Shown: one piece after another, positions 1-64,000 of the stretch
How the letters are laid out: every line of letters begins with the position of its first letter
How positions within the stretch are numbered: the first letter of the stretch is position 1
Origin: Thioalkalivibrio sp. ALJ16
GTDB taxonomy: Bacteria; Pseudomonadota; Gammaproteobacteria; Ectothiorhodospirales; Ectothiorhodospiraceae
DNA length: 64,000 bases
Direction: 5' to 3'
Assembly: GCF_000377345.1 (NCBI RefSeq)
Contig: NZ_KB898042.1
Span: 1 to 64,000, forward strand
The notes under the pieces: model-generated
The model's input: the letters and a program-made list of their open reading frames with translations, nothing else
The model's database searches: none
Told to the model about the DNA's origin: nothing
Program-made: the position numbers and the translations under genes

Positions 1-95
1 GTTCCCTTGTGCAGAGTGACTGCACGGCAGTCACCGCGCCTTGTTCGCACGCAAAAGCGACTCGAGCGCGGACGTGCGATTCAATCAGCGTCTCC
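1..95. mobile_element. Right-hand end of a MITE-like element (partial copy, cut by window edge)
   Basis: These 95 bases are identical, base for base, to 55490-55584, the right end of the complete element at 55241-55584. They end in the same terminal inverted repeat (TCTCC at 91-95). The next four bases, CTAG at 96-99, would be the target site; the other copy has TTAA there. The stop codon of fabA (TAG on the minus strand) lies within this CTAG, so the element sits exactly at the end of fabA without damaging it. The left end lies outside the window, so the duplication cannot be confirmed here. No transposase is encoded. Confidence 0.85.
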
Positions 96-608
96 CTAGA
101 AGTTTTCGGTGGAGGTGAACAGGCCGACGCGCAGGTCGTGGGCTTCGTAAATGGGACGCCCGTCGACCTCGACAATGCCGTCGCCGATGCCGAGCACCAG
201 CTTGCGCGCGATCACCCGCTTCATGTCGATGCGGTAGGTGACCTTCTTCGCGGTGGGCAGCACCTGGCCGGTGAACTTGACCTCGCCCACGCCGAGGGCG
301 CGGCCGCGACCGGGGTTGCCCAGCCAGGCGAGATAGAAGCCGACCAGCTGCCACATCGCGTCGAGCCCGAGGCAGCCGGGCATGACCGGATCGCCGGGGA
401 AGTGGCAGGCGAAGAACCAGAGGTCGGGGTCGATGTCCAGTTCGGCGATCATCTGGCCCTTGCCGTGCTCGCCACCGTCGCTGTTGATGGTGGTGATCCG
501 ATCCATCATCAGCATGTTGGGTACGGGCAACTGGGCATTGCCCGGGCCGAACATGTTGCCGTAGCCACAGGCCAGGAGTTCATCGCGATCGTACTGGTTC
601 TTCTGCAT
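96..608 (-). CDS. fabA: 3-hydroxydecanoyl-[ACP] dehydratase/isomerase FabA
   Basis: Cytoplasmic enzyme that dehydrates 3-hydroxydecanoyl-ACP and isomerises trans-2- to cis-3-decenoyl-ACP, the entry to anaerobic unsaturated fatty acid synthesis. The 170-residue protein is near-collinear with E. coli FabA (about 172 aa). It carries the hotdog-fold signature around [20 protein letters not shown], with His69 and Asp83 in the positions of the catalytic pair, and [17 protein letters not shown] further on. The ATG at 608 is chosen because it matches the family N-terminus; reading further upstream adds 19 residues unlike FabA. No strong Shine-Dalgarno is visible. The usual partner fabB is not in the window; downstream sequence is replaced by the mobile element end. 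Identification is secure. Confidence 0.96.
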
Positions 609-787
609 GAGAATGCCGCTCGGGGAAAAGGCCGGTATTGGACCGAAACCCGCGCGCAAAAGCAATTGTGGCGGGTTTCGGGGCAGGGCCAGCGGCGCCT
701 GTGTCCAGGCTTGCAGACTCCCGGGGCAGCTACAGACGGGAGGCGCCGGGGCCGTACCTGAGCGCGCGGCCGGGTGCTGGCGCGGTG

Positions 788-1102
788 TCAGGCGTCGGCG
801 GGGTAGCGCAGCAGTTCGGCGAGGGTGAAAAAGCGGTCGCCGCGCAGGTAGCCGGCCTGGACCTCGGCGATCAGGGCGCCGGGACGACCCTGAGCGTCGC
901 GTTCGGCGACCCAGTGCGCCGGCACCGTGTCCAGCACATGGGTGCAGGCAAGGTGGCCGTTTTCCAGGTGGCTGGCGTGTACCTCGCCGGTCTGCCGGTC
1001 ACGAAAGGCCGGGACCCAGCCAGCGGTAAATCCGGCATCCAGCCAGGACGGGTTTTCGGCACGGGCCGTTGGGGCGGCGGGCAGAAGGTCGAGGCTGAGC
1101 AT
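788..1102 (-). CDS. Hypothetical protein, 104 aa
   Basis: I do not recognise this small soluble protein. It has no signal peptide or membrane segment and a mixed composition rich in Ala and aromatic residues. An ATG start at 1102 is preceded by GGAG about 10 bases upstream, which supports translation. It lies between fabA and an unrelated plus-strand membrane gene and does not obviously belong to an operon. The sequence looks like a real coding frame (third-position GC bias, no low-complexity runs), but no function can be offered. Confidence 0.6.
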
Positions 1103-1324
1103 GGCGAATTCTCCGGGGATTTAATCCGGATATCGGCCCCGGTGGCGCAAACTTGAGTGCCGCTGTGCGTGGTCGCGCGCAGGAGTCGGTTTGATCCGAC
1201 ATAATCGGGGCCGGTGCCGGGCCTGCGCAGTTGCACCGCTGAAGACGTGCACCGACCATGCCGGTGAGGCGCGCCCGGGACGGGTTGGCGCTGCCTGTAC
1301 AAGAACAACAAGCAAGGGGTTGTC

Positions 1325-2674
1325 GTGGCCATCACTGTTTTGCTGTGGGTACTGGGGGTTGTTGTCGCGATCGTGGTGCTGGATCTTGCGCGGCGGCCTC
1401 TGCGGCGGCTGCTGGTGGGGCTGACCGGGGGGCTGACCCGGCTGGTTTGCGCGTTGCGGCGGCAGGTCCAGCATCTGCGGGACGCGGCCCATCACTGGCA
1501 TCAGGCGCATCTGGCGCGGCTGGAGGCGGAACGTGTGCACGTCGCGGTGCATGCGCTGGAGCGGCGTTATGCCCGACTGGTGGGGCATGACCTGGCCGCG
1601 ATCCCGGACCTGCGCCAGCAGGTGCACGAGACCCTGCGCGCGCTGGAGGATGCCTACACCCGGGACGAGGCGCGTCTGTCCGCCGAACCCGGCTGGGTGA
1701 CGCGCCTGGAGGCGTTGGCGAATGCGCCGGTGGCCGATACGCCGCAGGGACAGCGCCTGGCGCAGGACATGCAGGAGACGATTCTGCGGATCGCAAGGCT
1801 GGGTATGGAGGAGCACCGCCAGATGGCACGGGGCCTGGTGTCGGCCAGGCGCCGTCTGGAGGCCCCGCTGCACGAACTGACCGGGCGGCTGGAACAGGTG
1901 CATCGACGCCTGGCGGATCTGCAGCGCCAGGGGGAGCGTCTGGACAACGGGCTTTCGCGCTGCGAGAGCCGCGACCACCCGGCGCGTCGGCAGTTGCCGG
2001 CCTACGCGCAGGCGGGCAGCCAATGGCTGGTGGGCGTGGCGGGGCTTGCGCTGACCGGGGTGGCGGTGGTGGTCTACCAGCGTCTGTTCGATCCGGCCCT
2101 GGGGGCGCAGTTTCCGGCCACCATGGAGGCCTCCGGCTTCGCCTTTCCGGACCTGGTGGTGGTGACCCTGCTGGGGGCGGCCGCGGTGGCGGGCTGGCTG
2201 CTGGCGGAGGCGCGCGGGGTGTCGCGGCTCCTGCCGCAGGCGATGATGGACGGCAGCGAGGGCCTGCGTCGGGCGCTGGTGGTGCTGGCCGGGCTGGTGC
2301 TGGCGGTGCTGGCGCTGGTCTCGGCCGTGGGCGGGTTCCATCTTGAGTGGGTCGCGTACCGCCAGGAGTTGATGGATACGCTGCTGGCGGGTGCGGAAGC
2401 GCCGCCGGCGAGTCTGAATCTGTTCGAACAATCGGTGGGCGCGGTCCTGGGGCTGCTGGTCCCACTGATTGTGGCCCTGGCGCCGGTGTGGCTGGTCGGA
2501 CTCCTGCAGTCCACGCGGGTGATGCTCGGCGGCCTGCTGACGCTGGTACTGTCGCTGCTGGCGGGTATTCTGTACCTGCTGGCGGTGGCCGCCGCGCAGG
2601 TGCGGCGGCTGCTGCCGGTGGTGTTTGATCTGGTGACCCTGCCGTCGCGCGCGCTGCGCGAGCAGTTCATGTGA
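1325..2674 (+). CDS. Membrane protein with long coiled-coil region, unknown function
   Basis: A 449-residue protein I do not recognise. One hydrophobic segment lies at about 3-20. A largely helical, Arg/Glu/Gln-rich stretch with coiled-coil character runs from about 60 to 215. About five further membrane segments follow near 232-252, 275-295, 318-340, 370-392 and 402-424. The GTG start at 1325 is supported by AAGGGG six bases upstream. The layout (one N-terminal anchor, soluble coiled coil, membrane bundle) resembles a membrane scaffold or a mechanosensitive-channel-like protein, but no signature motif is visible and this is only a guess. It is monocistronic between a minus-strand gene and the SH3 protein. 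Confidence 0.7.
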   Translation: MAITVLLWVLGVVVAIVVLDLARRPLRRLLVGLTGGLTRLVCALRRQVQHLRDAAHHWHQAHLARLEAERVHVAVHALERRYARLVGHDLAAIPDLRQQVHETLRALEDAYTRDEARLSAEPGWVTRLEALANAPVADTPQGQRLAQDMQETILRIARLGMEEHRQMARGLVSARRRLEAPLHELTGRLEQVHRRLADLQRQGERLDNGLSRCESRDHPARRQLPAYAQAGSQWLVGVAGLALTGVAVVVYQRLFDPALGAQFPATMEASGFAFPDLVVVTLLGAAAVAGWLLAEARGVSRLLPQAMMDGSEGLRRALVVLAGLVLAVLALVSAVGGFHLEWVAYRQELMDTLLAGAEAPPASLNLFEQSVGAVLGLLVPLIVALAPVWLVGLLQSTRVMLGGLLTLVLSLLAGILYLLAVAAAQVRRLLPVVFDLVTLPSRALREQFM

Positions 2675-2814
2675 CTCTCGAGTCATGTGAGTCCCGAGCC
2701 TCAACGGTAATGTGAACCCGTTCAACCCGCAGTGTGGCGTTGCGTGCGTCGGCCCCGGCCCGCTGTAGAATGCGGCGCCGGAGATCCCTGACCCAGCAAG
2801 AGATGGCAGCAGAC

Positions 2815-3504
2815 ATGACGATGAATCGGTGGTCGACACGCGCGATGGCGCTGGTCCTGGGTGGAATGCTGGTGCTGGCCTGGAGTGGCGCGGCAGCACA
2901 GCAGACCCGCTATGTCAGCGAGGAACTCGAGGTCGGGGTGCGCGGTGGCCCCTCGAACCAGAACCGCATTGTCAGTGCGGTGCGCGCCGGACAGCCGCTG
3001 ACAGTGCTGGAGGCATCCGGCGATGGCTGGAGCCGGGTGCGGCTGCCCAGTGGCAACGAGGCGTGGATCCTGACCCGCTACCTGCAGGACGAGCCGCATT
3101 CGCGTGAGCGCCTGGCCGAGGTCGAGGCCGAGCTGGCCGAGATCCGCTCCGGTGCGGATGACCAGGAGGGACGGATCGCGGAGCTGCTGGACCGGCGCAA
3201 CGCGCTCACGTCCGAGCGCGACGAGCTGCAGGCGCAGCTTGCGGACATGGAGACGGAGCTGGAGGAACTGCGGGATATTGCCTCGCGCCCCCAGGAGATC
3301 CAGCGGGAAAACCGGCGCCTGGAAGGCGATCTGGTCGAGGCGCGGGATGCCGCCGACGAGTTTCGTCGTCAGGTCGAGGTGATGCAGGCCGACAGCCAGC
3401 GCCGCTGGTTCATGACCGGAGCCCTGGTCACGGTGGGCTCGGTGATCCTCGGCATCATCCTGACCCGGATCCCCACCCGCCGGCGCCGCAGCGACTGGGT
3501 CTGA
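2815..3504 (+). CDS. SH3-domain and membrane-anchor protein (YgiM/TIGR04211-like)
   Basis: Predicted periplasmic protein, anchored at its C-terminus. From the ATG at 2815 it has a signal peptide ending AAAQQ, a bacterial SH3-like domain (about residues 30-90; LEVGVRGGPSNQNRI, then GDGWSRVRLPSGNEAWI), a coiled coil (about 93-195), one membrane helix (FMTGALVTVGSVILGIIL) and a short basic tail RRRR. This domain order is that of the E. coli YgiM family, whose molecular role is not well defined. The start is uncertain: ATGs at 2803, 2815 and 2821 are in frame and none has an ideal ribosome site; 2815 gives a normal signal peptide. It is a single gene. Confidence 0.8.
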   Translation: MTMNRWSTRAMALVLGGMLVLAWSGAAAQQTRYVSEELEVGVRGGPSNQNRIVSAVRAGQPLTVLEASGDGWSRVRLPSGNEAWILTRYLQDEPHSRERLAEVEAELAEIRSGADDQEGRIAELLDRRNALTSERDELQAQLADMETELEELRDIASRPQEIQRENRRLEGDLVEARDAADEFRRQVEVMQADSQRRWFMTGALVTVGSVILGIILTRIPTRRRRSDWV

Positions 3505-3720
3505 CCGCGGTGGCTCCGCGCGCCGCGAGGCGATCGCGGCGCCGTCCGTCCGCGGGGAACCACCCGCTTCTTGCACGGTCCCATCGCAGTCGGTAGGCTT
3601 CCGCGTTCGTCTGCCAGGGGCCGCCATGCGCCGGCCTCGCTTTCGGCGACGGAAGAACTCCCCCTGCGTAACGCGACCGTTGCGCCCTTGGCCCGGAACT
3701 GAAAGGACTGAACTGGCCGG

Positions 3721-6021
3721 ATGCTCTACGCGATTCTGTCAATATTTCTGGTGGCGGCGGTTGCCCCCGTGGTCCACCGTCTGACCGGCCGTGCCAGTGG
3801 CTGGGTGCTGGGCCTGCTCCCGGCGGCCCTGTTCGTCTATTTCCTGAGTTTCCTGCCGGCGGTCTCCAGCGGCGAGTCCATCGTGCTGGTCTGGCCATGG
3901 ATGCCGGGGCTGGATATCCAGCTGTCGTTCCTGGTCGACGGCCTGTCGCTGCTGTTCGCGCTGCTGGTATCGGGTATCGGGTTCTTCATCGTCACCTACG
4001 CCGGGCGCTACCTGCAGGCGCACCGCGACCTCGGGCGTTTCTACGTGATTATCCTCGCCTTCATGGGCTCCATGCTGGGGCTGGTGCTGGCGGACAACCT
4101 GATTGCGCTGTTCGTGTTCTGGGAGCTGACCAGCATCACCTCCTACCTGCTGATCGGCTACAACCACGAGGACAAGGACGCCCGCAAGTACGCCCTGCAG
4201 GGTCTGTTCGTGACCGTGGGCGGCGGGCTGGCGCTGCTGGCTGGCATCATCATGCTCGCGATGGCCGGAGGGTCCTGGGAGCTGTCCGAGATCCTGAACA
4301 ACGGCGACGTGGTGCGCGAACATGCGTTGTATCTGCCGCTGCTGCTCCTGATCCTGCTCGGGGCGTTTACCAAATCCGCCCAGGTGCCGTTCCATTTCTG
4401 GCTGCCGCGCGCGATGGCCGCGCCGACGCCGGTCTCGGCCTATCTGCATTCCGCGACCATGGTGAAGGCCGGTGTTTACCTGCTGGCGCGCCTGAATCCG
4501 TCGCTGGGCGGCACCGACATCTGGTTCACCACGCTGGCCCTGTTCGGCGCGGTCACCATGTTTACCGGCGTGTTCCTGGCGTTCCGGTCCACGGGCGTGA
4601 AGAAGGTGCTGGCGTATTCCACGGTGATGGCCCTGGGTACGCTGACCATGCTGATCGGGGTCGGCACCGAGACCGCGCTGCTGGCGGCGATGGCCTTCCT
4701 GCTGGCGCACTCGCTGTACAAGGGCGCGCTGTTCATGGTCGCCGGGATTCTCGATCACGAGGCCGGCGCGAAGGACTTCCTGCAGACCGGCGGGTTGCGC
4801 AGTGCACTGCCGGTGACGGCGGCGTTCGCGATCCTGGCCGCGCTGTCGCTGGGGGGCGTGATCCCGCTGTTCGGGTTTGTCGCCAAGGAGCTGATGCTGG
4901 AGGCGGTGCTTGACGCCCCGGGCCTGGTCGGCATCCTCAGCCTGTTCGCGGTGCTCACGGCCATCCTCGGGGTCGCGGTGGCGGCGATCGTCGGTATCCG
5001 GCCCTGGTTCGGCGCGCGCGCCGACACGCCGAAGACGCCGCAGCACGAGGCACCGGTGGCGATGTTGGCCGGGCCGGCGGTACTGGCCAGCTTGGGGCTG
5101 ATCTTCGGCCTGGGGCCGGGCCTGGCCGACCAGGGCCTGATCAACGCCGCCGCGGCCAGCGTGCAGGGCGCACCGGTGGATGGCTATCTGGCGCTGTGGC
5201 ACGGCATCAATCTGCCGCTGGCGATCTCGGCGTTCAGCCTGGTGGCCGGTGGGCTGCTGTACTGGCGCTGGGAGCAGGCGCGCCGGGCCCTGGCCTGGGT
5301 CGATCGCGCCGCGGAATACGGGCCGGAGAAGGGCTATTTCAAGATGATGGACGGCCTGGTCTGGATCTCCGAATGGCAGACCCGGGTCCTGCAGAACGGC
5401 TACCTGCGCTATTACGTGATCGTAACCGTGGCGATGACCGCCGGGCTGGTCGGGGTGACTGCCCAGCTGTTCGAGGTCAGCGTGGGCACGCTCCACTTCG
5501 AGCGCCTGCAGATCCACGAGATGGCGATCATCGCGATCCTGGTCGCGTCGATGCTGTTTGCGGTGCTGACGCGTTCGCGCCTGGGGGCGGTGGCAGCGCT
5601 GGGTTCGCTCGGCTTTACCGTGGCACTGGTCTACGTGCTCTACAGCGCCGCGGACGTTGGCATTACCCAGGTGCTGGTGGAGACGCTGACGGTGATCCTG
5701 CTGGTGCTGGTGCTGTTCCGTCTGCCCGGGTTCCTCAATCTGTCTTCGAGCGCACTGCGGGTGCGTGACGCCGGGATCGCGCTGGTGACCGGCGGGATGA
5801 TCACCCTGCTGATCCTGAGCACCCTGGATGCGCGCCTGTTCCCGTCGATCTCGCAATACTTCATTGAGGAGTCGGAGCCGTCTGGCTACGGCCGCAATAT
5901 CGTGAACGTGGTGCTGGTCGACTTCCGGGCGCTGGATACCCTGGGCGAGATCTTCGTGCTCGCGCTGGCCGCGATCGGGGTCTACGCGATGCTCCGCTTC
6001 CGCGCAGAGGACCGCCGATGA
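3721..6021 (+). CDS. mrpA: Mrp Na+/H+ antiporter subunit A
   Basis: Largest subunit (766 aa) of the multi-subunit Mrp/Mnh cation/proton antiporter in the inner membrane, related to complex I NuoL. It is polytopic, with the antiporter-family signature [15 protein letters not shown] (Glu135), [13 protein letters not shown] (Lys218) and [11 protein letters not shown] (Lys249), residues of the predicted proton path. The C-terminal third carries the additional MrpA-specific helices (DUF4040/MbhE-like region). It is first in a seven-gene operon in canonical order A-G, and its stop overlaps mrpB by four bases. The 216 bases upstream (3505-3720) contain no gene and no clear promoter motif. Mrp exports Na+ and takes up H+, which suits an alkaliphile. 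Confidence 0.95.
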
Positions 6022-6443
6022 ATATGCATTCGCTGATCCTGCGCACGGCGGGGCACTTCCTGCTGCCGCTGCTGCTGCTGTTTTCCGTGTTCCTGCTGCT
6101 GCGCGGGCACGACGAGCCGGGTGGCGGCTTTATCGGCGGATTGGTCGCCGCGGCCGCGATCGTGCTGTACCTGTTTTCGATGGACACCGAATCGGCGCGC
6201 AAGGTGCTGCGGGTTGATCCGCGCGACGTGCTGGGCGCGGGGATGGTGCTGGCGGTGCTCAGCACTATCCCCGGGGTGTTCCTCGGCCAGCCATTCTTCA
6301 CCGCGCAGTGGTGGGAATTCACCGCACCGGTCTTTGGCGACATCAAGCTCTCGACCGTGCTGATCTTCGATATTGGCGTGTACCTGGTCGTGATCGGATC
6401 GGTGCTGACGATCATGCTCAACCTGGCGGAGGCGGAAGACTGA
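6018..6443 (+). CDS. mrpB: Mrp Na+/H+ antiporter subunit B
   Basis: Small membrane subunit of the Mrp antiporter (141 aa). The MnhB-domain start [20 protein letters not shown] is followed by the characteristic [14 protein letters not shown] loop and further helices. The ATG at 6018 overlaps the mrpA stop (ATGA) and its own TGA overlaps the mrpC ATG, so translation is coupled. It is required for complex assembly in characterised systems; individual transport residues are not assigned. Confidence 0.93.
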
Positions 6444-6790
6444 TGGAAGTCGTCATGGCCTTCGTGGTCGGCGGCCTGTATGCCGCGGCCATCTACATGA
6501 TGCTGCGCCGCTCGATCGTGAAGCTGGTGATCGGGCTGGTGCTGCTGTCGAATGCGGCCAATCTGCTGATCTTCACCGTGGCCGGGATGAAGTCTGGGGC
6601 CCCGCCCCTGATCCCGCCGGGCATGACCGTGCCCGATGGCGCATCGGCCGACCCGCTGGCACAGGCCGTGGTGCTGACCGCGATCGTGATTGGTTTCGGT
6701 GTGCTGGCGTTTGCCGTGGTGCTGATTCACCGCGCCTACGAGGTGGTGAAGGCGGATGACATGGACCAGATGAAGGACACGGATCGATGA
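6443..6790 (+). CDS. mrpC: Mrp Na+/H+ antiporter subunit C (NuoK-like)
   Basis: A 115-residue membrane subunit homologous to NuoK of complex I, with three predicted helices. The signature [20 protein letters not shown] and the following loop with [20 protein letters not shown] (ADPLAQALVLTAIVI in the family) are typical. Its start is the ATG at 6443, overlapping the mrpB TGA; its end overlaps the mrpD ATG by four bases. It is a structural and proton-path subunit of the antiporter. Confidence 0.94.
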
Positions 6791-8289
6791 ATATGTCCGT
6801 TGCCCTGCCGGTCATCCTGCCGCTGTTCTTTGGCGCGCTGTCGGTGATGTTCTGGCGCTCGCATTTCGCGCAGCGCTCGCTGGGCGTGCTCGGCACCGGC
6901 GCGATGCTGCTGGCCACGATCTGGCTGCTGATGGAGACCTGGGAGCATGGCCACGTGGTCATGGAGATGGGCTCCTGGCCGGCGCCGTTCGGGATCGTGC
7001 TGGTCTCCGACATGCTGGCGGCGATCATGGTGGTGCTGACCGGCATCATCGGGTTCGCGACCGCGATCTACTCGCTTTCCGGCATCGGCAAGATGTCGGA
7101 GAAATTCGGCTACTACCCGCTGCTGCACCTGCTGCTGGCGGGGGTCAACGGGGCCTTCCTGACCGGCGACATCTTCAACCTCTACGTGTGGTTCGAGGTG
7201 ATGCTGGTGGCGTCCTTCGCGCTGCTGATCCTGGGAGGCGAACGCTCGCAGATGGAGGGGGCGATCAAGTACGTCACCCTGAACCTGCTGTCGTCGATGA
7301 TCTTCCTGACCGCGATCGGTCTGACCTACGGCCTGACCGGTACGCTGAACATGGCAGACATCGGCGCCAAGCTCGCCACCGTCGAGGACACCGGCCTGGT
7401 GACGGTGATCGCGATGCTCTACCTGGTCGCGTTCGGGGTGAAGGCGGCGGCGTTCCCGTTCTTCTTCTGGCTGCCGGCGTCCTATCACACGCCCAAGGTC
7501 GCGGTCTCCGCGCTGTTCGCGGGCCTGCTGACCAAGGTCGGTGTGTACGCGCTGTTCAGGGTGTTCACCCTGATCTTCAATCAGGAGGTGGACTACACCC
7601 ACGAGATCCTGTTGTGGGTGGCCGCGGGCACCATGCTGACCGGCGTGCTCGGGGCCGCCGCGCACTACGAGTTCCGGCGCATCCTGTCGTTTCACATCAT
7701 CAGCCAGATCGGCTACATGATCATGGGCCTGGCGCTGTTCACGCCGCTGGCCCTGGTGGGCGGGGTGTTCTACATCATGCACCACATCATCGTGAAGGCG
7801 AATCTGTTCCTGATCAGTGGTATCACCTTCGTGATGAAGGGGACCCACGAGCTGCGCCAGATGGGCGGGATCTACCGAACCAACCCGATCCTCGGCGTGC
7901 TGTTCCTGATCCCGGCGCTGTCGCTGGCCGGCATGCCGCCGCTGTCCGGCTTCTTCGCCAAGTTCATCATCATCCGCGCCGGTATCGAGGCGGAGGCCTA
8001 CTGGGTGGTAGCGGTCGCGCTGGTGGTCGGCCTGCTGACGCTGTATTCGATGATCAAGATCTGGGCCGAGGTATTCTGGAAGGCACAGCCGGAAGGGGTC
8101 GAGGGCGAGATCCATGACGTGAGCTCCGGGCCGATGATCTGGATGTGGATTCCGGTGATCATGCTGGCCATGATGACCATCGCCATCGGCCTGTACGGCG
8201 AGCCGATCTACCAGATGGCCCTGATGTCGGCCGAGCAGCTGCTGGATCCGTCGCAGTACATCGAGGCCGTCCTGGGGGTGCAGGAATGA
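6787..8289 (+). CDS. mrpD: Mrp Na+/H+ antiporter subunit D
   Basis: A 500-residue antiporter-like subunit homologous to NuoM/NuoN. Key motifs are [16 protein letters not shown] (the conserved Glu in helix 5), [15 protein letters not shown] (the helix-7 Lys) and [12 protein letters not shown] (the helix-8 Lys), which line the proposed proton channel. It is translationally coupled to mrpC and mrpE by four-base overlaps. Together with MrpA it provides the two antiporter-like modules of the complex. Confidence 0.95.
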
Positions 8290-8759
8290 TCGCGCTGACC
8301 TGGAATATCGCGCTGGCCCTGATCTGGGTGTTCCTGACCGGGACCTTCACCACCGGGAACCTGCTGATCGGGTTCTTCCTGGGCTATGTCCTGCTGGCCT
8401 TTGCGCTGCGGGACAAGCCGGCCTTCGCCGGCTATGCGCGCCGGGTGCCGCGCTTCATCGCGTTCATCGGCTACTTCCTGTGGGAACTGTTCCTGTCGAA
8501 CCTGAAGGTCGCCTACGACGTGATGACGCCGACCCACCACATGGTGCCGGGCGTGATCGCCTTCCCGCTGGATGCGAAGAGCGACGGGGAGATCACCATC
8601 GTCGCCAATCTGATCTCGCTGACCCCGGGCACCCTGAGCCTGGACGTCTCCACCGACAAGAAGGTGTTGTACATCCACGTGATGTACCTGGACGATCGCG
8701 ATGCGGTGATCCGCTCCATCAAGTACCTGGAACACCGCGCACTGGAGGTCCTGCGCTAG
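8286..8759 (+). CDS. mrpE: Mrp Na+/H+ antiporter subunit E
   Basis: A 157-residue subunit with two N-terminal helices and a cytoplasmic domain, with no complex I counterpart. The family pattern is clear: FTTGNLLIGFFLGY, then NLKVAYDVMTP and the segment VANLISLTPGTLSLDVS followed by the LYIHVM strand. The ATG at 8286 overlaps the mrpD stop. A 12-base gap with GGGGAGG precedes mrpF. MrpE is needed for full activity in characterised Mrp systems. Confidence 0.93.
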   Translation: MIALTWNIALALIWVFLTGTFTTGNLLIGFFLGYVLLAFALRDKPAFAGYARRVPRFIAFIGYFLWELFLSNLKVAYDVMTPTHHMVPGVIAFPLDAKSDGEITIVANLISLTPGTLSLDVSTDKKVLYIHVMYLDDRDAVIRSIKYLEHRALEVLR

Positions 8760-8771
8760 CGGGGAGGTCCG

Positions 8772-9047
8772 ATGTTCGATATCGCCATCATTGCTGCCAA
8801 CGTGCTGCTGAGCATCGCCCTGGTGCTCGGCTTCTGGCGCCTGTACCTCGGGCCGACCCTGCCGGACCGCGTGGTGGCGCTGGAGCTGATCGCGTCGCTG
8901 ACCATCGGCTACATCGCGGTGTATGTGATCTCCAGTGGCCGCACCCCGTTCGTGGACGTGGCCATGGTGCTGGCGCTGACCGCGTTCCTGGCGGCGGTGG
9001 GTTTTGCCCGCTATCTGGAAAAGGGAGGGCACCGCGACGATGACTGA
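8772..9047 (+). CDS. mrpF: Mrp Na+/H+ antiporter subunit F
   Basis: A 91-residue membrane subunit with three helices. The hallmark GPTLPDRVVALELIASLTIG after the first helix and FVDVAMVLALTAFLAAVGFARY near the end identify MrpF/MnhF. Its start follows a GGGGAGG ribosome site at 8760-8766. The last eight bases overlap mrpG. Confidence 0.93.
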   Translation: MFDIAIIAANVLLSIALVLGFWRLYLGPTLPDRVVALELIASLTIGYIAVYVISSGRTPFVDVAMVLALTAFLAAVGFARYLEKGGHRDDD

Positions 9048-9435
9048 GTTCTTCACGGGACTGTTTCTGGTGGTGGGCGCCGCATTCATGGTGGTGGCGG
9101 CACTGGGCCTGGTGCGCATGCCCGACCTGCCGATGCGCCTGCACGCGACCACCAAGGCGGGTGTGCTGGGTGCCGGCCTGATGATGGTCGGGGTGGCGGT
9201 GTACTTCGGTGATGGCGGCGTGACCACCCGCGCGGTGGCGGTGATCGGCTTCCTGCTGCTGACCGCGCCGGTGGCCGCCCACGCGATCGGGCGCGCGGGC
9301 TACTTTGTCGGGGTGCCGCTGTGGGAGCACAGCAAGACCGACGAGCTCAAGGGCCGCTACGACGAAAAGACCCACACCCTCGAATCACCGCCGGAGATGC
9401 ACGAGCCCGCCGCCAAGGACGACGCCTCGCATTGA
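9040..9435 (+). CDS. mrpG: Mrp Na+/H+ antiporter subunit G
   Basis: A 131-residue membrane subunit and the last gene of the operon. The family signature is RMPDLPMRLHATTKAGVLGAG, followed by a third helix and the AHAIGRAGYF motif. The ATG at 9040 is chosen because it lies eight bases inside mrpF and gives the usual MrpG start; the A of the ATG is preceded by AAGGGAGG about 12 bases upstream. The C-terminal 30 residues are acidic and cytoplasmic. A hairpin terminator follows at 9461. Confidence 0.93.
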   Translation: MTEFFTGLFLVVGAAFMVVAALGLVRMPDLPMRLHATTKAGVLGAGLMMVGVAVYFGDGGVTTRAVAVIGFLLLTAPVAAHAIGRAGYFVGVPLWEHSKTDELKGRYDEKTHTLESPPEMHEPAAKDDASH

Positions 9436-9460
9436 GCCCGACTGGCACCGGCACCTCCAG

Positions 9461-9495
9461 CGAGCCCCGTGGCCATGCCGCGGGGCTCGTTCGTT
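9461..9495 (+). terminator. Probable intrinsic terminator of the mrp operon
   Basis: A perfect 9-bp stem (CGAGCCCCG at 9461-9469 with CGGGGCTCG at 9481-9489) is followed by TTCGTTT. It lies 26 bases after the mrpG stop. The U-tract is modest, so termination may be partial. Confidence 0.6.
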
Positions 9496-9672
9496 TGGGG
9501 CCCGCGCGGCCGGAGCGAGAGGACACTGCGTTCAGAGGTCACGCGGTCATTCCGGCCGGAGTGAAGGGCAGAGCCGGGATCTCGAGCGTCAGAAGAACCC
9601 GGATGCTCGAGATGTCCACCGGTTCAGCACACTCCTACAGGGGGCTAGGGCAGCCTGGGCGGGGCAGCTTGC

Positions 9673-9700
9673 AAAAAAAACCGGGGCAGCAGGGCCCCGG
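9673..9700 (-). terminator. Strong intrinsic terminator for the minus-strand gene 9751-10200
   Basis: Read on the minus strand, a GC-rich hairpin (arms at 9681-9687 and 9694-9700, CCGGGGC/GCCCCGG) runs directly into eight Ts (A-run at 9673-9680). It lies 50 bases after the stop of the gene it serves. Between 9496 and 9672 I see no gene or other signal. Confidence 0.85.
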
Positions 9701-9750
9701 CAAGCAGTACAGTCGTTGGAGAGACGGCTGTTTTGTGGATCGTTCGCGGC

Positions 9751-10200
9751 TCAGGCCGCGTGGGCTTCCTTGGCCTTGCGTGCGGCCTCGGCCTCTTCCG
9801 GCGAGTAGGCGGCACCCGACCAGAGCATCTCGTAGGCGATCTCCTCGTTACCGTTTTCGCACAGCTCGAGGACATCCTGGAACAGCGGCTGGAAGGTCTC
9901 GCTGCGGTGCGAGGCCTCGTGTTCCTCCATGCTGCGCCAGAAGGTGATGATCAGGGCCTCCTTGTCTTTCAGCGGGCTCTCAACGGCCTGGCCGATGGTG
10001 GAGCCCTCGTTGGAGACCGCGCCGGAGTTGAGCGACACGAAGCCGCCGACGAAACCGGTGTCCGAGTGGTAGGTCTTCACGTTCTCGCAGAGCACCGCGA
10101 CGCGTTCCTGCAGGTCGTCAATGCTGTACTCCGGCTTCAGGATCACGCGATTGATGGTGACCACGCCGTCGCTCGGGAAGTTGTTGATCAGCTGGCTCAT
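9751..10200 (-). CDS. Small protein resembling antibiotic-biosynthesis-monooxygenase (dimeric alpha/beta barrel) fold
   Basis: A 149-residue soluble protein. The N-terminal half alternates short strands and a helix, and the centre has KEALIITFWRSMEEHEASHR, the pattern (strand, WxS, acidic helix with His) seen in ABM/EthD-type dimeric alpha/beta-barrel proteins. The assignment is by pattern only and the catalytic role is unknown. The start is well supported: AGGAGG sits six bases before the ATG. It is a single gene with its own strong terminator, divergent from the ArsR-rhodanese/MFS operon with a 264-base shared upstream region, so the two may share a regulatory theme. Confidence 0.75.
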   Translation of the reverse strand: MSQLINNFPSDGVVTINRVILKPEYSIDDLQERVAVLCENVKTYHSDTGFVGGFVSLNSGAVSNEGSTIGQAVESPLKDKEALIITFWRSMEEHEASHRSETFQPLFQDVLELCENGNEEIAYEMLWSGAAYSPEEAEAARKAKEAHAA

Positions 10201-10266
10201 GACGTCCTCCTTTTGCTAGGGAAGGGTGCCCGTCGGGGGCACGGGGTAGTCATTCAGTTAGTAAGC

Positions 10267-10283
10267 AACTTCTAATTGAAGTT
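10267..10283. promoter_or_regulatory. AT-rich palindrome in the divergent promoter region
   Basis: AACTTC and GAAGTT form perfect 6-bp arms around TAATT, 67 bases upstream of the minus-strand gene at 10200. The surrounding 40 bases are AT-rich against a GC-rich background, which suggests a promoter/operator for that gene. The binding protein is unknown, and the arms differ from those of the operator at 10436. Confidence 0.4.
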
Positions 10284-10435
10284 CCTGAGCAATCTAATCA
10301 GGTATTCCGGGGCGGCCAATATGACCCAAAAACCGTAGGGTCCAATCCTCCGCAGTGACGGAGAGGGCGGGTTGAAAGGTGGCGCCGGGCGATGAAAACG
10401 CGGGTCTTGCGCGGCGCGCGCGCACCGTATAACGT

Positions 10436-10459
10436 ATATTCCAACGAATATTGGAATAT
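10436..10459 (+). promoter_or_regulatory. Inverted-repeat operator overlapping the arsR-rhodanese start region
   Basis: ATATTCCAA (10436-10444) and TTGGAATAT (10451-10459) are perfect 9-bp inverted arms with a 6-bp spacer. The last base lies five bases before the ATG at 10465. The TATATT within the left arm could be a -10 element. An ArsR-family repressor encoded immediately downstream would be expected to bind such a site and repress itself and the MFS gene. Confidence 0.7.
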
Positions 10460-10464
10460 GTGTG

Positions 10465-11154
10465 ATGTCCGGACGTGACCTCAAGGATCTCCTGTACGAA
10501 CAGGTGGCCCGCATCGCGCGGGCGGCGGCCAGCCCCAAGCGGTTGGAGCTGATCGAGATCCTCGTGCAGGGGGAGAAGAGCGTCGAACAACTGGCGGCCG
10601 ACGCGGAGATCAGCGTGAAACTGGCCAGCGCCCACCTGAAGGAGCTGCGCCTGGCGCGGCTGGTCGAGGCGCGGCGCGAGGGTCGGCGCATGTTCTACCG
10701 CCTGGTCGATCGGCATGTCGCCGACTTCTGGGTGATGTTGCGCACACTGGCCGAAGAACGGCTGCTGGAGCTGCAGGCCGCCACCCGCGAGATCGCCGAG
10801 GGCGGCGGCGATCTGGCCCCCATGGCGGGGGAACAGCTACTCGAGCGGGCGCGGCGCGGCGAGGTGATCGTGCTCGACGTGCGTCCGGGCATGGAATACG
10901 CCAACGCCCATCTCCCCTATGCCCGCTCCATCCCCGTCAGCGAATTGCGCGACCGGCTGGGCGAATTGCCGGCCGACCGGCCGGTGGTGGCGTACTGCCG
11001 TGGACCGTACTGCCTGATGGCGAGCGAGGCCGTAGCGATTCTCGCGCGGTCCGGTTTTCAGGCCAGTCGTCTCGAGGATGGCGTTGCCGAATGGCGCTAC
11101 CAGGGCTTGCCGCTCGCCACCGCGGCTCATGACAGCGAGGAGTGCACCGAGTGA
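10465..11154 (+). CDS. ArsR-family regulator fused to a rhodanese domain
   Basis: A 229-residue two-domain protein. Residues about 10-95 form an ArsR winged helix (ASPKRLELIEILVQGEKSV, then SVKLASAHLKELRLARLV). Residues about 115-220 form a rhodanese domain with the active-site loop CRGPYC. Rhodanese cysteines form persulfides, so the natural hypothesis is a sulfur-species-sensing repressor; this is an inference. The start could be the GTG at 10462 or the ATG at 10465; GGAA lies just upstream. The gene overlaps the MFS transporter start (GTGA), so the two form an operon under the palindromic operator at 10436. Confidence 0.88.
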   Translation: MSGRDLKDLLYEQVARIARAAASPKRLELIEILVQGEKSVEQLAADAEISVKLASAHLKELRLARLVEARREGRRMFYRLVDRHVADFWVMLRTLAEERLLELQAATREIAEGGGDLAPMAGEQLLERARRGEVIVLDVRPGMEYANAHLPYARSIPVSELRDRLGELPADRPVVAYCRGPYCLMASEAVAILARSGFQASRLEDGVAEWRYQGLPLATAAHDSEECTE

Positions 11155-12470
11155 CGGACTACCACCACAAGGCCGCGGAGGCCTATGACCACCTGACCCA
11201 CGGGATCCGCGAGAATCTGGGACAGTTCGGGCAGCAGCTCATTCAGGTCTTTTTTGTCGGCCTGACGATCGGGATGATGCGCACTGTGATCCCGGCACTG
11301 GCCGAGGACGAGTTCGGCGTGGCCGAGGGCTCGTTCATGCTGCTGACGGCCTTCGTGGTTGCCTTTGGGGTGGTCAAGGGGGCGCTGAATTTCGTCGCCG
11401 GACGCCTGTCCGAGCGGCTCGGGCGCAAGACGGTGCTGATGCTGGGCTGGATGGCGGCGATCCCGATCCCGTTCATGATCCTGTATGCGCCCTCGTGGAA
11501 CTGGATCGTCGCGGCCACCATCCTGCTGGGGATGAATCAGGGCCTGGCCTGGTCGATGACCCAGACCGCGAAGATGGACATCACCCGCAGTGACGAACGC
11601 GGCTTCACCATGGGCATGAACGAGTTTTCCGGTTACGTCGGCGTGGCCGTGGCCGGGATCGTGACCGGCTATCTGGCCGCCGCCCTGGGTCCGCGGATGG
11701 GACTGTTCGTGTTCGGTGTGGTGGTGATCGTGATCGCCATCCTGATGACCGCGATCTGGGTGCGCGAGACACTGGATTGGGCCCGGGCCGAGGGCGCGCG
11801 TCACGCGGCCGGGCGCAGCACCGGGCCGACCCCGCGCTTCCCCCGCAATATCGCCGACCGTCCCGGCACCTGGGAGGTGTTCACGCTGGTGTCCTGGCGT
11901 GACCGGCGCATGGCGGCGTTCAGCCAGGCGGGGCTGGTGGAGAAGTTCGTGGATGCGCTGGTGTGGGTGTTCTACCCCGTGTTCCTTTACCAGCAGGGGC
12001 TGGGACTGGCCGCGATCGGCTGGGTGGTGGGCATCTACGGGTTCGTCTGGGGTGGTTCGCAGTTCATGACCGGGCGGCTGTCGGATCATATCGGCAGGCT
12101 GCGGCCGATCATCTGGGGCATGTGGATCTGTGGCGGCGGGGTCGCCCTGACCCTGCTCGGCGAGGGCGTGCTGTGGTGGTCGTTCGCGGCCGCGGTGACC
12201 GGGTTCGGCATGGCGCTCCTGTACCCGAATCTCAGCGCCGCGGTGGCGGATATCGCGCACCCGAACTGGCGTGGCTCGGCAATCGGGACCTACCGCTTCT
12301 GGCGCGATCTGGGCTACGGCGTGGGTGCGCTGGGGCTCGGGATCGTGGCCCATGTCGGCGGCACGGTCACCTGGGGCTTCTGGTTCGTGGCGATCGCGAT
12401 GTTCGCCTCCGGGGCCGTGGTCTGGTGGTGGGGCGAGGAGACCCATCCGCGCCTGAACCCGGATGACTGA
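11151..12470 (+). CDS. Major facilitator superfamily transporter
   Basis: A 439-residue inner-membrane protein with twelve predicted helices. The MFS loop 2-3 signature is GRLSERLGRKTVLMLGW and a second copy, GRLSDHIGRLRPIIWGMW, occurs in the C-terminal half. The GTG at 11151 is preferred over the GTG at 11142 because GAGGAG sits nine bases before it and it overlaps the regulator stop. The substrate is unknown. Coupling to an ArsR-rhodanese regulator suggests export of a compound linked to sulfur or thiol stress, but this rests on context only. Confidence 0.88.
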   Translation: MTDYHHKAAEAYDHLTHGIRENLGQFGQQLIQVFFVGLTIGMMRTVIPALAEDEFGVAEGSFMLLTAFVVAFGVVKGALNFVAGRLSERLGRKTVLMLGWMAAIPIPFMILYAPSWNWIVAATILLGMNQGLAWSMTQTAKMDITRSDERGFTMGMNEFSGYVGVAVAGIVTGYLAAALGPRMGLFVFGVVVIVIAILMTAIWVRETLDWARAEGARHAAGRSTGPTPRFPRNIADRPGTWEVFTLVSWRDRRMAAFSQAGLVEKFVDALVWVFYPVFLYQQGLGLAAIGWVVGIYGFVWGGSQFMTGRLSDHIGRLRPIIWGMWICGGGVALTLLGEGVLWWSFAAAVTGFGMALLYPNLSAAVADIAHPNWRGSAIGTYRFWRDLGYGVGALGLGIVAHVGGTVTWGFWFVAIAMFASGAVVWWWGEETHPRLNPDD

Positions 12471-12506
12471 GCGCCTGCGGCCGCGGTCGGACCGGCACCG
12501 GCAGGG

Positions 12507-12965
12507 CTACCAGCGGGCCTTGTCCCACATGTCCGGGTTGGCCCAGAAACGCGCGTTCAGCCAGTCCGGCGTCAGCTTGTAGTCGTACAGGCTGGTGCGG
12601 TAGACGGCGTGATCCGGGAGTACGGTCTCGGCATCCGGGTCGCGGCGGAACCCGAGCGCCAGGAACTCGTTCAGGCCCCAGCGGTGATCGTCCAGTCGGT
12701 GCAGGATCAGGACCTCGTCGGCCCAGCGGTCGCGCAGTCCGCCGAGCAGCTGCTGGCCGGTTGCGGGGTCCAGGGCGCTCAGCGTATCCAGCAGCAGCAC
12801 CAGCGGCACCCGCTGTTGCGGCGGCGCGTCGAGGAAGTCGGCCACCGCAAGCGGTTCCAGCCCGTCCGGAATGCCGTCCGGGGCCGGCTCCGCGACCAGC
12901 AGCACGGCGCGGCCGTCGCGCAGGCGGCGTGGCAGGTGTCGGCGCAGGGCTTCAAGATCCAGCAA
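12507..12965 (-). CDS. Conserved hypothetical protein (DUF6231-like)
   Basis: A 152-residue soluble protein. The C-terminal block (YDYKLTPDWLNARFWANPDM, then WDKARW) resembles a conserved gammaproteobacterial family that I associate with DUF6231; no function is known. A TTG start at 12965 is chosen because GGAGG lies six bases upstream and there is no ATG nearby. The gene is head-to-head with the cyclic-nucleotide-binding gene, with 94 bases between them. Confidence 0.7.
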   Translation of the reverse strand: MLDLEALRRHLPRRLRDGRAVLLVAEPAPDGIPDGLEPLAVADFLDAPPQQRVPLVLLLDTLSALDPATGQQLLGGLRDRWADEVLILHRLDDHRWGLNEFLALGFRRDPDAETVLPDHAVYRTSLYDYKLTPDWLNARFWANPDMWDKARW

Positions 12966-13059
12966 GGCGTGCCTCCGGTGGGGCCCCGTTCGGGGCCGCG
13001 TTCGTTATACTCTAATGTACTCGAACACCTTCCGCGGAACCGTCAAAAGGAAGCCCTTC

Positions 13060-13542
13060 ATGTCCAAGGAACTGCTGACCGAATTCCTCTCCAAACACCC
13101 AATCTCGGCGTCCCTGACGCCGGCCGAGGTCGAAGTCCTGCTCGAGTATCTGGAAGTGGTGGAGACCCATCACAAGCAGGTGATCGCCGACATCGGCGAG
13201 GTCGGGGAGTCGCTGTTCTTCGTGGTCAGCGGGACCGCCGCGCTGTACCACGACGACGGCAGCCAGGAGATCGAGGTCGGCCGCATGCAGACCGGCGAGC
13301 TGGCGGGGTCCATGTCGTTCTTCGACCGCGTGCCGCGTGGCGTGCGCATGCGTGCCCTGAGCGACAATACCCGCCTGTTGCGCCTGTCGCGCTCCATGTA
13401 CGACCGCCTGCGTGTCGAGCAGCCGTACATCGCGGTGAACCTGCTCGAGTTTGCCATCATCAGCCTGGATCACCTGATCCGCCGGGTCTCCGAGGACGTG
13501 GCCACCTACGCCCACTATCTCTACTCCCCGGGCAAGAAGTAA
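13060..13542 (+). CDS. Cyclic-nucleotide-binding-domain protein
   Basis: A 160-residue protein made almost entirely of a CRP-type cNMP-binding barrel: GEVGESLFFVVSGTAALY, then MQTGELAGSMSFFDRVPRGV, the phosphate-binding-cassette region, followed by an alpha-helical tail. There is no DNA-binding helix-turn-helix, so it is not a transcription factor of the Crp class. It may sense a nucleotide or simply use the fold. ATG 13060 is preceded by AAAAGGAAG. A TATACT-like -10 lies near 13007. The ligand cannot be predicted. Confidence 0.82.
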   Translation: MSKELLTEFLSKHPISASLTPAEVEVLLEYLEVVETHHKQVIADIGEVGESLFFVVSGTAALYHDDGSQEIEVGRMQTGELAGSMSFFDRVPRGVRMRALSDNTRLLRLSRSMYDRLRVEQPYIAVNLLEFAIISLDHLIRRVSEDVATYAHYLYSPGKK

Positions 13543-13566
13543 CCCCGGTCGCGGGCGGAGACTCTC

Positions 13567-14358
13567 GTGCTCGCCACCCTGCAGACGATCGCCGAGCACC
13601 TGCTGCTGCCGCCCGGGCTGGGCATCACGCTGACCCTTGTGGGCGTGGCCCTGTGGCGCGCCGACTGGCGGGGCGGGCGGGCGCTGCTCGCCCTGGGCCT
13701 GCTGGCGCTGGTGCTGCCAAGCCTGAACATCGTGGCCCAGCCGCTGGCCCACAGCATCGAGCGTGACCTGCGCGACGGCGTGATCGCGGTGGGCCGGGCC
13801 GATGCCATTGTGGTGCTGGGGGGTGGCCGCTGGCCCGGGCGCGCCGAGGACGGCGGGCGTGACGCCTTGAATCCGCAGACCCACGAGCGCCTGCGACATG
13901 CGGCGCGGCTGCACCGCGATACCGGGTTGCCGATCCTGGTCTCCGGCGGGCGTCCGGGTGCCTTGCCGGGCCGGCGCTCCGAGGCCGAGCTGATGGCGGC
14001 GAGCCTGCAGGGCGATCTGGGGGTGCCGGTGCGCTGGCTGGAGAACACCTCGCGCAACACCTGCGAGAACGCCTCCCACACCCGCCAGCGACTCGAGAAC
14101 AGTGATGTGCAGCGGGTACTGGTGGTGACCCAGGCGCTGCATCTGCCGCGTGCACTGGCCTGCTTCGAGCGCGCGGGACTGGCCGCCGACCCGGCCCCGG
14201 CCGGCTTTCGCGGCCCGACCGGCGACCCGATGCGGGTCGAGGACTTCCTGCCGCGACTGGACGCCCTGGAGACCTCCCGCTTCGCCCTGCGCGAGTGGCT
14301 GGCGCGTCTGGCGCGCCCGCTGCGCGATCGCCTGCCGGAGCGGGGCGACCCGGCCTGA
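13567..14358 (+). CDS. YdcF/ElyC-family (DUF218) membrane protein
   Basis: A 263-residue protein with two N-terminal membrane helices (about 17-60) followed by a DUF218 domain: ADAIVVLGGG, the LPILVSGGRPG segment, ENTSRNTCENA and VTQALHLPRALACFERAGL. In E. coli the related ElyC and SanA act at the envelope (peptidoglycan and undecaprenyl-phosphate homeostasis); the precise role here is unknown. The GTG start at 13567 has GGAG upstream. The stop overlaps the next gene (TGATG), so it is co-transcribed with the YdbH-like gene. Confidence 0.88.
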   Translation: MLATLQTIAEHLLLPPGLGITLTLVGVALWRADWRGGRALLALGLLALVLPSLNIVAQPLAHSIERDLRDGVIAVGRADAIVVLGGGRWPGRAEDGGRDALNPQTHERLRHAARLHRDTGLPILVSGGRPGALPGRRSEAELMAASLQGDLGVPVRWLENTSRNTCENASHTRQRLENSDVQRVLVVTQALHLPRALACFERAGLAADPAPAGFRGPTGDPMRVEDFLPRLDALETSRFALREWLARLARPLRDRLPERGDPA

Positions 14359-16433
14359 TGCACGCGCGGCGCGGTGCACCGGGTGCAGTGGCCGCGGCGG
14401 CCGGGCTGGTGCTTTTCCTGCTGTCGGGGGCGGCGATGGCCGCCGAATCCGCATCGGCTGCCGGCGGTATCCAACTCGACCTGCAGATCGAATCCCTGCT
14501 GCGCGAGGATCTCGATGCCCGCGGCCTGAGTACGCGGGTGGAATGGACGCGCGAAGGCCTGTCGCTGGAAATCCGCGCGGAACGCGTCGAGCTTCCCGCC
14601 CCGATCGGGACCCTGCGACGACTGCGGGTGGAATGTGGCGACCTGCGGCTCGGCCGTACCGAGGTCCGCTGCGAGGCCGCCCGACTCTGGGGGGATGCCG
14701 GGGATCTGGAGCTGCGCGGCGCGCGGGTGCGCCTGGTCTGGGGCCGCGAGAGCGGTCAGCTGACCCTGGCGGGCGCCTGGCCGGGCTGGTTCGGGGCCAG
14801 CGGGGATGTTCGTGTGCACCGCGACCCGGCGCGCGGCTGGGATGTGCGGGCCGATCTCGACGGCATTGATCTGGCGGCGCTGGCCGCCTCCCCGCGCCTG
14901 CCGATGGAGCTGCCCGTGCACCTTGGCCAGGGCCGGGCGGATGTCGCGCTGCGCTGGCGTGAACGCGGCCGTTCGGAAGGCACCCTGCGGGTCCATGACC
15001 TCGCCTTCAGCGATGACCTCGGGCTCCAGGCGGGCGAGGAGCTGGATGCGCGACTGTGGGTCGCGGGGGACGCGAACGGCTGGGATGTGGAGGCGGCCGT
15101 GACGGCAGGCGTGGTGTTCGTGGATCCCTGGTTCGTGGATCTCGACGCCGAGGGGCCGGTCGCGCTGGAGGCCCGTGGCCTGGTGGCGGACGCCGACAAC
15201 GGCTCGGCGCGCACGGATTCGCTCTCGCTGGACTATGGGGCGGCGGCGGCCCTGCAGGGGCAGGACCTGGCGTTCGCGCCCGGGCGCGGGCTGGAGGGCC
15301 GGGTCCAGGCGGAGATCGCGGCGCTGGGGGTGATCTACGACACCCTGCTGTCGCCCTGGCTGGTGGGGACCCCGCTGGGCGAGCTGGATGTCGCGGGTCA
15401 CCTGGCGGGCGAGATCGAACTGCAGGATTCCATGCCGCGTTACATGCGTGCGGAGTGGTCCGGGGTGGAGGCGCAGGATCGTCGGGGTCGCTTCGGTCTC
15501 AGTGGGGCGCGGGGTGGACTCGACTGGTCGGACTCGGTGCCGGGCGGTCCGGGGCGCATCGAAGTGGATGCCGCCCATCTCTACGGGCTCCCGTTCGATG
15601 CCTTCAGCGCGCAGGTGCGGGCGCGGCCACAGGGACTGGAGTTACTGGAGGCGACCGAGATCCCGATCCTCGACGGTGGGCTGCGGGTCGGGGCCTTCAG
15701 TCTGCAGCAGACGGAGACCGGGCCGGATGTGCAGTTTCAGGGCGGCATCCGGGCCATCAGCCTGGAGCCGTTGACCGAGGTGCTGGGATGGCCCCGGTTC
15801 TCCGGGCAGGTGGCGGGAATGATCCCGCGCGTCCGCCTGGAGGATGGCGACCTGAACGTGGACGGGCGGTTGCTGGTGCAGGTGTTTGACGGCGAGGTGG
15901 TGCTGCGTGATGTCTATATCCACGATCTGTTCGGATACGCCCCGGAGCTGGGGCTGTCGACGCAGATCCAGCGCCTGGACCTGGAGCTGGTCACCCGTGC
16001 CTTCGATTTCGGGCGTATCCAGGGCCGTCTGTCGGGCCACGTGAACGACCTGGTGATGGTGGACTGGTCGCCGGTGCATATGGATCTGGAGCTGATGACG
16101 CCGATGGATGCGCCGGGGCGACGGCGCATCAGCCAGCGCGCGGTGGAGAACATCACCGAGCTGGGCGGGGGGATCCAGGCGGCGGCGTCGTCGATCTTCC
16201 TGCGCTTTTTCGAGAACTTCAGCTATCGCCGCCTGGGCTTTCGCTGCGAGCTGCGCGGGGACGTATGCACCGCCTCCGGCGTCGCGGACCGTGCCGATGG
16301 CGGCTTTGTGCTGGTGCAGGGCGGCGGGCTGCCGCAGATCCAGGTGATTGGCTACAACCGCCGCGTCGACTGGCCCGAGCTGATCCATCGGCTGGAGAGC
16401 ATCCAGGCGGGGGAGGGGCCGGTCATGCAGTGA
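14358..16433 (+). CDS. ydbH: YdbH-like AsmA-superfamily intermembrane lipid-bridge protein
   Basis: A 691-residue protein with an N-terminal signal/anchor (residues 8-27) followed by long beta-rich repeats typical of AsmA-like proteins. The C-terminal YdbH ('dicarboxylate transport', pfam11739) region includes FSYRRLGFRCELRGDVC and GGLPQIQVIGYNRRVDW. In E. coli YdbH, with TamB and YhdP, moves phospholipid to the outer membrane and pairs with the lipoprotein YnbE, with YdbL as helper. Here the next gene carries features of both YnbE and YdbL, which supports the assignment. ATG 14358 overlaps the previous stop. Confidence 0.85.
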   Translation: MHARRGAPGAVAAAAGLVLFLLSGAAMAAESASAAGGIQLDLQIESLLREDLDARGLSTRVEWTREGLSLEIRAERVELPAPIGTLRRLRVECGDLRLGRTEVRCEAARLWGDAGDLELRGARVRLVWGRESGQLTLAGAWPGWFGASGDVRVHRDPARGWDVRADLDGIDLAALAASPRLPMELPVHLGQGRADVALRWRERGRSEGTLRVHDLAFSDDLGLQAGEELDARLWVAGDANGWDVEAAVTAGVVFVDPWFVDLDAEGPVALEARGLVADADNGSARTDSLSLDYGAAAALQGQDLAFAPGRGLEGRVQAEIAALGVIYDTLLSPWLVGTPLGELDVAGHLAGEIELQDSMPRYMRAEWSGVEAQDRRGRFGLSGARGGLDWSDSVPGGPGRIEVDAAHLYGLPFDAFSAQVRARPQGLELLEATEIPILDGGLRVGAFSLQQTETGPDVQFQGGIRAISLEPLTEVLGWPRFSGQVAGMIPRVRLEDGDLNVDGRLLVQVFDGEVVLRDVYIHDLFGYAPELGLSTQIQRLDLELVTRAFDFGRIQGRLSGHVNDLVMVDWSPVHMDLELMTPMDAPGRRRISQRAVENITELGGGIQAAASSIFLRFFENFSYRRLGFRCELRGDVCTASGVADRADGGFVLVQGGGLPQIQVIGYNRRVDWPELIHRLESIQAGEGPVMQ

Positions 16434-16521
16434 CCAGCGCCGGCGTTTGGTTGCGGTTCAGCATGATGGTGTAGATTGGGAGGCATGCGGGAATCACCCG
16501 CCTTAACACGGGAAGACAGGC

Positions 16522-17154
16522 ATGAAGGCTTTGTGGAGTGTTCCGGGACTGGCGCTGGTGTTTGCCCTGCTGGCCGGCTGCGTGACCATCAATATCTACT
16601 TCCCCACCGCCGCGGCGGAGGAGGCGGCGCGCGCCATCGTGCGCGACGCCCTTCAGGTGCCCGATGCCGTCCCCGAGAATGGCTCCGCGCCCGAGGCGGG
16701 GGCCGAAACCGGGGCCTGGAACGCGCCTTCCGGCGGGCAGGCCTCGCTGCCGGCCCTGGCCTGGGTGCTGGACCGGCTGATTCCGCCGGCTGCCGCGCAA
16801 AGCCCCGATCTGCAGATCCAGACCCCGGCGATCAACCGCATCCGTGCCTCGATGCGTGAGCGTGCGCCGCAGCTGGCGCCGCATTTCCGCAACGGGGCGG
16901 TCGGGTTCGGCAATAACGGCGATGTGGTGATTCGCGATCTCTCCGAGGTGCCGCTGCGGGACCGCAGTACCGTGCAGCGCCTGGTCAGCGAGGAGAACTC
17001 CGACCGCGATTCGCTCTACCGCGAGATCGCGCGCGCCAATGATCGCCCGGACTGGGAACGCCAGATCCGCGAGACCTTCGCCCGCGTCTGGGTGGAAGAG
17101 TCCCCGGCGGGCTACTGGTACCAGGACCGTAACGGCCAGTGGCAGCAGAAGTAG
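16522..17154 (+). CDS. ydbL: Lipoprotein with YnbE-like N-terminus and YdbL-like (DUF1318) C-terminus
   Basis: A 210-residue lipoprotein. The signal peptide ends in the lipobox LAGC (Cys20), followed by VTINIYFPTAAAEEAARAIV, reminiscent of the hydrophobic strand after the YnbE lipid anchor. A linker of about 60 residues is rich in Pro/Ala/Glu. The C-terminal 110 residues match DUF1318/YdbL: RIRASMRERAPQL, VSEENSDRDSLYREIARAN and the terminal GYWYQDRNGQWQQK. E. coli encodes YnbE and YdbL separately in ydbH-ynbE-ydbL. Here one product appears to do both jobs. It follows the YdbH-like gene by 88 bases and has GGAAGACAGGC before the ATG. Confidence 0.8.
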   Translation: MKALWSVPGLALVFALLAGCVTINIYFPTAAAEEAARAIVRDALQVPDAVPENGSAPEAGAETGAWNAPSGGQASLPALAWVLDRLIPPAAAQSPDLQIQTPAINRIRASMRERAPQLAPHFRNGAVGFGNNGDVVIRDLSEVPLRDRSTVQRLVSEENSDRDSLYREIARANDRPDWERQIRETFARVWVEESPAGYWYQDRNGQWQQK

Positions 17155-17192
17155 GGCCTGGTGACGGGGTCTCATACCTGCGGGAGTGACGC

Positions 17193-18557
17193 GTGGCGGG
17201 CGTAGCCTGGGCCGAACGCCTGGATGCCCGCCGGCGCCAGCTGGTCGAGCTGGTCCAGGACACGGACCTTTCGGCGCTGCCCTGGTGGAAGGCGGTCCCA
17301 CTGGGCGTGGTGCGGGGCCTCTTCGGCCTGGTCCGGGAGATATCCGAGGGCCAGCTGACGTTGCGCGCGATGAGTCTGGTCTACACCACGCTGCTGTCGA
17401 TGGTGCCGCTGCTGGCGCTGTCGTTCTCGGTGCTCAAGGCCTTTGGTGCCCACAATGCGGTGGAGCCGTTTCTGTTGGGCGTGCTCGAGCCCTTGGGCGA
17501 GCAGGGGGTGGAGATCGCCCACAACGTGCTCGACTTTGTCGACAACATGCGCGTGGGCGTGCTCGGCTTCGTCGGCCTGCTGTTCCTGGTGTATACCGTC
17601 ATCGCGCTGGTGCAGAAGATCGAACTGGCCTTCAACACCATCTGGCGGGTGGAGAACAGCCGCAGTCTGGCCCAGCGCTTTTCCAACTACCTGTCGGTGA
17701 TCCTGATCGGTCCGGTGCTGGTGGTCTCGGCGCTGGGGCTGACCGCCACGGTGATGTCGTCGGCCGCGATGCAGGCGATCGCCGGGGTCGAACCCTTCGG
17801 CATGCTGATTACCGAGATTTCGCGGCTCGTGCCGTACATCTTGATCATTGCCGCGTTCGCATTCATCTACGTGTTCGTGCCGAACACCCGGGTCAAGATC
17901 CTCCCGGCCCTGATCGGCGCGGTGGTGGCCGGTTTCCTGTGGCAGAGCGTGGGCTGGGTGTTTGCCAACATGGTGGCGGGCTCGACCCGCTACGCGGCGA
18001 TCTACTCCAGCTTCGCGATCATGATCATGCTGCTGATCTGGATCTATCTCGCCTGGCTGATCCTGTTGATCGGGGCGAATGTCGCCTTCTTCGTACAGCA
18101 CCCGGAGTACATGAACGTGCGCGGCATCCGCCTGCGCCTGTCCGGGGCGGCGCGCGAACGCATGGGGCTGCACCTGATGCAGCAGGTCGGGCAGCGGTTC
18201 CACGACGGGCGCCCGGCACCCACCCTGGACGAGGTGGCCGCGACTCTGGCGGTGCCGGGCAATGCCCTGGGCGATGCGGCGCACCGGCTGGAAGAGGCTG
18301 GTTTGCTGTTGAAGGCGGGAAGCGAGGGCCAGCATCTGGTGCCGGCCCGCGACCTGGATGCGATCCGCGTGGACGAGATCCTGGAGGCGCTGCGCGAGGA
18401 CAGCGATGATCACGCCATTCGTCGCCTGCGCGGCAGCCTGAGTGTGGAGACGACGCTGAAAGAGGTGGATCAGGCGCGCGAGGAGCGCCTGAACGGGCGC
18501 ACCCTGCGCGACCTGCTGGCACGGCCCGATGCCAGTGCCGCGGCCGAGACCGCCTGA
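17193..18557 (+). CDS. YihY/BrkB-family inner-membrane protein
   Basis: A 454-residue protein. Residues about 40-300 form the YihY/virulence-factor-BrkB domain with about six helices: LRAMSLVYTTLLSMVPLLAL, FVPNTRVKILPALIGAVVAG and the YSSFAIMIMLLIWIYLAWLI block near its end. A cytoplasmic domain of about 150 residues follows that is longer than in E. coli YihY and looks like a winged-helix-type regulatory tail. GTG 17193 is preceded by GGGAG. Function in the family is unresolved (a lipid or ion transport role is often proposed). It is single, 38 bases after the YdbL-like gene. Confidence 0.9.
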   Translation: MAGVAWAERLDARRRQLVELVQDTDLSALPWWKAVPLGVVRGLFGLVREISEGQLTLRAMSLVYTTLLSMVPLLALSFSVLKAFGAHNAVEPFLLGVLEPLGEQGVEIAHNVLDFVDNMRVGVLGFVGLLFLVYTVIALVQKIELAFNTIWRVENSRSLAQRFSNYLSVILIGPVLVVSALGLTATVMSSAAMQAIAGVEPFGMLITEISRLVPYILIIAAFAFIYVFVPNTRVKILPALIGAVVAGFLWQSVGWVFANMVAGSTRYAAIYSSFAIMIMLLIWIYLAWLILLIGANVAFFVQHPEYMNVRGIRLRLSGAARERMGLHLMQQVGQRFHDGRPAPTLDEVAATLAVPGNALGDAAHRLEEAGLLLKAGSEGQHLVPARDLDAIRVDEILEALREDSDDHAIRRLRGSLSVETTLKEVDQAREERLNGRTLRDLLARPDASAAAETA

Positions 18558-18586
18558 TACCCGGGCACGCTGGGGTCAGTCTGGGG

Positions 18587-19018
18587 TCAAGAACCGGCCG
18601 CCTCGGCGTCCAGGCGCTGCTGGGCCCGTGCCATCAGCTGGCCCGACACCCGGTCGACCAGGGATTGGGCGGCGCGCCGCACGGCCGCGTCGAGCAGCGG
18701 GTTCAGCTTGTACTCCAGTTCGAACTCCACGCGCGTCCGATCCTCGCCTTCGGGGCTCAGGCGGTAGCTGCCCCGGTTCTGCACCCCGCGGATAGAGCGC
18801 CAGGCGAAGTGTTCCGGCGCGATCGCGGTACAGACCTCGACATCGAAATCCATGCGCATCCCGGCGGCCCGGATGGTCCAGCGATAGCGGTCGTCACCCA
18901 GGCACTCGATATGCTCGACGTGGTCGCACAGGTCGACAAAGTTGGGCACGTGACTCAGCAGCTCGAAGACCCGTTCCGGCTCGGCGCGCAGGGAGGTGGC
19001 GTGGGAGATGGTTCGCAT
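18587..19018 (-). CDS. SRPBCC/START-like protein (polyketide cyclase/dehydrase family)
   Basis: A 143-residue soluble protein with the SRPBCC pattern: helix with PERVFELLSHVPNFVDLCDHV, then alternating strands YRWTIRAAGMRMDFDVEV, HFAWRSIRG, TRVEFELEYKLNPLLDAAVR and the long C-terminal helix. It resembles RatA/Coq10-type lipid-binding proteins but lacks a decisive motif. The ATG at 19018 gives the normal family start; longer in-frame readings add an unrelated low-quality extension. It converges on the YihY gene. Confidence 0.8.
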   Translation of the reverse strand: MRTISHATSLRAEPERVFELLSHVPNFVDLCDHVEHIECLGDDRYRWTIRAAGMRMDFDVEVCTAIAPEHFAWRSIRGVQNRGSYRLSPEGEDRTRVEFELEYKLNPLLDAAVRRAAQSLVDRVSGQLMARAQQRLDAEAAGS

Positions 19019-19166
19019 GGCGCAGTCTTCTTGGCTGGAGGCTTTGGCTTTAAGAACATGGCCCCGGGCGGGGGTTCCCTGCAAGCGGTGGGGGAACCGT
19101 GCGGGCCTGTACATTGATGCGTGTTTCCCTAGGATAAGAGTCTTTTCCGGATAAACGGATCTCCGT

Positions 19167-19625
19167 ATGAATCCAGCGCCCGAGGGGCTCGTGCCCGACT
19201 TCCTGCAACGTTTCGAGGCCGGTTCCACCGGCATCTTGTACTGGGAGCAGTTGGAGCGGCTGTGGGCGCTGCTGCGCGACCGTGCCGACGGCGGCTGGTA
19301 CATCTACGCCGTGGGGGACACCGTGCCCGTGGAACCGGTCTCCGCCGAGGATTTCCGGCATTTCATCGACGAGGTCGACACCCTGTTGCGCCAGGATCAC
19401 GACGAGGACTACTGCGGGATCGTCTACGTCGATGACCGCGAGGCGCCGGCATTCGTGAAGATCTTTGACCCCAACAATCTCGGCTCCAGTTGCGGCTCCT
19501 CGGGGCTGCGGGTGCTGCCGGGCTGGGTGCTCTCGCGGGTGCCGCCGGTGGACCTGGAGGCGGCGATGCCGCCGACCGGCAGCCGCCGGCGCTGGTGGCA
19601 GCGCCTGTTCGGCGGGGCAAAATGA
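19167..19625 (+). CDS. Conserved hypothetical protein, 152 aa
   Basis: A soluble, acidic protein. A conserved-looking block, FDPNNLGSSCGSSG then LRVLPGWVLSRVPP, is followed by a basic tail SRRRWWQRLFGGAK. It has no signal peptide and I do not know a function. It lies 30 bases before the RND adaptor gene and may be its operon partner. The start at 19167 has only a weak ribosome site. Confidence 0.65.
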   Translation: MNPAPEGLVPDFLQRFEAGSTGILYWEQLERLWALLRDRADGGWYIYAVGDTVPVEPVSAEDFRHFIDEVDTLLRQDHDEDYCGIVYVDDREAPAFVKIFDPNNLGSSCGSSGLRVLPGWVLSRVPPVDLEAAMPPTGSRRRWWQRLFGGAK

Positions 19626-19655
19626 GTACCGCCGGTACACAGCGGAGACAGGGCA

Positions 19656-20783
19656 ATGGCTGATTCCTGGTGGCAGCGCCTGCGCGGGCAGGCGCGCGTG
19701 CTGCTCGCGCTGGGCATCCTGCTGCTGGTGATCCTCTGGATCGCCTCGGGGATGCTCGGGCGCGAGGCCGACGAGGCGCCGCGGGCGGCCGAGCCGCAGC
19801 CGATGGCGGTGGCCGTGACCACGCTGGAGGCGGAGCCGGTGGAGCGCCTGCTGGTATTGCAGGGGCGGGTGGAGCCGGATCTGCGCGTGCTGGTGCGCGC
19901 CGAGACCGCCGGCCAGGTGGCCGAGTGGGAGGTGGCCCGCGGGGCACGCGTGACCGCCGACGCGCCGCTGGCGCGGCTGCGCATGGACGATCGTGAGGCG
20001 CGCCGGCGCCAGGCGATCGCGCGGCTGCGCGGGGCCGAGAGCGAATTCGAGGCCGCCCAGCGGCTGCACGATCAGGGCCATGTGTCGCGCACCCAGCTGG
20101 AGGCCCGCGAGGCCGAGCGCGAGGCCGCCCGGGCGGAGCTGGAGGCGATCGAGCTGGATATCCGCAACACGCGGATTATCGCCCCGGTGGACGGGGTGGT
20201 GAATCAGCGCGTGGCGGAGCGGGGCGACTTCGTGGGTCGCGGTGATCCGGTGGCGGAGATCGTGGACAACGACCCGCTGCTGGCGGTGGTGCATGTGCCG
20301 CAGCACCAGATCGGGCGGGTGGAGCCGGGCCAGGCGGCGCGCATCCGCTTCCTCGACGGGCGTCGCGCCCAGGGCGAGGTCCGGTTCGTCTCGCGGGTGG
20401 CCGAGGTCGGCACCCAGACCTTCCGCGTGGAGGTCGAGGTCCCGAATGCCGACGAGGCGCTGCCCTCGGGGATCAGCGCCGGGGTCGAGATCCCGACCGA
20501 GACGGTCGCGGCGCACAAGCTGTCGCCGGCCTGGATGGGGCTGGACGACAGCGGCCGGGTCGGGGTGAAGACGGTGGATGACGACGACCGGGTGGTCTTC
20601 CACGCGGTCGAGGTGATCCGGGCCGCCACTGACGGCGTCTGGGTGACCGGGCTGCCGGAGCGGGCACGGGTGATCACCATCGGCCACGGTTTCGTGACCC
20701 CGGGCGAGACCGTCCGGCCCCGGCCTACCGAGGAGTCGACGGGTGCGGCCGTGCCGGAACCGGTGGGCGGGGCCCTGCCGTGA
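19656..20783 (+). CDS. RND efflux periplasmic adaptor (membrane fusion protein)
   Basis: A 375-residue HlyD/AcrA-family protein with an N-terminal membrane anchor (residues 10-28, ARVLLALGILLLVILWIASG), lipoyl half-motifs (QGRVEPDLRVLVRAETAGQV and ARVTADAPLARL), a helical hairpin rich in Arg/Glu/Ala (about 110-170), and the beta-barrel region beginning TRIIAPVDGVVNQRVAERGD. It is not a lipoprotein (no lipobox). Its stop overlaps the GTG of the RND pump gene by four bases. No outer-membrane factor gene is nearby, so the pump must use one encoded elsewhere. Confidence 0.93.
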   Translation: MADSWWQRLRGQARVLLALGILLLVILWIASGMLGREADEAPRAAEPQPMAVAVTTLEAEPVERLLVLQGRVEPDLRVLVRAETAGQVAEWEVARGARVTADAPLARLRMDDREARRRQAIARLRGAESEFEAAQRLHDQGHVSRTQLEAREAEREAARAELEAIELDIRNTRIIAPVDGVVNQRVAERGDFVGRGDPVAEIVDNDPLLAVVHVPQHQIGRVEPGQAARIRFLDGRRAQGEVRFVSRVAEVGTQTFRVEVEVPNADEALPSGISAGVEIPTETVAAHKLSPAWMGLDDSGRVGVKTVDDDDRVVFHAVEVIRAATDGVWVTGLPERARVITIGHGFVTPGETVRPRPTEESTGAAVPEPVGGALP

Positions 20784-23700
20784 GGGCCCTGATCGCCTGG
20801 GCGGTGGAGCACGCCCGGACGGTGCTGCTGTTCCTGCTGCTGATCCTGGTGCTGGGCGCGACCGCCTACCAGGTGGTGCCCAAGGAGGCGGCCCCCGAGA
20901 TCGACATCCCCATCTTTTTCGTGTCCGTGCCCTATCCGGGGGTCAGTCCGGAGGATGCCGAGCGTCTGATGCTGCGCCCGCTGGAGCGCGAGCTGCAGAC
21001 CCTGCCCGGGGTGGACGAGATGCAGTCCTGGGCCGGCGAGGGCTTTGCCCTGGTGCGGCTGGACTTCGAGCCCGGCTGGGACAACCGCCGGGCCCTGTCG
21101 GACCTGCGCGAGGAGGTCGATCAGGTGCGCCCGGAACTGCCCGCCGGGGCCGAGGACCCGAGCGTCTCCGAGGTCGACCTGTCGCTGTTCCCGGTGCTCA
21201 CGCTGAACCTGTCCGGGCCGCTGGACGAGCGCACGCTGGTGCGTCTGGCGCGCGACCTGCGCGACCGCGTGGAGGCGATCCCCGGGGTGCTGGAGGCGGA
21301 TGTCGGCGGCGATCGCGAGGAGCAGATGGAGGTGCTGGTCGATCCGCTGGTGCTGGAGACCTTCGAGCTGTCGTTCGATGAACTGACCCGGGCGATCGAA
21401 CGCAACAACCGCCTGGTCGCGGCCGGGGCGCTGGATACCGGAGCCGGGCGCATCCCGCTGCGGGTGCCGGGTACCATCGACGATGTCGACGACGTGCTGG
21501 ATACCGCGATCCGGGTGGAGGGCGACGCGGTGGTGCGGGTGCGCGATGTCGCCGAGGTCCGCCAGAGCTACCTGGACCCGGAAGGCTTCACCCGCATCGA
21601 CGGCCAGCCCTCGGTGTCGCTGGAGATCCGCAAGGCCTCGGAGGCCAACATCCTGGAGGTGGTGGCGGCTGCGCGCGCGACCATCGAGGCGGCGCGGGCC
21701 GACTGGCCGGAGACGGTCGAGGTCACCTACCTGCAGGACATGGCGCGCGATGTCGACGACCTGCTGGGCGATCTCGAGAACAGCGTGGTCGCCGCGGTGC
21801 TGATCGTGGCGCTGGTGATCCTGGCGATGATGGGGGCGCGCGCGGCCCTGTTGGTGGGCATGGCGATCCCCGGGGCCTTCCTCGGCGGCATCCTGGCGAT
21901 CTATCTGATGGGCTTCACGCTCAATGTGGTGGTGCTGTTCGGGCTGATTCTGGTGGTCGGCATGCTGGTGGACGGCGCGGTCGTGGTGGTGGAGCTGGCC
22001 GACCGCTATGTGGCCGAGGGCATGCCCCGGCGGGAGGCCTTCCGCGCCGCGGCGCAGCGCATGTCCTGGCCGATCACCACCGCGATCGGGACTACGCTGG
22101 CGGTGTTCGCGCCGATGCTGCTGTGGCCCGGCATGGTCGGCGAGTTCATCGTCTACCTGCCGGCTACGGTGATCGTGACCCTGATCGCCTCGCTGGCGAT
22201 GGCGCTGGTATTCATCCCGGCGCTGGGGTCGGTGATCGGCCCGAACCGGCCGATCAACGCGGCCCAGAGCCGCTATGTGCGCGCGGCCGAGGAGGGCCGC
22301 TATGACGAACTGCAGGGTCTGACCCGCGCCTATATCCGCCTGCTGCAGCCGCTGGTGCGCCGTCCCGTCTGGACGCTCGCGGGCACGCTGGCGCTGGTCG
22401 CCGCCGCCTATGCGCTGTATGCCCAGCAGGGGCGCGGGGTGGAGTTCTTCCCGCAGGTGGAGCCCGACTTCGTGCAGGTGCAGGTACAGGCGCGCGGCGA
22501 CCTGTCGGTGTGGGAGGCGGACGCCCTGGTGCGGCAGGTGGAGGGGCGCCTGCAGGGGGTGCCGCAGATCCAGCATGTCTATGCGCGGACCATCGGTACC
22601 CAGCTCGGGCGGCTGCAGGGTGACCACCCGGAAGACCTGATCGGACTGATCCAGCTGGAACTGATTTCCTGGCGCGAGCGCCCGCCAGCGGCCGCGATCA
22701 TCGAGGAGCTGCGCGAGCGTACCGCCGACCTGCCGGGTATCCGCCTGCAGTTTCGCGCCCAGGAACGCGGGCCGCGCGAGGGCCGGCCGATCGTGGTCGA
22801 GGCCTCCAGTCGCCAGGCCGACCGCATTGCGCCGGTGATCCGCGAGATCCGGACGGCGATGGACGAACTGGGCGGCTTCGAGGATGTGACCGACGATCTG
22901 CCGCTGCCCGGGGTGGAGCTGGAGGTGCGCTTCGACCGCGAACAGGCGGCGCGCTTTGGCGTGGATGTGCCGCTGCTGGGCGAGGGTGTGCAGCTGCTGA
23001 CTCGCGGCATCCAGCTTGGCAGTTACCGCCCGGACTACAGCGACGAGGAGGTGGATATCCGCCTGCGCCTGCCGGCGGAGCAGCGCCACCTGCAGCAGCT
23101 GGCCACCCTGAATCTGCCGGGCGCGACCGGGCTGGTGCCGCTGGCGCATTTCGCCGAGCTGGTGCCGGTACCGGCCACCGGCCTGATCAAGCGCCGCGAC
23201 GGCGACCGTGCCTACAGCCTGGAGGCGGATGCGGCCAGCGGCTTCCTGGTGGACGAGCGCCAGCGCGCGCTGGAGGCGCGCATCGCCGGGATGGACCTGG
23301 ACCCGGAGGTGCAGCTGCGGTTTCGCGGCCAGGCCGAGGAGCAGGCCGAGGCGGCGCGCTTTCTGCTCGCGGCCTTCGCGCTGTCGCTGTTCCTGATGCT
23401 CGCGATGATGGTCACCCAGTTCAACCGCTTCTCGCAGGCGCTGCTGGTGATGTCGGCGATCGTGTTCTCCACCGCCGGGGTGCTGCTGGCCCTGCTGCTG
23501 CGTGGCGAGCCATTCGGCATTGTGATGAGCGGGATCGGGGTGCTGGCGCTGGCCGGGATCGTGGTGAACAACAACATCGTGCTGATCGACACCTACAACG
23601 AGCAGCGTCGACGCGGGCTGGATGCCCTGGAGGCGGCCCTGCGCGCGGCGGCCCAGCGCATGCGGCCGGTGCTGCTGACCGCGATCACCACCATCCTCGG

Positions 23701-23926
23701 TCTGATGCCGATGGTGCTGGCCTGGACCGTGGATTTCGCCGGCAGGGATTTCTACGTCGGGGCGCCGGTGACCGGCTTCTGGGTGCAGCTCGCGACCGCG
23801 ATCGCCGGGGGGCTGTTCATTGCCACGCCGCTGACGTTGCTGTTTACCCCCGCGATGCTGGTGCTGCTGGATCGGCTGGGACTGGACCGGCGGCCCGCAG
23901 CGGCTACCGGCTCGCCAGGCGCTTGA
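20780..23926 (+). CDS. RND-superfamily efflux pump with altered proton-relay residues
   Basis: A 1048-residue inner-membrane pump with two sets of helices and two large periplasmic domains, as in AcrB/MdtB. The helix-4 motif reads GMLVDGAVVVVE, with Asp398 followed by Gly399, where AcrB has Asp407-Asp408. The helix-10 motif reads GIVVNNNIVLID, with Asn in the place of AcrB Lys940. The first Asp is kept, so proton coupling may persist in altered form. The substrate is unknown. GTG 20780 overlaps the adaptor stop; the last 23 bases overlap the convergent DUF1841 gene. Confidence 0.93.
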   Translation: MRALIAWAVEHARTVLLFLLLILVLGATAYQVVPKEAAPEIDIPIFFVSVPYPGVSPEDAERLMLRPLERELQTLPGVDEMQSWAGEGFALVRLDFEPGWDNRRALSDLREEVDQVRPELPAGAEDPSVSEVDLSLFPVLTLNLSGPLDERTLVRLARDLRDRVEAIPGVLEADVGGDREEQMEVLVDPLVLETFELSFDELTRAIERNNRLVAAGALDTGAGRIPLRVPGTIDDVDDVLDTAIRVEGDAVVRVRDVAEVRQSYLDPEGFTRIDGQPSVSLEIRKASEANILEVVAAARATIEAARADWPETVEVTYLQDMARDVDDLLGDLENSVVAAVLIVALVILAMMGARAALLVGMAIPGAFLGGILAIYLMGFTLNVVVLFGLILVVGMLVDGAVVVVELADRYVAEGMPRREAFRAAAQRMSWPITTAIGTTLAVFAPMLLWPGMVGEFIVYLPATVIVTLIASLAMALVFIPALGSVIGPNRPINAAQSRYVRAAEEGRYDELQGLTRAYIRLLQPLVRRPVWTLAGTLALVAAAYALYAQQGRGVEFFPQVEPDFVQVQVQARGDLSVWEADALVRQVEGRLQGVPQIQHVYARTIGTQLGRLQGDHPEDLIGLIQLELISWRERPPAAAIIEELRERTADLPGIRLQFRAQERGPREGRPIVVEASSRQADRIAPVIREIRTAMDELGGFEDVTDDLPLPGVELEVRFDREQAARFGVDVPLLGEGVQLLTRGIQLGSYRPDYSDEEVDIRLRLPAEQRHLQQLATLNLPGATGLVPLAHFAELVPVPATGLIKRRDGDRAYSLEADAASGFLVDERQRALEARIAGMDLDPEVQLRFRGQAEEQAEAARFLLAAFALSLFLMLAMMVTQFNRFSQALLVMSAIVFSTAGVLLALLLRGEPFGIVMSGIGVLALAGIVVNNNIVLIDTYNEQRRRGLDALEAALRAAAQRMRPVLLTAITTILGLMPMVLAWTVDFAGRDFYVGAPVTGFWVQLATAIAGGLFIATPLTLLFTPAMLVLLDRLGLDRRPAAATGSPGA

Positions 23927-24329
23927 GGCACTCGAGGTAGGCGTTCTCGTCCGGTGCGCTGTTGCTGCGCTGGGCCTCCCACAGGGTCTGGCCGAGGCAC
24001 TCCATCATCCGGTGTTCCGCGTCCATCACGCCAAACCGGGCGCACAGGCCCTGGTGCAGTTCGCGGATGCCCGCGGGCCGGTCGGTACGCGCCTGGTCGC
24101 GCAGGCTCAGGTGCATCGCCATGTGCAGGAACGGATTGGAGGTGCCGAGCTCCGGCGGGAATTCGCCGGTCAGCGCGGTCTCGCGGTCCTTGATGAATAC
24201 GTGGTACTCGGGGTGTTCCGAGATCACGTCCACCAGCTGCTGTTCCAGGTCGGTCAGCGTCGCGCCGGCCTGCGCCTTGTGCCAGGCATCGACGAACTGG
24301 GTGCGGATCTGGTCGCGGTTGCCGTACAT
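23904..24329 (-). CDS. DUF1841 family protein
   Basis: A 141-residue cytoplasmic protein. The family signature is present: LTDLEQQLVDVISEHPEYH, NPFLHMAMHLSLRDQ and MMECLGQTLWEAQR near the end. It is widespread in beta- and gammaproteobacteria, with no known function. The ATG at 24329 gives the standard N-terminus (MYGNRDQIRTQF). It lies 28 bases downstream of nth and is probably co-transcribed with it. Confidence 0.9.
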   Translation of the reverse strand: MYGNRDQIRTQFVDAWHKAQAGATLTDLEQQLVDVISEHPEYHVFIKDRETALTGEFPPELGTSNPFLHMAMHLSLRDQARTDRPAGIRELHQGLCARFGVMDAEHRMMECLGQTLWEAQRSNSAPDENAYLECLKRLASR

Positions 24330-24357
24330 GGGGTGTTCCTCGAAGGTATGGGGGTGG

Positions 24358-25005
24358 TCAGGCGCCGATGGGTGGCGGCGTCTTCGCCTTGTATTCGCAC
24401 AGGTCCTCGATCGGACAGCGCCAGCATTCGGGCTTGCGCGCCTTGCAGACATAGCGTCCGTGCAGGATCAGCCAGTGGTGGGCGTCCTGCAAATAGGGCT
24501 TTGGCGTCAGCCGCATCAGCCGCTTCTCGACCTCCAGCACGTTCTTGCCGGGCGCCAGTCCGGTGCGGTTGGCGACCCGGAAGATGTGGGTGTCCACCGC
24601 GATGGTGGGTACGCCGAAGGCGGTATTCAGGACGACGTTCGCGGTCTTGCGGCCCACCCCCGGCAGGGCCTCGAGCGACTTGCGGTCGCGCGGGACTTCG
24701 CCGCCGTGCTGGTCGACCAGGATGCGGCAGGTCTTGATCACGTTCTCGGCCTTGGCGTTGTACAGGCCGATGGTCTTGATGTGTTCCTTTAACCCGTCCA
24801 GCCCCAGCGCGAGGATCGCCTCGGGCGTGTTGGCGGCGGGGTAGAGGCGGCGGGTGGCCTTGTTCACGCCGACATCCGTGGCCTGGGCCGACAGGATGAC
24901 CGCGATCAGCAGCTCGAAGGGGGTGTCGTACTCGAGCTCGGTGGTCGGCTCGGGGTTCGCCGCCTTCAGGCGCTCGAAGATGGCTTCACGCTTGGCGGCG
25001 TTCAT
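24358..25005 (-). CDS. nth: Endonuclease III
   Basis: Bifunctional DNA glycosylase/AP lyase for oxidised pyrimidines (215 aa). The helix-hairpin-helix LPGVGRKTANVVL contains the catalytic Lys, and the catalytic Asp follows in AVDTHIFRVANR. The C-terminal [4Fe-4S] ligands have exact spacing, C-x6-C-x2-C-x5-C (CKARKPECWRCPIEDLC). In E. coli nth is the last gene of the rnf operon. Here the order rnf...nth is kept, but an extra 145-aa gene and a terminator separate nth from rnfE, so it is probably transcribed independently. Confidence 0.97.
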   Translation of the reverse strand: MNAAKREAIFERLKAANPEPTTELEYDTPFELLIAVILSAQATDVGVNKATRRLYPAANTPEAILALGLDGLKEHIKTIGLYNAKAENVIKTCRILVDQHGGEVPRDRKSLEALPGVGRKTANVVLNTAFGVPTIAVDTHIFRVANRTGLAPGKNVLEVEKRLMRLTPKPYLQDAHHWLILHGRYVCKARKPECWRCPIEDLCEYKAKTPPPIGA

Positions 25006-25034
25006 CGAGTGTGTACATTGGTTGGTGTTTGCCT

Positions 25035-25062
25035 AAACAAAACGGCCCCGCAGGGCGGGGCC
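25035..25062 (-). terminator. Intrinsic terminator between the 145-aa gene and nth
   Basis: On the minus strand an 8-bp GC stem (GGCCCCGC/GCGGGGCC, arms 25055-25062 and 25044-25051, 3-base loop) is followed by GTTTTGTTT. It lies 24 bases after the stop of the gene at 25086-25523 and ends transcription before nth. Confidence 0.8.
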
Positions 25063-25085
25063 GGATGCTGCGACGAGGCTGCCGG

Positions 25086-25523
25086 TCAGAGGTGCCGGAA
25101 CAGGCCGACGTCCGGGGCCGCTTCGCGCGGGTTGGACTCGGCTTCCTTCTCCAGGTCCTTCAGCAGCTTGCTGTGCTTCTCTTCCACCTCGTGCATGGCC
25201 TTTTCGTCCAGCTTGGGGAAGATCACGTCGCGGATGAACGAACCCAGCTCGTCCAGGCAGACGGGCCAGTACTTGTCGTTCAGGTGGAACGCGTGATGGG
25301 CGTGGGTGCCCATCGGGTAGCTGTCGAACTTGCGGATCATGGTGTAGGACAGGTCGCTGTCCTTTTCAACGAAGTCCTTGGCCCAGTCGTACCACCACTT
25401 GTAGTACTTCTCCTGCAGTTCGTCGTTGAACCCGTGGTTCTCGAAAAAGGCGGCGATGGTGCCGCGCGGGGCGAGGCCGTAGCGCGTACCGCGCTTGCCA
25501 GCAAACGGGAAATGTCCAGCCAT
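25086..25523 (-). CDS. Hypothetical protein inserted between rnfE and nth
   Basis: A 145-residue soluble protein that I do not recognise. It is rich in aromatic residues and His (KYYKWWYDWAKDF, SYPMGTHAHHAFHLNDKYWP), which is suggestive of metal or cofactor binding but proves nothing. A charged helical C-terminus follows. A strong AGGAG sits seven bases before the ATG at 25523. It follows rnfE by 105 bases on the same strand and ends in its own terminator, so it may be either the last gene of the rnf transcript or separately expressed. Confidence 0.75.
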   Translation of the reverse strand: MAGHFPFAGKRGTRYGLAPRGTIAAFFENHGFNDELQEKYYKWWYDWAKDFVEKDSDLSYTMIRKFDSYPMGTHAHHAFHLNDKYWPVCLDELGSFIRDVIFPKLDEKAMHEVEEKHSKLLKDLEKEAESNPREAAPDVGLFRHL

Positions 25524-25628
25524 GCCTATCTCCTGAGAGGTTGGGATTGCCGGGGCGGGCCCCGGTATATGGAATTCGTGGCGCCGGAAGTTTACCGGGT
25601 GATGGCCAGGAATCAAGGCCGGCCTGGT

Positions 25629-26330
25629 TCAGGCGTTGTCCGGGGCGGTGCTTGATTCGGCAGTGCTCTCGTCGTGGCTGGCGCTCGGCTCCGGCTCGAA
25701 CTGGTGGTCGATCCAGTTTTTCGCGGCGATCAGCAGGCCCATGGCCATGAATGCCCCGGGGGGCAGAAGGGCCAGCAGGAAGCCGTGTTCGGAGGGGTAG
25801 AACTGCAGGGTGAGGTTATGGCCCCAGCTGCCGAACAGCAGGTGGGCATTGGCCATCAGCGTGCCCTGGCCGAGGATTTCGCGCAGCGCGCCGAGCGCGA
25901 TCAGGACGCCGGTGAAGCCCAGCCCCATCATCAGGCCGTCCAGCGCCGCGCGCGGGACCGAGTTGCGCGAGGCGAAGGCCTCGGCGCGCCCGATGATGGC
26001 GCAGTTGGTGACGATCAGCGGAATGAAGATGCCGAGGATCAGGTACAGGCCGTGGAACCAGGCATTCATCGCCAGCTCGATCGCAGTCACGATGGAGGCG
26101 ATGATCAGCACGTACACCGGGATGCGGATCTCCGGACGCGCATGGTTACGGATCAGCGAAACGAGGACATTGGACAGCAGCAGGGTCAGGGTGGTCGCGA
26201 TGCCGAGTCCGATCGCGTTGACCATAGTGCCGGAGATCGCCAGCAGCGGGCACAGCCCGAGCAGCTGCACCAGGCCGGGGTTGTTGTGCCACAGGCCGTC
26301 GCGAATGATGTCGGTCAGGGTCGGGTTCAT
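25629..26330 (-). CDS. rnfE: Rnf electron transport complex subunit E
   Basis: Inner-membrane subunit (233 aa) of the Rnf ferredoxin:NAD+ oxidoreductase, homologous to NqrD. The segments [20 protein letters not shown] and [20 protein letters not shown] carry the conserved Cys residues that hold a membrane [2Fe-2S] centre together with RnfA. The ATG at 26330 overlaps the rnfG stop by four bases. The C-terminal tail after the last helix is acidic and Ser/Glu-rich. Confidence 0.95.
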
Positions 26331-27013
26331 GGCTGTTCCTCGTCCGTGTCCGGTGTCGGGACCGGCTCGACCAGGGAGGCTTCGTCTTCCGGTGTTGCGG
26401 ACAGCAGGTCGTCGCGGTGTTCGTCGAAGTATTCCAGCGTGCGGCGCACGGCGCGAACCACCGCACGCGGGGTGATGGTGGCTCCGGTGAACTGGTCGAA
26501 CACGCCGCCATCGCGGCGCACGGCCCACTGGTCGGGCGGGGGATCGCCGAGGGAGCGACCGTCGAAGGCATGGATCCAGCTGGAGCGTTCCGCCTCGATT
26601 GCGTCCCCCAGCCCCGGCGTTTCGCGGTGGCTGGATACGCGCACGCCCAGCAGCTCGCCGTTGCGGTCCACGCCGACCAGCAGATGGATGTTGCCACTGT
26701 AGCCGTCCGGGGCCACCGCGGAAAACACGATGCCCATGACCGCGTCGTCCCGGTCGCGGGCAAACCAGGCCGGCAGGTGGTTGCCCCCCAGCAGTTCGTG
26801 GCTCAGGTCGGTGGTGTCGTGCACTGGATCGTTGGCGTAGGCCAGGTCACCGGTCAGTTCGGCGATGCGGTTGCGGTTGACCTGCATACGGTTCTCCGCG
26901 ATGCGGGCCTCGGTCCCTTCCTGGACCAGCGCGACCAGGCCCGCGCCAGCGCCGGCAAACCCGGCCAGCAGGAGCATCGCGATCAGGATGTTGCGTGCGC
27001 TCAGTTCAGGCAT
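26327..27013 (-). CDS. rnfG: Rnf complex subunit G (covalent FMN protein)
   Basis: A 228-residue protein with one N-terminal membrane helix and a periplasmic FMN-binding domain. The flavinylation motif is [11 protein letters not shown], whose second Thr would carry FMN by phosphodiester linkage. It relays electrons between RnfC/D and RnfE. Its start lies eight bases inside rnfD and its end overlaps rnfE, so translation is coupled. Confidence 0.94.
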
Positions 27014-28067
27014 GACCGCCCCCCGGCGGTGGCCCGCCGCGGGTGCGTCCGAAGATGCGGGGCCGGGTCAGATGGTCCAGGGTCGGGGCGACCATATTCA
27101 TCAGCAGCACGGCGAAGGCGACCGCATCCGGATAGCCGCCCCAGGTGCGGATCACGAAGATCAGGACCCCAATGCCCGCGCCGTACAGGATGCGTCCCAG
27201 TGGGGTGGTCGAGGCGGAGACCGGATCGGTGGCGATGAAGAAGGCGCCGATAATCACCGCACCGGAAAACACGTGGAAAGCCGGGGAGGCGTAGGAGCCC
27301 GGATCGAGCATCCAGAAAAAGCCGGCCGGCACGGCGACGCCCAGGATCACCGCCACCGGGATGTGCCAGTGGATGATGCGCCGGAACAGCAGGTACAGCC
27401 CGCCCAGCAGGAAGAAGTTACCGATCCATTCCCAGCCCGTCTCGGTGAAGCTGCCGAATAGCGGGCTGGCGGTGATCTCACCCACCGTTCGCCCGGATAC
27501 CAGGCCCTCGCGCATCGCATCCAGTGGGGTTGCGCGGGTGACGGCGTCCCACTCCTGGGCGCCCGGGAGGCTGCCGGTCAGCACCGTCTGCAGGGTCTGC
27601 AGCAGGGTCAGCGGGGACTCCGGCAGGGTATCCGGGGCGGGCCACAGTGCCATCTCGCGCGGGAACGAGACCAGCACGACTACGTAGCCGACCATTGCCG
27701 GGTTGAATGGGTTGTAGCCGAGGCCGCCGTAGAGGTGCTTGGCGACGATGATCGCAAAGGCGATGCCGATCAACGTGACCCAGAACGGTGCCAGTGGCGG
27801 GATCGCCAGCGCAAACAGCCAGCCGGTGACGATCGCGGAGTTGTCTGCCAGGGTTGGCATCACGGGGCGCTTGCGCGCGGCGACCATGGCCGCCTCGAAG
27901 GCCACCGCGAACAGCACGCCCAGCAGCACGTTGACCAGTACGCCCCAGCCGAAGAACCAGGTCATGGCCAGGGTGCCGGGCACCAGCGCCATCAGCACCT
28001 GCTGCATGACCCCGCTCACCGAGTGGGCCGGGATCATGTGCGGGGAAGATTCGGTGCGAAAACGCAT
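27006..28067 (-). CDS. rnfD: Rnf complex subunit D (covalent FMN protein)
   Basis: A 353-residue polytopic subunit homologous to NqrB. The motif TRATPLDAMREG contains the Thr expected to carry covalent FMN. About nine helices are visible, including the NPAMVGYVVVLVSFPREMALW loop. The ATG at 28067 shares its last base with the rnfC stop. In characterised Rnf complexes this subunit is the candidate Na+ or H+ channel. Confidence 0.95.
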   Translation of the reverse strand: MRFRTESSPHMIPAHSVSGVMQQVLMALVPGTLAMTWFFGWGVLVNVLLGVLFAVAFEAAMVAARKRPVMPTLADNSAIVTGWLFALAIPPLAPFWVTLIGIAFAIIVAKHLYGGLGYNPFNPAMVGYVVVLVSFPREMALWPAPDTLPESPLTLLQTLQTVLTGSLPGAQEWDAVTRATPLDAMREGLVSGRTVGEITASPLFGSFTETGWEWIGNFFLLGGLYLLFRRIIHWHIPVAVILGVAVPAGFFWMLDPGSYASPAFHVFSGAVIIGAFFIATDPVSASTTPLGRILYGAGIGVLIFVIRTWGGYPDAVAFAVLLMNMVAPTLDHLTRPRIFGRTRGGPPPGGGHA

Positions 28068-29716
28068 CAGCGTGCGTCTCCGTCATGGGGCGTATCCGCA
28101 CTGGACGGCTTCGTCGCGCCGGGGTCGGCGTCCCCGGAAGGGGCGGTTGCGGTGGGCTCGCCACCCTGTTTCTCGGCCGCACGCGCCGCCTTTTTCGCGC
28201 GTGCACGTTCCAGTGCCGCCTGAATGGCGGCCTGCTTGTCGCTGTCGCCCTCACCATCCGCGGCCTTTTTCTTCACGGCCGCCTTCTTCCTGGCCATGCG
28301 TTCGGCCTTCTCGCGCTCCTCGCGTTCGATCCGTTCCTGGCGGAACTCGTAGCGGTCGCGCGCGATATCCGACTTCTGGCGTTCCTTTTCGCGTGCCCAG
28401 ATCTCGTTCTTGGCGTAGCGGTAGTACTGCACCAGCGGGATGTTGCTGGGGCAGACATGGGCGCAGCAGCCGCACTCGATGCAGTCGAACAGCCCGTAGT
28501 CCTGGATGGCGTCGAAGTCCTTGGCCTTCGCCTGCCAGTAGAGCTGCTGCGGCAGCAGCTGGGCGGGGCAGACCGCCGCGCACTCGCCGCAGCGGATGCA
28601 GGGCATCAGGGGGCCGGGCGGCGGGGTGTCCTGCGGGCGTGTGGCGAGCAGGCAGTTGGTGGCCTTGATGACCGGGATGGCGTCGTCATGCACCGCGAAG
28701 CCCATCATCGGGCCGCCCATGACCAGCCGGTCGACATCGTCGGCATAGCCGCCGGCCGCCGCGATCACGTCCGCGAATGGTGTACCGATCAGGGCCTCCA
28801 CATTGCGCGGCTGGCGCACGCCGGGGCCTGTGACGGTCACGATGCGCGAGACCAGGGGGCGGCCCTGGATGACGACGTCGCAGATCGCCCGAAAGGTCCC
28901 CGGGTTGTGGCAGACCATGCCGATGTCGGCCGGCAGGCCACCACTGGGGACCTCCTGGCCGGTCAGTACCTTGATCAGCTGGCGTTCGCCGCCGGTGGGG
29001 TAGATCGCGGGGACCGATACCAACTGCAGCCAGCCGCGCAGCTCTTCGGGCAGCGTCTCGGTCAGGGTGCGCATGGCCTCGGGCATGTTGTCCTCGACGG
29101 CGAACAGCACCCGCTCCACCTGCAGCAGATGCGCGACGATGCGGATGCCCTCGAAAACCGCCTCTGGCGCGGTGCGCAGCAGCATGTCGTCGGCGCTGAT
29201 GTACGGCTCGCACTCGGCGCCATTCACGATCAGCGTGTGGATGCGCTGCCCGGCGCGCGGATTCAGCTTGACCGCGGTGGGGAACGCGGCGCCACCGAGC
29301 CCGACGATACCGCCGTCGCGCACCCGTTGCCGCAGCTTGCGCAGGTCGCGGGTATCCCAGTCCAGCCAGGGCTCCATGCGGGTGTCGCCCCATTCGTCGC
29401 GTCCATCCGCCTGGATTACTACGCAGGGGGCGTTGAGCCCGGAGGGGTGCGGTACCGGGTAGAGGTCGATGTCGATGATCTCGCCGGAGGTCGGGGCATG
29501 CACGTGGGCGGCGATGTAGCCCTTGGACTGGCCGATGCGCTGGCCCTTGGTGACGTGGTCCCCGACCTGCACGCAGGGTTCTGCCGCTTCGCCGATGTGC
29601 TGCCCCAGCGGTACCGTCAGCCGCGACGGCACGCCCATGACCAGCACCGGATCGGCGGTGCTGGCCGCGGTTTCGTCGGGCAGTTTCAAGCCCCCGTGGA
29701 AGCGGTGCAGGTGCAT
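28067..29716 (-). CDS. rnfC: Rnf complex subunit C (NADH-binding, 2x[4Fe-4S])
   Basis: A 549-residue peripheral subunit. The N-terminal RnfC barrel (HRFHGGLKLPDET) leads to the NuoF-like NADH/FMN domain with GIVGLGGAAFPTAVK. Two ferredoxin clusters follow: CIRCGECAAVCP and CIECGCCAHVCP. A Lys/Glu/Arg-rich tail of about 90 residues follows, as is common in gammaproteobacterial RnfC. It oxidises or reduces NAD(H) at the cytoplasmic side. The next gene upstream, rnfB, ends 32 bases before it. Confidence 0.95.
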   Translation of the reverse strand: MHLHRFHGGLKLPDETAASTADPVLVMGVPSRLTVPLGQHIGEAAEPCVQVGDHVTKGQRIGQSKGYIAAHVHAPTSGEIIDIDLYPVPHPSGLNAPCVVIQADGRDEWGDTRMEPWLDWDTRDLRKLRQRVRDGGIVGLGGAAFPTAVKLNPRAGQRIHTLIVNGAECEPYISADDMLLRTAPEAVFEGIRIVAHLLQVERVLFAVEDNMPEAMRTLTETLPEELRGWLQLVSVPAIYPTGGERQLIKVLTGQEVPSGGLPADIGMVCHNPGTFRAICDVVIQGRPLVSRIVTVTGPGVRQPRNVEALIGTPFADVIAAAGGYADDVDRLVMGGPMMGFAVHDDAIPVIKATNCLLATRPQDTPPPGPLMPCIRCGECAAVCPAQLLPQQLYWQAKAKDFDAIQDYGLFDCIECGCCAHVCPSNIPLVQYYRYAKNEIWAREKERQKSDIARDRYEFRQERIEREEREKAERMARKKAAVKKKAADGEGDSDKQAAIQAALERARAKKAARAAEKQGGEPTATAPSGDADPGATKPSSADTPHDGDAR

Positions 29717-29748
29717 AAGCGTATTCTAACGGTTCGCGCGCATCCGAC

Positions 29749-30333
29749 TCAGTCGGAAGCCCGCGAACCGTCCGCGATGGTGTGAATGGGGCGCTCGATC
29801 GGCGAGGGTGCCGGTTCCGCCCAGCGCCATTCGGTGATGTCGGCCTGGATCGGGACCATATCGATACAGTCCACCGGGCAGGGTTCGATGCACAGCTCGC
29901 AGCCGGTGCACTCCTCCTCGATCACGGTGTGCATCTGCTTGGCCGCGCCGAGGATCGCATCCACCGGGCAGGCCTGGATGCACAGGGTGCAGCCGATGCA
30001 CAGGTTCTCGTCGATGATGGCGACGGCCTTTTCCTGTTCCTCTTCCTCCAGCGGGGTGGGCTCGCGATCGAGCAGGTCGGCCAGGGCCTGTACCGTGGCC
30101 TGGCCGCCCGGGGGGCAGCGGTTGATGTCCGCCTCGCCGGCGGCGATGGCCTCGGCATAGGGCCGGCAGCCAGGGTAGGAGCACTGGCCGCACTGGGTCT
30201 GTGGCAGCAGCGCATCGATCTGATCGACGACCGGATCGGCCTCGACCCGGAAGCGCTGCGCGGCAAAGCCGAGGATCAGCCCGAAGGTCGCGGCCAGGCC
30301 GCCGATGGCGAGGATGGCGTAGACGACGCTCAC
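29749..30333 (-). CDS. rnfB: Rnf complex subunit B (ferredoxin-like, iron-sulfur)
   Basis: A 194-residue subunit with one N-terminal helix, an Fe-S domain starting [19 protein letters not shown] and ending INRCPPGG, and two 8Fe-type clusters, [12 protein letters not shown] and [12 protein letters not shown]. It is thought to exchange electrons with soluble ferredoxin. Its start overlaps the rnfA stop by four bases. Confidence 0.95.
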
Positions 30334-30908
30334 AGCCGCACCAGCCCGGAAAAGCCCATGAACGCCAGCGACATCAGCCCGGCGGTGATCATCGCGATCG
30401 CGCTGCCGCGGAACATGACCGGGACATCGGCCACCGCGATGCGCTCGCGGATCGCGGAGAACAGGATCAGGACCAGCGAGAAGCCGACCGCGGCGCCGAA
30501 GCCGTAGAGCGCGGATTCGACGAAGTTGTGCGCCTCCTGGACGTTCAGCAGGGCCACGCCCAGCACCGCGCAGTTGGTGGTGATCAGCGGCAGGAAGATC
30601 CCCAGCACGTTGTAGAGCAGGGGCGAGGTCTTCCGCACCACCAGCTCGGTGAACTGCACCACCGCCGCGATCACCAGGATGAAGGCGATGGTGCGCAGGT
30701 ATTCCAGCCCGAGCGGGGTCAGCAGGTATTCATTGATCACGTAGGAACTGACGGCGGACAACGTCAGCACGAAGGTCGTGGCCAGGCCCATGCCGGTGGC
30801 CGTCTCGACCTTGCGCGAGACCCCCATGAACGGGCACAGGCCCAGAAACTTCACCAGTACGAAGTTGTTCACGAGGATCGTACTGATGAGGATCAGGACG
30901 TATTCCAC
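30330..30908 (-). CDS. rnfA: Rnf complex subunit A
   Basis: First gene of rnfABCDGE. A 192-residue membrane subunit homologous to NqrE, with six helices. The motifs [13 protein letters not shown] and [16 protein letters not shown] hold the two Cys of the intramembrane [2Fe-2S] centre shared with RnfE. The start is a GTG at 30908, with GGAA upstream. The 153 bases between rnfA and the mtnC-like gene (30909-31061) hold no gene; promoter elements there are not convincing to me. Confidence 0.95.
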
Positions 30909-31061
30909 GTTCGTTCCAAGTGTTCGGGTTAATTCCGAGTTGTCAGGTCAACAAAACAGTATCCGGGAGCGGTATGGCGGACTCAACCCCGTGGATTTCG
31001 CGGACATGGCCTTTATCGGGCTCGCGCGGGTCCCGCCGCTCGGCCCCGTACAGGCCGGGCT

Positions 31062-31772
31062 TCAGCTCTGGGCAGGCCTTGCGGGGATCAGCGAGCTCAG
31101 CGGGCGCAGCGGGTGCGTAGTTGTGCCCTGCGGGTCGGGTTCCGGCCGCGCGGTCAGCAGCCAGGCCTGGTGCGCGGCGTCCAGCTCGTCGGCGCGCGTG
31201 GACAGGACCAGCACGGTCTCCGGTGCGCGCCCGATCTCTTCGGCCAGGCGGCGGTAGCTGCCCGCGTCCCGGCGCCCGCCAATGCGGGTGTCGAACAGCC
31301 CGGACAGGCACTGCTCGACCTCAGGATGCGGGCCGTGACGTAGCCAGTCGCGCTGCACCGGGGCCGGGGTCGCACCGAAGCTGTACAGGGCGATACCGGC
31401 CTGGTGAAGGCACCGGACGGCATCGGCAGTCGCCTCGGACAGTTCCGGTTGCAGATCGCCGGCCTCCAGCGCGTCGGCCCAGACCATGCCCTGCAGCTGG
31501 CGAACCGGGGTGATGTCCTGGCCACCGCGAATCCAGGCACGGATCTGGGCCAGCAGCCCGTCCACGTCCAGTTCGCGCCCGGAGTAGGCGAGGATGTCGG
31601 CCAGGGTGCGCTGTACGGCGGTGGACTCCGCGTGGCGGTCGAGAAAGCCGGGCAGGGCCTCCAGGGCATGTGGCTCAAGGGTCTCGCGCAGCACGCCGGA
31701 CGGCGCGAGAACACCCTCGAAGGCCAGGATGATCGCCTGGGGTGCGGGCACGGAGTCGGCGGCCGGGCTCAT
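31062..31772 (-). CDS. mtnC: MtnC-like HAD protein lacking catalytic residues (probable pseudoenzyme)
   Basis: A 236-residue homologue of acireductone (enolase-phosphatase E1) synthase. Family landmarks remain: EGVLAPSGVLRETLEPHA at the N-terminus, MVWADALEAGDLQPE, FDTRIGGRRDAGSYRRLAEE and ADELDAAHQAG-like ADELDAAHQAW. However, HAD motif I, normally DxEGT, reads AFEGV, so the nucleophilic Asp is Ala. The motif II Ser region reads YSFGAT, the motif III Lys is replaced by Arg (GGRRD), and the motif IV LSD reads LST. Catalysis of the usual kind is unlikely. The ATG at 31772 overlaps the mtnB stop (ATGA), so the two are coupled. No mtnD is adjacent. Confidence 0.8.
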   Translation of the reverse strand: MSPAADSVPAPQAIILAFEGVLAPSGVLRETLEPHALEALPGFLDRHAESTAVQRTLADILAYSGRELDVDGLLAQIRAWIRGGQDITPVRQLQGMVWADALEAGDLQPELSEATADAVRCLHQAGIALYSFGATPAPVQRDWLRHGPHPEVEQCLSGLFDTRIGGRRDAGSYRRLAEEIGRAPETVLVLSTRADELDAAHQAWLLTARPEPDPQGTTTHPLRPLSSLIPARPAQS

Positions 31773-32389
31773 TGGGGCAGCTGGCGTGCCAGCGTCTCGC
31801 ATTCGAACATGAACTCGAAGGCCTCGGTGCGTTGCATGGCGAGCTCCACGGTCTGGCCCCAGGTGTAGAGACCGTGACCGCTGATCAGGTATCCGGGCAG
31901 TTCCGGGTTGCGGTCCATCGCCGCGTCCACGCGGGCCGCGAGCTGCTGCATGTCGGGCTCGTTGGCAAAGACCGGGATCTGAAGGCCGCGGCTGGGATGC
32001 TGGCAGCCGGGGAGTTCGCGCAGCACCTCGTAGTCGCGCAGCAAGAGCGTGCCGCGGGTTTCGCGCGACAGCACCGTACCGTGCACGCTGTGTGTGTGCA
32101 GGACCGCGCCCAGGCGGCTGTCGCGGCGATACATGATGATGTGCAGGAAGGTCTCGGGGCCGGGCTCGCCGCTGCCGGCGACCAGGTGGCCGTCGAGGTC
32201 GACCACAATGAAGTCGTGCGCGTCGAGCAGGTCCTTGCTGCGCCCCGTGGCCGTGATCGCGATGTGCTGATCGTCCAGCCGTGCGGAGAAGTGCCCGGTG
32301 CGCGCGGGGAGCCAGCCGCGGTCTGCGAGTTCGCGTCCGGCTTCGGCCAGCAGGCGGACCTGCGCTTTGAATTCGGGGCTTTGTTCCAT
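31769..32389 (-). CDS. mtnB: Methylthioribulose-1-phosphate dehydratase
   Basis: A 206-residue class II aldolase-fold enzyme of the methionine salvage pathway that dehydrates 5-methylthioribulose-1-phosphate. Key segments are RTGHFSARLDDQHIAIT, the zinc-ligand motif HTHSVHGT and the second ligand region SGHGLYTWGQTVELA. Start: ATG at 32389, the usual family position; a TTG at 32407 is possible but less likely. It is followed directly by the mtnC-like gene. No mtnA or mtnD lies in the window. Confidence 0.9.
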   Translation of the reverse strand: MEQSPEFKAQVRLLAEAGRELADRGWLPARTGHFSARLDDQHIAITATGRSKDLLDAHDFIVVDLDGHLVAGSGEPGPETFLHIIMYRRDSRLGAVLHTHSVHGTVLSRETRGTLLLRDYEVLRELPGCQHPSRGLQIPVFANEPDMQQLAARVDAAMDRNPELPGYLISGHGLYTWGQTVELAMQRTEAFEFMFECETLARQLPQ

Positions 32390-32493
32390 GCGTCCGGGGG
32401 TCGGCAAAAGAGCGGCAGCTTACGCGAGCATGGGGCGCAAATCCATGGCCGGCGTCGGTTCGTCCAGAACAATCGTGTCGCAGGGGTGCGCCA

Positions 32494-34530
32494 TTACTTC
32501 ACGCGCATGCCGGGGCGGGCACCGTCGTCCGGGTTCAGGATGTACAGCTCCGAACCGCCGGGGCCGGCTGCCAGGACCATGCCCTCGGAGACGCCGAAGC
32601 GCATCTTGCGCGGCGCGAGGTTGGCGACCATCACGGTGTGACGGCCGACCAGGTCCTCCGGGGCGTAGGCGGACTTGATCCCGGCGAACACCTGGCGCGT
32701 CTCCGAACCGATGTCGAGGGTGAGCTTCAACAGCTTGTCGGCGCCTTCCACATGCTCGGCACTGGCGATGCGCGCGATGCGCAGGTCCACCTTTGCGAAG
32801 GTGTCGAAGTCGATGGTCTCGGCGATGGGGTCCACGTCGGGCTGTGCTTCGGCGCTTGCGCCCGCTTCAGGCTCGGAAGCGGCCAGGGTGGCCTTCGAGG
32901 CCTCCAGAAGCTTGTCGACGGTCTCGCCCTCGATGCGGGTCATCAGCGGCTTGAACTTTTCGATCGAGCGCCCGACCAGCGGCACGCGCGTGTCCCAGGC
33001 CAGGCTGTCCAGCCGGAGGAAGGCCGCGGCGTCGGCCGCCAGTCGCGGCAGCACCGGGGCGAGGTAGACGATCAGGATGCGGAACAGGTCCAGCCCCTGG
33101 GTGGAGATGGCCTGGACCTCGGCCTCGCGGCCTTCCTGCTTCGCCAGTACCCAGGGCTGGGCCTCGTCGATGTACTGGTTGGCCTGATCGGCCAGCGCCA
33201 TGATGCGGCGGATGGCCTGGGCGTATTCGCGGTTCTCGAACGCGGCCGCGATGGCCTCGCCCTCGGCCACGAAGGCCTCGTGCAGGTCCGGGCGCGGCAG
33301 CTCGGCCGCCAGCTCGCCGTTCGAGCGCTTGGTGATGAAGCCGGCGCAGCGGCTGGCGATGTTCACCAGCTTGCCGACCAGGTCGGAGTTCACGCGCTGG
33401 ACGAAGTCGTCCAGGTTGAGGTCGAGGTCGTCGACCCCGGCGCCCAGCTTGGCGGCGAGGTAGTAGCGCAGGGATTCGGGGTTCAGGTGGTCCAGGTAGT
33501 CGCGGGCGCGGATGAAGGTCCCGCGCGACTTGGACATCTTCTGGCCGTTGACGGTCAGGAAGCCGTGGCAGAACACCGCGTTGGGCGTGCGAAAGCCCGC
33601 GCCGTGCAACATCGCCGGCCAGAACAGCGTATGGAAATACGCGATGTCCTTGCCGATGAAGTGATACAGCTCGGCATCGGAATCCGCGCCCCACCAGGCG
33701 TCGAAGTCCAGTCCCTGCCGCTCGGCGTAGGCGCGGAAGCTCGCCATGTAGCCGATGGGCGCGTCCAGCCAGACGTAGAAGTACTTGCCCGGGGCATCGG
33801 GGATCTCGAAGCCGAAGTAGGGGGCGTCGCGCGAGATGTCCCAGTCGGTCAGGCCGGCGTCGAACCATTCGTCCAGCTTGTTGCGGATCGCATCCTGCAG
33901 GCGGCCGGAGCCGGTCCATTCGCGCAGGAAGGCCTCGAAGTCGCCGAGTTTGAAGAAGTAGTGCTCGGACTGACGCGACTCGGGACGGGCGCCGCTGATC
34001 GCGGAGACCGGATCTTTCAGGTCCAGCGGGCTGTAGGTGGCACCGCAGGCCTCGCAGGAGTCGCCGTACTGCTCCTCGGCACCGCATCTCGGGCAGGTGC
34101 CCTTGATGAAGCGGTCGGGCAGGAACATCCCGGCCTCGGGATCATAGGCCTGGTCGATGGTGCGCGTCTCGATGTGCCCGGCGTCGCGCAGCGCGGTGTA
34201 GATGTGGGCGGCGAGCTCGCGGTTCTCGTCCGAGTGGGTCGAGTGGTAGTGGTCGAAGCCGACCAGGAACTCGCGGAAGTCGGCCTCGTGTTCCTGTCGC
34301 ACCCGCGCGATCAGCTCCTCGGGCTCGATACCCTCGGCGCGGGCCTTCAGCATGATCGGCGTGCCGTGGGCGTCATCCGCGCAGACGTAGATGACCTCGT
34401 GGCCGCGCGCACGCTGGAAGCGCACCCAGATGTCGGTCTGGATGTATTCGACCATGTGGCCCAGGTGGATCGGGCCGTTGGCATAGGGCAGGGCGCTGGT
34501 GACGAGGATCTTGCGCGGGGTGTCGGTCAT
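32494..34530 (-). CDS. metG: Methionyl-tRNA synthetase
   Basis: A 678-residue class I aminoacyl-tRNA synthetase that charges tRNA-Met. The HIGH motif is [12 protein letters not shown], the zinc knuckle is [18 protein letters not shown] and the KMSKS motif is [13 protein letters not shown]-terminal EMAP/Arc1p-like tRNA-binding domain (about 570-678, [20 protein letters not shown]) follows a short linker, so it is the long dimeric form. Length and order match the family. It diverges from apbC across a 454-base gap. Confidence 0.98.
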
Positions 34531-34623
34531 GTTCGGGGGCCTTGGGGCTGGGTCCGGTTCGCGGGGTCGCTATTGTCCGGTGTGCCTGCCGCCTTGTCGA
34601 GGCGCGTCAAGGGCTTCGGCATC

Positions 34624-34837
34624 TTGTCCACAGAACCTGTGGATAAGTCTGTGGGAAACCCGGTGGAATCTCGCGCCAGCCCTTGCTGCATAAGGGCAGG
34701 TGACAAATTGGTTAAAAATCGACCAACCCCAACAAGTAACATAAAAACAGTCATTTGTGTTGACTATGTGCGGCGGATTGTATGCTTATTCCGCTATCTT
34801 GGGTGTTTCCCGCTGGTTGCACAGGGATTGTGCATAA
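34624..34837. promoter_or_regulatory. Cluster of DnaA-box-like sites in the metG-apbC gap
   Basis: The gap 34531-34984 contains no gene. Within it TGTGGATAA (34638-34646; TTATCCACA on the other strand) and TGTGCATAA (34829-34837; TTATGCACA) match the DnaA-box consensus TTWTNCACA exactly. TTGTCCACA (34624-34632) and TGTGGGAAA (34650-34658) each have one mismatch. The first two sites form an inverted pair 5 bp apart (TTGTCCACAG/CTGTGGATAA). The sequence between 34709 and 34805 is AT-rich. DnaA regulation or a minor replication-control site is possible; random palindromes are the alternative. Confidence 0.45.
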
Positions 34838-34984
34838 AACGCCTCTCGGGGGGGTTGACAGAAGGGGGTGCAGCCCCCCTCGAGGGCAGGGAGAAAGTAC
34901 AGGCGGAGCGTGGTGCCATTGGCGTCCCGCGGTGTGGCCAGTAGAATCGCGCGATCATCACTTCTACCGGATGCCACGAACGCC

Positions 34985-36076
34985 ATGGCCGAACTCTCCC
35001 GCGAGCAGATCGAAAACGCCCTGAAGACCGTTCAGGACAAGTACCTCGAACAGGACCTGGTAGCCGCCGGCGCGGTCCGCGATATCCGTGTGGACGGCGC
35101 CCGGGCGGTGATCGAGATCCAGATGGGGTACTCCGCCGCGGGCTACCACGACGAGCTGAGGGCGGCGATTCAGGGTGCCCTCGCAGCTGTGCCGGGCCTG
35201 GAGTCTTCCGAGGTCACGATCGCTACTAAGGTCACCACCCATGCGGTGCAGAAGAGCCTGAAGCCGATGTCCGGTATCAAGAACATCATTGCCGTGGCCT
35301 CGGGCAAGGGCGGTGTGGGCAAGTCGACCACCGCGGTGAATCTGGCCCTGGGCCTGGCCGCCGAAGGCGCGCAGGTCGGCATTCTCGATGCCGATATCTA
35401 CGGCCCCAGCCAGCCGCGCATGCTGGGCATCAAGGACAAGCCGGAGTCCAAGGACGGCAAGACCATGGAACCGCTGGAGCGCCACGGTGTGCAGGCCATG
35501 TCCATCGGCTTCCTGATCGACGAGGACACGCCGATGATCTGGCGTGGCCCGATGGTGACGCAGGCGCTGGAACAGCTGCTGAACGAGACCAACTGGAAGG
35601 ATCTGGACTACCTGATCATCGACCTGCCGCCGGGCACCGGGGACATCCAGCTGACCCTGTCACAGAAGATCCCGGTCTCCGGTGCGGTCATCGTGACCAC
35701 CCCGCAGGACATCGCGCTGCTGGATGCGCGCAAGGGCCTGCGCATGTTCGAGAAGGTCGAGGTGCCGGTCCTGGGCATCATCGAGAACATGAGCATCCAT
35801 ATCTGCTCGAAGTGTGGCCACGAGGAGTTCATCTTCGGCCAGGGTGGCGCGGAGAACATGGCCGAGGAGTATGGTGTGGACATGCTGGGCGCGCTGCCGC
35901 TGGACATCCGCATCCGTGAACAGGCCGACAGTGGCGAGCCGACTGTGGTCGCGAACCCCGACGGCCGCATTACCGAGATCTACCGCGAGATCGCGCGCCG
36001 TACCGGTGCCAAGCTGGCGGAGCAGTCCCGGGACTACAGCAGCAAGTTCCCCAACATCGTCATCCAGAACAACTAA
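34985..36076 (+). CDS. apbC: Iron-sulfur cluster carrier ATPase ApbC/Mrp
   Basis: A 363-residue ParA-type P-loop ATPase that binds and delivers Fe-S clusters. The N-terminal MIP18-like domain (residues 1-90) is followed by the deviant Walker [11 protein letters not shown], switch [18 protein letters not shown] and the cluster-binding CSKCGHE (CxxC). The ATG at 34985 is preceded by ACCGGATGCCACGAACGCC without a strong ribosome site; a TAGAAT -10 candidate lies at 34942. It is followed by dcd after 31 bases; metG-apbC-dcd neighbourhood is usual in gammaproteobacteria. Confidence 0.95.
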
Positions 36077-36107
36077 TCCGGCACGCAGCCGGCCAGGGAC
36101 AGGGCAG

Positions 36108-36674
36108 ATGAGCATCAAGTCGGACCGCTGGATCCGGGAGATGGCCGCGACCCAGGGCATGATCGAGCCCTTCGAACCGGGTCAGGTCCGACAGCGCGAG
36201 GGGCACAAGATCGTGTCCTACGGCACGTCCAGCTACGGCTATGACGTGCGCTGTTCGGAACACTTCAAGATCTTCACCAACATCAACTCCAGCATCGTCG
36301 ACCCCAAGGGTTTCGACGAGGGCAGCTTTGTGGACGTGCACTCCGACGTCTGCATCATCCCGCCGAATTCGTTCGCGCTGGCCCACACGGTCGAGTATTT
36401 CCGCATCCCGCGCGACGTGCTTACGATCTGCCTGGGCAAGTCGACCTATGCCCGCTGCGGCATCATCGTCAACGTGACCCCGCTGGAACCCGAGTGGGAG
36501 GGCCACGTGACGCTGGAGTTTTCCAACACCACGCCGCTGCCCGCCAAGATCTACGCCAACGAGGGCGTGGCGCAGATGCTGTTCCTGCAGTCCGACGAGG
36601 TCTGCGAGACCTCCTACAAGGATCGCGGCGGCAAATATCAGGGCCAGCGCGGCGTCACCCTGCCGCGCACCTGA
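36108..36674 (+). CDS. dcd: dCTP deaminase
   Basis: A 188-residue homotrimeric enzyme that converts dCTP to dUTP for dTMP synthesis. Characteristic segments are [51 protein letters not shown] (with the catalytic Glu following in [16 protein letters not shown]) and the C-terminal [13 protein letters not shown]. Length fits the family. It lies between apbC and arcC on the same strand. Confidence 0.97.
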
Positions 36675-36702
36675 GCCCCTCGCCCTGCCCCCTGGAGGTC
36701 CC

Positions 36703-37602
36703 ATGCGCATCGTGATCGCGCTGGGCGGAAATGCCCTGCTGCAACGCGGCGAGGCGCCCTCGGCCGAGGCCCAGGAGCGTAACGCGCAGCGGGCGGCCGC
36801 GGCCATCGCGGCCGTGGCTCGTGAACACGAGGTGGTCGTGACTCATGGCAATGGCCCGCAGGTGGGGCTGCTCGCGAACCAGGCGGAGTGCGACCGCATC
36901 GCCTGGCCGCTGGATGTGGTCGGTGCCGAGAGCCACGGCATGATTGGCTACATCCTGGCGCGCGAGCTGCACAACGCGCTGGGTCATGATCGGGTGGCGA
37001 GCCTGCTGACCCAGACCGAGATCGACCCGGCAGACCCGGCCTTCGAGCGCCCCGAGAAGTTTATTGGCCCCACCTGGAACGAGGCCCGTGCGCGCGCGCT
37101 GGCCCGTGAGCGCGGCTGGGCGGTTGCCCCGGATGGCGACGGCTGGCGGCGGGTCGTGCCCTCGCCGGAGCCACAGCGCCTGCTCGGCATGGGGGCTGTG
37201 TCGACCCTGGTGGCCAGTGGCACGGTCGCGATCTGTGCCGGCGGTGGCGGGGTTCCCGTCGTGCGTGATGGCGATGGCCGCCTGCGTGGGATTGAGGCGG
37301 TAGTGGACAAGGACCTGACCGCCGCCCGCCTGGCCGAGCATCTGGCGGCAGACTGGCTGTTGCTGCTGACCGATGTCGATGGCGTCTACCTCGACTGGGG
37401 GACGCCCCGGGCGCGGCGCCTGAAGGCGCTGCTGGCGACGGCCGTGGAGCCCGCGATGTATCCGGCCGGTTCGATGGGGCCGAAGATGGAGGCCGCACGC
37501 CGCGCCGCGCAGGCAGGCATCCGCACCGGGATCGGCGCGCTGGAGGATGCCGCGGCGATCCTGGATGGGCAGGCGGGGACGCGCATCCAGCCGCTGGCCT
37601 GA
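36703..37602 (+). CDS. arcC: Carbamate kinase
   Basis: A 299-residue amino-acid-kinase-fold enzyme that makes ATP from carbamoyl phosphate and ADP (or the reverse). Motifs: IVIALGGNALLQRGE, VVVTHGNGPQVGLLANQAE, AICAGGGGVPVV and the ADP-binding DKDLTAARLAEHL. GGAGG lies upstream of the ATG. It stands without arcA or arcB here, so its pathway role (arginine or purine breakdown, or nitrogen/carbamoyl supply) is open. Confidence 0.95.
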   Translation: MRIVIALGGNALLQRGEAPSAEAQERNAQRAAAAIAAVAREHEVVVTHGNGPQVGLLANQAECDRIAWPLDVVGAESHGMIGYILARELHNALGHDRVASLLTQTEIDPADPAFERPEKFIGPTWNEARARALARERGWAVAPDGDGWRRVVPSPEPQRLLGMGAVSTLVASGTVAICAGGGGVPVVRDGDGRLRGIEAVVDKDLTAARLAEHLAADWLLLLTDVDGVYLDWGTPRARRLKALLATAVEPAMYPAGSMGPKMEAARRAAQAGIRTGIGALEDAAAILDGQAGTRIQPLA

Positions 37603-37722
37603 AGTGCTGGTGATGCAGTCCGGCCGGGCTTGTGAAGGCCTTTGGTCGAGCGCGCGTGCTTGCGTGCGCAGGCACGAGATTGCAGGCTTGTGGCCATCAC
37701 AATCGATTCGAGAGCGGTATCA

Positions 37723-37950
37723 ATGCGAGAGATTCAGCGAGCAGCCCCCCTGGTCATCGGGCTTACGGCCGTGGGCCTGCTGGCCCTGGGGTGTGGCGGC
37801 GGCAGTGTGGAGTCGGACGAGCGCGTGGAAGGCATGCAGGGGCTCGAGCAGGGAGGCATCACGCCGCAGGACATGAGTGGCAGCGACGAGGCTCGACGCC
37901 CGCAGCAGGGCGGGATGCCGGCGGCGGACGTGAAACGCGTGACGGACTGA
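37723..37950 (+). CDS. Small predicted lipoprotein, 75 aa
   Basis: A short protein with a signal peptide and lipobox LALGC (Cys24), followed by a polar, Gly/Asp/Gln-rich, probably disordered tail of about 50 residues. It has no recognisable domain. The ATG at 37723 is preceded by GAGAGCGG. It lies 120 bases downstream of arcC. Plausible but unproven gene. Confidence 0.55.
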   Translation: MREIQRAAPLVIGLTAVGLLALGCGGGSVESDERVEGMQGLEQGGITPQDMSGSDEARRPQQGGMPAADVKRVTD

Positions 37951-37974
37951 ACTCGGTCCCACCGTCCCGGCGCA

Positions 37975-38544
37975 TCACCACATGAGGTCGTCGGGCACCA
38001 CGTAGTCCTTGTAGGGGTCGTCCGGGTCGGGCGCCGGGCTGGCCTCGGTCTCGGCCGGTATGACCAGCGGCCATTCCGGATCGCGCTCGCGGATGCGGTC
38101 CGCGGTTTCCCGCGGGATGACCCGAAAGCCCTTTTCCGGGCGGATGTCCAGACCGGCGATCGCGGCGCGGCCGTCGGCCAGGCGCTTCTGCAGATCCGCG
38201 GTGACCGGGATATGGCGGATCTGCCCGCCTTGCTCGAAGTGATAGTCCAGCGCGGCATCGCCGGTGGGAATCGGCGCCAGATGGGTCGTGACCAGTTCCC
38301 GGATCTGGGCGTGACGGGCGCGGCGTTCGGCGCGCTCCTGCTGCTCGCGATTCTTCTGCCGCGAACGCTCCGCCTGTTCCGCGCGGCGGGCCTCGGCCAC
38401 GCCGGGTTCGGCAGGTGCCTGACGGTCCTGCTTCTTCTTCGTGTTTCCCTTGCGCGCCTTGTGCTTTTGCGCCTTGGCCTTGCGAACCTGTTTTTCGTCT
38501 ACCAGCCCCGTTTTCAGGAGCTGGCTGCGCAGATCATCCGACAT
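37975..38544 (-). CDS. DUF2058 family protein (YaiL-like)
   Basis: A 189-residue protein with the YaiL pattern: N-terminal SQLLKTGLVDEKQVRKAKAQ, a long Lys/Arg/Glu-rich helical middle, then the conserved C-terminal domain with YHFEQGGQIRHIPVTADLQK and AIAGLDIRPEKGFRVIP. The highly charged composition suggests nucleic-acid or ribosome association, but function is not established. It is convergent with the small lipoprotein gene. Confidence 0.9.
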   Translation of the reverse strand: MSDDLRSQLLKTGLVDEKQVRKAKAQKHKARKGNTKKKQDRQAPAEPGVAEARRAEQAERSRQKNREQQERAERRARHAQIRELVTTHLAPIPTGDAALDYHFEQGGQIRHIPVTADLQKRLADGRAAIAGLDIRPEKGFRVIPRETADRIRERDPEWPLVIPAETEASPAPDPDDPYKDYVVPDDLMW

Positions 38545-38615
38545 GAATCCAGCCGTGTGCGGTCAGTGTGCGGGGCAGGATAGCCGGAATGCCCCCGGCG
38601 TGCAGCCGCGCCGAG

Positions 38616-39089
38616 TCAGGCGCGGGCCAGATCGCGCAGCCCGTCGCGGATCTCGGCGGCGGGCAGCTGCGGGAAGAGGGTCTGCAGGCGCCGCGTCGTG
38701 TCCACCGCGGCGGGCGTCGTCGGCGCCGAGGCCTGACGGGCCGCACGCAGGAGGCGGCGTCCGCCCAGATGCTCGGCCTGCAGCTCCAGGTCAAGCAGGG
38801 CGCGATAGAGGTCGTGGCGTTCCGGGGTGCGCAAGGCGCGCCGCACGGCCCGCACGCGGGTGGTCACGGCGGTCTGCCAGGCGCTCGCGCTGGCGGCAAG
38901 TGCGGTCCACTGCCGGGCGGTCAGCGGGTGCGGATACCACAGGGCGAACAGGACCAGTATGACGTCGACCCCGTAGTGATCCTGCCAGTGCAACAGGCGC
39001 TGGCGTGCCGCGGGCTGGGCCCAGTGCTGTTCGGCGCTGGCCCGGAAGGTCGCAAAATCCGCGCCCGGATCCGGTCGGGCCTCAGGCAC
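38616..39089 (-). CDS. TIGR02444-like (DUF2390) protein
   Basis: A 157-residue, all-helical protein. The pattern DHYGVDVILVLFALWYPHPL, then RVRAVRRALRT, resembles the TIGR02444/DUF2390 family, which has no known function. A GTG start at 39089 overlaps the fnr stop by eight bases, so the two are translationally coupled. Confidence 0.8.
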   Translation of the reverse strand: MPEARPDPGADFATFRASAEQHWAQPAARQRLLHWQDHYGVDVILVLFALWYPHPLTARQWTALAASASAWQTAVTTRVRAVRRALRTPERHDLYRALLDLELQAEHLGGRRLLRAARQASAPTTPAAVDTTRRLQTLFPQLPAAEIRDGLRDLARA

Positions 39090-39813
39090 TGCTCGCAGCG
39101 GAGGTGATGGTGACCCCGGCGGTGTTACGCAGCTGATCCGGTGCCAGGATCTGGAGATCGCGGGTATGCAGGCTGATCACGCCCTGTTTGCGCAGCTGCG
39201 TGAACAGGCGGCTGATGGTCTCCTGGGTCAGCCCCAGGTGGTTCGCGATGTCGGCACGCGACATCGGCAGGCAGAAACGGTTGGCGGCCAGACCGCGCGC
39301 GCGGTGGCGCTCCGACAGCGTGATCAGGAACGTGGCCAGCCGCTGTTCCGCGGTGCGCTGGCCGAGCAGGACATGCAGGTTTTCATCCTGGGCCAGCTCC
39401 TGGCTCATCACGCTCATCATGTGCTGGCGGAAGGTGGGCAGGCGGCCGGCGAGATCGTCCACATGCGAATAGGGGACCGCGCACACGCTGGTGGACTCCA
39501 GCGCAATGGCACTGACCGGGTGCGTGCTGGAATGGATCGCATCCAGACCGAGCAGATCGCCCGCGAGGGCGAAGCCCGTGATCTGTTCGGTGCCGTCGTC
39601 GGAGATCAGCACGGTCTTCAGCGCGCCGGTGCGGACCGCGAACAGTGAATCGAACGGGGCGCCCATGGTGAAGAGTGCCGCACCCTTCGCAATCGGACGG
39701 CGCTGCTGGACGATCTGGTCGAGCTGCCAGAGCTCGTCCTGGGGCAGTCCGACAGGGAGGCAGAGCTGGCGCAGGGTGCAGTGCTGGCAGGCCTGTGTGG
39801 GTCGTAGCGTCAT
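39082..39813 (-). CDS. fnr: FNR/ANR-type oxygen-responsive transcription regulator
   Basis: A 243-residue Crp/Fnr-family activator. N-terminal Cys9, Cys12 and Cys18 (CQHCTLRQLC, C-x2-C-x5-C) plus Cys111 match the four ligands of the O2-labile [4Fe-4S] cluster of FNR. The CRP-type barrel follows, and the helix-turn-helix SRADIANHLGLTQETISRLF has the E-x2-SR recognition set, predicting TTGAT-N4-ATCAA sites. A perfect site lies upstream of ccp in this window (47821). It is also possible that half-sites exist in its own promoter. It is co-translated with the TIGR02444-like gene. Confidence 0.95.
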   Translation of the reverse strand: MTLRPTQACQHCTLRQLCLPVGLPQDELWQLDQIVQQRRPIAKGAALFTMGAPFDSLFAVRTGALKTVLISDDGTEQITGFALAGDLLGLDAIHSSTHPVSAIALESTSVCAVPYSHVDDLAGRLPTFRQHMMSVMSQELAQDENLHVLLGQRTAEQRLATFLITLSERHRARGLAANRFCLPMSRADIANHLGLTQETISRLFTQLRKQGVISLHTRDLQILAPDQLRNTAGVTITSAASSA

Positions 39814-39980
39814 GCGATCAGGGTAGCCGTTTTGAAGGCGTTTGGGGAAGCGTGTTCAAGACCCTGCCACACGCGGATGGAATGGGCTACTTTCCTTGAG
39901 GAGGGCTGTTTTGCATGGGCATCACGCCCCTGGGCTGCACACCGAGTGCGTTCGGCAGTGGCTTCCTCTGGGGGCATCGA

Positions 39981-40008
39981 TTGATCTGATAATTGGACTT
40001 GGTCTAAT
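39981..40008 (+). promoter_or_regulatory. Candidate promoter upstream of cfa
   Basis: TTGATC (39981-39986) and TCTAAT (40003-40008) are spaced by 16 bases, in an AT-rich patch within the 273-base gap between fnr and cfa. TTGAT here is also an FNR half-site, but the expected second half (ATCAA) is absent. The rest of the gap (39814-39980) shows nothing clear. Confidence 0.45.
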
Positions 40009-40086
40009 TTGGAGGCAGGTGTCGTGTGCGCGTCCCTGCTAGCCCGAGCGCAGGAGCCGCGTGTCACAACAAGGTCAGGGGTGAAG

Positions 40087-41325
40087 ATGATCGAGCGCTT
40101 GCTGCAGAAGTACATGCACCACGGAACCTTCGTTCTGCGCTATCCAGATGGTCGCGAGGCCCGGTTTGGCAGCGGGGCCCCGGAGATCTCGATGGTGCTG
40201 CACGATCGGTCTGCCCTGCGCAGGATTGCGCGCGATCCCGGCTTTCAGCTGGGGGAGACCTACATCCGCGGGTTGTGGTCGCCGGGGCCGGAGGGGCTCC
40301 AGGTCTTTCTCGATGTGGCCATGCGCAACTTCGCGCCGATGTTCCGGCAGCGCGTCAATCCGGCGGTGCGCATGCTGCGCGCGCTCATCGAGCAGGGTAA
40401 CAAGGTGGCGCGCTGCTACCGGAACATTGCCCACCACTATGATGTGGACGAGTGGCTTTACCGCCAGTTTCTGGACTCGGGCATGTTCTACAGTTGTGCC
40501 TACTTCGAGCGGCCGGACATGACGCTGGAAGATGCGCAGCAGGCCAAGTGCGCGATGCTGCGCAAGAAGCTGTTGCTGGAGCCAGGGATGCGCGTGCTGG
40601 ATATCGGCTGCGGCTGGGGCGGTCTGGCCTTTCATCTGGCGGAGCATGCCGATGTGCAGGTGGACGGCGTGACGCTCTCCCGCGAGCAGCTGCGGGTGGC
40701 GCGCGAGGAGGCCCGGCGCCGCGGGCTCGACGATCGTGTGCGGTTTCTCTACCAGGACTACCGCGAACACGACGACCAGTACGATCGTATTGTCAGTGTC
40801 GGGATGTTCGAGCATGTGGGTACGCCCAATTACGGGACGTTCTTCCAGCGCGTGCACGACCTTCTGAAACCGGATGGTGTTGCGGTGCTCCATACCATCG
40901 GCCGCCAGGAGCCACCGGGTACCCCGAATCCCTGGCTGAACAAGTATATCTTTCCCGGGGGCTACACCCCGGCGCTGTCCGAGGTGATGGCGGCGCTGGA
41001 GCCGACGCCGCTGCATGCGACGGACATCGAGTTCTGGCGCCTGCACTACGCGGAGACTCTGGCGGAGTGGTATCGCCGCTTCCAGAAGGTTCGGGTCGAG
41101 GCCGTCGAGCGTTTCGACCAGCAGTTCTGCCGTATGTGGGAGTTCTATCTGGCGAGCTGCGAGGGCACCTTTCGCTGGTGGGGGCAGGTGGTCTTCCATG
41201 TGCAGATGGCCAAGCAGCAGGATGCGGTACCGCTGACCCGCGATTATCTCTACCGCGAAGACGCCCCGGCGGTCGTCTCCACGCCCCCGGCCAGGTCCCG
41301 CGCGCGGCAAAGCGACGCGGCCTGA
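40087..41325 (+). CDS. cfa: Cyclopropane-fatty-acyl-phospholipid synthase
   Basis: A 412-residue SAM-dependent enzyme that methylenates unsaturated acyl chains of membrane phospholipids. The N-terminal lipid-binding region leads to SAM motif I (RVLDIGCGWGGLAFHLAEHA) and family blocks NIAHHYDVDEWLYRQFLD, SCAYF, SVGMFEHVG and HTIGR. The ATG at 40087 with AGGGG five bases upstream fits the family start; upstream in-frame starts add an unrelated extension. Cyclopropane rings protect membranes against stress, relevant to a salt- and alkali-adapted cell. Single gene. Confidence 0.95.
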   Translation: MIERLLQKYMHHGTFVLRYPDGREARFGSGAPEISMVLHDRSALRRIARDPGFQLGETYIRGLWSPGPEGLQVFLDVAMRNFAPMFRQRVNPAVRMLRALIEQGNKVARCYRNIAHHYDVDEWLYRQFLDSGMFYSCAYFERPDMTLEDAQQAKCAMLRKKLLLEPGMRVLDIGCGWGGLAFHLAEHADVQVDGVTLSREQLRVAREEARRRGLDDRVRFLYQDYREHDDQYDRIVSVGMFEHVGTPNYGTFFQRVHDLLKPDGVAVLHTIGRQEPPGTPNPWLNKYIFPGGYTPALSEVMAALEPTPLHATDIEFWRLHYAETLAEWYRRFQKVRVEAVERFDQQFCRMWEFYLASCEGTFRWWGQVVFHVQMAKQQDAVPLTRDYLYREDAPAVVSTPPARSRARQSDAA

Positions 41326-41511
41326 CCGCTGCCCCGGACCGCAGGTGGCCCGGGCGAATGTTGGGCGTTTTCCCTACAATGGGCGCCCGTTGGACCCGGG
41401 TATGGTTTGGCTGGGCCGCGATCGGCGCCGCGCCCCGGCATCTTCAGCCATGTTTCCACGAGCACCCAAGCCCAGTGGGCCGTGGCCACCCAGTTTTCGG
41501 AGTAGGGACGC

Positions 41512-43410
41512 GTGTTCGGTCGCTTTCGCAACAGCAGGCAGGCTCGCGGGCCGGAGAGCCCGGACTCTAGCGGTCCCTCGCAGGATCACGTCCTGATCGA
41601 GGCGGCCGGTCGCAGTCGCATCACCGAGGTGGCTGCCAGCGCCCGCCGCGTACCCTGGTCACTGAATTTCCTGCAGCTGTTGTGGGCGGCCGGCCCGGTC
41701 ACCTTCCTGGCCATGCAGGGCGGGTATTTCCTCGGCTTCGGGCATGCGGCTCCGGCGCAGAACTTCATCTTCTTTGCCGTGTACACCCTGCTGTTCGGGG
41801 TGATCGGCCTGCTCGCACGCTTTTTTGCCGATGCCACCCGTGGCAAGCGCCAGGAGCGTTCGCGCGAGCAGTTGCGCAACACCATCGACCTGCTGCCGGA
41901 TTTGCTGTTTGTGACCCGGGATCTGGCGATGGCGGAGCTTACCCCGGACATGCGCCGGCGCAAGGCCGCCGAAGTCCTGCTGCACGAGGTGGACATCTCT
42001 CCCGAGGGCGTCGCCGTGGCGGTGCGCGAAATGACCGGTGACACGAGCCTGGCCGCCGCGGCGGAACAGATTGAGATCTACCGGCGGCTGGGGCTGCGTT
42101 CCCGTGTGGGTGACCTGGTCGAGGCAACCGAGGATGCCCGGCTGGCGGCCCTGGAGAAGCTGCACCACGACGCCCCCGAGGTGGCGGACCTGCTGCGGGA
42201 CCGGCTGCGCGGGCTGGCGCCGACCCAGGAGGATGGTGTGCGGCGGGTGGACCAGTTTCTGGATCGCCTGTTTTCCGCGGCCGATGCGGACGACCTGGTG
42301 CGCTGTACGCTGGATGACACGCAGGCGATCTTCGTGCTGGCCTTCGAGCTGGTGAACGGCCGCCAGATCAAGCGCCTGAGCTTTGAGTGGTCCGGGGGCT
42401 GGCAGCTGGGAGCCGCCCTGGATCGGCTGGAGGCGCAGGGCAATCGTTTCCGGGTCGCGCAGGCGGGCGTGGTCAGCCGTCTGCGCTCGCTGGGGATGTT
42501 GCTGGCGCAGCACGAGGCATCGGGTCTGGGGTCGCAGGCCCTGCGCGAGCCGGTGCTCGATCTCGGGCGCCAGATACTGGAGGCCCTGAACCAGCTGGAG
42601 GATGCCCAGCCCGCGGAGGATTCCCCGGAGGGCCGCCTGCTGGGCCTGGCCCTGCGCCGGGTGGAGGACCTGCGTGAGGCACGCGATCAGCTTATGCAGG
42701 CCCAAAGCCGCTACACCAACGCGGTGGAACGCTGGGAAGCGCTGCGGCTTGCCCAGGTCGAGAAGAAGGGCGAGAAGGGCTGGTTCAAGCGCAGCGTGCG
42801 CGGTATCCGGGTCAGCGAGGAACTGATCGAACTCAGTGACGACCAGAAGCTGAAGCTGGCGAACGACTTCTGCAATTTCCTGCGGGAGCTGAAGATCGAG
42901 CGCAAGGGCGAGCTGTTCTACTTCGGCGGGACCGCCCTGGATGCGGAGACCGCCAAGCGGATCGGTATTCAGCTGGCCCTGATCCTGGAGCCACTGGTCG
43001 ACCTCACCAATCCGAGCATTCAGCGGGCGATCTATGCCAACCCCGCCGCTTATCTGGGCGGGCTCTATGTCGGCATGAGTGCGGACGCCAAGGCGGGCCT
43101 GGGTTCGGCGATGGTGCGCAAGGTGCGCCAGGACCTGGGGCGCATGGCCGAGTGGCTGGCCCTGCGGCTTACGCGGGTCTACCACCTGCCGCTGAGCGAA
43201 TCAATGCGCGACTTCCTGGTGAATCACTACGGGGCGAACCCGGAGCGCCTGGAAATGCTGGCGACGCGCGTGGGGGAGGAATCGCAACCCGTCGCGCTGC
43301 GCGCAGAACGGTCGCCCGAGTTTGACGCGATGCTCCAGGACAAGACCTGGGGCCGCCTGCTCAAACGCGGTACCCGCTACCTGCATGCCGAGGAGCGCCG
43401 GCGGCGCTGA
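41512..43410 (+). CDS. Large membrane-associated protein of unknown function
   Basis: A 632-residue protein I do not recognise. Two hydrophobic helices lie near residues 48-70 (SLNFLQLLWAAGPVTFLAM) and 83-102. The rest is soluble and mainly alpha-helical, with charged amphipathic stretches (about 110-450) and a C-terminal globular region (about 450-620, KRIGIQLALILEPLVDLTN). There is no catalytic signature. The GTG at 41512 is supported by a nearby TAGGGA. It is single, between cfa and the cobalamin riboswitch. Plausibly an envelope or cell-shape protein, but this is unsupported. Confidence 0.7.
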   Translation: MFGRFRNSRQARGPESPDSSGPSQDHVLIEAAGRSRITEVAASARRVPWSLNFLQLLWAAGPVTFLAMQGGYFLGFGHAAPAQNFIFFAVYTLLFGVIGLLARFFADATRGKRQERSREQLRNTIDLLPDLLFVTRDLAMAELTPDMRRRKAAEVLLHEVDISPEGVAVAVREMTGDTSLAAAAEQIEIYRRLGLRSRVGDLVEATEDARLAALEKLHHDAPEVADLLRDRLRGLAPTQEDGVRRVDQFLDRLFSAADADDLVRCTLDDTQAIFVLAFELVNGRQIKRLSFEWSGGWQLGAALDRLEAQGNRFRVAQAGVVSRLRSLGMLLAQHEASGLGSQALREPVLDLGRQILEALNQLEDAQPAEDSPEGRLLGLALRRVEDLREARDQLMQAQSRYTNAVERWEALRLAQVEKKGEKGWFKRSVRGIRVSEELIELSDDQKLKLANDFCNFLRELKIERKGELFYFGGTALDAETAKRIGIQLALILEPLVDLTNPSIQRAIYANPAAYLGGLYVGMSADAKAGLGSAMVRKVRQDLGRMAEWLALRLTRVYHLPLSESMRDFLVNHYGANPERLEMLATRVGEESQPVALRAERSPEFDAMLQDKTWGRLLKRGTRYLHAEERRRR

Positions 43411-43494
43411 ACCACCCCAGTGCGGGGGTGGGTGCGCTTCGGCGATGCAGGCTGGCTGGTATTTTTGTGCCCAACTGTGTAGTCTTCGCGCCGT

Positions 43495-43708
43495 TCCCCG
43501 GTGCCCGGCCGGCTGCTGCCGACGGGTTAAACGGGAAGTTCGGTGAATTCGCCTCGCTCCGGTGAGGGATAAATCCGACGCTGCCCCCGCAACGGTGATC
43601 GAGCAGGGGACCGCCTTAGGCGGTTTCCACGGTCGCGGCATACCGCCACTGAGCAGATGCTCGGGAAGGCGCCGCGCCCGCCGCTTGTCAGCCCGGAGAC
43701 CGGCCAGG
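43495..43708 (+). ncRNA. Cobalamin (AdoCbl) riboswitch
   Basis: The 453-base leader of btuB holds the elements of the Cobalamin family: the start GGTGCC...CCGACGGG, the run GGTGAGGGATAAATCCGACGC-like region (43561-43582), CCCCCGCAACGGT (43583-43596), and the B12-box region GCCACTGAGCAGATGCTCGG (43646-43665) followed by GGAAGGCG and the closing AGCCCGGAGACCGGCC (43690-43705). Binding of adenosylcobalamin would reduce expression of the downstream uptake and adenosylation operon. Edges are approximate. The 155 bases from 43709 to 43863 form the expression platform; I cannot resolve its alternative hairpins by eye. Confidence 0.93.
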
Positions 43709-43863
43709 GAATGATCGCGCGGCATGCGGCGGGCATGCGAGGCGGATGATCGCGCCGGGCCGTTCGTGGGCCGCGGCCGACCCCTCCTCGTGTCTGTCCC
43801 CCTGTCTGCGCGATCCCGACGAATCAACGGCGTGCGGGCGGCTCGCCGGGAGACACGGACGAA

Positions 43864-45726
43864 ATGAAACGCACAGCACTTTCCACGGCCATCCTGCTGG
43901 CCGCCACCCCGGTTCTGGCTCACGGTCAGGACGGCCCCGAAACCGAACCCCGTACCCTGGACACGGTCCAGGTGACCGCCACCCGCATGGCTCAGACTGT
44001 CGACGAGACCCTATCCTCGGTCACCATCATCGACCGAGAAGAGATCGAGCGCCTGCAGCCACAGCAGTTCACCGACTTGCTGGAAGGACGCGCCGGGATC
44101 GAGACTTCACAGAATAGCGCCTTCGGCAAGAATACTTCGGTGTTTACCCGTGGTACCAGCTCCGATCACACCCTGTTGTTGATAGACGGCGTTCGCGTAG
44201 GGTCGGCCACCAGCGGCGGGGCCAGTTGGCAATTTCTGCCACCTGAAGAGATCGAGCGCGTTGAGATCGTCCGCGGGCCGCGCACCAGTATCTACGGCTC
44301 CGATGCCATTGGTGGCGTGGTGCAGGTCTTTACCCGTGAGGGACGCAAGGGCCCGCCGAAGGTCAATGCCTTTGTCGGCGGTGGCAGTTTTAATACTCAG
44401 GAGACTGGCGTGGGCGTTGCCGGTGGTACCGAAAGTACCAATTACAGTTTCTCGCTCAGTCACTTCGCGACCGACGGCATCAACGTGCAGGACGACGTCG
44501 GAGATGACGACCGGGATGGCTACGACAACACTTCATTGGCCGGCAAGCTGTCGCACCGTTTCGACAGTGGAGTCGAACTTTTCGGCAATATTCTGTATTC
44601 GGAGGGGCGCTCGGAATATGACGCTGACGAGTCCGACCCTGTCACCTTCGCGAACCTGGGGCCATATGATCGTGCCTACACGGATTTCGTCCACGCTGCA
44701 CTGCAAGTTGGGATCCGCATACCGGTAACTCGCTTATGGGATACCGAGATTGCCGTAGGCCAGTCCCGGGATGAGAGTGGCGATGTCACCGAGGGGGGTG
44801 TCCATGGTGGGAGCGCCGACCGTTTCGATACGCGGCGGGATCAATTGACCTGGCGTAACGATGCTCGGCTGGGCGATCGAACCCATCTGGTTGCTGGTAT
44901 TGATGCATACGAAGATCGGGTGGATGGCACTACTGCTTATGCTGAAGACTCGCGTTACAACGTGGGAGTGTATTCAGTTCTGCGTACCACAGTCGGTGCG
45001 CACGATCTGGAAGGCTCTCTCCGCTACGACGAAAATGAGCAATTCGGAAGTAAGACCACGGGCCAGATTGCCTGGGGTACGCAGCTCAGTGATGATCTGC
45101 GTTTGCGCGCATCTTATGGCACTGCTTTCAAGGCACCTACGTTCAACGACCTGTATTTCCCTGGTTTCGGCAATGCCGACCTGCAGCCGGAAGATTCCAG
45201 GACCGTGGAATTTGGGGGCCGCTACAGCCTCGGGTCTTACTATGCGGATGTCGCGGTCTTTCGGACCGAACTCGACCAGATGATCAGCTTTGATCCGGTC
45301 GCGTCGCGACCCGAGAACATCGACGAGGCGCGCATTCAGGGCGTGGAACTGGAAGGAGGGTATGCGACCTCTGAGTGGGTATGGCGCGCCTCGCTGACCT
45401 TGCTTGATGCCGAAGATCGTGAATCGGGGAAGGAGCTTCGCCGTCGTGCACCGGTTACTGCTCGGCTGGATCTCGACCGTAGCTTCGAACGTCTGTCTCT
45501 AGGTGGGTCTGTCGTCGCGAAGAGCCGTGCCTACGAAGACCCCGCAAACCAGGAGAGGCTCTCGGGATACGGTCTGTTCAACCTGCGGGCGGGATATCAA
45601 CTCTCACCGGAATGGCAGCTCCAGGCCACGGTGCACAATGTGTTCGACAAGGATTATGTGACCGCTGGCGGTTATAACCAGCCGGGGCGCGCCGCCTTCG
45701 TGAAGCTTCGCTATCAGCAGAGGTAA
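43864..45726 (+). CDS. btuB: TonB-dependent vitamin B12 outer-membrane receptor
   Basis: A 620-residue outer-membrane receptor with a signal peptide ending near AHGQ, the TonB box region LDTVQVTATR, a plug domain (RVEIVRGPRTSIYGSDAIGG) and a 22-strand barrel ending in aromatic KLRYQQR. The upstream cobalamin riboswitch and downstream corrinoid genes identify the ligand as B12 or another corrinoid. Base composition in the middle of the gene (about 44.86-45.3 kb) is visibly less GC-rich than neighbouring genes, as is common for horizontally exchanged receptors. Ribosome site GGGAG lies 13 bases upstream, a little far. Confidence 0.93.
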   Translation: MKRTALSTAILLAATPVLAHGQDGPETEPRTLDTVQVTATRMAQTVDETLSSVTIIDREEIERLQPQQFTDLLEGRAGIETSQNSAFGKNTSVFTRGTSSDHTLLLIDGVRVGSATSGGASWQFLPPEEIERVEIVRGPRTSIYGSDAIGGVVQVFTREGRKGPPKVNAFVGGGSFNTQETGVGVAGGTESTNYSFSLSHFATDGINVQDDVGDDDRDGYDNTSLAGKLSHRFDSGVELFGNILYSEGRSEYDADESDPVTFANLGPYDRAYTDFVHAALQVGIRIPVTRLWDTEIAVGQSRDESGDVTEGGVHGGSADRFDTRRDQLTWRNDARLGDRTHLVAGIDAYEDRVDGTTAYAEDSRYNVGVYSVLRTTVGAHDLEGSLRYDENEQFGSKTTGQIAWGTQLSDDLRLRASYGTAFKAPTFNDLYFPGFGNADLQPEDSRTVEFGGRYSLGSYYADVAVFRTELDQMISFDPVASRPENIDEARIQGVELEGGYATSEWVWRASLTLLDAEDRESGKELRRRAPVTARLDLDRSFERLSLGGSVVAKSRAYEDPANQERLSGYGLFNLRAGYQLSPEWQLQATVHNVFDKDYVTAGGYNQPGRAAFVKLRYQQR

Positions 45727-45732
45727 TGGATC

Positions 45733-46293
45733 ATGGGTAATCGACTGTCGAAGATTGCGACCCGCACGGGTGACGAAGGCCGGACGGGCCTGGGGGACGG
45801 CTCGCGGGTGGACAAGGACAGCCATCGCGTCGAGGCGTTTGGTGACGTGGACGAGCTGAACAGTGTCGTGGGCCGGGTCCTGGTCCACGATCTGCCGGAA
45901 GATGTTCGCCGCGCGCTCGCCCTGGTTCAGCACGAGCTGTTCGATCTGGGGGCGGAGCTGGCGGTGCCGGGGCATCAGGCCCTGCCGGAGGCCTCGGTGG
46001 AGCGCCTGGACGTGGAGCTGGAAAGCTTCAACGCCGATCTGCCGCCGCTCAAGGAGTTCATCCTCCCGGGCGGCGGCCCGGCCACGGCCGACTGCCACAT
46101 CGCGCGCACGGTCTGCCGGCGCGCGGAACGCCGGCTGGTGGCGGTGAATCACCACGAGGCGCTGCGGCCAAGTTCGCTCGCCTACATCAATCGCCTGTCG
46201 GATCTGCTGTTCGTGCTCTGCCGGGTGCTGGCACGTCACGAGAACGGTGCGGAAGTCCTGTGGCAGCCGGCGAACCGCCGGGGGAGTACGTGA
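45733..46293 (+). CDS. pduO: PduO-type ATP:cob(I)alamin adenosyltransferase
   Basis: A 186-residue enzyme that transfers the adenosyl group of ATP to cob(I)alamin. The signature TRTGDEGRTGLGDGSRV (ATP site) and DVDELNSVVG, with the later RTVCRRAERRLVAV and INRLSDLLFVLCR, are those of the PduO/MMAB family. It begins six bases after btuB and overlaps the next gene. An unrelated second adenosyltransferase (CobA type) lies at the end of the same operon. Confidence 0.95.
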   Translation: MGNRLSKIATRTGDEGRTGLGDGSRVDKDSHRVEAFGDVDELNSVVGRVLVHDLPEDVRRALALVQHELFDLGAELAVPGHQALPEASVERLDVELESFNADLPPLKEFILPGGGPATADCHIARTVCRRAERRLVAVNHHEALRPSSLAYINRLSDLLFVLCRVLARHENGAEVLWQPANRRGST

Positions 46294-47111
46294 CCGCGCG
46301 GACACTTGCGCTGCTGTTCGCTCTGCTGGTGTTCCCGGGGGTGGTCCTGGCCGGCCCCGGGGACCCCGACTGCCCCACGATTGTCAGCCAGTCGCCCTTC
46401 ATCACCCACACGCTGGACTATCTGGGCCTGGACGGATGCATTGTCGGGTCCAGTCGCTACGATCCCGCCCATCCGGATACGGGTGGCGTCTACGACCCGG
46501 ATGCCGAGGCGATTGCAGCCCTCGCGCCCGAACTGGCGATCACATCCGAGTGGATGGACGAGAAGGAGTGGGAAGCGGTCCTGCCGGAGGATACCCGTGC
46601 CCTGGTGCTCGGTGGTTTCGGCGGGATGGATGCTGTGGTCCGGAATGTGGAGCGTGTGAGCCAGGCGGCCGGGCTCGAAGACGGGGCGGCCCGTGCCGAG
46701 CGCTTCGACCGGGAATGGCGGGCGGCCGCGGAAGCCGTTCCGGCCTCGGGCGAGCGGGTGCTGTTGCTGTCCTCGTGCAGCGGGCAGGGTTACACCTACG
46801 GCCCCGGGACCTGGCTGTTCGACGCGTTTGCTGCGGCGGGATTCGATGTCGTGGCGGACCAGTCGGGCGTGACCCACCTCGAGTTCAGCGACGAGCGGGA
46901 CGACCTTGCGGATCTGATCAATCACAGCCGGGCGCAGGTGGTCTTCGCCTTCAATGCCGATGCCGCGGAGGAATGCCGGGCCATTACCGCCGAGCGGCCG
47001 TTCCGGGTGGTGTCATTGCCCACGGAGCCGTTCCAGCATCCGGCCCCGGTGATTGTGCAGGGGCTGGAGCGCCTGGCACAGGAGCGGGATCGCTGGTCCG
47101 TCGGGCCATAA
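46290..47111 (+). CDS. btuF: BtuF-like periplasmic corrinoid-binding protein
   Basis: A 273-residue substrate-binding protein of the metal-chelate/corrinoid ABC class. It has a signal peptide, the N-terminal lobe with IVSQSPFITHTLDYLGLDGC, the helical backbone region APELAITSEWMDEKEW and a C-terminal lobe with LLLSSCSGQGYTYGPGTWLF. The GTG at 46290 overlaps the previous TGA, with GGGGAG upstream. No BtuC permease or BtuD ATPase follows in the window, so transport must be completed by genes elsewhere. Assignment to corrinoid rests mainly on the riboswitch operon. Confidence 0.85.
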   Translation: MTARTLALLFALLVFPGVVLAGPGDPDCPTIVSQSPFITHTLDYLGLDGCIVGSSRYDPAHPDTGGVYDPDAEAIAALAPELAITSEWMDEKEWEAVLPEDTRALVLGGFGGMDAVVRNVERVSQAAGLEDGAARAERFDREWRAAAEAVPASGERVLLLSSCSGQGYTYGPGTWLFDAFAAAGFDVVADQSGVTHLEFSDERDDLADLINHSRAQVVFAFNADAAEECRAITAERPFRVVSLPTEPFQHPAPVIVQGLERLAQERDRWSVGP

Positions 47112-47177
47112 CCTCAGGCGGCCCCGTTCCCCGGGCACAGCAACCTTACACAAACCAATCGGTAACAGGAGTTCACC

Positions 47178-47786
47178 ATGGACGACGAAGCCGCGCGTGC
47201 AGAACGCCACGCCCAGCGCATGGCGCGCAAGAAGGAGATCGTGGACCGCAAGATCGCGGAAGCCCAGGACGAGAAGGGTGTGTTCCTGATCCTGACCGGC
47301 AACGGCAAGGGCAAGAGCTCTTCCGGATTCGGCATGGTGGCCCGCGCCCTGGGCCACGGCATGCAGGTGGGGATCGTGCAGTTCATCAAGGGCCAGTTCG
47401 CCACCGGCGAGGAGGCGTTTTTCCGCGCGCAGGATCGCGTGCAGTACCACGTGATGGGCGAGGGCTACACCTGGGAGACCCAGGATCGCGACCAGGACAC
47501 TGCAGCTGCGCGCGAGGCCTGGGCCCATGCCCGCGACATGCTCACGGACCCGGCGTTCGACATGGTGCTGCTGGACGAACTGCACATCGCGCTCAAGTAC
47601 GGCTACCTCGATCCCGACGAGGTGCTCCGAGACATCGCCGCACGGCCGGAGATGCAGCACGTGATCACCACTGGCCGCGCCGCGCCAAAGGCCCTGATCG
47701 AGGCGGCCGACACGGTCAGCGAGATCGATGCGGTCAAGCATGCCTTCCAGGCCGGCATCAAGGCGCAGAAGGGCATCGAGCTCTGA
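47178..47786 (+). CDS. cobO: CobA/BtuR-type corrinoid adenosyltransferase
   Basis: A 202-residue P-loop enzyme that adenosylates corrinoids, needed both for salvage and for de novo synthesis. Walker A is GNGKGKSS (41-48); family blocks VGIVQFIKGQF, YTWETQDRDQD, VLLDELHIALKYGYLD and ITTGRAAPKALIEAADTVSE follow. Start ATG with CAGGAG upstream. It is the last gene of the corrinoid operon, which thus encodes two non-homologous enzymes for the same reaction. Confidence 0.95.
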   Translation: MDDEAARAERHAQRMARKKEIVDRKIAEAQDEKGVFLILTGNGKGKSSSGFGMVARALGHGMQVGIVQFIKGQFATGEEAFFRAQDRVQYHVMGEGYTWETQDRDQDTAAAREAWAHARDMLTDPAFDMVLLDELHIALKYGYLDPDEVLRDIAARPEMQHVITTGRAAPKALIEAADTVSEIDAVKHAFQAGIKAQKGIEL

Positions 47787-47820
47787 ACACCCTGGCCCCG
47801 TGCCGCGCAAACGGGGCCGA

Positions 47821-47834
47821 TTGATCCAGATCAA
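47821..47834 (+). promoter_or_regulatory. Perfect FNR/ANR box upstream of ccp
   Basis: TTGATCCAGATCAA matches the consensus TTGAT-N4-ATCAA in all ten fixed positions. It lies 131 bases before the ccp start. A second, half-conserved site (TTGATCGCAACCAG) follows at 47849-47862. The predicted FNR of this genome (39082-39813) has the matching recognition residues. Transcription start position is not evident. Confidence 0.8.
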
Positions 47835-47965
47835 CGATCAGTCGGGTTTTGATCGCAACCAGGTTCCCGCGCCTGTAGGGTGGGCTTTAAGTGGTTTGGA
47901 CTGAGTCTATATCGGCCCTCACCGATGTCCGCTTCTCAGATGTCTATTGCTCAAGGGAGACCTGT

Positions 47966-48970
47966 ATGAAAACGCTTTCCGGATTCCGCATGACGGCGCT
48001 CGCGGCCTGCGCGGCCGTCGCATTCGGGGCCGCAACCCCGGCCGTGGCCGATACCGACTATTCCGAATACCGCGACGTGTTCGAGCCGTTGCCGGCGCTG
48101 CCGCCGATCCCGGCGGACAACTCGATGACCAAGGAGAAGATCGAGCTGGGCAAGATGCTGTTCTTCGAGCCGCGCATCTCCAGCTCTGGCGTGATCTCCT
48201 GCGCGACCTGCCACAACCCGGCGCTGGGCTGGGCGGACCGCATCCCGCGCGCGGTGGGTCACGATGGCCAGGTCGGCGAACGCAACACCCCGACCGTGCT
48301 GAACTCCGGGTTTTTCACCGCGCAGTTCTGGGATGGCCGCGAGGACGATCTGGAAGGCCAGGCCCTGGGCCCGATCCAGGATGCGATCGAGATGGCGATG
48401 CCGCTGGAAGAGGCGATCGCGCGCCTGGAGGAGTTCAACGAGTACCAGGAGAAGTTCGAGGCGGCCTATCCCGACTATGACGGCGACAACGTGATCAACA
48501 CTGACCACGTGGCCAAGGCCCTGGCGACCTTCCAGCGTACGCTGAACACCCCGAACTCGCCGCTGGATCGCTGGCTGGCCGGGGACGAGGGCGCGATGGA
48601 CGAGCAGCAGATGCGCGGCATGGCCCTGTTCGCCGATAACGGCTGCGTAGCCTGTCACCGCGGCCCGGCGCTGACCGACAGCCACTTCCACCGCATCCAG
48701 GTGCCGGGTTCGGAGGACAAGGGCCGTTACCTGGTCACGGGCGAGGAATCCGACAAGTTCGCGTTCAAGACCCCGACCCTGCGCAACGTGGCCCTGACCT
48801 ACCCCTACATGAACAACGGCGAGACCGCCACGCTGGACGAGGCGATCCGCATCATGGGGGAGGAGATGCTCGGCAAGGAGTTCAGCGATGACGAGGTCGC
48901 CGACATCGAGGCCTTCATGCACGCGCTGACCGGCGAGATGCCGCGCTTCGACATCCCGGCGCTGCCTTGA
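47966..48970 (+). CDS. ccp: Di-haem cytochrome c peroxidase
   Basis: A 334-residue periplasmic enzyme that reduces H2O2 using electrons from small c-type cytochromes. The signal peptide ends near AVADT. Two haem sites are present: CATCH (Cys79, Cys82, His83) and CVACH (Cys227, Cys230, His231). Typical surrounding blocks are LGKMLFFEPRISSSG, GERNTPTVLNS, FWDGREDDLEGQALGPI and KTPTLRNVALTYPYMNNG. The ATG at 47966 has GGGAG upstream. An FNR box lies in the promoter region, fitting the oxygen-limitation induction known for such peroxidases. A terminator follows. Confidence 0.95.
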   Translation: MKTLSGFRMTALAACAAVAFGAATPAVADTDYSEYRDVFEPLPALPPIPADNSMTKEKIELGKMLFFEPRISSSGVISCATCHNPALGWADRIPRAVGHDGQVGERNTPTVLNSGFFTAQFWDGREDDLEGQALGPIQDAIEMAMPLEEAIARLEEFNEYQEKFEAAYPDYDGDNVINTDHVAKALATFQRTLNTPNSPLDRWLAGDEGAMDEQQMRGMALFADNGCVACHRGPALTDSHFHRIQVPGSEDKGRYLVTGEESDKFAFKTPTLRNVALTYPYMNNGETATLDEAIRIMGEEMLGKEFSDDEVADIEAFMHALTGEMPRFDIPALP

Positions 48971-49020
48971 GCGCACCCGCGCCATTCACTCCGTGCACCC
49001 CCTGATGAGGGGGCGATTAC

Positions 49021-49047
49021 AGGCCGGGGCTTGGTCCCCGGCCTTTT
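49021..49047 (+). terminator. Intrinsic terminator after ccp
   Basis: AGGCCGGGGC and TCCCCGGCCT form a 10-bp stem apart from one mismatch, with a short TTGG loop, followed by TTTTCGTTT. It lies about 50 bases after the ccp stop and before gltX. Confidence 0.85.
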
Positions 49048-49126
49048 TCGTTTGCGGGCGGTCGGTCTGCGGCGCTTCTGCTACCCTGTGCGCCTTTCCC
49101 GACCACCGGAATCGAGTGTCTGACGC

Positions 49127-50533
49127 ATGAGCTTTCGTACCCGTTTTGCCCCCAGTCCGACCGGCTATCTGCATATCGGCGGTGCCCGCACCGCGCTGTT
49201 CTCCTGGCTGTACGCCCGCCACCATGGTGGCGAGTTCGTACTGCGGATCGAGGACACCGATCTGGAGCGCAGCACCGCGGAGTCGGTGAACGCGATCCTC
49301 GAGGGCATGAACTGGCTGGGGCTGACCTACGATCACGGGCCGTTCTACCAGACGGAACGCTTCGACCGGTACAAGGAGGTGATCGACCAGCTGATGGCTG
49401 CAGGCCACGCCTATCGCTGCTACTGCACGAAGGAAGAGCTGGATGCGATGCGCGAGGAGCAGAAGGCGCGCAAGGAAAAGCCGCGCTACGACGGTCGCTG
49501 CCGTGCGCGCACCGAGCCGCGCGAGGGCGTGGAGCCGGTGATCCGCTTCCGCACCCCGGACGAGGGCGTGACCGTCGTCGACGACATGGTGCGCGGCAAG
49601 GTCGCGTTCCAGAACCGCGAACTGGATGACCTGATCATCGCCCGCTCCGATGGCTCGCCGACCTACAACCTGACGGTGGTGGTGGACGACATGGACATGG
49701 GGATCACCCACGTGGTCCGAGGCGACGATCACCTGAACAACACCCCGCGCCAGATCAATATCCTGAAGGCGCTGGGCGTGGAGCCGCCGCGCTACGGTCA
49801 CCTGCCGATGATCATGGGCCCGGACGGTGCCAAGCTGTCCAAGCGCCATGGCGCGGTCTCGGTGATGCAGTACCGCGACGAGGGCTACCTGCCGGAGGCC
49901 CTGCTGAACTACCTGGTGCGCCTGGGCTGGGCCCATGGCGATCAGGAGATCTTCTCGATGGACGAACTGGTGCGCCTGTTCGACATCCAGGACGTGAACC
50001 AGTCCGCCTCTGCGATCAACCCGGACAAGCTCCTGTGGCTGAACCAGCACTACATCAAGTCGCTGGACCCGGATCACGTGGCGCTGGAGTTCGGCTGGCA
50101 CCTGGGTCAGCTGGGCATCGATCCTTCCAGTGGCCCGGCGATGCGCGACGTGGTGATCGCTCAGCGCGAACGCGCGCGCACGCTGCGCGAGATGGCCGAG
50201 AACAGCGTGTACTTTTATCGCGAGTTCGAGGACTACGACGAGAAGGCCGCACGCAAGCAGCTCACCGCCGAGGCCCTCCCGGTGCTGCAGACGCTGCATG
50301 ACGGTTTCAGCGCGCTGGGCGCCTGGGAGAAGGAGCCGCTGCACGAGGTCGTGGTGCACACCGGCGAGCGCCTGGATCTCAAGCTGGGCAAGGTCGCACA
50401 GCCGCTGCGTGTGGCCTTGACCGGGGGTACGGTTTCGCCCCCCATCGATGATACGCTGGTGCTTATTGGTCGCGAGCGCGCCCTGGCCCGTATTGATCGC
50501 GCACTGCAGAAAATTTCTGCCGAAGCGGGTTGA
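49127..50533 (+). CDS. gltX: Glutamyl-tRNA synthetase
   Basis: A 468-residue class I synthetase that charges tRNA-Glu. The HIGH motif is [17 protein letters not shown] and the KMSKS equivalent is [11 protein letters not shown] zinc-site-like [15 protein letters not shown] region follows the first half of the catalytic domain. Length and motif order match bacterial GltX. Its stop codon lies inside the -35 box of the tRNA-Ala promoter, and a tRNA-Glu gene lies 390 bases downstream, so enzyme and substrate are neighbours. Confidence 0.97.
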
Positions 50534-50558
50534 CACATTTCGGGGTGCTGGCTACAGT
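50530..50558 (+). promoter_or_regulatory. Promoter of the tRNA-Ala gene
   Basis: TTGACA (50530-50535, a perfect -35) and TACAGT (50553-50558) are spaced by exactly 17 bases. The tRNA starts 17 bases after the -10. The -35 overlaps the gltX stop codon. Confidence 0.85.
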
Positions 50559-50575
50559 ACGCGCTCGCCTGACAC

Positions 50576-50651
50576 GGGGCCATAGCTCAGCTGGGAGAGC
50601 GCCTGCATGGCATGCAGGAGGTCGGCGGTTCGATCCCGCCTGGCTCCACCA
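50576..50651 (+). tRNA. tRNA-Ala (anticodon GGC)
   Basis: 76 bases that fold as a full cloverleaf. The acceptor arms are GGGGCCA and TGGCTCC and give G3-U70, the identity base pair of alanine tRNA. The anticodon stem CCTGC/GCAGG holds loop ATGGCAT with anticodon GGC. The T loop is GGTTCGATCC, and CCA is encoded at the 3' end. Confidence 0.97.
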
Positions 50652-50677
50652 AATTCAGGTGAACTGCGGATTCATCA

Positions 50678-50902
50678 ATGCATCGTTTCGGAGTCATATC
50701 GCTCTACGTTGGATTGGTGTTGGCAGTGGTCGGATTGATCGGCGGATTCGGGCTGATGCTCACCGGGGAACAGACCTGGTCCAAGCCCCTCATCGCGCTG
50801 GTACCGATCGGGTTCCTGCTGGTGTTCAACGGTCTGGTGACGACGCTTCTGCATCGGCCACCGGGTAGCGAGGATGACCGGCCCAAGGGCCCACCGGAAT
50901 AG
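50678..50902 (+). CDS. Small two-helix membrane protein between two tRNA genes
   Basis: A 74-residue protein with two predicted membrane helices (about 6-28 and 37-59) and an acidic, Pro-rich C-terminus. It starts 26 bases after tRNA-Ala and ends 20 bases before tRNA-Glu. No homologue is known to me. Translation signals are weak, so it might be a chance frame, although the clean helix pattern favours a gene. Confidence 0.5.
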   Translation: MHRFGVISLYVGLVLAVVGLIGGFGLMLTGEQTWSKPLIALVPIGFLLVFNGLVTTLLHRPPGSEDDRPKGPPE

Positions 50903-50922
50903 CAACAAGACGTTGCCTCTAC

Positions 50923-50998
50923 GTCCCCATCGTCTAGAGGCCTAGGACACCGCCCTTTCACGGCGGCGACCGGGGTTCGAATCCCCGTGGGGACGCCA
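50923..50998 (+). tRNA. tRNA-Glu (anticodon TTC)
   Basis: 76 bases forming a cloverleaf: acceptor arm GTCCCCA/TGGGGAC, anticodon stem CCGCC/GGCGG with loop CTTTCAC (anticodon TTC), T loop GGTTCGAATCC and 3'-terminal GCCA encoded. It is probably co-transcribed with tRNA-Ala from the promoter at 50530. Confidence 0.97.
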
Positions 50999-51005
50999 TA
51001 TCCCG

Positions 51006-51042
51006 AAAAGGCCCGAACCGAAAGGTTCGGGCCTTTTCTTTT
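51006..51042 (+). terminator. Strong intrinsic terminator after tRNA-Glu
   Basis: A 14-bp perfect stem (AAAAGGCCCGAACC/GGTTCGGGCCTTTT) with a GAAA tetraloop is followed by CTTTT. It starts eight bases after the tRNA. From 51043 to 51249 I see no gene. Confidence 0.93.
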
Positions 51043-51249
51043 GCTGCGTGAACGGCCGCGGCCTCGCCGCGGGTCAGGGGCGGAACGCATTGGCCGTGGC
51101 AGGGGAGAGCCGCCTTTTTTGCCTTGCACCTGTTGTACGGTCCCCGCTATGCGGGAGGGTGCGAGAAAAGGACACGGCGTCACATCAAGCGTACGCCGAA
51201 CCACAGGCAGAAGGGCACCCGGGCCCCGCGAACGATGATCCTGGCGCGC

Positions 51250-54200
51250 TCAGGCCAGGCGCGGGCCGTGCTGGCGGGGTTCGTCGGGGTGCGGGCGCGG
51301 GATGATGCAGTGGTTGATGCGCAGGAGTTCGCGCTCGGCCCAGGACTGGACCTGGGCATCCGTGGCCAGACGTGCATAGTCGAGCAGGGCCTGGCGTTCG
51401 ATGTTCGGATTGCCCTGCTGATGAGCGACCTTGCGGGCCTGTTCCAGCGCCTGCCAGCCTTCCTCTTTGCGGCCGTTGTCCGCCGCGAGCAGGGCCACGG
51501 CGCGCAGGCGGTGAATCGCGGCTTCAAAACAAAAATCCCCGCGCTGATGGCAGCCCGCCAGCGCCTCGTCGGCCACGGCGAGGCGTCGCGCCGGATCGAC
51601 ATGGCTGGCCTGCAGGGCGTCCAGCAGGATCAGCTGGAAGATGGTGTTCACCCCATCCATGATGTGGCGCATCGCCTCGACCTGCTCCTCGATGACCCGA
51701 AAGGCATCCGGCTGCCCCTGGCGTGCGAGGGCCCAGCTCTCGAGCGTGACGCCGGCGGCACGCCATAGCGGGTAGTCGTACTCGCGGGCAATGGCCAGCG
51801 CCCGGCGCGCGGGGGGCAGGGCGCTCTCGGCATCGCCACTGTAGAAGGCCAGTACCGCGCGGAAGGCGTATGCAAAGGCCTCGGTGGGCCGGTGGCCGAG
51901 CTGGTCGGCCTGTTCGCATGCGGCGTCGATTTCTTCCCAGGCACGTGCATGGTTGCCCAGATGGAGCAGCGTCCAGGCGAGGAAGCCACGGGCGCTGATG
52001 GCCGGGTTCTCGGTGTGGCGGGCGACCAGCGTTGTGTGGTCCTCGTCGCGGTAGAGCTCGATGGCGCGGGTCTGGTGCTCCAGTGCCTCGGCAAACTGGC
52101 CGGTCCAGAAGTGGGTATTGCCCCGGACGTAATGGGCGGCGATGCGCAGCAGGCGGTCACCGGAGCGCTCGGCAAGGCGTTCCATCTCGTCGGCGAGGCG
52201 CTGCGCCTCGGTGAATCCGTGCCAGGACCCGGCACCGTGCCACAGGCCCCAGAGCACGCGGAAGTACTGGACTGGGTCCTGCTCCGGGGCGGTCAGGCGC
52301 ATCGCGCGTTCGAAGATATCGTTGACGGTGCGCGAGCCGTAGCCGAGCAGCGCCAGGTTGGACGCGCCGAGGCCGCCCAGGGCCCGCAGGGTGCAGTGCT
52401 CGTAGTTGGTCTGATCCGTCTCGGTCCGATGCGCGTCCGGGAAGTGCTCGAGGCACGCCAGCGCATCCTCGAAGTAGTGCGAGGCCTCCGGCAGGGTGCC
52501 GCGGGCAAAGGCCGCCTCGCCCGCCTGCAGCCAGGCACGGGTCGCCTCCGGATAGCGCTCCGCATGGTAGAGGTGGTTCGCGATCTGTCCCCAGTCGGCC
52601 GTCTGCATGCCGTTCTCGCCGTCTTCCTGCATCAGGTCGGCCAGCTGGCCGTGGAGACGGGTGCGTTCGGTGAGCAGCATGGATTCGTAGGCCGCCTGGC
52701 GGAACAGTGCGTGGCGGAAGCGATAGCGCACCCCGTCCACCATGCCGGCGGGCTCGATGAAGCCCTTCCCGGTCAGGCGGGTGAGCTGGCGCCGGATGGC
52801 GTCGGCCGGCTGCCCGCGCAGACGGCTGAGGATGCGGGTGTCGAAATCACGGCCGATCACCGCGGCGGAATGGGCGAGCTCGCGCGCACTCCCGAGCTGT
52901 TCCAGACGTGCAACCAGCAGGTTCGAGAGGCCGGGTGGCAGGCTCTCCGGCGACGGGCCTGTGCGGGCCGCCTCCAGGGCGTAGCGCGTGAGTTCTTCAA
53001 GAAACAGCGGAACGCCTTCTCCGCGTTCGACCAGTTGCTGGCGCAGTCCGCTGGAAAGCCGGCCGTGGGGGTCAAGGCGATCCACCAGGCTGTGTGCCGC
53101 GTCCGCATCCAGGCTGTGCAGACGGACGTGTTCGATGGTGAGGTCGCGCCAGGACGAGCGGTAGCTCATGCGCGCAGTCAAGACGGCCATCAGCGGATTA
53201 TGGTGCAGGCGCTGGTACAACCGCCGCAGCAGCTCGGAGGTCCCCGAGTCCATCCAGTGAAGGTCGTCGCAGATCAGCAGGGTGGCGCCATGGGCGGCGC
53301 GGCGGCGCACCAGCTCCACCAGGGTGTCGATGATGCGGTCGCGATCGAGCCCCGCCTGGGCAAGGTTTTCCGGGCCTTCGGTGTCCGGGTGGGTCAGCCA
53401 GTGGGCGAGCTGGGTTGCCGGGTCGGTGGCGAGGCCGGTCTGCACGAGGGCGTGTGCGAGATGCCGCTGCCGCGCTTCGCGCAGGCGGTCGCGCCCGATC
53501 CAGGTGGCAAAGGCCTGGCGCACCGGCGCGAGTAGCTGCCGCGAACGGTCTTCGCGGCACTTCAGCAGGTATCGCGAGCGGGCCTGGCCGCGGACCTGCA
53601 AGTCGAGACCGCGGGCGAGGCGGCTCTTGCCCAGCCCAGCCTCGCCCTGAATCAGCACGAAGCGGACAGCGCCGGCCTCAAGTACCTGGTCCCAGTGTGC
53701 GCGCAGGAGCTGCAGCTCCGGGCAGCGCCCGGTGAGCGGGGTCATGCCGCGCTGGGCCTGGGCGTCCACGCGGTCCAGCGGGCCGGGGTCGGCGGTGACG
53801 CGGTAGGCGCCGGTGCCGTCGTCTTCGGGGCTGAAGCTGAAGTAACCGCCGACCCGGGCGTAGGTAGGTTCGCTGACGCGCAGGGTTCCGGGGTCGGCGT
53901 GCTGGGCGCAGTCCAGGACGCGGGCGGTCAGCTGTCCGGCGGGGTCCGGCAGGTCGGGGTCGGCGCCGGTCACGATGAGGTCCGTGTCCACGGCGAGGCG
54001 CAGCTGGCAGTCCCCGGGTGCGGTGGTGAGTGCCTGCCAGGCGGCATGCACGGCATCCACCGTGGCCTCCTCGCGGCCGGCCGGGTAGCCGAAGTAGGCC
54101 AGCAGGCCATGGCCGGGGGAGGGCACCACGTGGCCGTGGTGGCTCAGGAGCACGAGATCGACGTGTTCCAGGCTGCGGTTGACCTGCTGCTGCTGGATCT

Positions 54201-55119
54201 CGACATCGGCGCCGGGGTCGGGCTGTACGTGGCAGGCGACGATCGTGACGCGCCTGCGCTCGGGGCGCAGGACGGGCGGTTCGGCATCGTCGCTACCGGC
54301 ATGCTGGCTGCTGGCCTCTGCGCGCTCCGCACCCAGGATCTCTTCGCGGGTGCGTGCCAGCAGTTCGCCGGGGCTCTTGCCGGCTTCGGCTTCGAGATGG
54401 GCGTAGTGCTCCAGTGCCCGCTTCGGGTGGCCGAGGTGGGCCAGCGCTTTCATCAGCAGGTGATGCAGGGTCTCGTCGTGCGGCTCCATCGCCAGCAGGC
54501 GATGCAGTTCCGCCAGTAGCGGTTCGCCGTCGTTCGGCTTGGCCAGTGCGGCCAGATTGTGGCCGATGAAGACCAGCAGGTTCTGCCAGTGATGATCGCG
54601 TTGAGACTGGGCCCAGGCGGCCAGCTCGGGCAGGTCCTGCAGGGCTCGCAGCCCCTCGAGGAAGTGGCCGCGATAGTCGCAGACAGTGGCTAGATCGGGC
54701 GGGGGGGCGTTGTTCTCGCGGCCTTCGGTCGTTCGCCGTTCGGCGCGCGCGCGGTGCAGGATCAGGAAGTCGATACGGGATTCCGGCTGCGGCTGGAAGC
54801 GGACATAGCGGGGCGTGGTGTCCAGAAGCGGCGGGTCGCCGGCGGGGAGCTGGCGGCGCAGTTGGAACAGGCCCTGGCGCAGGTTGACCCGGGCGCTGTC
54901 GGCATCGAGATCCGGCCAGAACAGTCGCGCCAGTTCCTCGCGGGGGATACGCCGCGGGCTTTCGGTGGCCACATAGGTGAGAAGCAGTCCGAGCTTGGTG
55001 CCGGAAAGGGCGGGCACGTCGCGGTCGCCGACGCGTACCCCAACGGTGCCGAAGGTGGTGATCTCCATCTGCGCCAAAGGGTTCTCCCTTGTGCCTTCTC
55101 GGCCCTTGTGTGTCGCCAT
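51250..55119 (-). CDS. Giant multidomain transcriptional regulator: BTAD, degenerate cyclase domain, AAA ATPase and TPR
   Basis: A 1289-residue cytoplasmic protein of the SARP/LuxR-like 'STAND' type. Residues about 18-265 form a winged helix plus BTAD (bacterial transcriptional activator domain). Residues about 287-445 look like a class III adenylate/guanylate cyclase domain, but the metal-binding and GDG positions are lost (VACHV, GHG), so it should be inactive. An AAA/NACHT-like ATPase follows, with Walker A GEAGLGKS (about 492-499) and Walker B LLICDDLHW (about 614-622). The C-terminal about 500 residues are helical repeats of TPR type. The signal and target genes are unknown. Start ATG 55119 has GAAGGT upstream; ATG at 55068 is possible. 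It stands alone. Confidence 0.88.
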   Translation of the reverse strand: MATHKGREGTRENPLAQMEITTFGTVGVRVGDRDVPALSGTKLGLLLTYVATESPRRIPREELARLFWPDLDADSARVNLRQGLFQLRRQLPAGDPPLLDTTPRYVRFQPQPESRIDFLILHRARAERRTTEGRENNAPPPDLATVCDYRGHFLEGLRALQDLPELAAWAQSQRDHHWQNLLVFIGHNLAALAKPNDGEPLLAELHRLLAMEPHDETLHHLLMKALAHLGHPKRALEHYAHLEAEAGKSPGELLARTREEILGAERAEASSQHAGSDDAEPPVLRPERRRVTIVACHVQPDPGADVEIQQQQVNRSLEHVDLVLLSHHGHVVPSPGHGLLAYFGYPAGREEATVDAVHAAWQALTTAPGDCQLRLAVDTDLIVTGADPDLPDPAGQLTARVLDCAQHADPGTLRVSEPTYARVGGYFSFSPEDDGTGAYRVTADPGPLDRVDAQAQRGMTPLTGRCPELQLLRAHWDQVLEAGAVRFVLIQGEAGLGKSRLARGLDLQVRGQARSRYLLKCREDRSRQLLAPVRQAFATWIGRDRLREARQRHLAHALVQTGLATDPATQLAHWLTHPDTEGPENLAQAGLDRDRIIDTLVELVRRRAAHGATLLICDDLHWMDSGTSELLRRLYQRLHHNPLMAVLTARMSYRSSWRDLTIEHVRLHSLDADAAHSLVDRLDPHGRLSSGLRQQLVERGEGVPLFLEELTRYALEAARTGPSPESLPPGLSNLLVARLEQLGSARELAHSAAVIGRDFDTRILSRLRGQPADAIRRQLTRLTGKGFIEPAGMVDGVRYRFRHALFRQAAYESMLLTERTRLHGQLADLMQEDGENGMQTADWGQIANHLYHAERYPEATRAWLQAGEAAFARGTLPEASHYFEDALACLEHFPDAHRTETDQTNYEHCTLRALGGLGASNLALLGYGSRTVNDIFERAMRLTAPEQDPVQYFRVLWGLWHGAGSWHGFTEAQRLADEMERLAERSGDRLLRIAAHYVRGNTHFWTGQFAEALEHQTRAIELYRDEDHTTLVARHTENPAISARGFLAWTLLHLGNHARAWEEIDAACEQADQLGHRPTEAFAYAFRAVLAFYSGDAESALPPARRALAIAREYDYPLWRAAGVTLESWALARQGQPDAFRVIEEQVEAMRHIMDGVNTIFQLILLDALQASHVDPARRLAVADEALAGCHQRGDFCFEAAIHRLRAVALLAADNGRKEEGWQALEQARKVAHQQGNPNIERQALLDYARLATDAQVQSWAERELLRINHCIIPRPHPDEPRQHGPRLA

Positions 55120-55240
55120 GTACCTTCAGCTTCCGCGCATGCGGGCGGCCCGGTGCTCCGGGGCGGTACCCCGTCTCGTTCCGGTCGCTACCACGGGTCC
55201 GTTTGTCCTGATTGTAGCGAGATTCGGTCTCCGGGGTTAA

Positions 55241-55584
55241 GGAGACGCTGATTGAATCGCACGTCCGCGTTGGTGCCCCCCGGTTTTTCGAGACAAAGCG
55301 TTCCGAGACAAGGCGCGTTGTGCAGCGGGTAGTGGTTCTTCCCGCCCGTTTTTGATGGATTGCGGGGCGCAACGCAGGATCGGGCCATATATATTCAGAA
55401 TCGGGGGGGGCACCAACCCCACAAGCCATTGAAAGCAGGGGCTCGGCCGCCCGTTGTTGATCAAAAACGGGCGCGGGAACGGCGTTGCGGTTCCCTTGTG
55501 CAGAGTGACTGCACGGCAGTCACCGCGCCTTGTTCGCACGCAAAAGCGACTCGAGCGCGGACGTGCGATTCAATCAGCGTCTCC
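55241..55584. mobile_element. Complete 344-bp MITE-like element with perfect terminal inverted repeats
   Basis: The ends are perfect inverted repeats of 29 bp: GGAGACGCTGATTGAATCGC... (55241-55269) and its complement (55556-55584). TTAA flanks both sides (55237-55240 and 55585-55588), a 4-bp target duplication. The interior holds a second, nested 14-bp inverted pair (CGCCCGTTTTTGAT at 55343-55356 with its complement at 55460-55473) and no long coding frame. The partial copy at 1-95 abuts CTAG. Both targets fit YTAR, the site preference I recall for IS701-type transposases, so such a transposase elsewhere may mobilise it (inference). It separates the BTAD gene from the DsrE-like gene. Confidence 0.9.
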
Positions 55585-55597
55585 TTAACGGTGTTCC

Positions 55598-56089
55598 TCA
55601 GTCGATCCGGATGGTGGTGTAGCCCTGATTCTCGTAGCCCATGATCGACAGGAAGGTGTTGCCGACCAGCTGGACCCCGGGGATCAGGTCCTCCTGGCCG
55701 AGATCGAAGCGGCGGGTGGCGATCTGGCAGGCCTCCATGTGGATGCCGTCCAGTTCCATCAGCGCCTGCAGGCGTTCGTGGATGTGTCGCGCGGCCGAGA
55801 CGTCCTCGATCTCCAGATGGTCGGTGTCGCGGGCAATCAGGGCCGCGGCCCCGCCGCGAAAGGCAAACACCATGTCCGGCTCCAGGCCCTGGCGCTGCAT
55901 GTCTTCGTAGGTCTCTTGGATGACGCTGAGGCGGGCGATCAGGCGTTCCGGTTCGCCGATGGTGATATCCCACAGGATGCGGCCGGTGTCCATGCCGGCA
56001 ATGGCGCGCTGGTCCCCGGGTTTTTCGGCCAGGGCCAGTCCCGGCAGCAGGAGGGCACAGCACAGGAGAGAGGCAAGCAGGTTTTTCAT
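55598..56089 (-). CDS. Periplasmic DsrE-family protein
   Basis: A 163-residue protein with a signal peptide (cleavage near ALA-EK, residue 21) and a DsrE/YchN-like fold: DTGRILWDITIGEPERLIARL, FAFRGGAAALIA, MEACQIATRRF (the single likely functional Cys121) and PGVQLVGNTFLSIMGYENQG. Family members bind or transfer sulfur in sulfur oxidisers, but the periplasmic versions are poorly characterised. It is the last gene of the photolyase-containing group, 110 bases after the 87-aa gene. The mobile element lies 13 bases beyond its stop. Confidence 0.8.
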   Translation of the reverse strand: MKNLLASLLCCALLLPGLALAEKPGDQRAIAGMDTGRILWDITIGEPERLIARLSVIQETYEDMQRQGLEPDMVFAFRGGAAALIARDTDHLEIEDVSAARHIHERLQALMELDGIHMEACQIATRRFDLGQEDLIPGVQLVGNTFLSIMGYENQGYTTIRID

Positions 56090-56199
56090 GGCGTTGATCC
56101 CTTTTCCACAGGTCCTGCTTTGAGAGTAGCAGGAGCGGATTCACTGTGTCGGGACGGGTGGTGGCCGTCGTGGCCACCACCGGTACGGTCGGCCGGGTT

Positions 56200-56463
56200 T
56201 CAGTGGCCGTGATATCCCTTGTGCAGGTATTCGACGCCGTCGAGGCTCTGTAGCTGGATCTCGCGGACCGGGGTGTAGCGCGAGACGCCGGGTCCGACGA
56301 TCTCTTCGGTCAGACGGATGCGGAATGGAGCCTCGCAGTTCAGGAGCTGACCGACATAGCGCTTGCCCTCGTGGTTGACCCGTACCGGCGAGGTGGTTTC
56401 GTAGCGGCTGAAGTTGTAGCTCACGTCCTTGGGATACTGCAGATTCTGTTCGGAAAAGGTCAT
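56200..56463 (-). CDS. Small conserved-looking hypothetical protein, 87 aa
   Basis: A soluble beta-rich protein (TTSPVRVNHEGKRYVGQLLN, then PVREIQLQSLDGVEYLHKGY). I do not know the family. It starts 16 bases after the CPD photolyase gene and is on the same strand, with AGAGGCCG upstream, so it is likely part of the light-repair operon. Confidence 0.65.
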   Translation of the reverse strand: MTFSEQNLQYPKDVSYNFSRYETTSPVRVNHEGKRYVGQLLNCEAPFRIRLTEEIVGPGVSRYTPVREIQLQSLDGVEYLHKGYHGH

Positions 56464-56478
56464 GGTCGGCCTCTGGTT

Positions 56479-57885
56479 TTAGGTGTTCTTGATGGCGTCG
56501 AAGGCCTCGAGAGCCGCCTGGCGGCTGGCCTTCAGGTCCACGATCGGCGCCGGATAGTTGCGCGCGCCTCCCGCGCCTGGCGCGTGAATATACCGCGTTT
56601 CGATGTTCTTTAGGGCGGGCAGAAAGCGGCGCACGAAACGACCTTCCGGGTCGTACTGCTCGCCCTGGCGCTGCGGGTTGAAGACCCGGAAGTAGGGTGC
56701 GGCATCGGCGCCGCAGCCCCCGGCCCACTGCCAGCCCAGGGTGTTGGCGGCCAGGTCGGCGTCGACCAGGGTGTCCCAGAACCAGCGCGCGCCGTGATGC
56801 CAGTGCAGGCGCAGGTTCTTGGTCAGGAAGGAGCCCACCACCATGCGCAGGCGATTGTGCATCCAGCCTGTTTCCCACAGTTGCGCCATGGCCGCGTCGA
56901 CCACCGGTACCCCGGTGCGCCCGCGTTGCCAGGAGCCGAGATCGGTCTCGGATTCGCGCCAGGGGAAGGCCTCGAAGCGCGGGTTCAGGGGGCGTTCCGG
57001 TGTGTGCGGAAAGTGGTAGAGCACATGATGGGCGAAGTCGCGCCAGCCGAGTTCGCGCACAAAAGCCTCCGCGCCCCCGTGTTCCGTATCCAGCCCGGCC
57101 TGCCGCAGGGCGCGCAGGATCTGGCGGGGAGAGATCTCGCCAAAATGCAGGTGGGGTGACAGGCGTGAGGTGCCGTCCCGGTCTGGTCGGTCCCGGGTCC
57201 CGCCGTAGTCTCGGGCGGTGTGCTCCAGAAAGCCCTGCAGGCGCTCGTGGGCCGCGACCTCACCGGGTTTCCAGTTGGCGCGCAGGCCGCCGGCCCAGTC
57301 GATGCCGGGCAGGAGCTCCAGCTGCTCGATGGTGAGCGACTCCGGCTTGCGTTCAGGAGCCGCTAGCGCGCCGGGCGCGGGCAGCGGGTCCTGATCGATG
57401 CCGTGCTGGCGACAGGCCTTCCAGAATGGCGAGAACACCCGGTAGGGGCGTCCCTGTCCGGTCTCGACTTCCCAGGGCTCGAGCAGCAGCGCGGCGTTGA
57501 AGCTGTGGACATCGAGGCCGTCGGCGCGCAGGCCGGCCTTGATGTCCTGGTCGCGCAGTACGCAGGCGGGGTCGTAGAGCCGATTCCAGTACACCGCCTC
57601 GGCGCCGGTCTCGGCGATCAGGGCGCGCAGGGTGTCCAGGCTGGGACCGGCACGCAGGATCAGCGGGCTACCGGCCTGCTCGAATTCGGCGGCCATCGCC
57701 TGCAGGCTATGATGCAGCCACCAGTTGGAGGCGGCGCCCGGCTGCCAAGGGGCCTCTTCTTCCGGCGCATGGATGAACACCGGGATCACCGGTGCGCCGC
57801 GAGCGGCCGCCGCGTGCAGTGCCGGTTGGTCGGCCAGGCGCAGGTCGCGCCGAAGCCAGACCAGAGTGGGGCCGGGGTGTGCCAT
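56479..57885 (-). CDS. phrB: CPD photolyase (deoxyribodipyrimidine photolyase)
   Basis: A 468-residue FAD enzyme that uses blue light to repair cyclobutane pyrimidine dimers. The N-terminal antenna domain begins TLVWLRRDLRLADQPAL. The FAD domain carries TSRLSPHLHFGEISPRQI, ELGWRDFAHHVLYHFP, MAQLWETGWMHNRLRMVVGS and NTLGWQWAGGCGADAAPYFR, which includes the electron-transfer Trp and active-site residues. The ATG at 57885 shares its base with the stop of the upstream (6-4)-type photolyase (TGATG-like overlap), so translation is coupled. Confidence 0.96.
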   Translation of the reverse strand: MAHPGPTLVWLRRDLRLADQPALHAAAARGAPVIPVFIHAPEEEAPWQPGAASNWWLHHSLQAMAAEFEQAGSPLILRAGPSLDTLRALIAETGAEAVYWNRLYDPACVLRDQDIKAGLRADGLDVHSFNAALLLEPWEVETGQGRPYRVFSPFWKACRQHGIDQDPLPAPGALAAPERKPESLTIEQLELLPGIDWAGGLRANWKPGEVAAHERLQGFLEHTARDYGGTRDRPDRDGTSRLSPHLHFGEISPRQILRALRQAGLDTEHGGAEAFVRELGWRDFAHHVLYHFPHTPERPLNPRFEAFPWRESETDLGSWQRGRTGVPVVDAAMAQLWETGWMHNRLRMVVGSFLTKNLRLHWHHGARWFWDTLVDADLAANTLGWQWAGGCGADAAPYFRVFNPQRQGEQYDPEGRFVRRFLPALKNIETRYIHAPGAGGARNYPAPIVDLKASRQAALEAFDAIKNT

Positions 57886-59462
57886 CAGATGCGGTCTCCT
57901 TTTGCCAGGCTCTTGCGCAGCTCGCCGGCGCGCTCGCGGATTGCCTGCAGACGTTCGGGGTCCATCTTTTCCAGATGTTTCCACTGCAGCGCGGTACGCG
58001 GGTGGCGCGCGAAGCGGTCGCGGTGGCGAGCGAGGAAGTCCCAGTACAGTGTGGTGAAGGGGCAGGCCTTTTTACCCACGGCCGTGCCCGGATCGAACGC
58101 ACAGTGCTGGCAGTAGTTGCTCATGCGCTGGATGTAGCGGCCGCTGGCGACATAGGGTTTCGAGGCCATACGGCCGCCATCGGCGTATTGCGACATGCCG
58201 ATCACGTTGGGCAACTCCACCCATTCCACGGCGTCCACGTAGATGCCGAGATACCAGGCGTGGATTGCCGCGGGACGGACCCCGAGCAGTTGTGCAAACA
58301 GTCCAGTCACCATCAGCCGCTGGATGTGGTGGGCGTAGCCCAGCCGCAGGGTCTGTCCCACGGCCTGGTGCAGGCACTGCATGGAGGTATCGGCATCCCA
58401 GTACAGGGACGGTAGAGGTTCGCGCGCGCCCAGGGCGTTCCACTCGTGCCATTCGCCGCCAAAGTGGAAGTACAGCCCGCGCACGTACTCGCGCCAGCCC
58501 AGGATCTGGCGGATGAATCCCTCGGTCGCCGCCAGCGGTGCATCGCCGTCACGCCAGGCCTGTTCCGCGGCGGTGACGACCTCCCGCGGATGGATCAGGT
58601 GCAGATTCAGCGCGGCACTGAGGCGGGCATGGTAGAGCCATGGCTGGTCGGTCCACATCGCGTCCTGATAGGTGCCGAAATGCGGCAGGCGATGGGCAAT
58701 AAAGTCGTCCAGGGCCGCACGCGCCTGCTGCGGGGTTACCGGCCAGTCAAAGGCCTCGTCCTGACCCGGCAGATCCGGGAGGTGGCGCTGGATGTCCTGC
58801 TGGCATTCGCGGGTGATGGCGTCCGGCGGAAAGCTCAGGGGTTCCGGCAGCAGGCCGGGGCCTTGGCCCCCGAAGTGGCCGCGGTTGTCGGCGTCGAAAT
58901 TCCATTGTCCGCCGGCCGGTTCGTCGCCATTCATCAGGATGTCGAGGCGCGCACGCTGCTCGCGGTAGAAGTACTCCATGCGCAGCTGCTTGCGCCCCCG
59001 CGCCCATTCCGAGAACGCGGCCAGTGGCACGAGGAAATGCGGGTCCTCGTGGATCTCGAGCGGGGTGCCCCCGGCCCGGCAGGCCGTTTCCAGCAGGCCC
59101 TGAACGCGGTGCTCGCCCGGTTGCAGTACGCAGAGCTGGCGCGGTTGCAGACGTTTCAGGTCGGCCTCCAGCGCCGCGTCGAGGGTCGTCTCGGCGTGCT
59201 GCCCCAGGCGCCGGTAGTGAACGGTCAGGCCCTGCTCGCGCCGTGCGCGGGCGAAGTGGCGCATCGCGGCCAGAAACAGCGTGGTACGGGCCGTGTGCGA
59301 CGGAACGTGCTGCGACTCGGCCGCGACCTCGGCCATCCAGAGCGCGTCCTGCTGTGGGTCCAGCTGCGCAAGGACGGGGTGCTGCGGGTCAAGCTGATCC
59401 CCGAGTACGACCAGCAGGGTACGCGGGTGCTCGGCTGCGCGCGGGGACGAAGGGCGGGTCAC
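57885..59462 (-). CDS. cryB: Iron-sulfur bacterial cryptochrome/(6-4) photolyase
   Basis: A 525-residue FeS-BCP-type photolyase (Pfam 'deoxyribodipyrimidine photolyase-related'). The C-terminal cluster ligands YCQHCAFDPGTAVGKKAC show C-x2-C-x12-C, the same spacing as in Agrobacterium PhrB, plus an upstream Cys in MQCLHQAVGQ. Other family blocks are LLVVLGDQLDPQHPVL, WREYVRGLYFHFGG and WYLGIYVDAVEWVELPN. Such enzymes repair (6-4) photoproducts with FAD and DMRL antenna. The start is a GTG at 59462, 14 bases after the MerR stop, without a clear ribosome site. It forms an operon with merR and phrB. Confidence 0.93.
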   Translation of the reverse strand: MTRPSSPRAAEHPRTLLVVLGDQLDPQHPVLAQLDPQQDALWMAEVAAESQHVPSHTARTTLFLAAMRHFARARREQGLTVHYRRLGQHAETTLDAALEADLKRLQPRQLCVLQPGEHRVQGLLETACRAGGTPLEIHEDPHFLVPLAAFSEWARGRKQLRMEYFYREQRARLDILMNGDEPAGGQWNFDADNRGHFGGQGPGLLPEPLSFPPDAITRECQQDIQRHLPDLPGQDEAFDWPVTPQQARAALDDFIAHRLPHFGTYQDAMWTDQPWLYHARLSAALNLHLIHPREVVTAAEQAWRDGDAPLAATEGFIRQILGWREYVRGLYFHFGGEWHEWNALGAREPLPSLYWDADTSMQCLHQAVGQTLRLGYAHHIQRLMVTGLFAQLLGVRPAAIHAWYLGIYVDAVEWVELPNVIGMSQYADGGRMASKPYVASGRYIQRMSNYCQHCAFDPGTAVGKKACPFTTLYWDFLARHRDRFARHPRTALQWKHLEKMDPERLQAIRERAGELRKSLAKGDRI

Positions 59463-59476
59463 GGCGCCGGATGGCG

Positions 59477-60436
59477 CTAAGTGGCGAGTTGCCGCGCGAG
59501 GCGCTGTGCCGCCTCGAGCGGCGGGCCGGGGAGCACCTCGACCTCGCGTCCATGCGCCATCTGCGATAGCTCCAGCGCGGCAGAACCGGCCAGGAAGCAG
59601 GGTGGCCCGGCCTGCTTGAGGATGGACTCGATACGCGGCAGTTCCGGGCTGCGTTTCAGCTGCGACGAACCGTGGATGATCACCGCAGGGGCGTGCAGGC
59701 GCTGAACCAGCGTCTCCAGACCTTCGGGGCTGGTGGCGTCGAACAGGGGCAGGGTCTTCAGGCCCTGGCGCGCGCAGGCCAGTTGCAGGAGCAGCCCGCC
59801 GACCTGCTGGTGGCCGCCACCGAGCACGAGACAGGGGTAGGTCGGCCCCTCGCAGGCCCGCAGTGCAGCCCGCAGCTGGTCGGCGAAGGCCGCCGTGGCC
59901 CAGGCAGCGAAGATGGCGAGCCGGACCTCACCCTCCGCGCTGTGCCGGGATTCCTCGCGCAGGCGACGATAGACCTCGAGAAAGGCACTTTCATGAACGC
60001 CGTTCCAGCCGTGACGCATCACCAGACGCGAGTAGCAGCGGTCCAGCTCGCCGACGTCCAGCCCGGCAACGGCCTGGTGCAGGGTTTCGGCGATCGGATC
60101 GGTGGTGTGGGGCGCAACGCCCGGACCGGGGCTCCTGCGGCGCGGGGTCTCAGAGGACTCCGCCCGCGCGGCGGGCGGGGGCTCGTCGTTGAGCACGCGG
60201 TGGACCTGGGAGACCGGGATCCCCTGATCCAGCAGTTCCAGGATGCGCTTGATGCGGGCAATGTCACCCGAGCTGTAGAGCCGGTGGCCCTTGGGCGTGC
60301 GCATCGGGCGAATGAGCCCGTAACGACGCTCCCAGGCGCGCAGGGTTACGTCGTTGATACCCGTCTCCGCACATACATGCCGGATCGGGTAGAGCCCTTC
60401 CTGGTCCTGGGGTTCGATATGCGTGGTACTCGCCAT
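59477..60436 (-). CDS. MerR-family regulator with B12-binding-type domain (LitR/CarH class)
   Basis: A 319-residue regulator. Residues 14-82 form a MerR helix-turn-helix (LYPIRHVCAETGINDVTLRAWERRYG). Residues about 114-200 correspond to the four-helix cap and 200-319 to a Rossmann B12-binding domain with GGGHQQVGGLL; His209 occupies the cobalt-ligand position of the xHxxG motif. The W-x9-EH cap motif of AdoCbl-binding CarH is not present (R160/EV170-171 at the equivalent place). So it may be a B12-independent 'class II LitR' type. The start ATG 60436 has no ribosome site and lies one or two bases after a predicted transcription start, so the mRNA is probably leaderless. It heads the cryB-phrB operon. 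Confidence 0.9.
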   Translation of the reverse strand: MASTTHIEPQDQEGLYPIRHVCAETGINDVTLRAWERRYGLIRPMRTPKGHRLYSSGDIARIKRILELLDQGIPVSQVHRVLNDEPPPAARAESSETPRRRSPGPGVAPHTTDPIAETLHQAVAGLDVGELDRCYSRLVMRHGWNGVHESAFLEVYRRLREESRHSAEGEVRLAIFAAWATAAFADQLRAALRACEGPTYPCLVLGGGHQQVGGLLLQLACARQGLKTLPLFDATSPEGLETLVQRLHAPAVIIHGSSQLKRSPELPRIESILKQAGPPCFLAGSAALELSQMAHGREVEVLPGPPLEAAQRLARQLAT

Positions 60437-60443
60437 GGGTTAA

Positions 60444-60476
60444 TTGTACGACATCTATACAGCTCGTGTACAAGGA
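60444..60476. promoter_or_regulatory. CarH-like operator: three 11-bp direct repeats
   Basis: TTGTACGACAT (60444-60454), CTATACAGCTC (60455-60465) and GTGTACAAGGA (60466-60476) are consecutive 11-mers fitting nTnTAC(A/G)n4, the repeat form known for CarH/LitR operators. The TAC triplets recur exactly every 11 bp. On the minus strand TTGTAC (60473-60468) and TACAAT (60449-60444) could be -35 and -10 elements with a 19-base spacer, as in MerR-regulated promoters. The operator covers the merR promoter, suggesting autoregulation. Confidence 0.8.
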
Positions 60477-60589
60477 GGCCGGATCGAACCCGAATTCCCC
60501 GCGATGTTGCGGTCCGGGGATGAACCTTCAGGCCGCCTGCGTCAACCAAGAACCATAGCAATCTTTCCGATCAGGGGCAGGGAGCAGGC

Positions 60590-62488
60590 ATGTTTACGCG
60601 AACCGGAACCGCAAACCCGAAGGCCGCGCTGGCGGTTGTGCTGCTGGCCGGCCTGCTGGGCCTGTCCGGCGGGGCCCAGGCCAATCCGGAGATGGCGGAC
60701 AGCATCTCGCCCTACCTGCGTCTGCACGTGGATGACCCGGTGCAGTGGCGCGCGTGGGACCCGGCCCTGCTCGAGGAGGCCCGCGAGCAGGGCCGCCCCC
60801 TGCTGATCTCCAGTGGCTACTACTCCTGCTTCTACTGCCATGTGATGCAGGACGAGAGCTTCCGTGACGAAGGGATTGCCCGGCGCCTGAACGAGCACTT
60901 TATCCCGGTGAAGGTGGACCGCGAGGTGGACGGGGCGCTGGATACCTACCTGCTGGAGTTTCAGCGGGCGACAGCGGGGAGCGCCGGCTGGCCGCTGAAC
61001 GTGGTGGTCACCCCGGACGGGCATGCCCTGACCGGCGTGGTCTATGCCCCGCGGGACGGCTTTGCCGAGTTCCTGGACCGGATCACCGAGCGCCTCGACG
61101 CCGACTACGACGCCCTGCTGGATCTGGCCCGTCGTGGCAGCGAGGAGCTCTCGCAGCGTCTGCGCGACGGCGAGGAGCCCCTGTCGGCGGGCCGTGCCGG
61201 GCGTCTGCCCCAGGTCCTGTGGAACCGCCTCGAGCGCGAGGCCGACGACCTTGGCGGTGGCTTCGGGCAGTCCACCAAGTTCCCGCATTCGCCCTGGCTG
61301 CGGGCCATGCTCGAGGCCGAGCAGGCGGGGACGGCACCGGGCTGGGTCGGCGAGTTTCTGGAGATCACGCTGGAGGAGATGGCGGGATCCGGGCTGCGCG
61401 ATGTGCTGGGGGGCGGGTTCTTCCGCTACTCCGAATCGCCCGATTGGAACGAGCCCCATTTCGAGGTGATGCTGGAGGATCAGGCCCAGTTGTCCTGGAT
61501 TTACCTGCAGGCGGGGGCGCACTACGACCGCGATGACTGGATTGCGCTTGGGCTGGAGAACCTGGACTTCGTGAAGCGCGACATGGCCCTGCGCGAGGAC
61601 GAGCTGGGGGCGTCGGCGGCCCCGTCCGCCACCGGTTTCCGGGGCTTTGCCTCCAGCCTCTCGGCCGTGGATGAAGAGGGACGCGAAGGCGGTGCCTACC
61701 TGTGGCCGGAGTCCGATCTGGAGTCGGCCCTGGCCGACCATCCCGACCCCGATCTGGTGCGTGCGGCATTCGGCATGGACGGCCGGGCCGTGTTCGAGCT
61801 GGGATACCTGCCACGCAGCGGCGCCGACGTGGACGAGCTGGCCGAGCGCTTCGATCTCGACCCCGACATGGCGCGGGAACAGCTGGAGGCGGGTCGGAGT
61901 GCCCTGATCCGTGCCCGTGAGGCACGCGGGCTGCCGCGGGACGAGAAGGTCCTGACCGGTGCGCACGGACTGTTGCTGTCCGCGCTGGCGGTCGCGGCGA
62001 AGCATGACGCCCGTTTCCACGCGGCCGGCGAGGCCGTGCGCGACTGGCTGCTGGAGGTCGGCGCCGACGCGGAGGCCCTGCCGGCCCTGATGGGGCTGCC
62101 GCAGGAGCAGGCCGGCTCCGCCACGCTGAACGACTATGCCTATGTCGCGCGCGGGCTCTACGACTGGGAAGAGCGCCAGGGCGCGGGCGATTTCGCGCCC
62201 GTAGTGGCACTGCTGGAGGTGGTATGGGAGCGTTTCCGTGACGCGGACGGGTTTCGCGCCGAGCCGGAGCCGCCGTTGCCGGGGATGATCTCGCAGCGCT
62301 TCCATCCGGCGGTGCATCGCCCGTCGCCGACCACCCTGATCCTGGAGCTGACCGCGGCGCTTGCGGAGGCGGGTGCGGGGCTGGAACAGGTCATGTCGGA
62401 CGACGACCTGCGGCCGGGCCGCGCCATCGAATCCAGCCCGGAGCAGCACGCCCGCCTGATCCTCTGGCTCGAACAGCGCAATCGCTGA
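60590..62488 (+). CDS. Periplasmic thioredoxin-like DUF255 protein (YyaL/SSP411 type)
   Basis: A 632-residue protein with a signal peptide (cleavage near AQA-NP, residue 31). An N-terminal thioredoxin-like DUF255 domain includes PYLRLHVDDPVQWRAW, the redox motif SGYYSCFYCHVMQDESF (Cys80-x2-Cys83) and VKVDREVDGALD. It is followed by a large alpha/alpha-barrel-like domain with GGGFGQSTKFPHSPWL, DVLGGGFFRYS and GAYLWPESDLESAL. Most homologues (for example YyaL) are cytoplasmic, so the export signal is notable. Function is unknown. GGGAG lies upstream of the ATG. Transcription could be affected by the CarH-like operator 114 bases upstream, divergent from merR. Confidence 0.88.
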   Translation: MFTRTGTANPKAALAVVLLAGLLGLSGGAQANPEMADSISPYLRLHVDDPVQWRAWDPALLEEAREQGRPLLISSGYYSCFYCHVMQDESFRDEGIARRLNEHFIPVKVDREVDGALDTYLLEFQRATAGSAGWPLNVVVTPDGHALTGVVYAPRDGFAEFLDRITERLDADYDALLDLARRGSEELSQRLRDGEEPLSAGRAGRLPQVLWNRLEREADDLGGGFGQSTKFPHSPWLRAMLEAEQAGTAPGWVGEFLEITLEEMAGSGLRDVLGGGFFRYSESPDWNEPHFEVMLEDQAQLSWIYLQAGAHYDRDDWIALGLENLDFVKRDMALREDELGASAAPSATGFRGFASSLSAVDEEGREGGAYLWPESDLESALADHPDPDLVRAAFGMDGRAVFELGYLPRSGADVDELAERFDLDPDMAREQLEAGRSALIRAREARGLPRDEKVLTGAHGLLLSALAVAAKHDARFHAAGEAVRDWLLEVGADAEALPALMGLPQEQAGSATLNDYAYVARGLYDWEERQGAGDFAPVVALLEVVWERFRDADGFRAEPEPPLPGMISQRFHPAVHRPSPTTLILELTAALAEAGAGLEQVMSDDDLRPGRAIESSPEQHARLILWLEQRNR

Positions 62489-62524
62489 CAGCGTTTCGCA
62501 CCACGGAGCTTACGGAGAAGGTCA

Positions 62525-62647
62525 AAAGCGGTTAACAGGAAGGCTGGAAGGCAAGAAGAAAATCAATGAAGTAAACGGCGCGAAAAGCAGGTAGAAGCCA
62601 ATCAACAAGGCTCCTTCCGATCTTCCCTTCTTCCTGTTAGACGCTTT
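62525..62647. repeat. AT-rich intergenic sequence with imperfect terminal inverted repeats
   Basis: The arms 62525-62550 and 62622-62647 are inverted repeats of 26 bp with mismatches in two or three short places (AAAGCG, AACAGGAAG and GGAAG conserved). The interior of about 70 bases is much lower in GC than its surroundings. It lies between convergent genes (DUF255 and suhB). It may be another miniature element or a decayed terminator; no second copy is in the window. Confidence 0.5.
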
Positions 62648-62663
62648 AGATCTTCCAGGCCGT

Positions 62664-63476
62664 TCAGGTGTCGGAGCGGGCGGTGGCTTCCTTTTCGGCC
62701 TTGTGCAGGCGCTGCAGCATGGCCTTCAGGACCTTGGGGTTGCCGGCGACGACGTCGCCGCGGCGCATCACGTCCGGATTGCCGGCCCAGTCACTGACCA
62801 CGCCCCCGGCCTCCTGTACCAGCAGCAGGCCCGCCGCCATGTCCCAGGGCTGCAGGCCCATCTCCCAGAAGCCGTCGAAGCGTCCGCAGGCCACCCAGGC
62901 CAGGTCCAGCGCCGCCGAGCCGGGGCGGCGCACGCCGGCGGTGCCCGGTACCAGGTGGCGCAGGCTGCTCAGGTAGCGTTCCATGTCCTGGCCCTCGCGG
63001 AACGGGATGCCGGTGCCGAGCAGGGCACCCCTCAGGTCCTTGCTTTCCGAGACCCGGATGCGACGGCTGTTGAGGAACGCGCCGGCACCACGGGTGGCAG
63101 TGAACAGCTCTTCCTTCAGCGGGTCGTAGACCACGGCCTGTTCCAGCCGACCCTTGTGCTTCAGGGCGATGGAGATGCCGTACTGCGGGATCTCGCGCAG
63201 GTAGTTGGTGGTCCCGTCCAGCGGATCGATGATCCATACGTAGTCATTGTCGGCGCCGCTCTGCTCGCCACCTTCCTCGGCCATGATGGCGTGGTCGGGG
63301 TAGGCCCGGCGCAGGGTCTGGACAATGGTCTGCTCGGCCGCAAGGTCGACATCCGACACCCAGTCGTTGCGGGCCTTCTCGCGGGTATTCATGCGATCCG
63401 GCCGGCCCCAGGCGCGGGTGGTGATGCGTCCGGCCTCGCGGGCCGCCGATACCGCCGTGTTCAGCATGGGGTGCAT
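62664..63476 (-). CDS. suhB: Inositol-1-monophosphatase family protein SuhB
   Basis: A 270-residue Mg2+/Li+-sensitive phosphatase that also acts in rRNA transcription antitermination in E. coli. Motifs: AIMAEEGG, WIIDPLDGTTNYLREIPQYG (metal-binding DP-x-DGT) and WEMGLQPWDMAAGLLLVQEAGG. The ATG at 63476 (MHPMLNTAVSAAREAGR) has AGGAG upstream and matches the family. It is divergent from trmJ, as is common in gammaproteobacteria. Confidence 0.96.
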   Translation of the reverse strand: MHPMLNTAVSAAREAGRITTRAWGRPDRMNTREKARNDWVSDVDLAAEQTIVQTLRRAYPDHAIMAEEGGEQSGADNDYVWIIDPLDGTTNYLREIPQYGISIALKHKGRLEQAVVYDPLKEELFTATRGAGAFLNSRRIRVSESKDLRGALLGTGIPFREGQDMERYLSSLRHLVPGTAGVRRPGSAALDLAWVACGRFDGFWEMGLQPWDMAAGLLLVQEAGGVVSDWAGNPDVMRRGDVVAGNPKVLKAMLQRLHKAEKEATARSDT

Positions 63477-63639
63477 GGGGTGTCTCCTGGTGTTCTGGGG
63501 GTGCCGAGCTGAGCGTGCGCACGCCCGCGGGAAGGCCGCGAACAATACACAAGCGGCTCTTTTTTGGGAAGTCGCGACCGCCTCCGTGTACAATTCCGCC
63601 GCATTTCGCGGCGCGCGCCGCCGGCACAGCGAGGAGTGG

Positions 63640-64000
63640 ATGGAACAACGTTTGGCACGCCTGCGGGTGGTCCTGGTGGGGACCACCCATCCCGGCAACA
63701 TCGGTTCCGCCGCTCGGGCAATGAAGGCTATGGGGGTGACGGACCTGGTGCTGGTGGCGCCGGAGAAATTTCCGCATGCCGATGCCACCGCGCTGGCATC
63801 CGGTGCCGATGACCTGCTGGCGGCCGCGCGCGTCGTGGACGATCTGGCGGCGGCGCTGGCGGACTGTGTCTGGGTGGTCGGCACCAGCGCGCGTCTGCGC
63901 ACCCATTCGGTGCCGGTGCTCGGGCCCGATGTGGCTGCGGAGCAGGCATTGACGCACGCGGCCGAGGGCCCGGTCGCGCTGGTGTTCGGTCGCGAGCACA
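63640..64000 (+). CDS. trmJ: tRNA (cytidine/uridine-2'-O-)-methyltransferase TrmJ (5' part)
   Basis: The first 120 residues of a SPOUT-class methyltransferase that modifies position 32 of tRNAs. The N-terminal RLRVVLVGTTHPGNIGSAAR, AMKAMGVTDLVLVAPEKFPH and VWVVGTSARLRTHSVP, followed by VALVFGREH, are typical. GAGGAG sits directly before the ATG. A TACAAT -10 candidate is at 63589. The gene is cut by the window end; iscR often follows. Confidence 0.95.
   Translation, partial: MEQRLARLRVVLVGTTHPGNIGSAARAMKAMGVTDLVLVAPEKFPHADATALASGADDLLAAARVVDDLAAALADCVWVVGTSARLRTHSVPVLGPDVAAEQALTHAAEGPVALVFGREH

Follow-up and report, generated by a model that had tools for sequence, protein, structure and literature searches.

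We found that the stretch at 60441-60473 of the window, the 64,000 nucleotides of Thioalkalivibrio sp. ALJ16 DNA that were analyzed, is probably the autoregulatory operator-promoter of a CarH-fold, B12-independent MerR repressor that resembles class II LitR and is relieved by a short LOV protein. The regulator gene, merR (59477..60436, minus strand), encodes a 319-residue protein of the MerR/LitR-CarH fold without the cobalamin-ligand residues. As an earlier note on this DNA had stated, it heads two photolyase-type genes on the same strand in a merR-cryB-phrB operon: cryB (57885..59462), for an FeS-type cryptochrome/photolyase-related protein (DPRP, PF04244), and phrB (56479..57888), for a class I CPD photolyase (FAD_binding_7 plus DNA_photolyase). 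Divergent from merR lies a DUF255/Thioredox_DsbH gene (60590..62488, plus strand), and a divergent DUF255/thioredoxin-fold gene adjoins merR across the genus; it is possible that this gene is under the operator of merR as well.

On the plus strand, the three consecutive 11-mers TTGTACGACAT (60444-60454), CTATACAGCTC (60455-60465), and GTGTACAAGGA (60466-60476) place a TAC exactly every 11 bp, as the earlier note had described; its reading of them as nTnTACA repeats holds strictly for the second and third and fails for the first, which ends TACG. On the minus strand, which is the coding strand of merR, the hexamers are TGTACA (60467-60472), TGTATA (60456-60461), and CGTACA (60445-60450), and the site can be written as three 11-bp units. 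Unit 1 (TTGTACACGAG, 60463..60473, minus strand) contains the TGTACA at 60467-60472, which is the best -35 match, unit 2 (CTGTATAGATG, 60452..60462, minus strand) forms the promoter spacer, and unit 3 (TCGTACAATTA, 60441..60451, minus strand), which is conserved in 31 sequences, overlaps the predicted -10 hexamer TACAAT (60443..60448, minus strand), itself ending 6 nt before the ATG at 60434-60436. The orientation of the repeat is not fixed by the sequence, because TGTACA is its own reverse complement.

A promoter scan of 60380-60620 returned one site, TGTACA-18-TACAAT with its 18-bp spacer, which places the predicted -35 in unit 1 and the predicted -10 in unit 3. The CarH-type 11-bp repeats proposed for this site do, then, overlap the merR promoter, and tandem 11-bp repeats overlapping a -35 or -10 are a feature of CarH operators. 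Read on the coding strand, one unit has the strict operator form TnnACA, and on the opposite strand two do; the remaining merR units are degenerate, like the "dr" units of CarH operators (PMC9304148). Scored against a TGTAYA/11-bp model, the merR triple reaches 17/18, with 13 for the next best triple in the window and 11-15 for the top triples in 60 first-order Markov sequences of 64 kb. A triple pattern fitted to the site and allowing up to three mismatches matched the merR site only, once per strand, with a mean of 0.03 matches in shuffled sequence.

The site is not alone. Searches for the regulon were searches for sequence patterns, and the exact tandem 11-bp pattern occurs at 87 sites in 28 of the 30 genus genomes, compared with none for the reversed-pattern control. 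We extracted 66 stretches around such sites, a few of them overlapping at a single site; 63 contain one of five gene sets, and pntB-priA accounts for the remaining three. The recurrent neighbors are merR-cryB-phrB, folE-DUF3429/FAD-oxidase-DUF1365-CMAS, a DUF3365 gene followed by a short LOV gene, a PAS chemoreceptor gene, a STAS-CheA operon, and priA. This genome has triples between the divergent folE-DUF3429 and FAD-oxidase-DUF1365-CMAS-MFS genes and before a PAS-PAS-MCP gene (G000:C2:49613-49640; L111, L199), pairs just upstream of the STAS-CheA operon (G000:C13:68433-68449; L114, L201) and between pntB and priA (G000:C9:90466-90482; L121), and a pair with one mismatch ahead of a DUF3365 (Tll0287-like) gene, which the LOV gene follows. 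The pntB-priA site is conserved in four genomes (L121, L160, L213, and L232), and tandem sites at the STAS-CheA operon and the PAS-PAS-MCP gene recur in other genomes of the genus. A match to the relaxed pattern upstream of LexA (L122) was dismissed as an SOS-box-like palindrome, and matches inside the icd, EF-G, and aminotransferase genes (L118, L123, and L120) were taken as chance. The distribution of the pattern suggests that blue light controls the whole repeat-marked gene set without vitamin B12, and the STAS-CheA and PAS-PAS-MCP sites suggest light control of chemotaxis gene expression; priA is a possible light-regulated replication-restart gene. The description of the merR site as a new member of a small known set was thus an understatement, the site being one of those of a candidate genus-wide regulon.

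The light sensor is likely to be a separate short LOV protein, and not the product of merR. The LOV gene (G000:C4:26754-27182) follows the DUF3365 gene and encodes a protein of 142-143 residues with the flavin-cysteine motif CRFLQ, whose best matches in the PDB are short LOV "sensory box" entries, including 3sw1/5j3w, PpSB1-LOV of P. putida. All 30 genus genomes encode this LOV, at 81-100% identity, as do six other genomes of the family, at 71-75%. Each of those six also has the regulator, and in five further family genomes the regulator occurs with no close LOV. A tandem site lies ∼0.95-1.05 kb upstream in 20 of 28 LOV loci. At the LOV locus of this genome, the gene directly behind the site is DUF3365, and LOV comes only after it. 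Between the two genes lies a GC hairpin with four T residues behind it (L200:5320-5350, minus strand), which the terminator scan did not call. This hairpin could limit their cotranscription, so LOV may not be transcribed together with DUF3365. That the repressor answers to light through some other receptor, such as a BLUF protein in the manner of BluF-BluR of E. coli, or to photo-oxidative stress, is unlikely. This genome does encode a BLUF-domain protein (G000:C3:154949-155239), and B12-independent homologues of the CarA type in Myxococcus respond to other signals (PMC9304148). However, BLUF is found in only 12 of the 30 genus genomes, on which ground it was disfavored as the partner of the regulator, and no 11-bp site lies within 1.5 kb of the BLUF gene in this genome, whereas most LOV loci have upstream sites.

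The predicted start of the merR transcript is the A of the ATG or a position within one base of it. An in-frame TAA at -6 leaves no room for an earlier start, which makes the ATG at 60434-60436 the only possible start of merR. With one mismatch allowed, the string TACAAT-N6-ATG is no rarer in the window than expected by chance, and the weight of the leaderless evidence is carried by conservation among orthologues. The regulator has one orthologue in nearly every genus genome, and named records place the orthologue group in Thioalkalivibrio and other Ectothiorhodospiraceae. We compared 31 Ectothiorhodospiraceae sequences with usable upstream DNA, the window included. Repeats are present upstream of the orthologues, at least two units being retained in 31/31, where their absence would have told against the earlier reading. 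All 31 have a -10-like hexamer over the last unit (TACAAT in 26 and TATAGT, TACACT, or TACAGT in 5), and the gap from this hexamer to the ATG is 6 nt in 23 and 7 nt in 8; since hexamers were placed only where an in-frame ATG followed after 5-9 nt, it is the narrow 6-7-nt range, and not the ATG, that is informative. No Shine-Dalgarno-like 4-mer precedes the ATG in any of the 31 sequences. The two features of a leaderless gene, a -10 that places +1 at the AUG and the lack of a Shine-Dalgarno sequence, are thus present throughout the set, in keeping with the remarks of the earlier note that the -10 lies close enough to the ATG for a leaderless mRNA and that no ribosome site is visible.

Among 21 less similar sequences, pairwise identity is 0.90 in the -10, 0.77 in unit 3, and 0.50 in unit 2, and it falls to 0.25-0.29, the level of chance, elsewhere in the upstream DNA. 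Unit 2 reads TGTAYA, CGTACA, or TATACA in every sequence, and unit 1 survives, as TGTACA or in a near variant, in the sub-clade of the window alone, the other sub-clades having lost it and been left with two units. In 26/31 the last unit is followed by AT, a pattern that unit 2 does not show, which suggests that the -10 has been under selection in addition to the repeat. It is quite unlikely that the merR mRNA instead has a normal leader from an unrecognized promoter further upstream, with the repeats serving as operator only. The chance-level frequency of TACAAT-N6-ATG in the window would suit such an arrangement, but it is opposed by the unconserved upstream DNA, set against a hexamer and a gap kept in 31/31, by the uniform lack of a Shine-Dalgarno sequence, and by the scan, which has no second promoter-like site. 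On these comparisons, leaderless self-repression of merR is very likely. Within an incomplete coverage of the literature, our search found no publication that describes leaderless CarH/LitR genes and none that treats this system in Thioalkalivibrio. The relatives L079, L085, L092, and L107 keep the B12-contact residues, and their 11-bp repeats end 10-11 nt before the start codon; given these, the regulator family may have short leaders, or none, more widely.

The merR product has the architecture of CarH without its cofactor site. Its AlphaFold2 (AF2) model (pLDDT 88) shows a MerR helix-turn-helix (HTH) together with the four-helix and Rossmann parts of the cobalamin-binding-domain fold, as in CarH, whose cobalamin-binding domain is the top structure match, with Z 19.3 and an rmsd of 2.7 Å over 193 residues. 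Pfam identifies the MerR HTH alone, with no match to a B12 domain, including B12-binding_2, which is reported for the PmlRs. Where CarH has the W, E, and H of Wx9EH and its lower axial His, the merR product has S, L, A, and Q, so that all four cobalamin contacts are changed, and the contact residues are absent throughout the merR clade (SLAQ, ALAR, and others). The description of merR as a MerR/B12-domain gene, and with it the idea of a B12 light sensor, therefore did not survive, apart from the CarH-like fold. All four residues (W/E/H/H) are kept in 23 other gammaproteobacterial relatives, which form one side of a branch in the tree (99/95). The clade of the window is separate there from a Pseudomonas/Halomonas group that also lacks the contact residues; the tree is unrooted and has long branches, and is thus compatible with one loss of these residues or with several.

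These data bear directly on a classical CarH mechanism, in which the merR product would bind AdoCbl and sit as a dark tetramer on three 11-bp units until light breaks the tetramer. Both the closest fold and the nearest NCBIfam model, the latter matched far under its cut-off, are CarH, the operator has the CarH form of 11-bp tandem repeats (PMC9304148), and an 11-bp site stands upstream in 15 of the 23 W/E/H/H-keeping relatives. This last point suggests that B12-type CarH and the merR clade have the 11-bp grammar in common. Nevertheless, we rejected a B12-type CarH identity because the contact residues are lost, in the window protein as in the whole clade, and with no Pfam B12 domain such a mechanism is very unlikely. 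Least probable of all is that the regulator is an activator that twists a long-spacer promoter in the classical MerR way, as its family and the weak -35/-10 pair (18-bp spacer, or 19 bp with TTGTAC as the -35) might indicate, since several orthologues keep the units over the -10 but have neither unit 1 nor any -35-like hexamer, and the characterized LitR/CarH relatives are repressors (PMC9758184, PMC9304148).

The nearest known counterparts of the LOV-relieved repressor are PmlR2/PmSB-LOV of Pseudomonas mendocina and PplR1-3 of P. putida (PMC9758184), which are likewise B12-independent MerR proteins of the LitR/CarH fold. As a LitR/CarH homologue without a functional B12 site, the merR product has a feature of class II LitR, at ∼27-31% identity to the Pseudomonas relatives. 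Both systems have TGTACA half sites and a short LOV with the flavin cysteine (PMC9758184). The light genes of P. putida and P. mendocina include phrB, cryB, folE, an FAD oxidoreductase gene, and ufaM (PMC9758184); candidate operators adjoin phrB, cryB, folE, FAD-oxidoreductase, and CMAS genes in this genome and in the genus, giving common candidate targets that include a CMAS/UfaM-type gene. Because gene content, receptor, and half site match those of the Pseudomonas system, a class II LitR/LOV mechanism can be proposed for merR by analogy. The two differ in that known class II LitR sites have 18-bp spacing (TGTACA-N12-TGTAYA; PMC9758184), in pairs, whereas the units here are of 11 bp in two or three copies; this genome has no perfect 18-bp site and only one-mismatch matches. 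The putatively leaderless self-operator, the extra chemotaxis and priA sites, and the location of the LOV gene apart from merR are further differences. Six Halomonadaceae regulators (L046, L058, L071, L075, L094, and L106) have an upstream TGTACA-N12-TGTACA and a leader before the ATG; theirs is the 18-bp form, where Ectothiorhodospiraceae have the 11-bp one.

With CarH/class I LitR of Thermus thermophilus, Bacillus megaterium, and the Myxococcales (PMC9304148), the merR system shares the fold, the HTH, and tandem 11-bp operators overlapping the -35 or -10, but it differs in the missing cobalamin-contact residues and in its candidate targets, which are photolyase and furan-fatty-acid-type genes in place of carotenoid genes. 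Given that the 18-bp operator and the CarH cofactor site are both absent, we file merR between CarH and class II LitR. CarA of Myxococcus xanthus is similarly a B12-independent CarH paralogue, but it works with CarS and regulates carotenogenesis. BluR of E. coli is another MerR protein that leaves DNA through the action of a separate blue-light receptor, but that receptor, BluF, is a BLUF protein where the one here would be LOV.

For the merR operon we infer repression, leaderless initiation, contact between LOV and the repressor, and a response to light, which would fit together as follows. In the dark, the repressor would occupy two or three tandem 11-bp units, covering the -35, the spacer, and the -10, and so shut off merR-cryB-phrB, whose leaderless merR mRNA would have its 5' end at or within one base of the ATG. 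Under blue light, the stand-alone short LOV would form its flavin-cysteine adduct and, in this state, bind the repressor and lift it from the DNA, releasing expression of the photolyases and the folE/furan-fatty-acid-type genes, of a chemoreceptor and a Che operon, and probably of priA. More tentatively, and at somewhat less than even likelihood, a CarH lineage may have given up the B12 photosensor within its own protein and come to rely on an external LOV anti-repressor, with the 11-bp CarH operator grammar retained, and may use a conserved leaderless, self-repressed promoter for blue-light control of DNA repair, chemotaxis (PAS-MCP and STAS-CheA), and replication restart (priA) in a chemolithoautotroph.

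The merR system joins two systems so far kept apart, the tandem 11-bp operator of CarH and the LOV-controlled class II LitR of Pseudomonas. Its promoter is compact and apparently leaderless, with operator, -35, -10, and start codon within ∼40 bp, and would suit studies of how operator spacing coevolves with the type of sensor. For haloalkaliphilic sulfur oxidizers, the host being a soda-lake sulfur bacterium, the repeats define by sequence a candidate blue-light regulon, in which chemotaxis and replication restart are new candidate targets of blue-light control.
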